From the NCBI GenBank assembly GCA_005800815.1, contig SYEK01000001.1, forward strand, positions 1 through 38,881: DNA of 38,881 nucleotides, written 5' to 3'. Both the position numbers and the translations under genes were made by a program. Below the pieces are notes generated by a model, which made no database searches, was not told where the DNA came from, and was given only the letters and a program-made list of their open reading frames with translations. This document shows positions 1 to 38,881 of this stretch, piece by piece; the stretch's first letter is position 1; each line of letters starts with the position of its first letter. The stretch is from Actinomycetota bacterium. GTDB lineage: Bacteria > Actinomycetota > Actinomycetes > Nanopelagicales > Nanopelagicaceae.

Positions 1-30
1 ACACCAACACCAACACCAACACCAACACCC
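1..30 (+). repeat. Hexamer repeat encoding (Thr-Pro)n
   Basis: About five tandem copies of ACACCA run into the window from its left edge, read in frame as Thr-Pro. The true length is unknown because the array is cut by the window start. It is a coding microsatellite that forms a flexible linker and could change length by slippage in whole Thr-Pro units without a frameshift. Confidence 0.85.
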
Positions 31-936
31 AAGAGTTTAACCCCACTTGAGATAATGTATTTAGATTTCTACTCTCGTTTTTTAACAGCCTCTAGAAGCG
101 TAGGCTCTCAATTTAACTTTGTCCTCTGTCCTAACATTGATCAATCAATGGCAGATCTTATTAAACGAAATTATATTGATGCCTCCTCGTTCTGGGAACG
201 AGTTTATCGAGCTAAGTCCCGCGTAAATTGGTTGTTAATGACTGAAAAAGATTGGGATTGTTGGTATGAATATACGGCAAAATTTGAAGGACCTAATTCA
301 GCAAGTAGAGTATGGAATAATTGGAATAAAGTTACGGGGTTATTTAATGGTTACCAGGTGACAGATAAAATGTTCACAGGTTATGGCACTGGCGTTCGAG
401 AGGGTGGAATATTTGCTCAATACAATCTGATTGGCAGTAACTATACGAATGCACCCACACCACTAGTAGTGCATCACGAAGCAGTTCACATCTATCAATC
501 GCAGCTAATGTCAGACAACCACTTAACATCTAAAGCCAGCACTCTAGCTTGTTGGTTTACCGAAGGACAAGCAAATCTCTTTGGCGCTCCCATAGCCTTG
601 AAAGGTGATCCGACGTCATATCGGGAGACAGAGAAAAGGCTTCTTCTTGGGGTTTATCCGAATGCAGCTATTTATAAAAAAGATGATTGGATGGCAGTCC
701 TTCAAGACCTCAAGAAAAATAGAGATTTCTGCTTTAATAAGCGCTTAGGATATTCACTAGGCTGGTTTGCCTTAGAGTGGACTTATCTCAATCATTCAAT
801 TGAGCAAATGCACTCTTTTCTTGAAAGCATTACTAAGGGAAGTACGTGGGAGCAAGCAATCGAGAGTGTTTTAAAGATGAATGAGCAAAGTTATTTTGCA
901 AATATTGCTGCGTATCTAGCCGATGAACTCTATTAA
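1..936 (+). CDS. Metallopeptidase-like protein with Thr-Pro linker (5' partial)
   Basis: The reading frame is open from base 1, so the gene starts upstream of the window. An ATG at 55 is internal: the bases before it encode a Thr-Pro repeat in the same frame. Such linkers usually join a signal peptide or wall-attached part to an outer domain, so secretion or surface display is inferred. The globular part carries HEAVH (codons at 475-489), preceded by another His, and WFTEG about 24 residues later (Glu codon 562-564). HExxH followed by a downstream Glu is the zinc site of gluzincin-type metallopeptidases. Trp, Tyr and Asn are frequent, as in extracellular proteins. The gene is visibly more AT-rich than typA or adnA, which fits a variable or transferred region. 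The substrate is unknown, and the family assignment rests only on the motif pattern. Confidence 0.6.
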   Translation, partial: TPTPTPTPTPKSLTPLEIMYLDFYSRFLTASRSVGSQFNFVLCPNIDQSMADLIKRNYIDASSFWERVYRAKSRVNWLLMTEKDWDCWYEYTAKFEGPNSASRVWNNWNKVTGLFNGYQVTDKMFTGYGTGVREGGIFAQYNLIGSNYTNAPTPLVVHHEAVHIYQSQLMSDNHLTSKASTLACWFTEGQANLFGAPIALKGDPTSYRETEKRLLLGVYPNAAIYKKDDWMAVLQDLKKNRDFCFNKRLGYSLGWFALEWTYLNHSIEQMHSFLESITKGSTWEQAIESVLKMNEQSYFANIAAYLADELY

Positions 937-983
937 CTACACTTCTATAGAAAGTAACAAGTCCCTACATATTTACTTAATTT

Positions 984-1067
984 ATGACCAACATTGGAAA
1001 TATGTATGGCCCGAATTTTACCTTTCTTGGAATTCCTGCCTGTGATTTAGAAAGACTTTCTCTGTAG
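984..1067 (+). pseudogene. Possible remnant of an agmatinase 5' end
   Basis: A 27-codon frame opens with ATG at 984 and ends at TAG 1065-1067. It contains YGPNFTFLGIPACDL, which resembles, from memory, the N-terminal region of actinobacterial agmatinase/ureohydrolase proteins (YGPDFTFLGVPRCDL-like). The conserved manganese-binding core that should follow is absent. Agmatinase would fit beside the aminotransferase/dehydrogenase pair in polyamine or guanidino-compound breakdown. The match is short, so chance similarity is possible. Confidence 0.3.
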
Positions 1068-1113
1068 TTATTTGATCCATACATACATGGCCACCTTGGA
1101 TCTGATAGATGGG

Positions 1114-1127
1114 ACCCAGGCCTGGGT
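1114..1127. repeat. 14-bp perfect palindrome ACCCAGGCCTGGGT
   Basis: A perfect inverted repeat without a loop lies in the spacer between the metallopeptidase gene and the convergent aminotransferase gene. It could be an operator-like site or part of a weak transcription end, but no T-tract follows on either strand. Apart from this and the agmatinase-like frame, I see nothing in 937-1164. Confidence 0.4.
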
Positions 1128-1164
1128 GCACATATGTATTAAGTACAATATAGATGGAGTTAGA

Positions 1165-2517
1165 TCAAAGGCCTGTGTAGTATTTTGCGATTTCGCCCAA
1201 TGATTTATCTAAGATCTCGATACCGAGCTGAGCATCCTCGACTGAGATATTGCAGGGAGGACACAAGTGAATTCGGTTAAAGTTGTTGAATGGCATCAAG
1301 CCATTCTTCTTACAGGCCGCTACTAACTCGTTCATCGCAGGACTCGATGCGCCATATGGTGCAAGGGGCTCGTGCGTCGCGCGATCACTGACCATATCCA
1401 CGCCCCAAAAGACACCTACCCCCCGGATATCACCGATGACCTTGTGTCTCTTTGCCAATTCGTGCAGCCCCGGTCCCAAGACTTTCTCACCTATCATCGC
1501 TGCGTTCTCGAGCATCTTCTCTTGCTTCATGACATCGATAGTTGCAACTGCCGTCGCACATGCCAGAGGGTGGCCCATGTATGTCATGCCACCTGCAAAG
1601 ACTCGCTCATCAAAGGTCTTTGAGACTGCCTGGCTGATGACAACCCCACCGAGAGCGATATAGCCAGAGGTAACACCCTTTGCAAAGGTGATGAGGTCTG
1701 GGATCACAGAGCTGTGTTGGTATCCAAACCACTTACCCGTGCGTCCAAAGCCGCACATGACCTCATCGGCGATCCATAAGATCTGGTACTTATCGCATAG
1801 AGCGCGAACTCCTTCAAGGTATCCCTTGGGTGGGAACAAAACACCGGCGGTACCAGGTACTGATTCAATGAGGATCGCACCAATCGTGTGGGGACCTTCA
1901 AAGATAATTGTCTGTTCAAGATGCTCGAGTGCGCGCTTGCACTCCTCGGCCTCATCCTTGGCCCAGAAGGCGCTGCGATAAAGATATGGCCCCCAGAAAT
2001 GTACGTGGCCAAATGCAAACTCGTTAGGGAATCTGCGTGGATCACCCGTTGCATTGATCGCAGCACCTGTGTTGCCGTGATAGGAGCGATAGGTAGAGAG
2101 AATCTTGTGTTTGTGAGTGTGCATACGTGCCATACGGATGGCATTCTCGACTGCCTCTGCTCCAGCGTTAGTGAAAAAAACCTTTGCAAAGTTCGAGCCA
2201 GCTAATTCAACGATGCGTTGCGCCGCCTCATTCCTGGCATCGTTGGCATGTTGGGGTGCCACGGTGGTGAGAATCTCGGCCTGGGATTGAATAGCCTTGA
2301 TCACGGTCGGGTGCTGATGACCGATGTTTGTAAAGACCAACTGAGAGGAGAAATCCAAATAGACCTTGCCTGCATGATCCCAAAAACGTGATCCAGAGCC
2401 ACTGGCTACTGGTATGGGAGAGATAGCGCCTTGAGCCGACCATGAGTGAAATACATACTTATGGTCTGCAGCACTCACGGAGGCCTGCTTCTCTGAATCA
2501 CTGATCGGGGCTGTCAT
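1165..2517 (-). CDS. Class III (omega) aminotransferase, PLP-dependent
   Basis: This 450-residue fold-type I aminotransferase of class III moves an amino group from an omega-amino compound to an oxo acid. Visible motifs are FFTNAGAEAVENAIRMAR near residue 115, SYHGNT near 145, the PLP-binding Asp251 in DEVMCGFGRTG, and Lys280 in LITFAKGVTSGY as the Schiff-base lysine. The overall pattern is close to the taurine-pyruvate and beta-alanine-pyruvate group. The divergent neighbour is a semialdehyde dehydrogenase, so I infer that beta-alanine, beta-aminoisobutyrate or a similar amine is converted to the semialdehyde oxidised by that enzyme. I chose the ATG at 2517 because it leaves a 60-bp divergent spacer and has TAAGGT seven nucleotides upstream; an upstream ATG at 2595 would overlap the neighbour's start. 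The substrate cannot be fixed from sequence. Confidence 0.85.
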   Translation of the reverse strand: MTAPISDSEKQASVSAADHKYVFHSWSAQGAISPIPVASGSGSRFWDHAGKVYLDFSSQLVFTNIGHQHPTVIKAIQSQAEILTTVAPQHANDARNEAAQRIVELAGSNFAKVFFTNAGAEAVENAIRMARMHTHKHKILSTYRSYHGNTGAAINATGDPRRFPNEFAFGHVHFWGPYLYRSAFWAKDEAEECKRALEHLEQTIIFEGPHTIGAILIESVPGTAGVLFPPKGYLEGVRALCDKYQILWIADEVMCGFGRTGKWFGYQHSSVIPDLITFAKGVTSGYIALGGVVISQAVSKTFDERVFAGGMTYMGHPLACATAVATIDVMKQEKMLENAAMIGEKVLGPGLHELAKRHKVIGDIRGVGVFWGVDMVSDRATHEPLAPYGASSPAMNELVAACKKNGLMPFNNFNRIHLCPPCNISVEDAQLGIEILDKSLGEIAKYYTGL

Positions 2518-2577
2518 CACACCAACCTTATGTCTAGTAGGTGGCGTCAGTCTAATGCCCTGAAGTAGATTGCGCCT
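2518..2577. promoter_or_regulatory. Divergent leaderless-type promoters, aminotransferase / mmsA
   Basis: Only 60 bp separate the two start codons. On the plus strand TAGATT (2566-2571) lies six nucleotides before the mmsA ATG. On the minus strand TAAGGT (2530 to 2525) lies seven nucleotides before the aminotransferase ATG. Both fit an actinobacterial -10 (TANNNT) placed so that transcription would start at the start codon. No good Shine-Dalgarno sequence precedes either gene, and no convincing -35 is seen. Confidence 0.5.
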
Positions 2578-4062
2578 ATGGATCAGATTACGCATTGGAT
2601 CAATGGCGCCCCCGATATCTCAAAGCCAAATCGAACCGGTAATATCTATAATCCCGCTTCTGGAAAGTGCACGAAGAGTGTTGCCTTTGCTGATGCTGCA
2701 ACTATTGATCGCGCAGTCGATGCCGCAACAGTGGCTTTTACAACCTGGCGCCATAGCTCGCTCACCAGGCGCACCCAAGTTCTCTTTGCTTTTCGCGAAT
2801 TAATGCAACAAAACAAAGAAAAAATCGCTGCCCTTATCACCGATGAGCACGGCAAGGTCTTAAGTGATGCTGCAGGTGAGGTAACACGTGGTCTTGAGGT
2901 CGTTGAGTTTGCCTGCGGAATCCCACATCTTCTCAAGGGAGCTTTCTCCGAGGAGGTCTCAAGCGGCGTTGATGTCTATTCGATTCGACAGGGGATCGGC
3001 CCTGTTGCGATTATCTCTCCCTTTAATTTTCCAGCGATGGTCCCGATGTGGTTCTTTCCTGTTGCAATCGCCTGTGGCAATACCGTTGTGCTCAAGCCAT
3101 CTGAGAAGGATCCGAGTGCGAGCATGTTCATGGCCCAATTGTGGAGACAGGCTGGACTACCACAGGGAGTTTTCAACGTTGTACATGGGGATAAAGAGGC
3201 CGTTGATGCACTCCTTGTACACCCAGGCATCAAATCGATCTCCTTCGTCGGCTCTACTGCGATTGCGCGCTATGTCTATGAGACTGGGACACAGGCTGGC
3301 AAACGAGTACAGGCTTTAGGCGGAGCAAAAAATCATATGGTCGTCTTACCCGATGCCGATCTCGAGCTTGCAGCAGATGCTGCAGTCAATGCAGGCTTTG
3401 GCTCAGCCGGAGAGCGCTGCATGGCCATCTCTGTGATCGTTGCCGTAGAGCCGATTGGTAACGCTCTCGTTGCTCGGATCAAATCCCGTATGGCCAATAT
3501 CAAGATCGGTGATGGGAGCCAGAATCCCGATATGGGCCCTCTGGTCACTGCAGCCCATCGAGATAAGGTCGCCTCATACATCGCAGCCGGTGCACAAGAG
3601 GGTGCAACCCTTGTTGTAGATGGTCGTGAGTTAAAGATTACTGGTGATGGTTTCTTCCTTGGGCCAACTCTGCTCGATCACATCACACCAGAGATGTCGG
3701 TATATAACGATGAGATCTTTGGCCCAGTACTGAGTGTTATTCGCGTCAACTCTTATGATGAGGCTCTAGCCCTTGTCAATGGCCATCAATATGGAAATGG
3801 AACTGCGATCTTTACTAACGATGGTGGCGCAGCCCGGCGTTATCAAAATGAGGTTGAGGTCGGTATGGTCGGCATCAACGTTCCCATCCCAGTTCCGATG
3901 GCGTATTACTCATTTGGTGGTTGGAAGAACTCACTCTTCGGTGACTCTCATGCACATGGTATCGAGGGTGTTCACTTCTTCACCCGTGGCAAAGTCGTCA
4001 CTAGTCGTTGGTTAGATCCAAGCCACGGTGGAATCAACTTAGGCTTCCCACAGAATGATTGA
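2578..4062 (+). CDS. mmsA: CoA-acylating methylmalonate-semialdehyde dehydrogenase
   Basis: This 494-residue aldehyde dehydrogenase is of the MmsA type. It oxidises methylmalonate or malonate semialdehyde with NAD and CoA to propionyl-CoA or acetyl-CoA plus CO2, in valine, beta-alanine and pyrimidine breakdown. It shows the family opening ITHWINGA...YNPASG, the cofactor-region motifs ISPFNFPAMVPMWFFP and LKPSEKDPSAS, GSTAIARYVYETGT, GGAKNHMVVLPDAD, and catalytic Cys281 in GSAGERCMAIS. GFGSAGERCM and KNSLFGDSHAHGIEGVHFFT are typical of MmsA rather than of simple aldehyde dehydrogenases. It is transcribed away from the aminotransferase that probably supplies its substrate. The ATG start fits both the family N-terminus and the upstream TAGATT. 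Confidence 0.93.
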   Translation: MDQITHWINGAPDISKPNRTGNIYNPASGKCTKSVAFADAATIDRAVDAATVAFTTWRHSSLTRRTQVLFAFRELMQQNKEKIAALITDEHGKVLSDAAGEVTRGLEVVEFACGIPHLLKGAFSEEVSSGVDVYSIRQGIGPVAIISPFNFPAMVPMWFFPVAIACGNTVVLKPSEKDPSASMFMAQLWRQAGLPQGVFNVVHGDKEAVDALLVHPGIKSISFVGSTAIARYVYETGTQAGKRVQALGGAKNHMVVLPDADLELAADAAVNAGFGSAGERCMAISVIVAVEPIGNALVARIKSRMANIKIGDGSQNPDMGPLVTAAHRDKVASYIAAGAQEGATLVVDGRELKITGDGFFLGPTLLDHITPEMSVYNDEIFGPVLSVIRVNSYDEALALVNGHQYGNGTAIFTNDGGAARRYQNEVEVGMVGINVPIPVPMAYYSFGGWKNSLFGDSHAHGIEGVHFFTRGKVVTSRWLDPSHGGINLGFPQND

Positions 4063-4102
4063 TCTGCCCGCCCTACGGTTGGAAAAGATGTGAATCGAAC
4101 CT

Positions 4103-4130
4103 TTGAGATCTCATAGGCGTTTTGTAGGCT
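4103..4130 (+). promoter_or_regulatory. Putative fbiC promoter
   Basis: TTGAGA (4103-4108) and TAGGCT (4125-4130) are separated by 16 bp, which fits a housekeeping sigma promoter. A second possible -10, TAAACT, lies at 4132-4137. The transcript would have a leader of about 40 nt. That leader includes a strong purine-rich SD, GGAGGGAG (4160-4167), which sits rather far (15 nt) from the fbiC ATG. Confidence 0.4.
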
Positions 4131-4182
4131 CTAAACTATGTAGGCCCAGATCAGGAATTGGAGGGAGTTCATCGAAAGTGCT

Positions 4183-6720
4183 ATGCGCAGAGCGCTCCGC
4201 CGAGCCAGTGACTCTGCAACCCTGAATTTAGATGAAATAACCATCTTGCTCTCGGCAAGGGATGAGGCCTTGTCGCAGCTGTGTGCCTGTGCAGCTCGAG
4301 TGCGAGATGCAGGCTTACTCGAAGCTGGGCGTGCAGGCATCATTACTTACTCACCAAAGGTATTCATTCCTTTGACTCGTCTTTGCCGCGATCGCTGCCA
4401 TTACTGCACCTTTGCAACCACGCCTAACAACGTTAGCTCAGCCTATTTAGAGATTGCTCAGGTAGTTCAGATCGCCAAAGAGGGAGCAAGTGCAGGTTGC
4501 CTTGAGGCACTCTTTACCCTGGGTGATCGTCCTGAAGATAGATGGGAGGTAGCAGGTGAGTGGCTCTCTGAGCGCGGATACTCATCTACCTTGGAGTATT
4601 TACGGGCATGTGCAATCGCAGTTCTTGAGCAGACTGGCTTACTGCCACATTTAAATCCTGGTGTGATGAGTTTTGAGGAGCTCTCGCGCCTGAGGCCCGT
4701 TGCCGCAAGCATGGGGATGATGCTTGAGACATCGTCCACTCGATTATTCACTGAAAAAGGTCAGGTGCACTTTGCCAGCCCTGATAAAGATCCAAAAGTT
4801 CGATTACGCACTATCGAGGATGCCGGTCGATTATCGATTCCGTTTACGACTGGTATTTTAGTAGGAATTGGTGAATCGCTGTTGGAACGGGGAGACTCTC
4901 TCTTAAAGATAGCAAAAATAGCGAAAACATACGGTCATATTCAAGAGATTATCATTCAAAATTTTAGAGCTAAAGAAGATACCGCGATGCGTAATTCACC
5001 CGATGCTGACCGTCAAGAGTATCTAGCATGTATCGCCGTTGCCCGTCTAATATTTGGTCCTCGAATGCGCATTCAAGCACCACCGAACCTATCTGAGCCT
5101 TCAGAGTTCGCCGCTCTTATCGCTGCCGGAATCGATGATTGGGGTGGAGTTTCACCAGTCACTGCCGACCATGTCAATCCTGAGAGACCTTGGCCAGAAA
5201 TCGAATTACTGGCCCATGAGGGCCAGTTGGCTGGTTTTGAGTTACGAGCACGTCTAACTATTTATTCAAACTTTGTGCAGTCAGTGGATCGATGGGTTGA
5301 TCCAAAAATGAAGCCTTTCATCAACTCATTGGCAGATCACAATGGATTAGCAACCCCGCATGTCAGAGCAGTTGGTTCGCCTTGGCAAGAACATAGTGAG
5401 GGCCTGCAGAGTGTGGGTCGAATTGATCTAGGTGACTCGATTGATATCCGGGGTCGTGATAGTCAGATGCGAAGTGACTTTGACTCAATTTATGGGCACT
5501 GGCCAAGCATCTCGGATGAGTTCGATCAACTCAGGTCGACAGGCTCTCCTGCCTGGAAGTCATCCTTCATGTCTGTGCTGTCAAAAGTGAGCAAAAATCC
5601 CAGTGCCCTTTCCAGGAATGAGGCTCTGACCCTATTTGCTGCCGATGGTCAAGAGCTTGACTCACTCGTGCAAGCCGCAGATGAAAAACGCACTGAATTA
5701 GTGGGTGATGATGTCACTTATATAGTAAATAGAAATATCAACTTCACGAACATCTGTTATACCGGCTGTAGATTCTGCGCTTTTGCACAACGTAAGAGTG
5801 ATGCAGATGCATATCTACTCTCTATTGAAGAGATCAAGTTACGAGCCAATCAAGCATGGGCCCTGGGTGCCAACGAAGTTTGTATCCAGGCGGGTATTCA
5901 TCCTGATTTACCTGGTGATGTCTACTTTGATGTGGCACGTGCAGTAAAGGAAGTGGCACCCGATATTCATATTCATGCCTTTTCACCTATGGAAATATTT
6001 AGTGGTTCAATCAAGTTAGGAATCTCATATAGAGAGTGGTTACAACAAGCTAAAGATGCTGGTCTTGGGACAATTCCTGGTACTGCTGCTGAGATTTTAG
6101 ATGATGAGATCCGTTGGATTCTCACAAAGGCAAAATTACCTGCAAAAGCTTGGATAGAGATAGTCCGCGAAGCACATTTGTTAGGTATCAGATCCTCAGC
6201 AACAATGATGTATGGACACATTGACAATGAGTCACATTGGTATGATCACATAATCACAATTAGGAATTTGCAAGTAGAGACCGGTGGCTTTACCGAATTT
6301 GTCCCACTTCCATTCGTGCACTACTCATCACCAATCTACTTGGCTGGTATTGCCAGGCCAGGTCCAACAGTAAGAGAAAATCGAGTTGTTCACGCCATGT
6401 CCAGATTGTTATTGGCAGGTTCAATAAATAATATTCAATGCTCGTGGGTCAAACTCGGATTACATGGCCCAGATGGTGTGCTCTCTCTTTTGGCTGGCGG
6501 GGTAAATGACATTGGTGGAACGCTGATGGAGGAGACAATCAGTCGAATGGCTGGGAGCACTCATGGCTCTTTGCGAACTGTCTTTGAACTAGAGGAGATT
6601 GCCCAGTTGGCCGCTCGTCCGGCACGGGCACGTACCACCACTTATGGGGCCGTCTCCTCTGATCGCGAGAGACTCTCACGCCGTGCTAATATCAAGCAAT
6701 TGTTTCCGGGGTCGGTGTAA
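4183..6720 (+). CDS. fbiC: FO synthase, fused CofG-CofH (FbiC)
   Basis: FbiC makes 7,8-didemethyl-8-hydroxy-5-deazariboflavin, the chromophore of coenzyme F420, from tyrosine and 5-amino-6-ribitylamino-uracil. The 845-residue protein has two radical SAM halves. The N-terminal CofG-like half has the iron-sulfur motif CRDRCHYC (Cys68, Cys72, Cys75), and the C-terminal CofH-like half has CYTGCRFC (Cys525, Cys529, Cys532). Each CxxxCxxC binds a 4Fe-4S cluster that cleaves SAM. Length and domain order match the fused form of Actinobacteria. The riboflavin operon follows at once and supplies the shared uracil intermediate. The last codons and the TAA stop lie inside the FMN riboswitch. I use ATG 4183; no better in-frame start fits the SD at 4160-4167, whose spacing is long. 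Confidence 0.95.
6684..6692 (+). promoter_or_regulatory. Extended -10 promoter of the rib operon, inside fbiC
   Basis: TGCTAATAT is an exact extended -10 (TGn plus TAATAT), located in the 3' coding end of fbiC. A start seven nucleotides downstream falls at about 6699, where the first strand of riboswitch stem P1 begins. No clear -35 is present, as is common with extended -10 promoters. It would let the riboswitch and rib genes be transcribed without fbiC. Confidence 0.5.
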
Positions 6721-6824
6721 TTCCGAACCGGCAGTGAAAGTCTGCGACCCGAACGCATCCAGCGCTCGGTGGACTTGGTGTAAATCCAAGACCGACGGTT
6801 AAAGTCCGGATGAGAGGGAACAAT
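6699..6824 (+). ncRNA. FMN riboswitch (RFN element) aptamer
   Basis: The conserved RFN blocks are present in order: a GGTCGGTGTAATTCCGAACC-like first arm, a GGCAGTGAAAGTCTGCGACCC arm, a variable hairpin, GGTGTAAATCC, GACCGACGGTTAAAGTCC, and GGATGAGAGG at the 3' end. P1 can form between 6699-6707 (ATTGTTTCC) and 6816-6824 (GGGAACAAT), nine pairs including one G-U. The aptamer binds FMN and lowers expression of riboflavin genes, which fits the rib operon that follows. The 5' part overlaps the last seven codons of fbiC, whose stop codon (6718-6720) is in the first conserved arm. Confidence 0.93.
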
Positions 6825-6830
6825 AAATAG

Positions 6831-6914
6831 AGGGGCTAGCCATGCCCCTGTCTAACTGTTGTTGCTTGCACCCCGGAAATCGCTACTTAGGATTTCCATG
6901 TTTGTGAGGGGGTG
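6831..6914 (+). promoter_or_regulatory. Riboswitch expression platform with SD-masking pairing
   Basis: A hairpin AGGGGC/GCCCCT spans 6831-6849. Next, GGAAATC (6875-6881) pairs with GATTTCC (6891-6897), and adjoining CACCCC (6869-6874) pairs with GGGGTG (6909-6914), which covers most of the ribD SD at 6907-6912. The CCCCT of the first hairpin (6845-6849) could also pair with AGGGG of the SD. This suggests control at translation initiation, although the first hairpin could instead act as a terminator with a weak T-tract. The switching mechanism is inferred from base pairing by eye. Confidence 0.5.
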
Positions 6915-6918
6915 TCAG

Positions 6919-7938
6919 GTGAGCGTTCTAGAGAGCACCGTGTGTCCCTACCTGGCCCGGGCCAACGAACTGGCCTGCCTTGGCCTGGGTTTAACAGGTT
7001 CAAATCCAATTGTCGGAGCGGTTTTGGTCGATTCGCATGGAGTAATTGTCGGTGAAGGTCACCACAAAGGTGGGGCACATGCAGAGGTTGTGGCAATTGA
7101 GAGTGCTGGAGAGTTGGCTCGTGGCACCTGTCTCTACCTCACTCTTGAACCCTGCACTCATCAAGGTAAGACCGGGCCATGCACGGAGGCAATAATTGCC
7201 GCCGGCATCTCAAAAGTGGTTTTTGCAGTCAGTGACCCCAATCCAAGAGCAAGCGGTGGGGCCCAAAAACTCATAGAGGCCGGCATTGAGACTCTCCAAA
7301 TCCCAGAGGCCAGCGAGATCTCATTTGCAAATCGTGCCTGGCTGCACAAGATGAAAACAGGTCGCCCATACTTCATCTGGAAAGTTGCCAGTACTCTGGA
7401 CGCTCGTACCTCTGCTGTCGATGGTAGCTCCAAATGGATCACAGGAGCACAATCTCGCGAAGAGGTGAGCAAAATGCGTGCCCAAAGTGATGCAATACTA
7501 ATAGGAACTGCAACAGCTATCAGTGATAATCCAACTCTGGTCCCACGCAGTGATATCTCTGATCGCCCTACTAATCCAGTGCGTATTGTCATGGGCATTC
7601 GGAACATACCGGATGAATTTCACCTCAATGATGATAAGGCTGAGACAATCTACTTGCGTACTCATAATTTTGATGATCTTGTGAAGCTCTGTCAGAGCCG
7701 TGATTTCACTCAGGTACTTATTGAATCAGGGGGCGTGTTGGGGACAGAGATGTTAAAAATCGGATTGATCGATGAGTTGGTTATTTTCCAAGCTCCTAGT
7801 CTTCTTGGATCAGGCCAGTCATTCATAGGTGATCTTGATTCACACACTATAAGTGAGAAGATCGATTTGAAGCTTCAAAAAGTCGAGCAGTTCGGTAATG
7901 ACCTGAAAATCACTCTCACGAGAGAGAGGCAGGGCTAA
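6919..7938 (+). CDS. ribD: Bifunctional riboflavin biosynthesis protein RibD
   Basis: RibD deaminates 2,5-diamino-6-ribosylamino-pyrimidinone phosphate and then reduces the ribosyl side chain. The N-terminal deaminase holds the zinc site HAE (His54, Glu56) and PCTHQGKTGPC (Cys79, Cys88). The C-terminal reductase begins near RPYFIWKVASTLD and contains WITG, DAILIG and LIESGGVLGTEML. I chose GTG 6919 because AGGGGG (6907-6912) lies six nucleotides upstream and the family N-terminus begins shortly after. Earlier starts (ATG 6898, TTG 6859) would put the SD-masking region into coding sequence. At 339 residues it is a normal length. The stop is directly followed by the ribE ATG, so the genes are cotranscribed and probably translationally coupled. 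Confidence 0.93.
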   Translation: MSVLESTVCPYLARANELACLGLGLTGSNPIVGAVLVDSHGVIVGEGHHKGGAHAEVVAIESAGELARGTCLYLTLEPCTHQGKTGPCTEAIIAAGISKVVFAVSDPNPRASGGAQKLIEAGIETLQIPEASEISFANRAWLHKMKTGRPYFIWKVASTLDARTSAVDGSSKWITGAQSREEVSKMRAQSDAILIGTATAISDNPTLVPRSDISDRPTNPVRIVMGIRNIPDEFHLNDDKAETIYLRTHNFDDLVKLCQSRDFTQVLIESGGVLGTEMLKIGLIDELVIFQAPSLLGSGQSFIGDLDSHTISEKIDLKLQKVEQFGNDLKITLTRERQG

Positions 7939-8544
7939 ATGTTTACTGGTCTAGTTGAAGGTGTGGGACGAATCAAGAGGATTGATCTGGGGTCAGATTC
8001 TGCAGTCTTTCACTTTGAGGCAGTAGATTTTGCTCATCAATTAAGTATCGGTGACTCAGTGTCTGTAAACGGTGCATGTCTTACAGTCATCAGACAAGAT
8101 TCACAAGAGTTTTCAGTTGATGTGATGATTCAAACACTCAAACTCACATCGCTGCGAGCACTCAAAGTCGGTGATTGCGTGAATCTCGAACGGGCAGTTC
8201 TGGTGGATTCTAGACTTGGTGGACATATCGTCCAAGGCCATGTCGATAGCACTGGTGAGATCGTGCTCTTGCAGCGACATGAGAAATCACTACAGATGAA
8301 TATCAAGTTTCCGGCGAATTTGCTCAGGTATGTCGTTGCTCAAGGCTCTATTTGTCTAGATGGAGTATCTCTGACAGTCGGGTCAGTCTCAGATGATGAC
8401 AATCAGATAAGTGTCTGGTTAATCCCTGAGACATTAAACAGGACTAATCTGCTTCACAAGGTAGTTGGTGATGTGGTCAATATTGAGGTTGATATTCTTG
8501 CGAAATATGTTGAGCGATTTGTCAGCAAAATGAGTCCACGATGA
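7939..8544 (+). CDS. ribE: Riboflavin synthase, alpha chain
   Basis: This 201-residue protein dismutates two 6,7-dimethyl-8-ribityllumazines into riboflavin and the pyrimidine precursor. It has the signature start MFTGLVEGVG and the two lumazine-binding repeats of the family: VNGACLTV in the first repeat, and GGHIVQGHVDSTG followed by DGVSLTVG in the second. It starts on the base after the ribD stop and overlaps ribBA by four bases (ATGA), a tight operon arrangement. The length is typical. The gene is also called ribC in some organisms. Confidence 0.95.
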   Translation: MFTGLVEGVGRIKRIDLGSDSAVFHFEAVDFAHQLSIGDSVSVNGACLTVIRQDSQEFSVDVMIQTLKLTSLRALKVGDCVNLERAVLVDSRLGGHIVQGHVDSTGEIVLLQRHEKSLQMNIKFPANLLRYVVAQGSICLDGVSLTVGSVSDDDNQISVWLIPETLNRTNLLHKVVGDVVNIEVDILAKYVERFVSKMSPR

Positions 8545-9773
8545 CCAAATCCTTCACCAATATCGCAAAAGCTATTGATGTTTTCGCACAAGGGAAATTT
8601 CTGATCGTTGTTGATGATGCGAATCGTGAGAATGAGGGTGATCTAATAATTGCTGGGGCAAGAATCTGCGATGAAGATATGGCTTTTTTGATTCGCCACA
8701 CTTCTGGAATTATCTGCTCAGCTATCAGTAGTAGCAGAGCTGCAGATCTGAATCTTCCTGTCATGGTAAGTGAAAATGAGGATGTACGCAGAACGATATT
8801 CACCGTATCTGTTGATGCAAAAGTGGGATTGAGCACTGGAATTAGTGCCATGGAGAGAGCAAATACTGTCCGAGCATTGGCATCATCTGATGCAAAGGCT
8901 GGAAACTTCGTTCGGCCTGGTCACGTCTTTCCCTTAATTGCTCATCCCGATGGTTTAGCCGGACGACGTGGGCATACTGAAGCCGCTTTTGCGCTGTGTC
9001 AGGTGACCAATCAAGGTGAGTCAGGGGTCCTCTCAGAGTTAGTCAATGATGATGGCACTGTTAAAAAGGGTCAACAGATCCTTGATTTCGGGCAGAAATT
9101 CTCAATTCCAGTGATCTTTATTCAGGATTTAGCCGATTACATTCTCGCATCAGTGCCAGTAGAGAGAGTGAGCGAACCAGTGATGCAATGGGCACGCCTA
9201 CCGCATGAGACTGGAAGCTGGGAGATTGCCTCTTTCAAAGCCTCCTCAGGATTTGATCATGTGATTCTCAGGTTCGGAAGTGCTGATTTGTATGCCAAAG
9301 CCCCCTCTGAGAGCTTGATTCGTGTGCATTCTGAGTGTCTGACCGGAGAGGCCTTTGGTTCACTCAGGTGTGATTGTGGTGAGCAGTTAGGAACCTCTTT
9401 CGAGTTGATAGCCACAAAAGGTGCCGGTTACATTATTTATCTTCGTGGACAAGAGGGGCGGGGCATCGGCCTGAGTGAGAAAATCAAAGCCTATGTGCTC
9501 CAAGATCATGGACTAGATACGATCGAGGCAAATCTGGAGTTAGGTCACTCTAGTGATGTTCGAGAGTGGAGGGATCTTGTTCAAATATTGGATCAACTCA
9601 AGATAGGAGACGTAGAATTGATTACAAATAATCAGAAAAAGGCTGATGCTATTGCTGAGACTGGGCGATTGGTGAAAATAATCTCTATAACGCCAACAAT
9701 TAATGAGTTCAATCAATCATATCTAAGAACAAAGAGAGACAAGATGCAACACATGTTAGGAAAGATTAAATGA
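8541..9773 (+). CDS. ribBA: Bifunctional RibBA: DHBP synthase / GTP cyclohydrolase II
   Basis: The N-terminal RibB half converts ribulose 5-phosphate into 3,4-dihydroxy-2-butanone 4-phosphate and shows VVDDANRENEGDL near residues 23-35, HTSGIIC, RPGHVFPL and GHTEAA. The C-terminal RibA half, from about residue 205, opens the GTP ring and shows the zinc site CLTGEAFGSLRCDCG, then LRGQEGRGIGLSEKI and the substrate-binding TNNQKKADA. Both active sites look intact, so this single protein feeds both branches of the pathway. It overlaps ribE upstream and ribH downstream by ATGA. Length (410) is normal for the fused form. Confidence 0.95.
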   Translation: MTKSFTNIAKAIDVFAQGKFLIVVDDANRENEGDLIIAGARICDEDMAFLIRHTSGIICSAISSSRAADLNLPVMVSENEDVRRTIFTVSVDAKVGLSTGISAMERANTVRALASSDAKAGNFVRPGHVFPLIAHPDGLAGRRGHTEAAFALCQVTNQGESGVLSELVNDDGTVKKGQQILDFGQKFSIPVIFIQDLADYILASVPVERVSEPVMQWARLPHETGSWEIASFKASSGFDHVILRFGSADLYAKAPSESLIRVHSECLTGEAFGSLRCDCGEQLGTSFELIATKGAGYIIYLRGQEGRGIGLSEKIKAYVLQDHGLDTIEANLELGHSSDVREWRDLVQILDQLKIGDVELITNNQKKADAIAETGRLVKIISITPTINEFNQSYLRTKRDKMQHMLGKIK

Positions 9774-10237
9774 CTGGTATCTCACCCACTCTTGAATCCT
9801 TAAATCTCTCTGGTTTCAAAGCAAAGAAAGTGGCGATAATTGCCGCCCAGTGGCACCCAGAAATCTGTAATAACCTAGTTGCCGGCGCGCAGCTCATCTT
9901 CGAATCCGCACAGATAACTTACGAGTGCTTCAAGGTCTCTGGCTCCTTCGAATTGCCTTTAGCCGCTCAACTGAAATTAGATCAAGGTTTTGATGGGGCT
10001 GTAGTTGTAGGTTTGGTGATGCGAGGGGATACCTCGCATTTTGATTATATTTGTCAGGGCCTGACATCAGGAGTGATGCAAGTCTGCCTCTCCAAGGCAA
10101 AGCCGATCGGATTCGGCGTGCTTATGTGCGATAACCTGCAACAGGCACTTGATCGCTCACAGGTTGGTCTTGGAGTTGGTAACAAAGGTGAAGAGGCGGC
10201 CCTTGCTGTTTTGGCGCTGTGGAATATGCAGGCCTAG
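9770..10237 (+). CDS. ribH: 6,7-dimethyl-8-ribityllumazine synthase
   Basis: RibH condenses 5-amino-6-ribitylamino-uracil with the butanone phosphate from RibBA. The 155-residue protein has WHPEICNNLVAGA near the N-terminus, GSFELPLAA, the phosphate-binding RGDTSHFDYIC, and GFGVLMCDNLQQALDRS, followed by NKGEEAALAVL. These are the family blocks, with slight divergence at LMCDN where LTTDT is usual. It is the last gene of the rib operon. Its substrate, 5-amino-6-ribitylamino-uracil, is also the substrate of FbiC upstream, so the two enzymes compete for it. Confidence 0.93.
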   Translation: MTGISPTLESLNLSGFKAKKVAIIAAQWHPEICNNLVAGAQLIFESAQITYECFKVSGSFELPLAAQLKLDQGFDGAVVVGLVMRGDTSHFDYICQGLTSGVMQVCLSKAKPIGFGVLMCDNLQQALDRSQVGLGVGNKGEEAALAVLALWNMQA

Positions 10238-10267
10238 CGCAATTATTGGCGCACTCCATGAGGCGAT

Positions 10268-10300
10268 CTTGCAGGCTTGAGCATCGATTGAGCCAGCAAG
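10268..10300 (+). terminator. Hairpin after the rib operon
   Basis: CTTGCAGGCT (10268-10277) pairs with AGCCAGCAAG (10291-10300) except for one A-A mismatch, with a 13-nt loop. It sits 31 bases after the ribH stop. There is no T-tract after it, so it may only stabilise the RNA 3' end or act with a termination factor. Confidence 0.4.
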
Positions 10301-10313
10301 AAGAGCTCGCTGA

Positions 10314-10430
10314 TTTCCACTTATCTAGGCACAAAGGTAGAATTTATCTGTGCGGTCGATGAATTGACCTCAGTACTACCAAAACGTTGGATAGAGGCAG
10401 GCCCTGATTACGGCCTGACCTCCTGAGGAG
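10314..10430 (+). promoter_or_regulatory. typA promoter and structured leader
   Basis: TTTCCA (10314-10319) and TAGAAT (10338-10343), 18 bp apart, form a plausible promoter similar to that proposed for kgd. Another -35-like TTGACC lies at 10364 but has no good partner. The leader contains hairpin CAGGCC/GGCCTG (10398-10417). The SD GAGGAG (10425-10430) lies in a small CTCC-TGA-GGAG hairpin. Folding could tune typA translation, but this is untested. Confidence 0.35.
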
Positions 10431-10440
10431 AGTAGTTGTC

Positions 10441-12339
10441 GTGGTTAAGATCCAAGCACACTTAAAAGACCTGCCAATAAAAAAGCGGGATGATCTGCGC
10501 AACGTTGCCATCATCGCCCACGTTGATCATGGCAAGACCACATTGGTCGATGCGATGTTGTGGCAGTCGGGTGCATTTGCCGCCTATAAGAAACAGGGCG
10601 AAGGCCAAGAGCGCATGATGGATTCGATGGATCTAGAGCGCGAAAAGGGCATCACGATCCTTGCCAAGAACACTGCCGTCAAGCGGGGAAATACGATCGT
10701 TAACATCATTGATACTCCGGGCCACGCAGATTTTGGTGGTGAAGTAGAGCGCGGACTTGAGATGGTCGATGGCGTCATCTTGCTTGTGGATGCATCTGAG
10801 GGTCCATTGCCACAGACACGCTTCGTTCTGCGCAAAGCGTTGGAGAAGAACCTTCCCGTTATTGTAGTTATCAACAAAGTAGATCGGCCCGATTCGCGTA
10901 TCGCTGAAGTTGTAGATGAGGCCTACGAATTATTTTTAGATTTGGATGCAGATGAGTCTCAGATCGAATTTCCAGTTGTCTATGCATCGGCCAAGGCCGG
11001 GCGCGCATCACTAACACGCCCTGCAGATGGCGCGATGCCACAGGAGCACAACCTAGATGTCTTATTTGACACGATTTTTTCTGCGATCCCAGCTCCGGTT
11101 TACCATGAGGGTGCACCGCTACAGGCTCACGTGACAAACCTTGACTCATCGCCATTTCTTGGGCGCTTGGCGCTTTGCCGGGTTCGTGAGGGCATCATCA
11201 AAAAAGGCCAATCCGTCACATGGATCAAGACCGATGGCACAAGAGAGCGTGTGAAGGTATCCGAGCTTTTGATCACTGAGGCTCTCGAGCGTGTTCCGGC
11301 ATTAGAGGCCCATCCCGGAGACATCATCGCGGTGGCCGGTATCGAGACGATTACTTTGGGCGAGACTCTTGCCGATTTAGAAAACCCACATGCACTGCCA
11401 TTAATTATCGTTGATGAGCCATCTATCTCGATGACTATCGGTATCAATACATCTCCATTGGCAGGCAAGAGCGGCAAATTATTGACGGCCCGCCAGGTAA
11501 AGAGCCGCCTTGACGCTGAGCTCGTTGGTAACGTCTCACTGCGTATATTGACGACCGAGCGCCCAGATACATGGGAGGTCCAGGGACGCGGAGAGTTACA
11601 GCTTGCCGTGCTTGTTGAGATCATGAAACGTGAGGGCTTTGAATTGACCGTTGGCAAGCCACAAGTGGTTATCAAGAGGATCGATGGCAAGGTCCATGAG
11701 CCGATGGAGAGATTAACCATTGATGCACCTGAGGAGTATCTCGGCGTGCTCACTCAGTTGATGGCGCTGCGCAAGGGTCGCATGGAGCAGATGGTCAATC
11801 ACGGTACTGGTTGGATCCGCCTTGATTACCGTGTTCCATCACGTGGATTGATCGGCTTTCGCACCGAGTTCCTCACTGAAACTCGTGGGACTGGTTTATT
11901 GCACCACGTCTTTGATGGCTATGAGGCCTGGCATGGTGATATCCGCACTCGCGGGACTGGCTCACTTGTCTCTGATCGGATGGGTGTGGTTACTTCCTAT
12001 GCACTCTATGGAACACAAGATCGTGGAAGCATCTTCGTCGAACCTGGCGATGAGGTCTATGAGGGTATGGTCATCGGTGAGAACTCTCGAAGCGATGATA
12101 TGGATGTCAACTGCGTGCGTGAAAAGAAACTCACCAATATGCGTGCATCGGGCACCGATGAATCAGAGCGTCTGATCCCCCCTAAGAAGCTGAACATGGA
12201 GGGCGCTCTGGAGTTTTGTCGCGAAGATGAGTGCGTGGAAGTCACCCCGGCCGTTGTTCGAATCCGTAAGGTCGTCCTAGATGGTGATGAGCGCGCCCGC
12301 ACGACCGCCCGTGCCAAGAAGGCCAACCTGAAGGTTTAA
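10441..12339 (+). CDS. typA: Ribosome-associated GTPase TypA/BipA
   Basis: TypA/BipA is a translational GTPase related to EF-G that binds ribosomes and helps 50S assembly and growth under stress. The 632-residue protein shows the P-loop AHVDHGKTT (residues 26-34), EREKGITI in switch [15 protein letters not shown] (G3), NKVDRPD (G4) and SAKAG (G5). Domain II, an EF-G-like domain ([18 protein letters not shown]) and the family C-terminal part with [16 protein letters not shown] follow, and the basic tail ends in [15 protein letters not shown]. The start is GTG 10441 behind SD GAGGAG, with the common opening [11 protein letters not shown]. It appears to be monocistronic, followed after 37 bases by adnA. 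Confidence 0.97.
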
Positions 12340-12376
12340 GGCTGTTTTGTCACTGGCTTAGGGTTGAATTAGGAGT

Positions 12377-15300
12377 GTGAGTACACCGAGTTTTAACCTT
12401 GTTCGCGCCATCAAAAAGAGAGATGAACTCACACTCTCGGCAGATCAATCCAAGGCGATCGCCCATCGCGGCGCTCCCCTCCTGATCCAGGGTGGGCCGG
12501 GCACGGGTAAGACAACTGTGTTGATTCAAGCCGCGCTCGCGCGCATCAATGATGGAATCAATCCCGATTCAATTCTTCTGCTCAGCTTTGGGCGAGAGCG
12601 TGCATCCGAGCTGCGCGATGCGATCGCACTGCGCACGAGTGCCACGATGTATGAGCCACTTGCGCGCACCTTTCACTCACTGGCTTTCTCCATTCTTAAG
12701 ATGAAGGCACACAAGGATGATCCTGAACCGATTCTTTTGAGTGGGCCCGAGCAAGAGAGTTTCATCAAAGAGTTACTCGCTGGAGATATCATCGATGGAT
12801 ACCGAGAGTGGCCAGAGGATTTACATGCCGCCCTGACTACCAATGGCTTTGCCCGCGAACTTCGTGATTTGATTCTGCGAGCATCAGAGAGAGGTATCAG
12901 CCCAGAGCAGTTGGAGCAACTCGCTGTTAGAGAGAGAGAAAAATACTGGACTGCCGCTGCCAAGTTTTGGCAGCGATACCGCGCCTCTATGGTGATGCGC
13001 GAAATCGCAGCCAGTGATGCCAAGATGCGTATCGATCCATCAGAGCTCCTTGCGCGGGCGAGTATGCACCTGCATCATAACCCCGATATATTGGCCAAAC
13101 TTAGGGCCCGCTTTAGAACTATCATGGTTGATGAGTTTCAAGAGAGCGATCCTGCCCAACGCAGATTATTGGCACTGCTTGGTGGTGATGACGTAATCAT
13201 CTGCGCAGATGCAGATAGTGCAGTCGGACGTTTTCGTGGAGCAGATCCCGATGGTCTATCAGCGGCCTTGGAGGCCTATCGCGCCACAGAGATCCTCCTG
13301 ACTACCGTCTTTCGCAGTGCGCGTGCAGTCTTTGATGTAGGCCACTCTTATGCACAGGGATTAAGAGGCTCACCTATCACAAGAAAACGCAGGTGTGGCC
13401 AGGACAGTCCTGGCTCTGTTGAAGTCCACCGCTTCAGATCAGGGGCACAAGAGGCGGCCTTTATCGCTCATCAATTCCGTAGTGCACATCTGCGCCAAGC
13501 TATCCCTTATAGCGATATGGCCGTGATTTTGCGGAGCCCGGGTATCACTGCATCATCCCTGCGCCGTGCCTTCTCATACCTGGGGATACCTGTGGCAAGT
13601 GAGCTCCAAGTCCTTGCCGGTAACCCTGCCATCACACCGATTTTATTATTGGCCCGTGTTGCAATCGGAGCGCAACCTCTCAACTTAGATACGGCCGAAC
13701 GGTTGTTGATGAGTGAGTTCGGTGGGGCAGATTCGATCTCACTTCGTCGTATTCGTCGTGCGATGATCGCAGCACGCCCAGAGGGGGATGATCGATCCGG
13801 CTCAGAGTTATTAATTGATGCTATCGATAAAGGTGAACTCTTCATTGAAGGTGCCGAGCCGTTATTACGGGTTCATGAACTTCTACAAAGGGCACGCATC
13901 ATCGCAGGCAACAAAGGCGCCTGCGCCGATGAGTTGTTGTGGGCAATCTGGGATAAGGCATGTGCACGTGATGGTCAAAGGCTCGCCGATGTCTGGCGCA
14001 GACAAGCACTGCGTCCTGGTGTTCGTGGCGCAGCGGCCGATCGTGATTTAGATGCCATGATGCAGTTATTTGAAAGTGCGGCCCGCTATTCACAACGCTT
14101 TCCCTCATCGGGACCAGCCGCCTTCATCGCACAGATTGCAACCGAAGATATTGCCGGTGATGTCATCAGCGCCCAAGGAGTGCGTCCAGATTTCGTTGAG
14201 ATTCTCACCGTCCATAGCGCCAAGGGACGCGAATGGGCACTGGTGGCAGTCGCAGGTCTGCAGGAGGGAGTATGGCCGAATTTGAGGCAGCGATCATCAC
14301 TTCTGGGCGCTGAGCGTTTGGTTGAGCGAGTGCGCAATCCCGATACTCCAGGCGATCAGTTGGATGTCATCGCAGCAAATGCATTGATGCAGGATGAGGA
14401 GCGGCTCTTTCATGTGGCGCTCACCCGTGCCCGAGAATCACTTCTTATCACGGCCGTACATGGCGAGGATGATGAGCCCTCACAGTTCTTTGAAACGATC
14501 GAGATTATGGTCAATAAAAGCGATGGTGATGAGCCTGTCCTGACCGATATCCCGCGCCCGATTACAGCACCTGCCTTGGTGGGCGAGCTTCGAACTCATT
14601 TACAAGGGCCTTATAAGCAACAAGCAGCCGGGATACTCAAGAGTTTGAGTCAGAGTGGGATCTTCTTGGCCGATCCACGCGCATGGGTTGGCTCTGTGCC
14701 ACTTAGCACGGATGCTCCAGTCATCGATGCAGAGAGCCAGGTTGTGGTCTCACCCAGTGGAGCCGAATCATTCGTTGAATGTGGTGTGAAATGGTTTCTG
14801 CAAAACAATGGTGGTAGTGATGGTGATAGCACTGCGCAGGTTCTGGGATCTGCCATACATGCATTTGCCGCCAAGATGGTGCAAGAGCCTGGGACAAGTA
14901 AGGCTGATCTGATTGCAAATCTTGAGAGCTCCTGGCGCTTGATTGACTCAGAGAGTGGCTGGGTAAGTGCCTCACATCTAGAGAGCGCCGTTACGATGCT
15001 AGAGAAGTTCGTGGCCTATCACAGCAAAGATACGACGCGCACAGTCATCGATGCCGAGGTGCGCTTTGATATCACGCTGGGCCGAGCACGGATCAAGGGA
15101 AGTGTCGATCGCTTGGAGGTCGAGGCCGACGGCAGTTTGTTTATCATCGACTTTAAGACCGGGGCTCATGCGATAAGTACCACAGAGGCGAGTACGAACC
15201 TGCAGCTGGCAAGCTATCAAATCGGCATAGCCGAGGGTGGCTTTACGCAAGGCGTTATTAGCGCAGGAGCAGAGCTTGTGTACTTAGGTACCAATTCTGC

Positions 15301-15487
15301 TGGGGCGACGCTTCGATCTCAGGGGCCCATCGCCACTGAGATTGAGGCGACCAAGAGAAAACTCAATGAGATCGCAGATGGCATGGGCGCAGCCAGATTC
15401 TTTGCGAGGATAAACAAGCGCTGTAAGGGCTGCCCGGTGCGCAAATCCTGCCCAGTCCAAAGTGATGGACGCACGGTGATCTCATGA
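12377..15487 (+). CDS. adnA: AdnA-type helicase-nuclease subunit
   Basis: AdnA and AdnB form the actinobacterial end-resecting motor-nuclease that takes the place of RecBCD/AddAB. This 1036-residue chain has Walker A GGPGTGKTT (residues 39-47), DEFQESDPAQRRLL (motif II), TTVFRS (IV), VHSAKGREWALVAVAGLQEG (V) and FHVALTRARESLL (VI). The C-terminal PD-(D/E)XK nuclease has GSVDRLE, IIDFKTG and LQLASYQ. A cysteine in FVECGVKWF plus CKGCPVRKSC near the C-terminus match an iron-sulfur staple. Motif III reads DADSAVGRFRGAD instead of the usual GDPxQSIYxFRGA, so this motor may be the weaker one. The GTG start is uncertain because AGGAG ends only one base before it. It overlaps adnB by ATGA. Confidence 0.88.
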   Translation: MSTPSFNLVRAIKKRDELTLSADQSKAIAHRGAPLLIQGGPGTGKTTVLIQAALARINDGINPDSILLLSFGRERASELRDAIALRTSATMYEPLARTFHSLAFSILKMKAHKDDPEPILLSGPEQESFIKELLAGDIIDGYREWPEDLHAALTTNGFARELRDLILRASERGISPEQLEQLAVREREKYWTAAAKFWQRYRASMVMREIAASDAKMRIDPSELLARASMHLHHNPDILAKLRARFRTIMVDEFQESDPAQRRLLALLGGDDVIICADADSAVGRFRGADPDGLSAALEAYRATEILLTTVFRSARAVFDVGHSYAQGLRGSPITRKRRCGQDSPGSVEVHRFRSGAQEAAFIAHQFRSAHLRQAIPYSDMAVILRSPGITASSLRRAFSYLGIPVASELQVLAGNPAITPILLLARVAIGAQPLNLDTAERLLMSEFGGADSISLRRIRRAMIAARPEGDDRSGSELLIDAIDKGELFIEGAEPLLRVHELLQRARIIAGNKGACADELLWAIWDKACARDGQRLADVWRRQALRPGVRGAAADRDLDAMMQLFESAARYSQRFPSSGPAAFIAQIATEDIAGDVISAQGVRPDFVEILTVHSAKGREWALVAVAGLQEGVWPNLRQRSSLLGAERLVERVRNPDTPGDQLDVIAANALMQDEERLFHVALTRARESLLITAVHGEDDEPSQFFETIEIMVNKSDGDEPVLTDIPRPITAPALVGELRTHLQGPYKQQAAGILKSLSQSGIFLADPRAWVGSVPLSTDAPVIDAESQVVVSPSGAESFVECGVKWFLQNNGGSDGDSTAQVLGSAIHAFAAKMVQEPGTSKADLIANLESSWRLIDSESGWVSASHLESAVTMLEKFVAYHSKDTTRTVIDAEVRFDITLGRARIKGSVDRLEVEADGSLFIIDFKTGAHAISTTEASTNLQLASYQIGIAEGGFTQGVISAGAELVYLGTNSAGATLRSQGPIATEIEATKRKLNEIADGMGAARFFARINKRCKGCPVRKSCPVQSDGRTVIS

Positions 15488-18400
15488 AGATAGTTGCTCA
15501 ATACTCACCACAGGAGATCATCGCCAGACTCCAGGCTCATCCAAAGTTTGGTTCGACGATTCAACCGATCACCCCACATCAAAGCCAGATCATCAGTAGT
15601 GATTTAGAGCCTGCAGTCGTCATTGCAGGTGCTGGTTCAGGCAAGACCGAGACGATGAGCAACCGCGTTGTGTACCTTGTGGCAAATGGTCTTGTCACAC
15701 CTGATCAGATCTTAGGTCTGACCTTTACTCGCAAGGCGGCGGGAGAGTTATCTGTACGTATCCGAAAGCGTCTGCGCCAGCTATCACAACTACCTGAGTT
15801 CAAACACATCATATCGACTAGCACTGCGGTCACTACCTATCATTCTTATGCAGCGAAATTACTGAGTGAACATGCGATCCGATATGGAATTGATGCCGAT
15901 GCTGCGCCCTTGGGTGAGGCTGCAATCTGGCAGATCGCATCCGATCTGGTGCGCAACTGGTCTGATGATTCATATCGTAACCAAAGCGCAGTCAGTACCG
16001 TTATCAAAGATCTACTTGGTCTATCAAAGCTGATGCTCGAGCACCAAGTAAAGGCCTGTGATATTCAAGCAATCGGTGATGAGATCTTGGGTGAGCTCGC
16101 TCGGCTCTCTGGCGCACGCAACGAGGAAGTCCGTAAGGTCGAGCAGGCGATGCGCCAACGCGCCTCACTCTTGCCGATGGTCGATCTTTTTATGCAACGG
16201 CGCAAGGCGGCAGGTGAACTCTCCTTCGATGATCAGATGTCATTGGCCGCCGATATCGCACAAAACTTTGAGGATGTTGGCGCTCTCGAGCGAGGAAAAT
16301 ATCGAGTTGTCTTATTGGATGAGTACCAAGACACATCCCAGTCACAGGTGCGTATGTTGTCATCACTTTTTGGCAATTTAGTCAGTGAAAGCGGACATCC
16401 AGTCATGGCTGTGGGTGATCCGTCACAGGCTATCTATACCTGGCGTGGGGCCTCTGCTGGCACTATGGCATCTTTCACCAAGTATTTTCCTAAGAGTGAT
16501 GTGCAAAAGGGAGCGGTGCAGTTCACACTACCGAGGACCTTTCGCAATGACGTGATGATCTTGGCGGTGGCAAACCGTATTAGTGATGAGATCAAATTAG
16601 AGGGTGGGCAACAAGTCGTAGAGCTTGAGGCAAGGACTGATGCCGGTAAAGGTGAGGTCGCTTATGGGGTCTTTGAAACTATTGAGGCAGAGGCTGCAGC
16701 ACTCGCTGAGTATATGAAAAGTAAGTGGAGCCCTGAATCAGGTAAGAGCGCAGCGGTCTTGGTGCGAAAGCGAGCACAGATTGCTGCGATTGAAAGTGCG
16801 CTGGGCACACTAGGCATTCCCGTTGAGGTCATCGGGATCGGGGGATTGATTCACATACCAGAGGTCGCCGATATCGTCTCAATGCTCAAAATAATAACGA
16901 ATCCCGATGCGGGCTCGGCTCTGATGCGTCACCTCAGTGGGCCACGGATCAATTTAGGTGCACGTGATATCGCAGCTCTCGGTACATTCAGCCGTAATCG
17001 TGCCAGGGCTTTGCACGCAGATTCAAAGAGTTTCATCAAAAAGATCGCTGCCGGCAACCCGGATCAATTAGAGGCCGACGATCAGTTCGCCGGTTCAATC
17101 ATCGATGCCTTAGATGAGATAACCAACGCTGATAGAGGTGAGTTCAGCGATATCGGCTTTGAACGTTTGCTGCGCTTTGCAGGTGATATTCGTCGTCTAC
17201 GCGGGCATGCAGGTGGGCAGATCTCTGATCTGATCACTGAGATAGAGGAGTATTTGACGTTGGAGAGTGAGATAACTCTGCGTGATGGATCAGCGATCGG
17301 GCGCAGACACCTCGATCGTTTTCTCGATGAGGCGGCAAAGTTTGAGCGCAGCGGAGGCACTGTCGGGGCATTCTTAGATTGGCTCGATGTCGCCTCTGAT
17401 GCCGAGGCCGGCCTCAAGGCCGGGGCCCCAGAGATTCGCAGTGATGTAGTGCAGATTTTGACCATTCATATGGCTAAAGGCGCCGAATGGGATGTGATCG
17501 CGCTACCCGGCCTAGCTGAAGGCACATTCCCGGGACAAAAGAGCAGTGATCCAGATAATTGGCTCAAGAATGAGAGACATATCCCCTTCCCCTTGCGTGG
17601 GGATGCAGGAGAGCTCCCTGAGTTCTCATTACAGGGTATCGATAAAAATAGTGATGCAGCCAAGGTGATAAAAGAGTTTGGTTCACGCTGTGCTGAAAAT
17701 ATCAAGATACGCGAAGAGATGCGCCTGGCATACGTCGCAGTGACTCGTGCCAAGTCACATCTGATCTGCACAACATCACGGTGGCGAGATGGAGCTAAAC
17801 CCGTTGAGCCGAGTGAGATATTTACTCTTATCGCCGAAGTCGCCAGCGCACTCGGTGGACCTATGATCTCGCAGATACCACCTCCTCAAGATGGTGCAAA
17901 AAATCCAACACATGAAAAACCAGAGAGTGCTATTTGGCCCTTTGACCCATTAGGCAATAGGCGCGCTGCATTTGATGCTGCAATCACTGCAGTGGATGCG
18001 AGCCCAGCACATTCACTTGATTCCATCGGTGATACCAAGATTGATTCGTGGATACATGATGCCAAGGCGTTGATTACTGAGCACGGACAAAGGTCGAGCC
18101 ACTGCCTCGAGGTCGCGCTTCCACCGCGGCTCTCAACATCTTCTCTCGTGGCACTGCATGCAGATCCTGTGGCACTAGCACTCAATATTCGCCGTCCCAT
18201 GCCACGGGCGCAGGATCAATACTCACGTCGCGGAACTGCATTTCACTTGTGGGTGGAGCGTCAGTTCACAGATGCTGCGACACTCTTTGACGATGAGTAT
18301 GTAGATTACTTAGATCCACTCGATGATGATTCAAAGCTTGAGGATCTAAAGAAGGCCTGGTCATCGAGCGAGTTTGCTCATCGTAGGCCTGTAAAAGTGG

Positions 18401-18702
18401 AGGTCCCCTTTGAGACCACTATTGCAGGGGTATTAATCCGTGGCCGTATCGATGCCGTTTATGCAACCCCGACAGGCTTTGAGGTCGTGGATTGGAAGAC
18501 TGGATCTGTGCAGTTAGGCCAATCTGCCGCTGTGCAGTTGGCCATGTATCGCTTGGCCTGGGCGAAATTATCTGGTGCTGACATCAGGACCGTGAGCGCG
18601 GCATTTCACTATGTTCCGACATCGGTGACGGATCGACCAGCCGATCTCCTCGATGAATCGGCTCTGATAGCTCTTGTTAGTGGTATTAAAGAGAAGAGTT
18701 GA
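15484..18702 (+). CDS. adnB: AdnB-type helicase-nuclease subunit
   Basis: This is the partner of AdnA, a 1072-residue superfamily 1 helicase fused to a RecB-like nuclease. Motifs are AGAGSGKTE (residues 48-56), LTFTRKAAGEL (Ia), LLDEYQDTSQSQ (II), GDPSQAIYTWRGASAG (III), TIHMAKGAEWDVIALPGLAEG (V) and AYVAVTRAKSHL (VI). Near the C-terminus, RRGTAFHLWVE, GRIDAVY, EVVDWKTG and VQLAMYRLAW form an intact nuclease site. No iron-sulfur cysteine set is visible, unlike AdnA. All helicase motifs are canonical, so AdnB is probably the lead motor. The ATGA overlap with adnA implies coupled synthesis of the two subunits. Confidence 0.88.
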   Translation: MKIVAQYSPQEIIARLQAHPKFGSTIQPITPHQSQIISSDLEPAVVIAGAGSGKTETMSNRVVYLVANGLVTPDQILGLTFTRKAAGELSVRIRKRLRQLSQLPEFKHIISTSTAVTTYHSYAAKLLSEHAIRYGIDADAAPLGEAAIWQIASDLVRNWSDDSYRNQSAVSTVIKDLLGLSKLMLEHQVKACDIQAIGDEILGELARLSGARNEEVRKVEQAMRQRASLLPMVDLFMQRRKAAGELSFDDQMSLAADIAQNFEDVGALERGKYRVVLLDEYQDTSQSQVRMLSSLFGNLVSESGHPVMAVGDPSQAIYTWRGASAGTMASFTKYFPKSDVQKGAVQFTLPRTFRNDVMILAVANRISDEIKLEGGQQVVELEARTDAGKGEVAYGVFETIEAEAAALAEYMKSKWSPESGKSAAVLVRKRAQIAAIESALGTLGIPVEVIGIGGLIHIPEVADIVSMLKIITNPDAGSALMRHLSGPRINLGARDIAALGTFSRNRARALHADSKSFIKKIAAGNPDQLEADDQFAGSIIDALDEITNADRGEFSDIGFERLLRFAGDIRRLRGHAGGQISDLITEIEEYLTLESEITLRDGSAIGRRHLDRFLDEAAKFERSGGTVGAFLDWLDVASDAEAGLKAGAPEIRSDVVQILTIHMAKGAEWDVIALPGLAEGTFPGQKSSDPDNWLKNERHIPFPLRGDAGELPEFSLQGIDKNSDAAKVIKEFGSRCAENIKIREEMRLAYVAVTRAKSHLICTTSRWRDGAKPVEPSEIFTLIAEVASALGGPMISQIPPPQDGAKNPTHEKPESAIWPFDPLGNRRAAFDAAITAVDASPAHSLDSIGDTKIDSWIHDAKALITEHGQRSSHCLEVALPPRLSTSSLVALHADPVALALNIRRPMPRAQDQYSRRGTAFHLWVERQFTDAATLFDDEYVDYLDPLDDDSKLEDLKKAWSSSEFAHRRPVKVEVPFETTIAGVLIRGRIDAVYATPTGFEVVDWKTGSVQLGQSAAVQLAMYRLAWAKLSGADIRTVSAAFHYVPTSVTDRPADLLDESALIALVSGIKEKS

Positions 18703-18710
18703 TGAACTCT
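18695..18710. terminator. Short hairpin between convergent adnB and EEP genes
   Basis: AGAGTT (18695-18700) and AACTCT (18705-18710) flank a GATG loop exactly where the two convergent genes meet; the stop codons are 9 bp apart. A-rich and T-containing flanks could make it a weak two-way terminator. No clear T-run follows. Confidence 0.3.
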
Positions 18711-18711
18711 C

Positions 18712-19521
18712 TTACGCTACATCAATCTCAATCTGTAACGGTAGGTGATCACTGATACCAGCATGGGGGTAGGTGATGTGTCTGACATCTTTGGCTCGTA
18801 ATCTTTGTGAGAGAAAGAAGTCGATCTGAAGTTTTGGATACCAACTGGGAAATGTCCTTAAAGTGGCAAGTGAGTGCCACTTGAAACCACGCACGAAGAG
18901 TGCAAAGGGGATATTCATATCCCCCATGATGAGAATCTTTGATGGATCGGTGACACCCAACTTTAATGCCCAGCGCTTGATCTTTACCAACTGTGCAAAG
19001 TTAAAGAACGGAACAAATGATAGATGAGTGTTGATAATTAACCATCCATTTTCTAGGAAGCAAGCTAGGGCACTGCGTGGATGGTCGCGCACATAGACAT
19101 ATTTGAGCTTTCCATCGACAGGAAAGGCCATGAAAGCCCCGATAGGAGAGCCTTTGAGCTCTAACCGATGCCAGGAGAGCACTGGAATCTTCGAGGCGAT
19201 TCCTATTCCATAAGCAGGTGGCCCAACCTGAGTTTTATCTGTGAGGATCTTCTCATCACCTGTATCGAGTTTTCGCCCATCATCATCGGGTGAGCCCATA
19301 AGTGATGGTGCAAAGGCCCAGTGCGTAGTACCCATCATGGTTGCGATATCTCCGACTTGATTGTGGCCTCCTGAGCGGGCTAAGAGGTAGTCCACCTCCT
19401 GAAGGCCGATGAGATCACTCTGTAGTTTGGAGATCTGCTCGCGTAAAAGTGCGAGATTATCGACCTCTTTATCTGGAGGGATCGCCTGCGCATGCAGCAG
19501 ATTCCATGATGTTATGCGCAC
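18712..19521 (-). CDS. Endonuclease/exonuclease/phosphatase family protein
   Basis: This 269-residue metal-dependent phosphohydrolase has the EEP (DNase I-like) fold. It shows RITSWNLLH (Asn metal ligand) at the N-terminus, DLIGLQEVDYL (catalytic Glu), INTHLSF (His), LIMGDMNIPF (Asp and Asn) and GISDHLPLQIEI (Asp-His) at the C-terminus, so the active site looks complete. It has no signal peptide and is probably cytosolic. The position between adnB and nudC hints at nucleic acid or nucleotide processing, but the family also cleaves phosphoinositides and other phosphodiesters. The GTG start at 19521 has TAGCAT six nucleotides upstream and no SD. Confidence 0.8.
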   Translation of the reverse strand: MRITSWNLLHAQAIPPDKEVDNLALLREQISKLQSDLIGLQEVDYLLARSGGHNQVGDIATMMGTTHWAFAPSLMGSPDDDGRKLDTGDEKILTDKTQVGPPAYGIGIASKIPVLSWHRLELKGSPIGAFMAFPVDGKLKYVYVRDHPRSALACFLENGWLIINTHLSFVPFFNFAQLVKIKRWALKLGVTDPSKILIMGDMNIPFALFVRGFKWHSLATLRTFPSWYPKLQIDFFLSQRLRAKDVRHITYPHAGISDHLPLQIEIDVA

Positions 19522-19550
19522 GGAGCGATGCTAGTAGTCTGACCCCTCTT
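19522..19550. promoter_or_regulatory. 29-bp divergent promoter, EEP gene / nudC
   Basis: TAGCAT on the minus strand (19533 to 19528) is six nucleotides before the GTG of the EEP gene. TAGTCT on the plus strand (19535-19540) ends ten nucleotides before the nudC ATG. Neither start has an SD, so both transcripts may be leaderless or nearly so. Any -35 elements must lie within the opposite coding sequences. Confidence 0.45.
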
Positions 19551-20501
19551 ATGAGCGCACGAAACCAATCACTCTCACCCATCGATAGAGCTAGCGACTT
19601 ACGCGCCGATGCGGCGAGGTTGGCCTTGCTCTGGGAGTCTGCGAAGATTTTGATGGTAATCGATGGTCACCTTGCTGTTTCTGATGCAGCGCTGCGTTTT
19701 CTCAATGCGCAGGGTGTCACCACCCTGTCGGCCTCCTTTGAGGTTGGTGAGCGCTATTTCTTGGGACTGGCCCGAGATGGTGAGCAGGCATACTTTGCCT
19801 GGCACACATCATGGATCGATCCACCGCAGGATCAGGCCGCTAAGTTCGAGGGCTTTCGAACTCTGCGAGAAACCGGAGGAGATCTAGATGAGGTCGAATT
19901 GACTCTTGGCATGCATGCAGTGGGATTGAGTAACTGGCATGCAACGCATCCTCGCTGCGCTAGGTGCGGAGCACAGACCACCAGTGATTTAGGTGGCAGT
20001 GTTCGAGTGTGTCTCTCTGATTCATCCCAACATCATCCCCGTACAGATCCTGCCGTCATCGTCTTGGTAAAAGATGCTACCGATCGAATTCTTCTTGGAC
20101 ACCAAAGCATCTGGCCCGAAAAACGTTTCTCCACATTTGCCGGTTTTGTCGAGCCAGGGGAGTCTTTTGAAGAGTGTGTCTCACGTGAGGTATTTGAAGA
20201 GGCTGGCATCTATTGCAACGATATCAACTATCTGCGATCACAGGCCTGGCCATTTCCTGCCTCCATCATGATCGCATTCGAAGCCATCACAGATCATCCG
20301 GAGACGGCAAAGCCCGACGGTGTGGAGATCTCACAGATTCGCTGGTTTAGTCGTGATGAGATGAAGACTGCTATCGCCAGTGGAGATCTGCTCCTACCTC
20401 CAAAGATTTCAGTTGCACGCAAGATGATCACCGGTTGGTACACAGCAAGAGCGGGATTTCTGGCAAGTGATCTATCAGGGGGGGAGAGTTGGAGACCGTG
20501 A
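19551..20501 (+). CDS. nudC: NAD(H) pyrophosphatase / RNA deNADding enzyme
   Basis: NudC hydrolyses NADH and removes NAD caps from RNA 5' ends. The 316-residue protein has an N-terminal domain, a zinc-ribbon region with Cys136, Cys139 and Cys154, and the Nudix box G198-I220 (GFVEPGESFEECVSREVFEEAGI), complete with REVFEE. PRTDPAVIVLV precedes the box. The NudC signature usually written SQPWPFPxS appears as SQAWPFPAS (230-238). The fourth zinc ligand position holds Asp157 (CLSD) instead of Cys. I chose ATG 19551, which matches the family start and has TAGTCT just upstream; a longer frame from 19449 would run through the divergent gene. The next gene is uvrD2. Confidence 0.88.
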   Translation: MSARNQSLSPIDRASDLRADAARLALLWESAKILMVIDGHLAVSDAALRFLNAQGVTTLSASFEVGERYFLGLARDGEQAYFAWHTSWIDPPQDQAAKFEGFRTLRETGGDLDEVELTLGMHAVGLSNWHATHPRCARCGAQTTSDLGGSVRVCLSDSSQHHPRTDPAVIVLVKDATDRILLGHQSIWPEKRFSTFAGFVEPGESFEECVSREVFEEAGIYCNDINYLRSQAWPFPASIMIAFEAITDHPETAKPDGVEISQIRWFSRDEMKTAIASGDLLLPPKISVARKMITGWYTARAGFLASDLSGGESWRP

Positions 20502-20526
20502 TCAAAGACTCTCTCACCCTCTTTTT
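20482..20526 (+). terminator. Possible weak intrinsic terminator after nudC
   Basis: GGGAGAGT (20482-20489) pairs with ACTCTCTC (20508-20515), including one G-U pair, around an 18-nt loop. TTTTT follows at 20522-20526. The 5' arm is within the nudC coding end. The large loop makes it weak. A TATAAA at 20534-20539 could restart transcription for uvrD2. Confidence 0.35.
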
Positions 20527-20559
20527 GATTGATATAAAACTCTCTGGTGGGTGGAGAGC

Positions 20560-22236
20560 ATGACTCATGGGCTAGATGCCGAAGGGATTCTTGAGGGCTT
20601 AGATCATGAACAGCGCATAGTCGCTGTTGCTACCCGTGGTCCAGTATGTGTAATCGCCGGAGCAGGAACAGGAAAGACCCGTGCAATTACACATCGCATC
20701 GCCTATGCCGCAGCGATTGGGGTCATGGATCCACACAAGGTCTTAGCCCTCACATTCACCGCACGCGCCGCTGGTGAGATGCGTATGCGGCTTCGCTCCT
20801 TAGGTGTGCCCTCCGTTGCTGCGCGCACGATTCATGCAGCAGCGCTCAAGCAGCTCAACTTCTTCTGGCCACAAGTCTTTGGTGGGCGCACCCCTGATCT
20901 GATTACCACCAAGACAAGTTTTCTCACCGAGGCTATCAAGCGTGCAGAGTTGACTGGTGAGTTATCAATTACCTCACGCGATCTGCTGCGTGATCTTGCA
21001 TCTGAGATCGAATGGGCCAAGGTCTCCCAGGTGGCACCGACAGATTACCTATCCGAACTCGGTAAACGCACAACGAAGCCACGCATCAATGCCGAGCAGA
21101 TTGCGAAGGTATACACAGCATATGAGTCAGTCAAGCATCAAGAGCGAGCGATGGATTTTGAGGATGTACTGCTACTGACAACGGCGATGATGGAGCAGGA
21201 GCGCGAGGTCCGCGAACGAGTGCAAGATCAGTATCGCTTCTTTACGCTCGATGAATATCAGGATATATCACCCCTGCAGCAGCGTTTGCTCAATGCTTGG
21301 CTGGGCTCTCGTCAGGAGATCTGTGTTGTGGGCGATCCAGCACAGACCATTTACTCCTTTGCCGGCGCGACCCCTGTCTTTTTGAACTCATTCACTCAAC
21401 GCTTTCCTCAGGCCCAGGTGGTCCGTTTGACGACGGGCTATCGTTCGACCCCTGAGATTATTTTTATGGCCAACACTGTTCTGCGCAAGGCGCAGATGGG
21501 TCAAGAGTTAGTTGCCCTCAATGATCACGGTGATAAGCCATCTGTTGATGCATTCAAAGATGAGAGCGCTGAGATCGCTGGTATCGTCGACTGGATTGAG
21601 CAATTACTGAGCCAGGGAACACAGGCGCAAGAGATAGCAGTGCTCGCGCGTACCAATAGCCAGCTCAATACCTTAGAGCGAGCTATGAATATCGCAAAGT
21701 TGCCGTATCAGGTCCGTAATAGCGATCGTTTCTTTGATCGCTCTGATGTTCGTGAGTTTTTGAAAATTGTGCGCAACGCTTCGGTTATCCCAACTCAGGG
21801 TGTGTCTTGGCTAGATGAGCTTCGCACCTTGGCACAACCCTTCCTGACTGGGGCGCATATCGATGGAATCGCCGCTCTTCTACATCTGGCACGTGAACTA
21901 GATGGCGACAGTGGTTTTACTCCCAAGAATCTGCGCACATATTTGCGCGAGTTAGAAGATCGTGTCCAACAAAATAATCCTCCGACCATGCCAGTGACGA
22001 CCCTTGCTACCCTGCACGCGGCCAAGGGCCTTGAATGGGAGCGTGTTTTCCTCATGGGTGTAAGTGAGGGCCTCCTACCCCTTGAAAACTCATCTACGAG
22101 CAGTGATCAGGCATCGATAGATGAGGAGCGCAGATTGTTCTATGTCGGAATCACGCGCGCAAAGGTGGATCTGCATCTGAGCTATCGTGGAAAGCCATCA
22201 CGCTTTCTCGTTGAGTCTGGCCTTGTGAGCGCCTAA
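20560..22236 (+). CDS. uvrD2: UvrD2-like superfamily 1 DNA helicase, lacking HRDC domain
   Basis: This 558-residue 3'-5' helicase of the UvrD/PcrA type is encoded between nudC and whiB7, where mycobacteria encode UvrD2. Motifs are AGAGTGKT (residues 33-40), LTFTARAAGEM, RTIHAAAL, LDEYQDISPLQQ, GDPAQTIYSFAGA, GYRSTPEI, TLHAAKGLEWERVFLMGVSEG and RLFYVGITRAK. The chain ends about 20 residues after motif VI. Mycobacterial UvrD2, about 700 residues, continues with an HRDC domain and a tetracysteine domain, both missing here. I prefer ATG 20560 over the in-frame GTG 20551. It probably takes part in DNA repair or replication-fork processing. Confidence 0.85.
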   Translation: MTHGLDAEGILEGLDHEQRIVAVATRGPVCVIAGAGTGKTRAITHRIAYAAAIGVMDPHKVLALTFTARAAGEMRMRLRSLGVPSVAARTIHAAALKQLNFFWPQVFGGRTPDLITTKTSFLTEAIKRAELTGELSITSRDLLRDLASEIEWAKVSQVAPTDYLSELGKRTTKPRINAEQIAKVYTAYESVKHQERAMDFEDVLLLTTAMMEQEREVRERVQDQYRFFTLDEYQDISPLQQRLLNAWLGSRQEICVVGDPAQTIYSFAGATPVFLNSFTQRFPQAQVVRLTTGYRSTPEIIFMANTVLRKAQMGQELVALNDHGDKPSVDAFKDESAEIAGIVDWIEQLLSQGTQAQEIAVLARTNSQLNTLERAMNIAKLPYQVRNSDRFFDRSDVREFLKIVRNASVIPTQGVSWLDELRTLAQPFLTGAHIDGIAALLHLARELDGDSGFTPKNLRTYLRELEDRVQQNNPPTMPVTTLATLHAAKGLEWERVFLMGVSEGLLPLENSSTSSDQASIDEERRLFYVGITRAKVDLHLSYRGKPSRFLVESGLVSA

Positions 22237-22278
22237 TTCACGGGCAAAATCCGCTCTTTAGGCTCAGATTTAATCGAC

Positions 22279-22308
22279 TTGCACAAAGCTCAACCCATGC
22301 TTTACCCT
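22279..22308 (+). promoter_or_regulatory. Putative whiB7 promoter with AT-rich upstream flank
   Basis: TTGCAC (22279-22284) and TACCCT (22303-22308) are 18 bp apart. The bases directly upstream of the -35, GATTTAATC (22267-22275), are AT-rich. In mycobacteria, WhiB7 activates its own promoter with SigA by binding an AT-rich stretch just upstream of the -35 through its AT-hook. The same layout here suggests autoregulation, which is an inference. Confidence 0.5.
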
Positions 22309-22316
22309 TTGAATTA

Positions 22317-22339
22317 CCTCATTTCTTGGCGAAATGAGG
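22317..22339 (+). other. Hairpin at the 5' end of the whiB7 leader RNA
   Basis: CCTCATTTC (22317-22325) pairs perfectly with GAAATGAGG (22331-22339) around a 5-nt loop. With a transcription start near 22315 it would sit at the very 5' end of the leader. It is not followed by a T-tract, so it may protect the RNA or keep the following SD (GGGAG, 22352-22356) open. Confidence 0.6.
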
Positions 22340-22365
22340 GTGAGTAGATAAGGGAGTAACGAATT

Positions 22366-22521
22366 ATGCCTCAAGCATCATTCCTACCAGCACAGGCAAT
22401 GCCTTCTGCTGGGATTTCCTCTACCCACACCCATAAGCGCACATCTTGGCATAGCCCAACGCCTGCATTCTATGCAGCGTTCTATGCAGGATATGAGGCC
22501 AATGGTGGTTCTACTCGATAA
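22366..22521 (+). CDS. 51-codon leader ORF (uORF) upstream of whiB7
   Basis: An ATG at 22366 lies nine nucleotides after SD GGGAG and opens a 51-codon frame ending in TAA (22519-22521). The peptide resembles no known enzyme; its C-terminal part carries a short repeat, FYAAFYAGYEA, encoded by a 10-nt direct repeat (22468-22477 and 22480-22489). The frame ends 23 bases before a strong intrinsic terminator. The codons for Gly-Tyr-Glu-Ala (22489-22500) form the 5' strand of a competing antiterminator. In mycobacteria and other Actinobacteria, whiB7 is controlled by a translated uORF and attenuation, and this frame is in the matching place. Its main role is probably to sense translation, although a functional small protein cannot be excluded. 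Confidence 0.7.
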   Translation: MPQASFLPAQAMPSAGISSTHTHKRTSWHSPTPAFYAAFYAGYEANGGSTR

Positions 22522-22559
22522 GACTCGAATAAGAACAAGAAGCCAAGGGCCTCGAATCC
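22489..22559 (+). promoter_or_regulatory. Putative antiterminator pairing in whiB7 leader
   Basis: GGATATGAGGCC (22489-22500, inside the leader ORF) can pair with GGCCTCGAATCC (22548-22559, most of the 5' arm of the terminator). The pairing has ten Watson-Crick pairs, one G-U and one A-A mismatch, and it excludes the terminator. A further small hairpin, CCTGCAT (22462-22468) with ATGCAGG (22484-22490), competes at its left edge. The position of the translating ribosome could therefore choose between termination and read-through into whiB7. Confidence 0.55.
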
Positions 22560-22581
22560 ACAAAGGATTCGGGCCCTTTTT
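22545..22581 (+). terminator. Strong intrinsic terminator in the whiB7 leader (attenuator)
   Basis: AAGGGCC (22545-22551) pairs with GGCCCTT (22572-22578), and CGAATCC (22553-22559) with GGATTCG (22565-22571), with one unpaired T and a loop of five. A T-run (22577-22581) follows. This is the clearest intrinsic terminator in the window. It lies between the leader ORF and whiB7, so it must be bypassed for whiB7 expression from the upstream promoter. Confidence 0.85.
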
Positions 22582-22610
22582 CATTACCCGAAGAGAGATC
22601 TGAGCACTAC

Positions 22611-22630
22611 CTAACATCGAAAAATGTTAG
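22611..22630 (+). other. Hairpin just before whiB7
   Basis: CTAACAT (22611-22617) pairs perfectly with ATGTTAG (22624-22630) around a six-base A-rich loop. It lies between the attenuator and the whiB7 SD GAGGTG (22646-22651). It may shape ribosome access or RNA processing; no function is known. Confidence 0.5.
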
Positions 22631-22657
22631 CCAACACAGGAAGAAGAGGTGAGGACG

Positions 22658-23083
22658 ATGAGCGTTCTCTTCAGCGAACTACTAGTACCAGGCTGGGCAG
22701 ATGAGAAGATTGGGTTGGATGCCGTAACCGGCACATACAGCGATGGATCATCACTGAATCTGCCATGTCACACGGCAGATCCGCAGATGTACTTCTCCGA
22801 GGATGAGTTAGCCATCACCGAAGCTAAGTCCCTCTGTGGTGGCTGCCCAGTGCGCACGCAATGCCTAGAGGGTGCTCTATCTCGCAAGGAGCCGGCCGGT
22901 GTGTGGGGTGGGGAACTATTTGAAGATGGTCGTGTCATCACTCGCAAACGCAAAGCCGGTCGCCCAAGTGCGATTGAAGTTGCCGCTCGCGAGGTGAGTG
23001 CGCCTATTCAAAAGATGCCTTCGCTACCAGAGGTCACTTCTCCTGCCTCTGATGAAGTAGTGCGTAGAGAGAGCGCTGCCTAA
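22658..23083 (+). CDS. whiB7: WhiB7-type iron-sulfur transcription factor
   Basis: WhiB7 is a 4Fe-4S protein that works with the primary sigma factor to switch on intrinsic antibiotic-resistance and redox genes. The 141-residue product shows Cys37, Cys60, Cys63 and Cys69 (C-x22-C-x2-C-x5-C), the GVWGG turn (81-85), and a basic AT-hook-like end, RKRKAGRPSA (96-105). The AT-hook right after the WhiB core is the mark of WhiB7; the usual RGRP is AGRP here. About 37 residues beyond the hook are variable. Position next to uvrD2, as in Mycobacterium, supports the call. I chose ATG 22658, seven bases after SD GAGGTG, over GTG 22649. Upstream lies a leader ORF and terminator, implying attenuation control. 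Confidence 0.88.
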   Translation: MSVLFSELLVPGWADEKIGLDAVTGTYSDGSSLNLPCHTADPQMYFSEDELAITEAKSLCGGCPVRTQCLEGALSRKEPAGVWGGELFEDGRVITRKRKAGRPSAIEVAAREVSAPIQKMPSLPEVTSPASDEVVRRESAA

Positions 23084-23088
23084 TTTTC

Positions 23089-23901
23089 TTAACTTGCATA
23101 GAGATTCAAATTTGTCAGTGAAGGCCAGAGGGCAAAGAGAATTGAGATTGGCAGGATGAGAAAGACGACAGGAATCATCATTGATATCTCTGCCTTGCCA
23201 GCTGCAGCCATGATGATATTGCGCTGATTGGCACGTGCCTCCACGGCATGTCGCGATAAGACCTCAATAAGTGGGGCTCCGCGGAGAGTAGCGGTGATAA
23301 TCGCATCGATAAATCGTCGAATCATTATTGATTTAACACGGCGGCCCATAGCATCAAGACCCAAATGCAGTGGTTCACCAGTGCGAACAGCAATAATGAC
23401 ATTCCCAAATTCTCTCGCAAGTTCACCATCTGCTGAATCTGCGATACGCAGCATCGCACTCATTGGAGTCTCCCCAGCTGCTATGGCTAGTGTGAGCATC
23501 TCCACCACCGCAGGAAACTCCGCCTCTATCAATTCGCGTCGCCTATTAACTCGGGTAGTTAAATCTCTATCAATGATAACGAAGAAAAAAGAAGCGATGA
23601 GAATAACCGTGAGCAGGCAGGTAAGAAGTGAATGCTTGAAGATGAGAACTAAGACCATCACTATTGCCGAACTTGCTGCGCAATAACCAAACTGACGAAT
23701 ACGAAAATCCTGGTAATCACGCTCACTATTGAGCCCAAGCTCCTCTAAACGTAGACGGATACCACTTTTATCACGGGTTTTTCCTATGCTTGCTTTAGCT
23801 CTGCGCTCTAACTCTTTAAATGGGTCACCATGGGAATCGAGGGCAAGGAGTAGGCCACCGGGAACAGCAAAAAGCATTGCAATCAGGATGACTGTTAGCA
23901 C
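23089..23901 (-). CDS. tadC: TadC-like inner-membrane platform protein (T2SSF domain)
   Basis: This 270-residue membrane protein has the type II secretion F (T2SSF) domain that forms the inner-membrane platform of Tad/Flp pili. One hydrophobic segment lies at the N-terminus, a pair near residues 75-110, and another at the C-terminal end. Between them lies the cytosolic domain, with EFPAVVEMLTLAIAAGETPMSAM, a typical T2SSF pattern. The GTG start overlaps the tadB stop by one base (TAGTG) with AGGAG upstream. It is the last gene of the tad cluster and converges on whiB7 with a 5-bp gap. Confidence 0.82.
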   Translation of the reverse strand: MLTVILIAMLFAVPGGLLLALDSHGDPFKELERRAKASIGKTRDKSGIRLRLEELGLNSERDYQDFRIRQFGYCAASSAIVMVLVLIFKHSLLTCLLTVILIASFFFVIIDRDLTTRVNRRRELIEAEFPAVVEMLTLAIAAGETPMSAMLRIADSADGELAREFGNVIIAVRTGEPLHLGLDAMGRRVKSIMIRRFIDAIITATLRGAPLIEVLSRHAVEARANQRNIIMAAAGKAEISMMIPVVFLILPISILFALWPSLTNLNLYAS

Positions 23902-24626
23902 TATCGACTCCTATCTTGTTTGCCAGTGAATATTCGAGGTGCTGCAGGTAGGCGACCTAAACGATTCATCCATAGATATGCAATTCCAGTCATAAGTAAG
24001 CCCACAATTAGAATCGAAGCGCCAGTAGAAGTTGAATATGCCATGGCGGTACTAGGTTGTGTCGAGAGCAAGAGAAGTAGAATCCATGGCGCAACTGCTG
24101 ATAAGTGAGCAGAGTTTTTGATCCATCCATGTTTGACTTCGATCTCTCGGCGCAATGCTAAATCTTGGCGAAGAAAATCCCCAAGGGTCCGGAGAATCCC
24201 TAATAGTTCGCCTCCACCCAAGGCTTTAGAGATCAACAATGCCTCGAAAATCTGATCACTTCCATGGTGTTGAAAGAGATCTTTTAACTCTTTGATTGCC
24301 TCACCGACGTCTCCATGACGATAGAGTGAGGATCGGAACTCTGTGAATGCTGGCCGGAGAATTTCGGGGCCACGAGTTGAGAGCCCAGCAAGTGATTCAG
24401 CCAGAGATAGGCCTGATTGGATACCAGATATCAAGTGGTCGATCACTTCAGGCCAGGCTGCAACCAGAGCTGACTCATTCTTCAGATTTTTACTTCGTAA
24501 AGTGATGAAGGTAATCCCAGCAATAAGTGCTCCAAAAGCTAGTGCGATAGCGATTGATTCAGTAGCAAGATAAATAATTACAATGGTAAAGCAAGAAGAG
24601 GCAACAGTACGAAGTTTGATTTTCAT
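23901..24626 (-). CDS. tadB: TadB-like inner-membrane platform protein (T2SSF domain)
   Basis: This protein of about 241 residues is the second platform subunit, pairing with the tadC product to hold the pilus ATPase. It begins with two hydrophobic stretches (SSCFTIVIIYLATE and IALAFGALIAGITFITL), then has a cytosolic T2SSF domain with LISGIQSGLSLAESLAGLS and ALGGGELLGILRTLGDFLRQD, followed by two C-terminal hydrophobic segments. I chose ATG 24626, which overlaps the cpaF stop as ATGA; an in-frame start at 24638 is possible. Gene order cpaF-tadB-tadC is typical of Tad clusters. Confidence 0.82.
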   Translation of the reverse strand: MKIKLRTVASSCFTIVIIYLATESIAIALAFGALIAGITFITLRSKNLKNESALVAAWPEVIDHLISGIQSGLSLAESLAGLSTRGPEILRPAFTEFRSSLYRHGDVGEAIKELKDLFQHHGSDQIFEALLISKALGGGELLGILRTLGDFLRQDLALRREIEVKHGWIKNSAHLSAVAPWILLLLLSTQPSTAMAYSTSTGASILIVGLLMTGIAYLWMNRLGRLPAAPRIFTGKQDRSR

Positions 24627-25663
24627 TTGCGCCACCAACTGGAGAGAGGTGCCCCTATTGCTGCGAACTTCTCAGTATGTGGAGGTATTCCGATACCACG
24701 CTCATATTCAAGCCCATTCCAAATCCATAGAGTTTCAATCTCAGCACGATCATTCTCATATCGTCCAGTCAGTGCAGATATCTCTTTGATACGCCGCATT
24801 CCACTTTGATCAAGGGATATATGCACGATTAGATCAAAGGCAGATGCAATAGTTGGGGCGATAAACTTATGAGAGATATTCTCACCAGCCAAGAGTGGAA
24901 GTGTCTGTAGCTTGATGATTGCATCACGAGGAGAGTTGGCATGGAGAGTACCCATACCAGGAAGACCGGAGTTAAGGGCGATAAGAAGATCCAATGCCTC
25001 AGCCTCACGGACCTCCCCGACAATAATTCGGGACGGGCGCATACGTAGTGACTCTTTGATTAATCTACGCAATGGGACCTCACCTTCACCTTGAAGATTT
25101 GGACCTCGGGTTTGTAGTGCAACAACATCGGGGAGCTGTGGACTGAGCTCAAATACCTCTTCAATTGTCACTACCCGTTCTGTACGTGGTATTGCACCTG
25201 CCAATGCGTTGAGCATTGTGGTTTTGCCTGCCTGGGTACCACCACTTACTAGGATGTTTAAACCAGCACGAACTGAATTTTTGAGTGCCGTTGCTATAAA
25301 TCCTGTCATCACTTCACGCTCGACTAGGTCATCAATACTTAAGTTACGCATGAGATGCTTTCGAATATTAACAGCCCAGTGCATGGCTGTAATCTCCGGG
25401 ATTACAACGTGTAAACGGCTTCCATCGGGTAATCGTGCATCGACAAATGGATGGGAGAGATCCAAGCGGCGACCGCTCCACATCAGGGCGCGCTCGACGA
25501 TATTGCGTACATCCTCTGAGGTGAGCAAAAGATTGGTCAACTCACTCTTGCCAGAGCGGGCAATAAATATACGCTCTGGGGCATTAATCCAAATCTCTTC
25601 AATTGTTGGATCACTCATAAAAGGTGCAAGGGCACCAAAGGTAATATCTATATCTAGCTGCAT
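24623..25663 (-). CDS. cpaF: CpaF/TadA-family pilus or secretion ATPase
   Basis: This 346-residue ATPase powers assembly of Tad pili or a related export machine at the cytosolic face of the TadB/TadC platform. It has the N-terminal domain with DPTIEEIWINAPERIFI, Walker A GGTQAGKTTM (residues 141-150), VVTIEEVFEL (Asp box region), the Walker B region RPSRIIVGEVREAEALDLLIALNSG, and the His box GMGTLHANSPRDAI. It lacks the longer N-terminal extension of some CpaF proteins. The usual GTGAGKT is GTQAGKT here. It lies 45 bp after the GGDEF-like gene on the same strand, so these genes probably form one operon. Confidence 0.88.
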   Translation of the reverse strand: MQLDIDITFGALAPFMSDPTIEEIWINAPERIFIARSGKSELTNLLLTSEDVRNIVERALMWSGRRLDLSHPFVDARLPDGSRLHVVIPEITAMHWAVNIRKHLMRNLSIDDLVEREVMTGFIATALKNSVRAGLNILVSGGTQAGKTTMLNALAGAIPRTERVVTIEEVFELSPQLPDVVALQTRGPNLQGEGEVPLRRLIKESLRMRPSRIIVGEVREAEALDLLIALNSGLPGMGTLHANSPRDAIIKLQTLPLLAGENISHKFIAPTIASAFDLIVHISLDQSGMRRIKEISALTGRYENDRAEIETLWIWNGLEYERGIGIPPHTEKFAAIGAPLSSWWRK

Positions 25664-25708
25664 GTGGGATATCTAAGTCTGTGACTAAGAGTCAGGCTAA
25701 GCAGATTT

Positions 25709-26191
25709 TTAAGGCGTGGATAAAGCCGCTCTATCTAATCGGTTGAGCATCTCTAATCCACCCTCACCAGGAAGTGAGCTCACCATAGAAAGAGAGATTT
25801 GTAATGTGTGATTGACTAAGAGTGATGGTGTGGAGTAGAGCCGTGATATCAAACGCTGTGCGGCATTTTCTCCCTCACTCACCAAAATCACACACTCGTT
25901 GATACCTAAGCGTCCGATACACTCTGAGCCTCTAGTTAGGGAGCGAAGTTCACAGGAGAAGTGCAGGATATCCTCGGCTCTAATAGGTTGGGTCTCTATT
26001 CCACTGGGTCTTTTGTCAAAGACAATCTTGACGAGGCTAAAACTATGCTCTGTGCGCAGCGAAAGAGCGACTTCACGTCTTAACTGCTCGTAGAAAAATG
26101 GTGGGGCCACTAAATGTGTCTGCGAATCATAGATACCATCGTGTGAGAAAAGTGGGTTATGCCCATATAAATGAGTTAATCTCTCCTCCAT
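25709..26191 (-). CDS. Degenerate GGDEF-like domain protein
   Basis: This 160-residue protein resembles a nucleotide-cyclase GGDEF domain: YDSQTHLVAPPFFYEQLRREV matches the D-LT-L-NR-F opening, and RGSECIGRLGINECVILVSEG matches the R-GGDEF strand-turn. The signature is GINEC, so diguanylate cyclase activity is unlikely; it could bind a ligand or act as a partner protein. No membrane segment or other domain is seen. It is first in the tad operon, and the context suggests control of pilus assembly, which is speculative. I chose ATG 26191 with AGGA upstream; a longer frame from 26440 would overlap the divergent gene and encodes low-complexity sequence. Its start codon shares CATG with the divergent gene. 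Confidence 0.6.
   Translation of the reverse strand: MEERLTHLYGHNPLFSHDGIYDSQTHLVAPPFFYEQLRREVALSLRTEHSFSLVKIVFDKRPSGIETQPIRAEDILHFSCELRSLTRGSECIGRLGINECVILVSEGENAAQRLISRLYSTPSLLVNHTLQISLSMVSSLPGEGGLEMLNRLDRAALSTP
26177..26182 (+). promoter_or_regulatory. -10 element for a leaderless membrane-protein transcript
   Basis: TAATCT is seven nucleotides before the ATG at 26190, with no SD between them. It lies within the first codons of the divergent GGDEF-like gene. A second possible -10, TATAAA (26166-26171), would give a short leader. Confidence 0.4.
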
Positions 26192-26561
26192 GACAGAGGA
26201 TCCTGCCAAGGCGGCCAAGGCCCGCACAGTAGTGGCATCCCTACTGATTGTTGAGGCAGTTGTGATCGCCATTCTTGGTGTGTGGCTAGTAGTTTTGGCT
26301 TTGCAGACGGATTCCTTCAATTTTCTTACTTTTCTCGGCGTCCTCTTCTTCGTCATCTTGGGTAGTGGTGGATTATTCGGTGCTGCAATTGCATATCGCC
26401 GTGGTAAATACTTTGGTAGGGCCCCTGCGGTGTTAGCCAATTTGATTGCACTCGGAGTTGTCTCATATCAAGTCCAAGAGGGCCTGTGGATCATCGCCAT
26501 TCCACTGGCTTTACTGGCCTTGGCAACTCTGGTGGCGACCCTGCGCGCCACTCCGCAATAG
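26190..26561 (+). CDS. Small integral membrane protein, four predicted helices
   Basis: The 123-residue protein begins with a short charged segment and then has four hydrophobic stretches: VVASLLIVEAVVIAILGVWL, LTFLGVLFFVILGSGGLFGA, AVLANLIALGVVSYQV, and IIAIPLALLALATLVATL. I do not recognise the family with certainty; DUF4233-like actinobacterial membrane proteins are similar in size and layout. Arg and Lys near the helix ends favour cytosolic termini. It lies head-to-head with the tad operon and 112 bp before kgd. It could share transcription with kgd, but kgd has its own promoter-like sequence. Confidence 0.65.
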   Translation: MTEDPAKAAKARTVVASLLIVEAVVIAILGVWLVVLALQTDSFNFLTFLGVLFFVILGSGGLFGAAIAYRRGKYFGRAPAVLANLIALGVVSYQVQEGLWIIAIPLALLALATLVATLRATPQ

Positions 26562-26610
26562 CTCGCCTGCAGGATGTGGCCAATCTCGCCTCATGCCGCC
26601 TAGTTTCTCG

Positions 26611-26640
26611 TTTCAAGCATCTGGGCACTGCCGATAGAAT
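26611..26640 (+). promoter_or_regulatory. Putative kgd promoter
   Basis: TTTCAA (26611-26616) and TAGAAT (26635-26640) are 18 bp apart, close to the proposed typA promoter in form. The transcript would start near 26647 and carry SD GAGGAG (26661-26666) seven bases before the GTG start at 26674. Confidence 0.45.
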
Positions 26641-26673
26641 GTCATCTGTTCTCTCCAAGTGAGGAGTTCGCCA

Positions 26674-29600
26674 GTGTCGGCACAGGATTTTGGTGCAAAT
26701 GATTGGCTCGTCGATGAGATGTACGAGCATTATTTAGCAGACCCCTCATCCGTTGACCCAGCGTGGGGGGAGTACTTTAAAAATAATAAGCCAGGCTCCT
26801 CTTCGGAGAGTCCCTCCTCTGCATTATCAAAATCAGTCTCAAAAGGTGTGCCTCCTGTGCCCAAGGCGCAGAAAATATCTACATCTGTTGCACTAGCTGC
26901 CCCTGTGGCAACTTCCATGCCTGCACCGACACCAGTTGCGCCTCCTACACCTGCTGCACCATTTCAACAACCGATTCTCACAGAGACAGCAACTCGCCAA
27001 CCAACCCCAGCCGATCCAGTTGTCATACCTGCCCCGATCCTCATTACACCCAGTGCCTCAACTCTTGAACCGATCCGTGGCGTATCTGCCCGGGTAGTTC
27101 AAAGCATGGAGGCATCGCTCTCGGTCCCGACTGCAACTTCAGTACGTACGGTGGCAGCGAAATTGATGATTGATAATCGAATTGTCATCAATAATCATAT
27201 GAAGCGTGCTCGGGGTGGGAAAGTTTCATTTACCCACATTATTGCTTATGCGATGATCAAAGCTGTCCGTGCGATGCCTGAAATGAATACATTCTTTGGT
27301 GAATTAGATGGTAAGCCTGCGGCAGGACACCCTGAACACATCAACTTAGGAATTGCGATTGACCTTGTCAAGGGTGATGGATCACGTCAACTACTCGTAC
27401 CCTCGGTCAAGGGCTGTGAGTCGATGGATTTTGCACAGTTCTGGGTTGCCTACGAAGGGATTATTAAGAAAGCTCGTGGTGGGTCCTTGACGGTCGATGA
27501 TTTTGCCGGCACGACTATGTCAATAACTAATCCCGGCACCATCGGCACTGTGCACTCGGTACCACGACTTGTGCAGGGTCAGGGCCTGATTCTTGGTGTC
27601 GGCGCACTCGACTATCCAGCTGAATTTCATGGTTCGAGCGAGGAGAGCCTGGCAAGAATGGCCATCAGCAAAGTCGTCACCCTGACAAGTACATATGATC
27701 ACCGTGTCATTCAAGGCGCCCAGTCAGGTGAATTCCTCCGCCACATGAATGATTATCTATTAGGCACAGATGGCTTCTACGATGAAATCTTCGCAGCACT
27801 TCGGATCCCATATGAGCCGATTCGCTGGGCGATAGATTTTGAGTTTGGTAAAGAAGAGCAGATTAGTAAGACTGCACGAGTTCAACAGTTGATTCAGGCC
27901 TATCGAACCTTTGGTCACTTAATGGCCGATGTCGATCCACTTGAATACAGCCAGCGCTCACACCCAGATTTAGATGTTGTTACACATGGTTTGACGCTTT
28001 GGGATCTGGACCGAGAGTTTGCAACTGGTGGATTTGGTGGCGCTGCCTTCATGCCACTGCGAAAGATTCTAGGGATTCTGCGTGACTCATACTGTCGCAC
28101 GGTGGGTGCTGAGTATATGTATATCGAAAATCGCCAAGAGCGTCAGTGGATACAAACACACATCGAAGTCGGCACACAAAAACTTGCGCCAGAGGAGAAC
28201 CTGCGAATCCTGCACAAACTCAACAGTGCTGAGGCCTTTGAGAGCTTCTTGCAGACTAAGTTTGTTGGACAAAAGCGCTTCTCCCTCGAAGGTGGCGAGT
28301 CGGTAATTCCTCTCCTTGACGCAGTTTTATCGAGTGCGGCAGATCGAGGATTAGATGAAGTCTGTATTGGTATGCCACATCGTGGGCGTCTGAATGTCTT
28401 AGCAAATATCGCAGGTAAATCACATGGACAGATTTTTCAGGAGTTCCAAGGTCATTACGCCGATAATCAAGTTCATGGATCGGGAGATGTGAAGTACCAC
28501 CTTGGTACTGAGGGGACTTTCACCTCTCATGCAGGTGCCACGACCAAAATCTATCTGGCAGCAAATCCCTCACACCTTGAGGCGGTCAATCCGGTTTTAG
28601 AGGGAATTGTCCGCGCCAAGCAGGATATGTTGAATATCAAGAACGCCTTCTCAGTGCTTCCGGTCCTGCTCCATGGCGATGCATCTTTTGCCGGACAAGG
28701 TGTGAACGCTGAGGTCTTACAAATGTCCCAGCTTGTCGGCTACCGCACTGGTGGAACGATTCATATCGTTGTCAATAATCAAGTTGGATTTACGACATCA
28801 CCGAGTGCATCGCGGACATCGACGTATTCAACTGATTTCGCAAAGATCATTCAGGCTCCTGTTTTCCACGTCAATGGCGATGACCCCGAGGCCTGTGTGC
28901 GTGTTGCTCATTTAGCCTTTGAGTATCGACAAGAGTTCAATAAAGATGTCGTTATCGACATGGTTTGCTACCGGCGTCGTGGGCACAACGAGGGAGATGA
29001 GCCGAGCTTTACTCAACCCATGATGTACAAGTTGATAGATGCCAAGCGTTCCACCCGTACTTTATATATTGAGGCCCTCATTGGTCGTGGTGATATCACC
29101 CCCGAACAGGCTGAGGAGGTAGCACGCGATTATCAAAGCCAACTGGAGGCCGTGTATGCAGCGGTCAACAATTTAGAGGCGCAGACAGATCCAAACTTCA
29201 AGGTGCCTGTTGCCCCTGCAGCACAAGAGATTAACACTGCAATCTCGGAGTCACTCGCCCATGAAATCGCAGCGACCCAGTCTGCTATCCCTGAAGGTTT
29301 TACAGTTCACCCCAAGCTTCTTCCACAGTTAGCAAAGCGGGTTGAATCACTCAATGATAATTCCATCGATTGGTCGACTGGTGAGATGCTCGCCTTTGGT
29401 GCCCTTCTCAAAGAGGATCTATCTGTTCGTCTGGCCGGACAAGATGCAAGGCGTGGAACATTCAGTAATCGCCATGCTGTGATCATTGACAAAGAAAATG
29501 GCAATGAGTGGACACCCCTTCGCGCCCTTAATAGAGATGAGAACCACTTCTTTATCATCGACTCATTGCTCAGTGAGTATGCAGCAATGGGCTTTGAGTA

Positions 29601-30393
29601 TGGTTATAGCGTGCAACGAGAGGATGCACTGGTCTTGTGGGAGGGCCAGTTTGGTGACTTTGCAAATGGAGCACAGACAGTGATTGATGAATTCATCTCC
29701 TCAGCTCTTCAAAAATGGGGAGAGCGCTCCTCATTAGTCCTCTTGCTGCCTCATGGATATGAGGGTCAAGGCCCCGACCATTCCTCTGCACGTATAGAGC
29801 GCTATCTACAACTGTGTGCAGAGCAAAATATGACGGTAGCCCAACCGTCATCTCCAGCCTCATATTTTCATTTACTACGCTGGCATGTGAAGAATCCAGT
29901 TCGACGGCCCATGATTGTCTTTACGCCTAAATCAATGCTTCGCCTCAAAGCAGCAGCATCTGCACTTTCAGATTTCACATCAGGTCACTTCCAGCCCGTA
30001 ATTCCAGATAACTCTCTCCAAAACGCATCACGGGTCATCTTCTGCTCGGGCAAGATCTATCATGATCTCGTTGCTGAGCGCACAAAGCTTGGTGAGAGCT
30101 CAACTGTGATTATTCGTGTGGAGCTGCTCTATCCACTTCCAATTGATGAGATGGTGATAGAGGCCAACAAGCATCCACAGGCGAACTTGCTTTGGGTACA
30201 AGATGAACCTGCAAATCAAGGTCCGTGGTCACATATTGCCTTGCGCACATCCGAGAGCCATGGAGGGCATGGCTTTGGTTCACGGATTTTGCGTCGAATC
30301 TCACGCCGTGCAACGGCATCGCCTGCAACTGGAAATCATCATTTACATGAAGACGAGCAAAAAGCCTTAATGCTCGAGGCATTCACCCGCTAA
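26674..30393 (+). CDS. kgd: Multifunctional 2-oxoglutarate decarboxylase/dehydrogenase (Kgd/OdhA)
   Basis: This is the actinobacterial fused E1-E2 enzyme of the TCA cycle. It decarboxylates 2-oxoglutarate with thiamine diphosphate and works with the pyruvate dehydrogenase complex, because it lacks its own lipoyl domain. Of 1239 residues, the first 40 show FGANDWLVDEMYEHYLADP. A Pro/Ala-rich linker follows, then the acyltransferase core from about 120 to 360 ending with TYDHRVIQGAQSGEFLR, and from about 376 the E1 part with GMPHRGRLNVLANI, GDASFAGQGVNAEVLQMSQL, VVNNQVGFTTSP and RRRGHNEGDEPSFTQP. I chose GTG 26674 for the SD spacing and the family N-terminus. The 3' end overlaps convergent sodX by 11 bp. 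Confidence 0.95.
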   Translation: MSAQDFGANDWLVDEMYEHYLADPSSVDPAWGEYFKNNKPGSSSESPSSALSKSVSKGVPPVPKAQKISTSVALAAPVATSMPAPTPVAPPTPAAPFQQPILTETATRQPTPADPVVIPAPILITPSASTLEPIRGVSARVVQSMEASLSVPTATSVRTVAAKLMIDNRIVINNHMKRARGGKVSFTHIIAYAMIKAVRAMPEMNTFFGELDGKPAAGHPEHINLGIAIDLVKGDGSRQLLVPSVKGCESMDFAQFWVAYEGIIKKARGGSLTVDDFAGTTMSITNPGTIGTVHSVPRLVQGQGLILGVGALDYPAEFHGSSEESLARMAISKVVTLTSTYDHRVIQGAQSGEFLRHMNDYLLGTDGFYDEIFAALRIPYEPIRWAIDFEFGKEEQISKTARVQQLIQAYRTFGHLMADVDPLEYSQRSHPDLDVVTHGLTLWDLDREFATGGFGGAAFMPLRKILGILRDSYCRTVGAEYMYIENRQERQWIQTHIEVGTQKLAPEENLRILHKLNSAEAFESFLQTKFVGQKRFSLEGGESVIPLLDAVLSSAADRGLDEVCIGMPHRGRLNVLANIAGKSHGQIFQEFQGHYADNQVHGSGDVKYHLGTEGTFTSHAGATTKIYLAANPSHLEAVNPVLEGIVRAKQDMLNIKNAFSVLPVLLHGDASFAGQGVNAEVLQMSQLVGYRTGGTIHIVVNNQVGFTTSPSASRTSTYSTDFAKIIQAPVFHVNGDDPEACVRVAHLAFEYRQEFNKDVVIDMVCYRRRGHNEGDEPSFTQPMMYKLIDAKRSTRTLYIEALIGRGDITPEQAEEVARDYQSQLEAVYAAVNNLEAQTDPNFKVPVAPAAQEINTAISESLAHEIAATQSAIPEGFTVHPKLLPQLAKRVESLNDNSIDWSTGEMLAFGALLKEDLSVRLAGQDARRGTFSNRHAVIIDKENGNEWTPLRALNRDENHFFIIDSLLSEYAAMGFEYGYSVQREDALVLWEGQFGDFANGAQTVIDEFISSALQKWGERSSLVLLLPHGYEGQGPDHSSARIERYLQLCAEQNMTVAQPSSPASYFHLLRWHVKNPVRRPMIVFTPKSMLRLKAAASALSDFTSGHFQPVIPDNSLQNASRVIFCSGKIYHDLVAERTKLGESSTVIIRVELLYPLPIDEMVIEANKHPQANLLWVQDEPANQGPWSHIALRTSESHGGHGFGSRILRRISRRATASPATGNHHLHEDEQKALMLEAFTR

Positions 30394-30712
30394 CGGTTTT
30401 ACTCCTTCGATATCTCAATAAGACTCGTCCTACAATCTCATTTGCAGAGAGGGGGCCCCAAGTACGGGAGTCACTACTTTCGCTGTTATCGCCTTGAACC
30501 CAGAACTTTCCTGCATGAATCTTTTGCAATCGTTTCACCAGAAATACCCCGGGACGCTCCTCACGCTCAATGACGACCATCTTTCCTAAGAGCCGATTAC
30601 CGACTACGACTGGCAGAGCGCTATCAAACCAAGAGACTATGAGCCAATCACCATCATTTAAAGTGGGGGACATAGAACTCCCTGTCACCTTGACTGTGCC
30701 AAATTTACCCAC
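30383..30712 (-). CDS. sodX: Nickel-type superoxide dismutase maturation protease
   Basis: SodX is a small S26 signal-peptidase-like protease that trims the NiSOD propeptide so that the new N-terminal His can bind nickel. The 109-residue protein has GSSMSPTLNDGD with nucleophile Ser13, and FLVKRLQ with general-base Lys60, then the WVQGDNSESSDSRTWGPL block of the family. No membrane anchor is evident, consistent with cytosolic processing. It is divergent from sodN, its substrate gene, with 81 bp between starts. The start is GTG 30712 with no clear SD. Its 3' end overlaps the kgd 3' end, so the two convergent transcripts may interfere. Confidence 0.87.
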   Translation of the reverse strand: MGKFGTVKVTGSSMSPTLNDGDWLIVSWFDSALPVVVGNRLLGKMVVIEREERPGVFLVKRLQKIHAGKFWVQGDNSESSDSRTWGPLSANEIVGRVLLRYRRSKTVSG

Positions 30713-30793
30713 GGGCGATAGTCTGTCACTATGAGCAAGGCATTTCTATTGCTCAAACCCGAGATAATAACCTGCTTAATAGAGGAGAAGAAA

Positions 30794-31186
30794 ATGTTTG
30801 AACCAAAGACAACTGTCTATGCGCACTGTGATCTTCCATGCGGTGTCTACGATCCAGCTCAGGCAAAGATCGAGGCGCTCTCTGTGAAGGCATGCATGGA
30901 AAAATATGCAGCTAATCCAGATGCGGATTTCCGTTCACGCTCTGTAGCGATCAAGGAAGAGCGCTCACATCAGGTCAAAGAACACCTATGGGTCTTGTGG
31001 ACCGATTACTTCAAGGCCCCACACTTTGAGGCATACCCCCAGCTACACTCATTGTTTAATGATGCAACAAAGCTGGCAGGTGCTGCAGGCACAAAGGGAA
31101 CTCAAGATGTAGCTGTTGCAGATAAATTAATCGCAAAAATCGATGAAATTGCTGAGATTTTCTGGGCAACTAAGAAAGCCTCGTAG
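30794..31186 (+). CDS. sodN: Nickel superoxide dismutase precursor
   Basis: NiSOD converts superoxide to oxygen and peroxide. After a ten-residue propeptide (MFEPKTTVYA), the nickel hook HCDLPCGVYDP begins. Cleavage before His11 would give mature ligands His1, Cys2 and Cys6. The rest is the helical hexamer-forming part, with KIEALSVKACMEKYA and EERSHQVKEHLWVLWTDYFK. The ATG at 30794 lies seven bases after SD AGAGGAG and begins the expected short propeptide; an upstream in-frame ATG at 30731 is less likely. At 130 residues it has normal length. The adjacent sodX supplies the protease. Confidence 0.95.
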   Translation: MFEPKTTVYAHCDLPCGVYDPAQAKIEALSVKACMEKYAANPDADFRSRSVAIKEERSHQVKEHLWVLWTDYFKAPHFEAYPQLHSLFNDATKLAGAAGTKGTQDVAVADKLIAKIDEIAEIFWATKKAS

Positions 31187-31200
31187 GGACTCAGGTCTCT
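31185..31200. terminator. Small hairpin between convergent sodN and thioesterase genes
   Basis: AGGGAC (31185-31190) pairs with GTCTCT (31195-31200), one pair being G-U, with loop TCAG. TTTAATT follows on the plus strand. It spans both stop codons and might end sodN transcription, but the stem is short. Confidence 0.35.
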
Positions 31201-31601
31201 TTAATTAGATTAAGAGCGGCGGTACGTGCCAGAAAAGAGACTCGCTCGACCGCTGCTCTTTTGATTTGCCCTGCTGCGATCTGTCGCTCACCATCATAGA
31301 TCTCACATTCAAAGGTCAATTCCCGGTTTTCAACTTCAATGCAGCGCGAAGTTGCCCGGAGTTCTGCACCGATTTGCCCAGGGCTGAGAGAGATAATCTC
31401 AATACTAATTGGGATAGTCGTTTCCTCGGGTTCTAAATATTCATCAAGTGAGATTACCGCTGCATGTTCCATCAGATTGATAAGTTGTGATTGATCAGCA
31501 ATGGGCAAATCGCCAACCCCCAGTGCAACTGAAGTATCTCCCGGGCGAACTGTCATGACAGAAAAACCAACTGCACCAATGATCTCTTCGGCTGCTTTCA
31601 T
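31191..31601 (-). CDS. Hotdog-fold thioesterase-like protein (FlK-type)
   Basis: The 136-residue single-domain protein fits the hotdog fold. LINLMEHAAVISLDEYL holds the Glu-His seen in FlK-like acyl-CoA thioesterases, and is followed by TIPISIEIISLSPGQIGAELRATSRCIEVENRELTFECEIYDGE-type strands and a basic end. The substrate is unknown. It is third in a minus-strand unit after sigR and rsrA, with a 3-bp gap to rsrA, so it is probably induced by thiol-oxidative stress together with them. This could link acyl-CoA clearance to that response, which is an inference. Confidence 0.68.
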   Translation of the reverse strand: MKAAEEIIGAVGFSVMTVRPGDTSVALGVGDLPIADQSQLINLMEHAAVISLDEYLEPEETTIPISIEIISLSPGQIGAELRATSRCIEVENRELTFECEIYDGERQIAAGQIKRAAVERVSFLARTAALNLIKET

Positions 31602-31604
31602 GGA

Positions 31605-32015
31605 CTATTTCTGGTCATCCTCTGGAGAGTCATTGAGATAACGAACCTCTTCAGTGTGTTCAATCGTGATCTCCCTATGTTCAATATTGCCAAATTCATC
31701 TATCTCGATGGAGATCTCAGTCATTGTGAACTCAGTTGTAACTCCGGTTGTAAATGCCCCCCCCACTTGAGTATGTATCTGCTGATAAATCGAATTATGG
31801 AGCTCGCTGGGTGCCTCCTCACAGCATGTTTTGCGCAGGACATCTTGAATCAAACTACGCATCCTCCTTTCATGGGCTAGTTCAGCCTCGCACTCTGGGC
31901 ATCCTGAGATATGAATCTCGATATTTGCAATCATTGGCAAGTCAGTATGTCCTTCAAGCAAAAGCACGAGAGAGTTAAGGATCTGGCTACACGGAATAAC
32001 TTGGTATCGGCTCAT
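31605..32015 (-). CDS. rsrA: Zinc-containing anti-sigma factor, RsrA type
   Basis: RsrA binds SigR and releases it when its cysteines form a disulfide under thiol stress. The 136-residue protein has the ZAS motif in order: Cys9, then His35, Cys39 and Cys42 in [13 protein letters not shown], and the Cys64-Cys65 pair in [12 protein letters not shown]. Spacing matches that of Streptomyces RsrA as I recall it. Here the chain continues for about 60 residues with an acidic tail rich in Glu, Ile and Thr. The start overlaps sigR by ATGA, giving coupled synthesis of sigma and anti-sigma. Confidence 0.88.
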
Positions 32016-32662
32016 GGAGTCTCCTCCTTGCTGGCATCAATTTGTAGAGCAGACTCGGATGTGGCATCTTCTTTTGGCTTGAGCGAGTAGCCCAAATCCT
32101 TCGCATAGTCAGTTAACCGCTCACGAAGCTGTTTTCTTCCCCTATGAAGTCGGGACATGACAGTTCCCGTGGGGACTGCCGTGATATCTGCGATCTCTTT
32201 ATATGAAAAACCCTCAACATCGGCTAAATAGACCGCGATACGGAACTCCTCAGGGATCTCATTCAAGGCACGTTTGATATCGCTATCTGGGAGATTTTCA
32301 AGGGCCTCCACCTCTGCAGATTTTCCAAGATTAGATGAATGTGATGCGGCATCGGCCAACTGCCAATCCTCGATTTCACCACCGAATGTCTGAGGACGCC
32401 TTTGATCCTTGTGATAGGTATTGATAAATGTTGTAGTGAGAACTCGATACAACCAGGCCTTCAAATTTGTCCCAGGTTCAAATTGATGAAAAGAGGCAAA
32501 GGCTTTCAAGTAAGTATCTTGCACTAAATCTTTTGCATCATGTGGATTCTTTGTATAGCGAAGAGCCGCGGCATACAACTGATTCGTAAAGACAAGGGCA
32601 TCACGCTCAAAGCGGATGGCACGATCCGCTGAGCTCTCCTTGACTAAATCAGTTGATGTCAT
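32012..32662 (-). CDS. sigR: ECF sigma factor, SigR/SigH type
   Basis: This group ECF12-like sigma factor directs the thiol-oxidative and heat stress response (thioredoxin, mycothiol genes). The 216-residue protein has region 2 ([27 protein letters not shown], then [23 protein letters not shown]) and region 4 ([23 protein letters not shown], then [20 protein letters not shown]). The overlapping rsrA encodes its zinc anti-sigma. The linkage SigR, SRAP protein, aroA and RsgA matches the SigH neighbourhood of mycobacteria. The ATG has TAGCCT (32677 to 32672) nine nucleotides upstream, suggesting a leaderless start; I found no GGAAT-type SigR site in the short spacer. Confidence 0.92.
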
Positions 32663-32680
32663 TATGGTAAAAGGCTATCG

Positions 32681-33412
32681 CTAAAAGAGTGTTTCTGGCT
32701 CTCCTAATTCGATACGTGCCGTCAACTCTTGCGAATTTTTGGTAACCGAATTCACATCCGAAGAGACTGGGTGAGCGATAACAATTGATGCTGGTGACTC
32801 CACTATCATCGCAGTCTGAAGATCCTCAAGCCTCTTATTCTCGGGGCTCAGCCACTGTGCCCAGCGTCCGCGTGGCATAAAGACGGGCATGCGATTGTGT
32901 ATATCCGCTAAATCTGCCTGTGCTTCTTGGGTAATAATTGATGCGCTCTCAATGATGAGCCCATTCGGGGCACGCCAACTACTCCAGATACCTGCAATGG
33001 GCAACTGTCCACCATCTCGAGAGCGAATGTAAAAGGGCTGCTTAGGTGCAAACCTTCCCAAAGCCGTTGCCCACTCGTAATATCCCTGTGCGGGAATCAA
33101 GCACCGGGTTGATTTGAATGCAGTACGAAAGGTTGGCTTTTCATGAATCGATTCGCTACGAGCATTTATCGCCCGTGATTGGGATGCCTTAGCCTCATTG
33201 AGCTCGCTGAGCCAGGGTGCAATCAATCCCCATGAGACAACGGCCAGAGAAGTTTTGCTTGGATCAGCAGAGTCAGATCTGACGATATAGATTGGATTTG
33301 TTGGTGCGATATTCCAATTTACAGGCAGTGGTTGTGCCGGTGAGCTTCCTGTCACCTCAAAGCGCTCCATGAGTTCTTTCATATCGGCAGCTTGCGCATA
33401 ACGGCCACACAT
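32681..33412 (-). CDS. SRAP-domain abasic-site sensor (YedK/HMCES)
   Basis: SRAP proteins link covalently to abasic sites in single-stranded DNA and shield them from cleavage. The 243-residue product starts MCGRY, so Cys2 becomes the N-terminal reactive cysteine after Met removal. The other active-site residues are present: Asn83 in INARSE, Glu113 in CLIPAQGYYEW, and His172 in IHNRMPVF. WNIAPT is also conserved. The exact start is therefore certain. It is divergent from aroA with a 22-bp spacer and is 18 bp upstream of sigR on the same strand. TATCCT six nucleotides before the ATG suggests a leaderless transcript. Confidence 0.92.
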   Translation of the reverse strand: MCGRYAQAADMKELMERFEVTGSSPAQPLPVNWNIAPTNPIYIVRSDSADPSKTSLAVVSWGLIAPWLSELNEAKASQSRAINARSESIHEKPTFRTAFKSTRCLIPAQGYYEWATALGRFAPKQPFYIRSRDGGQLPIAGIWSSWRAPNGLIIESASIITQEAQADLADIHNRMPVFMPRGRWAQWLSPENKRLEDLQTAMIVESPASIVIAHPVSSDVNSVTKNSQELTARIELGEPETLF

Positions 33413-33434
33413 GTGGAAAGGATAGACTTAGGCA
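33413..33434. promoter_or_regulatory. 22-bp divergent spacer with overlapping -10 elements
   Basis: On the plus strand TAGACT (33423-33428) is six nucleotides before the aroA ATG. On the minus strand TATCCT (33424 to 33419) is six nucleotides before the SRAP ATG. The two hexamers share two base pairs, so RNA polymerase cannot open both at once. The upstream promoter parts must lie inside the opposing genes. Confidence 0.5.
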
Positions 33435-34739
33435 ATGGAAAAAAACGATGCCCACTGGCCTGCGATATTTCGCGGCGCACATCCAGTTGATCTATCCGTC
33501 GTCATCCCAGGATCGAAGTCAGTGACAAATCGTGCCCTGGTTTTAGCTGCGCAGGCGGACTCACCATCAATTTTGCGGCGTCCTTTAGTCTCTCGAGACA
33601 GTGAGCTCATGGTTCAAGGTTTACAAGCCCTTGGAATTGGAATCCTAGAGCAGGATGGATTTATCAATGGATTACCCGAGTATGAGTTAACCCTTACTCC
33701 TGCGGCCATGAGCGGTCCAGCAAGAATTGACGTTGGAAATGCTGGCACTGTGATGCGCTTCCTTCCTCCCCTTGCCGCTCTTGCACACGGTGAGGTTACT
33801 TTTGATGGAGATGCTCGCTCGTATGAGCGACCACTCGGGCCTGTAATTAAAGCCCTTGAAGAGCTGGGAATCTCGATCGAGCATGCTGGCCGATATAGCT
33901 TGCCTATGACACTTCATGGCCAAGGCGCCATCTCTGGTGGGGCGATCACGATCGATGCCAGCGCATCGAGTCAATTCTTATCGGCCCTACTCCTAGTTGC
34001 TCCCAGCTTTAAGAATGGCCTTACCGTCTCGCATAAGGGTGATCCTCTTCCCTCCATGCCACATATCGATATGACAGTTGCGATGCTTCGAGATTTTGGC
34101 GCAGAAGTAACCCTTGATGTTGATGCCCAAACCTGGAGGGTAAAACCAGGGGTACTGCATGGACGTGAATTAGTAATAGAACCAGATCTTTCCAATGCAG
34201 CACCGTTTCTCTCCATTGCCATGCTGTGCGGTGGAGGTATCACGATTGCAGATTGGCCCACACGCACAACACAACCAGGAGATCAACTCCGTAGGATTCT
34301 TGTAGATATGGGTGCTCAGATTTCGATGAACACAAAAGGCTTAACGCTCAGTGGTAGCGGTGTCATCCATGGAATCGATATTGACCTACATGATCTCGGT
34401 GAGCTCACACCTTCAATCACTGCACTTGCCGTATTCGCGGATTCCCCATCACATCTGCGAGGAATAGGGCACCTGCGTCTGCATGAAACTGATCGTTTAG
34501 CGGCCTTGACACGTGAGATAAATGCTTTGGGTGGAGATATCGAAGAGCGCAAGGACTCACTTCATATTACCCCTGCACCCTTACACTCTGGGATCTTCCA
34601 TACCTATGATGATCACCGAATAGCAACTGCTGGGGCTGTGATTGGCTTGATGGTGCCGGGTATTGAAGTGGAGAATATCGCCACAACTCGCAAGACCCTT
34701 CCAGATTTCCCCGGCCTATGGAGATCCCTTCTTACATGA
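33435..34739 (+). CDS. aroA: EPSP synthase (3-phosphoshikimate 1-carboxyvinyltransferase)
   Basis: AroA joins phosphoenolpyruvate to shikimate 3-phosphate in the pathway to aromatic amino acids. The 434-residue protein shows PGSKSVTNRALVLAA at the N-terminus, NAGTVMRFLPP, the DARSYERPLGP motif, SSQFLSALLL, HETDRLAAL and DDHRIATAGAVIG near the C-terminus, all typical. The NAGT form (usual NAGTxxRF) is intact. The start ATG 33435 has no SD but has TAGACT six nucleotides before it. Neighbours SRAP, rsgA and sigR match the mycobacterial layout (Rv3226c-Rv3228 region). Confidence 0.95.
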   Translation: MEKNDAHWPAIFRGAHPVDLSVVIPGSKSVTNRALVLAAQADSPSILRRPLVSRDSELMVQGLQALGIGILEQDGFINGLPEYELTLTPAAMSGPARIDVGNAGTVMRFLPPLAALAHGEVTFDGDARSYERPLGPVIKALEELGISIEHAGRYSLPMTLHGQGAISGGAITIDASASSQFLSALLLVAPSFKNGLTVSHKGDPLPSMPHIDMTVAMLRDFGAEVTLDVDAQTWRVKPGVLHGRELVIEPDLSNAAPFLSIAMLCGGGITIADWPTRTTQPGDQLRRILVDMGAQISMNTKGLTLSGSGVIHGIDIDLHDLGELTPSITALAVFADSPSHLRGIGHLRLHETDRLAALTREINALGGDIEERKDSLHITPAPLHSGIFHTYDDHRIATAGAVIGLMVPGIEVENIATTRKTLPDFPGLWRSLLT

Positions 34740-34758
34740 GAAAAGGATTGGGCAGATC

Positions 34759-35781
34759 ATGAGCCGGCGCGAATACGACGAATCCGATGCACGCATCAGA
34801 CCAGCTCGCAGTACCCGTCCTCGGAGTAAAGATCGTCCAAGCCATAGTGATGCAGTTACTGCTCTAGTCACTACCGTCGATCGAGGACGACAGAGGTGTA
34901 TCACTGATGATGGATTAGTAATCACGGCGATGCGCGCTCGCGAGCTTGGACCCAAATCCGTTGTTGTCGGTGACATCGTCTCGATTGTTGGTGATCTCTC
35001 TGGAGAGCAAGGCTCCCTGGCGCGGATAGTGGCCGTAAATGAACGTCGTAACTCCTTGAGTAGAACAGTTGATGATGCAGCACAGGTTGAGCGCACTATC
35101 GTCGCAAATATTGATCAACTGGTAATCGTCGTCGCAGCAACAAATCCTGAGCCACGAAGAGGTCTGATTGATCGCTTCTTAGTCTCGGCATTCACTGAGG
35201 GAATCGTTCCAAAGTTAGTGGTGACTAAGACTGATTTAGGGGTGATTCCAGAGTTCTTAGCCCAATATGCAAAGTTAGATGTAGAGATACTGCATACCGC
35301 AATAAAGTCTGAATCACGGCAACTGGATGTGCAGGCTTTGCATGCGATGCTTGAAGGGAAAATCTCGGTATTAGTCGGACACTCAGGTGTGGGTAAGTCA
35401 ACTTTGATTAATGCCTTGGTACCCGAGGCCGAACGCTTGACTAGTGAAGTCAACTCTGCGACCGGCCGTGGTCGACACACATCATCGAGTGCAATCGCTC
35501 TGCCTCTTACAGATAGTGATGGATGGATCATCGACACTCCTGGGATACGCGCCTTTGGACTATCTCACATCGATACAGCTCGTATTGTCGATGCCTTTAC
35601 TGACCTATCCTTAGTAGCGGCAAACTGTCTCTCTAACTGTTCACACTCTGAGAGCTCCTGTTCACTCAATGAGTGGGCCGCGCCACATGGTGTCATTGAC
35701 AGTGAACGAAGTGCACGCTTGATGAGTCTTCGCTCGTTGCTAAGTGTCAAAGACGAGGCGGTTCAGGGCATAGAGGATTAG
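34759..35781 (+). CDS. rsgA: Small-subunit biogenesis GTPase RsgA
   Basis: RsgA is a circularly permuted GTPase that checks late 30S maturation. The 340-residue protein has a basic N-terminal tail, an OB domain, then the G-motifs in permuted order: VTKTDLG (G4), GHSGVGKSTLINAL (G1), TGRGRHTSSS (G2) and DTPGIRAFGL (G3). The zinc knuckle NCLSNCSHSESSC follows. I chose ATG 34759, which starts the basic tail 19 bp after aroA; a longer frame would overlap aroA. It is probably cotranscribed with aroA and followed by hisN after 12 bp. Confidence 0.93.
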   Translation: MSRREYDESDARIRPARSTRPRSKDRPSHSDAVTALVTTVDRGRQRCITDDGLVITAMRARELGPKSVVVGDIVSIVGDLSGEQGSLARIVAVNERRNSLSRTVDDAAQVERTIVANIDQLVIVVAATNPEPRRGLIDRFLVSAFTEGIVPKLVVTKTDLGVIPEFLAQYAKLDVEILHTAIKSESRQLDVQALHAMLEGKISVLVGHSGVGKSTLINALVPEAERLTSEVNSATGRGRHTSSSAIALPLTDSDGWIIDTPGIRAFGLSHIDTARIVDAFTDLSLVAANCLSNCSHSESSCSLNEWAAPHGVIDSERSARLMSLRSLLSVKDEAVQGIED

Positions 35782-35793
35782 GATTGAACGACT

Positions 35794-36597
35794 ATGACAA
35801 GGGATCCCGCGCGCTATAGCGATGATTTGGCACTTGCACACCTTTTGGCTGACCTCGCTGATTCAATCGCATTAGAGCGATATCAATCTATGGATTTAGT
35901 GGTAACGACCAAGCCCGATAACACCCCTGTCACCGATGCTGACCGTGCGGTAGAAAGTGCCATTCGTGCGATGCTTGCAACACATCGCCCTGATGATGGC
36001 TTACTCGGTGAGGAATTTGGCAGTGATATCTCTGGCGCCAAGCGCTATTGGGTCATCGATCCAATCGATGGGACAAAGAACTTTATGCGCGGTGTACCGA
36101 CATGGGCCTGCTTAATCGCACTGATAGAGGTCTCAGATGATGGAGTCCAAGAGGTGGTAGTTGGTATAGCAAGTGCACCTGCCCTCTCTCGTCGCTGGTT
36201 CGCCTCCTGCTGCGCTGGCGCTTTTGTGAGTTTCAATGGAGAGGTGAGAAAGCTCGCAGTCTCGGCGGTGGGCTCTCTTTCTGATGCATCGATTGCATAC
36301 TCGGATTTCAACGGTTTTGGAGACAGGCTTGAGCCTTTCAATGAGCTTCTCACGAAGGCATGGCGCACGCGAGGTCTTGGAGATTTTTGGTCACATATGT
36401 TGGTTGCAGAGGGCGCGGTGGATGTGGCGATTGAACCAAGCCTTGCACTGTGGGACATGGCGGCTCTAGACATCATCGTGCGCGAGGCTGGTGGGAGATT
36501 TACGAACATAGTTGGTGAGCCTGGTCCATTTGCAGGCAGCGGTGTCTCCACGAATGCTCTCTTACATGATGATGTCATCGATAAGTTGAATCCATGA
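35794..36597 (+). CDS. hisN: Inositol-monophosphatase-family histidinol phosphatase
   Basis: Proteins of this family remove phosphate in a magnesium-dependent way; in Actinobacteria the member next to aroA/rsgA is HisN, the histidinol-phosphate phosphatase. The 267-residue protein has KPDNTPVTDADRAVE, GEEFG (metal Glu), WVIDPIDGTKNFMRGVPTWA (metal Asp pair), and LALWDMAALDIIVREAGG at the C-terminus. These are the family motif I and II sites, intact. Substrate (histidinol phosphate rather than inositol phosphate) is inferred from gene neighbourhood and from the motif form. Its stop overlaps the ATPase start by ATGA. Confidence 0.85.
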   Translation: MTRDPARYSDDLALAHLLADLADSIALERYQSMDLVVTTKPDNTPVTDADRAVESAIRAMLATHRPDDGLLGEEFGSDISGAKRYWVIDPIDGTKNFMRGVPTWACLIALIEVSDDGVQEVVVGIASAPALSRRWFASCCAGAFVSFNGEVRKLAVSAVGSLSDASIAYSDFNGFGDRLEPFNELLTKAWRTRGLGDFWSHMLVAEGAVDVAIEPSLALWDMAALDIIVREAGGRFTNIVGEPGPFAGSGVSTNALLHDDVIDKLNP

Positions 36598-38837
36598 GCA
36601 GTGTTCTTGAACCAATCACGCTCTCAATCGAGGGTATGACCTGCTCATCATGTGTAAATACGGTTGAGAAGGCCTTGAACTCAGTCGGGGGAGTCAGCGC
36701 CACAATCAACTTTGCGACCGAGACTGCTCATATTTTGGCACCGGCCGATATGTTGCCCGCTGAGCTCATAAAAATCGTGGAAAAGGCCGGCTATAAGGCT
36801 GCGCCACTGCGCAATGGACAATCTGTAACACTGCACAATAAAAATTCAGCGCGAGCACTTTTCCTCGCATTTATCTTTGCCGTTCCTGCCGTGACGATCT
36901 CAATGGTCATGGACTGGCATCATCACATTGATATGTGGATTATCTCCCAAGTCGATTCATTCGGGATCTCACGTCCTTTAAACTCACCCACTGCCTGGCT
37001 CGTCATCGCATTGAGTGCGCCAGTCGTCGCATTCGTTGCTTGGCCGATTCACCGGGCTGCCTTTCGTAATTTGAAACATCCAACGATGGATAACCTGATC
37101 TCACTTGGCTCAATCGCAGCCTTCACATGGTCCATCTATGCAAATGCAACAGGTGAGGGTGATGTGTATACAGAGGTCGCTGCAGGTGTCATATTCTTTG
37201 TCATCCTCGGGCGCTATTTGGAGACACGTGCAAAATCACGAGCAGGAGTGGCCTTATCCTCACTGCTTGCCTTAGGCACTAAAGAGGTCACTATTGTCCG
37301 TGGCGGATTTCCGCTCATCGTGCCGATTGAGCAACTAGAGATTGGTGATGAGTTTGAAGTACTGCCAGGTGGACGTATTGCAACAGATGGAATCGTCGTC
37401 AAGGGTGAGAGCGCCGTCGATAACTCGATGCTCACTGGAGAGTCAAAACCGATCGATGTTCACCCAGGATCCCTTGTCATTGGAGCCTCTCTCAATCACA
37501 ACGGTCGATTGATTGTGCGTGCAACAAGAATCGGTAGTGATACCGAGCTCTCACGAATTACGGCGATGGTCATCAGCGCACAAGGCACGAAGGCGCCGAT
37601 ACAACGCCTTGCCGATCGTATTAGCTCAGTCTTTGTCCCGATAGTAACTCTGATCTCAATTGCCACCTTCCTTGGCTGGTATTTCACAGATCACTCCTTG
37701 ACTAGATCTATCTCGATAGCGATCACCGTCTTGGTCATCGCATGTCCATGTGCACTTGGTTTAGCAACGCCGGTAGCTCTACTTGTCGCATCGGGACGTG
37801 GTGCTGGGCGAGGCATAGTCCTTCGCGAACCGAGGGTGCTTGAAGTTGCCCGCACGGTCGATACCGTTGTATTCGATAAGACTGGCACCTTGACTCAGGG
37901 TCTTATGAACGTTGTCCAGGCCACACTCTCCACTGCAGCTGGTGCGGTTCTTGGCAGCTCATTTGAGAGCCTCATTAATCCAACAACGATTCTCTCATCG
38001 GCAGTAGCGATTGAATCTCACAACTCCCACCCAGTCGCCCTAGCAATAACCCGCTATGGCCTGGGTAAGGGTGCGAAGAGTTACGAAGTTTCAGAGTTCT
38101 CGATTACCCCAGGTTTAGGAGCTGCTGGGCGAGTTGATCTTGGGATGCAATCACCAGTTGTATTAATCGGCTCGCCAGCAGCCGTTGCACACAGCTGCAC
38201 TGACTTTCATCCTGAATTGAAATTAGCGATCACCCATGCTCAAGAGGCGGGCTTGACCCTCTCAGTTCTGGCGTGGGACGGGGTGGCTCTAGCCGTGTTT
38301 GCTGTTGGTGATGAGTTGAAGGGTGATGCTGCCCAGACGGTAGGGGCATTACGCGCGATGCAGATCACTCCATGGCTTGTTACCGGAGATAGCGCCGAAG
38401 TTGCGGCAACGGTTGCGGCAACGGTTGGAATAGATGCAGAAAATGTTTTTGCTAGCGCCATGCCGGGGACAAAGCTCGAGATTGTGGAGCGGTTCAAATC
38501 AGAGGGCCGCACAGTTTTGATGATCGGTGATGGCATCAATGATGCTGCAGCCCTGAGCGCTGCACACCTATCCATGGCTATGGGTACTGGCACCGATACG
38601 GCCATATCCAGCGCAGATATCACTTTGATGAATCCAGGCTTGGGTAGTGTCATCGATGCCTTGAAATTGGCAAAGAAGACCCTGCGTATTATTTACTTGA
38701 ATATGGGTTGGGCGCTGATCTACAACGTGATCGGTATCCCAATAGCTATGGCCGGTTTACTCACGCCGATGTACGCCGCTGGCGCTATGGCGCTTTCATC
38801 CCTCTTTGTCGTGACAAACTCACTGCGGATAAAATAA
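36594..38837 (+). CDS. copA: Copper-exporting P1B-type ATPase with one HMA domain
   Basis: This 747-residue pump exports Cu+ across the inner membrane. It has one N-terminal heavy-metal domain (GMTCSSC, Cys17 and Cys20), eight expected membrane helices, the transmembrane metal site CPCALGLATP, the actuator motif TGES, phosphorylation motif DKTGTLTQG, SHNSHPVA (HP locus) and GDGINDAAALSAAHLSMAMGTGTD. The C-terminal helices include YNVIGIPIAMAGLL and MALSSLFVVTNSLR, typical of Cu+ pumps (YN, MxxSS). The start overlaps hisN by four bases, so it is coupled. No copper-sensing regulator or chaperone gene is in the window. Confidence 0.93.
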   Translation: MSSVLEPITLSIEGMTCSSCVNTVEKALNSVGGVSATINFATETAHILAPADMLPAELIKIVEKAGYKAAPLRNGQSVTLHNKNSARALFLAFIFAVPAVTISMVMDWHHHIDMWIISQVDSFGISRPLNSPTAWLVIALSAPVVAFVAWPIHRAAFRNLKHPTMDNLISLGSIAAFTWSIYANATGEGDVYTEVAAGVIFFVILGRYLETRAKSRAGVALSSLLALGTKEVTIVRGGFPLIVPIEQLEIGDEFEVLPGGRIATDGIVVKGESAVDNSMLTGESKPIDVHPGSLVIGASLNHNGRLIVRATRIGSDTELSRITAMVISAQGTKAPIQRLADRISSVFVPIVTLISIATFLGWYFTDHSLTRSISIAITVLVIACPCALGLATPVALLVASGRGAGRGIVLREPRVLEVARTVDTVVFDKTGTLTQGLMNVVQATLSTAAGAVLGSSFESLINPTTILSSAVAIESHNSHPVALAITRYGLGKGAKSYEVSEFSITPGLGAAGRVDLGMQSPVVLIGSPAAVAHSCTDFHPELKLAITHAQEAGLTLSVLAWDGVALAVFAVGDELKGDAAQTVGALRAMQITPWLVTGDSAEVAATVAATVGIDAENVFASAMPGTKLEIVERFKSEGRTVLMIGDGINDAAALSAAHLSMAMGTGTDTAISSADITLMNPGLGSVIDALKLAKKTLRIIYLNMGWALIYNVIGIPIAMAGLLTPMYAAGAMALSSLFVVTNSLRIK

Positions 38838-38881
38838 GGCCACAATCTTGCCTCTAGTAGCGGGGGCAGGATTTGATGGCC
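38838..38881 (+). terminator. Long inverted repeat after copA, at the window edge
   Basis: AATCTTGCC (38844-38852) pairs with GGCAGGATT (38865-38873), one pair being G-U. An outer GGCCA/TGGCC stem (38838-38842 and 38877-38881) encloses it. It begins right after the copA stop. The window ends at the stem, so a possible T-tract cannot be seen; it could also be a regulatory repeat. Confidence 0.45.

Follow-up and report, generated by a model that had tools for sequence, protein, structure and literature searches.

A whiB7 leader with a uORF, a terminator and an antiterminator in a streamlined freshwater actinobacterium

The closest described system is the uORF-mediated attenuator of whiB7/wblC in Mycobacterium and Streptomyces, which was reportedly worked out by Burian & Thompson 2018, Lee et al. 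2022 and Dinan et al. 2014. Leaders of actinobacterial whiB7 genes typically contain a uORF, a terminator and an antiterminator that overlaps sequences of both (PMC10727445). Attenuation of whiB7/wblC under uORF control has been established by transcriptomes of M. bovis and M. marinum (PMC4128351) and is stated in a review (PMC11550727); the attenuation mechanism in characterised relatives and induction of the gene by starvation are both described in PMC11550727, PMC10727445 and PMC13393426. In mycobacteria an AT-rich motif immediately 5' of the -35 element is the site of WhiB7 autoregulation (PMC3905903).

Here we analysed a window of 38,881 nucleotides, meaning the whole stretch of DNA, from a genome of 1.285 Mb (99% complete). 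Its promoter, 51-codon uORF, terminator, antiterminator and whiB7 gene very probably form a whiB7/wblC uORF transcription attenuator, in this case in a streamlined freshwater actinobacterium. As in Mycobacterium and Streptomyces, a long leader carries a uORF with a Shine-Dalgarno sequence, a Rho-independent terminator and an antiterminator made from the uORF end and the 5' arm of the terminator, with an AT-rich box 5' of the -35 element, WhiB7 downstream and uvrD2 upstream. The differences lie in the peptide, the terminator arm and the host. Elsewhere the uORFs are Ala-rich and often end in ...WSPPV, whereas here they are short, with a PAFYAAFYA-type patch and ends of the form ...TWSxIG or ...GGSTR; the terminator arm reads GGGCCUCGAAUCC instead of GGCCGCGG; and the host has a streamlined 1.3-Mb freshwater genome, unlike the characterised hosts Mycobacterium and Streptomyces. 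The mechanism is thus already known, and what is new is the lineage together with the lineage-specific feature of the peptide. In the literature collection searched, no paper names both whiB7 and Planktophila, and none of the papers listed for Nanopelagicales mentions whiB7. Searches against Rfam produced nothing credible, either for the window leader or for six loci taken from elsewhere in the class, outside this family.

Two further groups of leaders share parts of this design. In amino-acid leader attenuators such as trp and M. tuberculosis ilvB1 (PMC13236596) the position of the ribosome on a short ORF selects terminator or antiterminator and a ribosome at the stop codon blocks the antiterminator, as proposed here; the present target, however, is a stress regulator and not a biosynthetic operon, and the uORF has no run of a single control codon. 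ABC-F resistance leaders (vmlR, lmrC, are5sc/tiaA) likewise combine a uORF with a conditional terminator, but their uORFs are very short or drug-specific (MLV in are5sc), and genes and sequences are different.

The whiB7 gene and the anatomy of its leader

Promoter, AT-rich flank, 51-codon ORF with its Shine-Dalgarno sequence, terminator and whiB7 were each found where a preliminary description of this DNA had placed them:

22267-22308, + strand: candidate promoter, with AT-rich box TTTAATCGAC, -35 element TTGCAC (22279-22284), CCATGCTTTACCCT and -10 candidate TACCCT (22303-22308)
22317-22339, + strand: 5' hairpin between promoter and uORF Shine-Dalgarno sequence, with a covarying stem and a conserved (U/A)UGGCG loop
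22350-22356, + strand: Shine-Dalgarno sequence of the uORF, AAGGGAG
22366-22521, + strand: uORF of 51 codons, MPQASFLPAQAMPSAGISSTHTHKRTSWHSPTPAFYAAFYAGYEANGGSTR, stop codon TAA at 22519-22521
22462-22488, + strand: PAFYAAFYA, uORF codons 33-41, a candidate control-codon or stall segment directly 5' of the antiterminator
22546-22581, + strand: intrinsic terminator, stem 22546-22559 paired with 22565-22577, then a T run
22640-22657, + strand: ribosome-binding region of whiB7 (GAAGAAGAGGTGAGGACG), whose conservation among close relatives extends to the start codon
22658-23083, + strand: whiB7, start ATG at 22658, Pfam Whib 1e-16

The protein is 91% identical to a 'Candidatus Planktophila' MAG protein, and further matches are named Planktophila or Nanopelagicaceae. 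Its top match among solved structures is M. tuberculosis WhiB7 (7kif, 2e-22); other WhiB proteins (6e-10 or worse) trail it by about twelve orders of magnitude in E-value. The alignment shows both the GVWGGE turn and the GRP AT-hook core of a WhiB7 orthologue. The gene order is nudC (NAD-diphosphatase), a UvrD2-type helicase gene (uvrD2), leader and whiB7. Within the short flanks fetched, UvrD2 was found upstream of whiB7 at 80 of 90 family loci and at 22 of 42 other loci of the class. On the 3' side whiB7 is adjoined on the opposite strand by genes with T2SSF and T2SSE domains (23089-25663, -), resembling Tad/Flp-pilus export, and the same contig carries an FMN riboswitch (RF00050, 104.6 bits) at window positions 6698-6825 (+). 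One genome (G092) has two whiB7 loci, L044 and L047, on separate contigs with near-identical leaders, which might reflect duplication or a mixture of strains.

The -35 and -10 elements are candidates that we assigned ourselves from conservation. TTGC and ATGCTTTA are strongly conserved across about 26 aligned close relatives, and the -10 candidate TACCCT fits TANNNT; a generic sigma-70 scan called no promoter at 22267-22308. The box TTTAATCGAC abuts TTGCAC on its upstream side, and TTTAATYRAC-TTGC is kept in most close relatives, as would be expected of an AT-rich WhiB7 box upstream of a -35 element. In a regulon search of the same genome, an extended, strict form of the WhiB7-promoter pattern matched whiB7 and one other site. 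The 5' hairpin further downstream behaves as a conserved structure: exchanging its halves between 17 deduplicated relatives weakened it (z -3.7, p 0.0002).

The uORF is present at the same place in nearly all relatives, and its 3' end lies about 10-25 nt upstream of the terminator in nearly all family leaders. The terminator hairpin has a folding energy of -22.7 kcal/mol, and an intrinsic terminator precedes whiB7 in 88 of 90 family leaders; the other two are a short contig end (L088) and a miss of the scan (L044).

A long antiterminator with the uORF stop codon at its apex

The antiterminator has the following parts:

22489-22559, + strand: antiterminator hairpin of about 70 nt, three stacked helices whose apical loop contains the uORF stop codon
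22489-22500 with 22548-22559, + strand: P1, the outer helix, which shares the 5' arm of the terminator
22503-22506 with 22542-22545, + strand: P2
22508-22518 with 22525-22536, + strand: P3

A 12-nt duplex between the uORF and the terminator had been proposed as the antiterminator. The pairing itself is real and specific: GGATATGAGGCC (22489-22500) pairs with 22548-22559 at 11 of 12 positions, counting one G.U and leaving one A.A mismatch, and shares the terminator 5' arm. As the entire antiterminator, however, we rejected it, since the transcript up to the terminator 5' arm folds into one long hairpin of which the duplex is merely the outer part. The fold of 22484-22561 reaches -29.8 kcal/mol (z -4.8), with none of 200 shuffles as good, and comparable long hairpins occur in the other genera examined. 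A weak P1, of about -9 to -12 kcal/mol, is found in one sister group, g4.

In 82 of 84 relatives the apical loop and the uORF stop codon overlap, against 34% of shuffles. Among 41 leaders from elsewhere in the class, outside this family, there are 39 in which no more than 6 nt separate the stop codon from a hairpin apex, which argues that this is the same system and not a new one. The suggestion that the locus might be an undescribed version therefore finds no support, also because the same combination of uORF, terminator and antiterminator has been published as typical for actinobacterial whiB7/wblC (PMC10727445; PMC11550727). A stop codon at the antiterminator apex is a structural rule across those families of the class that were sampled.

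Because MAFFT does not keep the columns of the full antiterminator in register from genus to genus, covariation was assessed by alignment-free swap tests and a covariance model; a two-way residual test was used for the swaps, since raw energy ranks are confounded by the GC content of the arms. Among 33 deduplicated relatives, a uORF end paired better with its own terminator arm than with the arm of another species, by 3.4 kcal/mol (z -7.9), while a control stretch 45 nt further upstream gave no signal in the same test (z +0.6). When codons were shuffled synonymously, leaving the peptide unchanged, the pairing became worse (Wilcoxon p 1e-7). Exchanging the 5' and 3' halves of the antiterminator between species cost 7.0 kcal/mol (z -11.7), and both the outer antiterminator (z -8.5) and the apical hairpin (z -6.4) contributed. 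In the covariance-model alignment 22 of 24 pairs had changed on both sides, which none of 500 shuffles equalled, and slid controls were far lower; this alignment is biased towards the structure, having been fitted to it and containing about ten matches on the opposite strand. The antiterminator is thus built from the 3' part of the uORF and the 5' arm of the terminator, and the earlier proposal of a whiB7 attenuator under uORF control with mutually exclusive terminator and antiterminator withstood the checks on the uORF and on compensatory change.

When 201 genomes of the order were scanned with the covariance model, 75 had a match, essentially a single site in each, and the matches sit in the whiB7 leader wherever whiB7 positions could be compared. 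With model R1, built from sister genera, the window scores below threshold, and most class-level leaders and the window's own genus subgroup are missed; the shortcoming here is the model's and not the structure's. Since the hairpin is nearly symmetric, some antiterminator regions (L089, L068, L041 and others) obtain a covariance-model score on their reverse strand too.

Ribosome position and the proposed switch

The preliminary description had stated that a ribosome at the stop codon does not fully hide the antiterminator strand. This is correct: in a simple mask model of a transcript without the terminator 3' arm, P1 still has a probability of 0.98 with the ribosome at the stop. Folding the ribosome-masked leader gave a P1 probability of 0.95-0.99 with the P-site codon at or before 37, and of 0.00 at codons 41-50. 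Judging from ribosome size, the two P1 strands would fall on opposite sides of a ribosome at the stop. For the hairpin as a whole the effect is large. A ribosome at the stop weakens the antiterminator from -29.3 to -10.6 kcal/mol and removes 61% of its pairs on average. The terminator, at -22.6 kcal/mol, is then the stronger hairpin in 84 of 84 leaders; with no ribosome present, the antiterminator is the stronger one in 79 of 84. Taken over the full hairpin, these energies answer the question of ribosome position: a ribosome at the stop would favour termination. At equilibrium the whole RNA favours the terminator in every ribosome state, and read-through must therefore need the antiterminator to form first, presumably by kinetic trapping.

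From these models, completed translation should lead to termination, and stalled or absent translation to read-through. RNA polymerase would transcribe the uORF with ribosomes following behind. A ribosome terminating at the stop codon would sit on the apex of the antiterminator and remove P2 and P3; the leftover P1 would lose to the terminator, and transcription would end ahead of whiB7. The stop-at-apex rule would explain in this way how a terminating ribosome selects termination. If the ribosome were slow, stalled or absent 5' of about codon 37, the whole antiterminator could form before the terminator 3' arm, and the polymerase would read through into whiB7. Such stalls might be caused by drugs, by a shortage of charged tRNA or by arrest within PAFYAAFYA, and WhiB7 would probably reinforce its own promoter via the AT-rich box. 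Our analysis shows the anatomy, the covariation, the selection on the peptide and the balance of energies; which way the control runs, which signals induce it and the autoregulation are inferred from whiB7/wblC in mycobacteria and Streptomyces.

A terminator that simply follows a small gene, with the pairing a by-product of coding and with no regulation, would fit the observation that the terminator always wins at equilibrium. Nevertheless, the uORF and terminator arms covary across genera, the pairing is lost in synonymous shuffles and the stop codon keeps its place at the apex, and we consider this explanation extremely improbable. It is also highly unlikely that whiB7 is controlled at translation, by a leader structure hiding its start region, or by Rho termination of uncoupled mRNA. 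An unconstrained fold of the leader does pair a strand of the 5' hairpin with the whiB7 ribosome-binding region, but a conserved T-tailed terminator lies well 5' of the whiB7 start, and Rho acting on uncoupled mRNA would have the opposite sign, with stalling lowering expression.

The aromatic patch of the uORF

Selection acts on the uORF peptide. For the window together with 25 close relatives, dN/dS in the uORF is 0.43, with changes mostly at codon position 3. The peptide PAFYAAFYA is identical in all 26, while its DNA occurs in 19 versions; the variation touches each of the nine third codon positions and none of the first or second ones. An invariant peptide with variation in just the third positions is strong evidence, at the level of sequence, that the frame is translated and that these residues matter. 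In family uORFs, 8-20 codons before the stop, F/Y/W make up 26% of residues. The remaining parts of these uORFs have 6-12%, and the corresponding positions in other families 6%; base composition differs among families, and the remainder of each uORF served as the control for the enrichment. Most of the patch directly precedes the antiterminator, in a stretch where a stalled ribosome would not disturb the hairpin. The P2 helix probably dictates a Trp codon (UGG) near the uORF end, but the upstream patch is not explained in this way. We also considered a hairpin formed by the FYAAFYA repeat (22448-22488); by eye it had no consistent compensatory third-position changes, and it is not claimed.

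What the patch senses can be read in several ways. The conserved Phe, Tyr and Ala codons might be control codons of an amino-acid attenuator that mainly reports a shortage of charged Tyr, Phe or Ala tRNA and serves only secondarily as a drug sensor, a possible but doubtful reading. The aromatic enrichment and the location of PAFYAAFYA at the limit up to which a stalled ribosome spares the antiterminator point towards it, as does the published response of whiB7/wblC to amino-acid starvation, alanine in mycobacteria (PMC11550727, PMC10727445); yet it is not exclusive, as every upstream stall would induce likewise, and the order of the aromatic residues varies among genera. Alternatively, PAFYAAFYA could be a nascent-chain arrest motif with a drug-dependent stall, as in erm-type leader peptides. 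Strict conservation of the amino acids under free synonymous change is consistent with arrest, but so strict a nine-residue motif is limited to a close genus group while other genera have different aromatic patches, and we think this unlikely. It is a tentative and rather improbable idea, too, that the aromatic patch of the Nanopelagicaceae (PAFYAAFYA and its relatives) is a lineage-specific control-codon or arrest site through which whiB7 responds to the availability of Tyr and Phe or to one particular stall, and that WhiB7 of these streamlined plankton is mainly a regulator for nutrient and translation stress and not for drug resistance.

As a whiB7/wblC attenuator, the locus is a translation-stress switch, of a kind studied for its part in drug resistance, that has been retained under strong selection in streamlined lake-plankton bacteria, and its retention there fits an older, general role in the sensing of ribosome stalling. 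A divergent version is seen in two leaders, L091 and L094, where the stop codon lies outside the apical loop and short uORFs end in ..YAMIPPTE and ..YGATPPTPEL.
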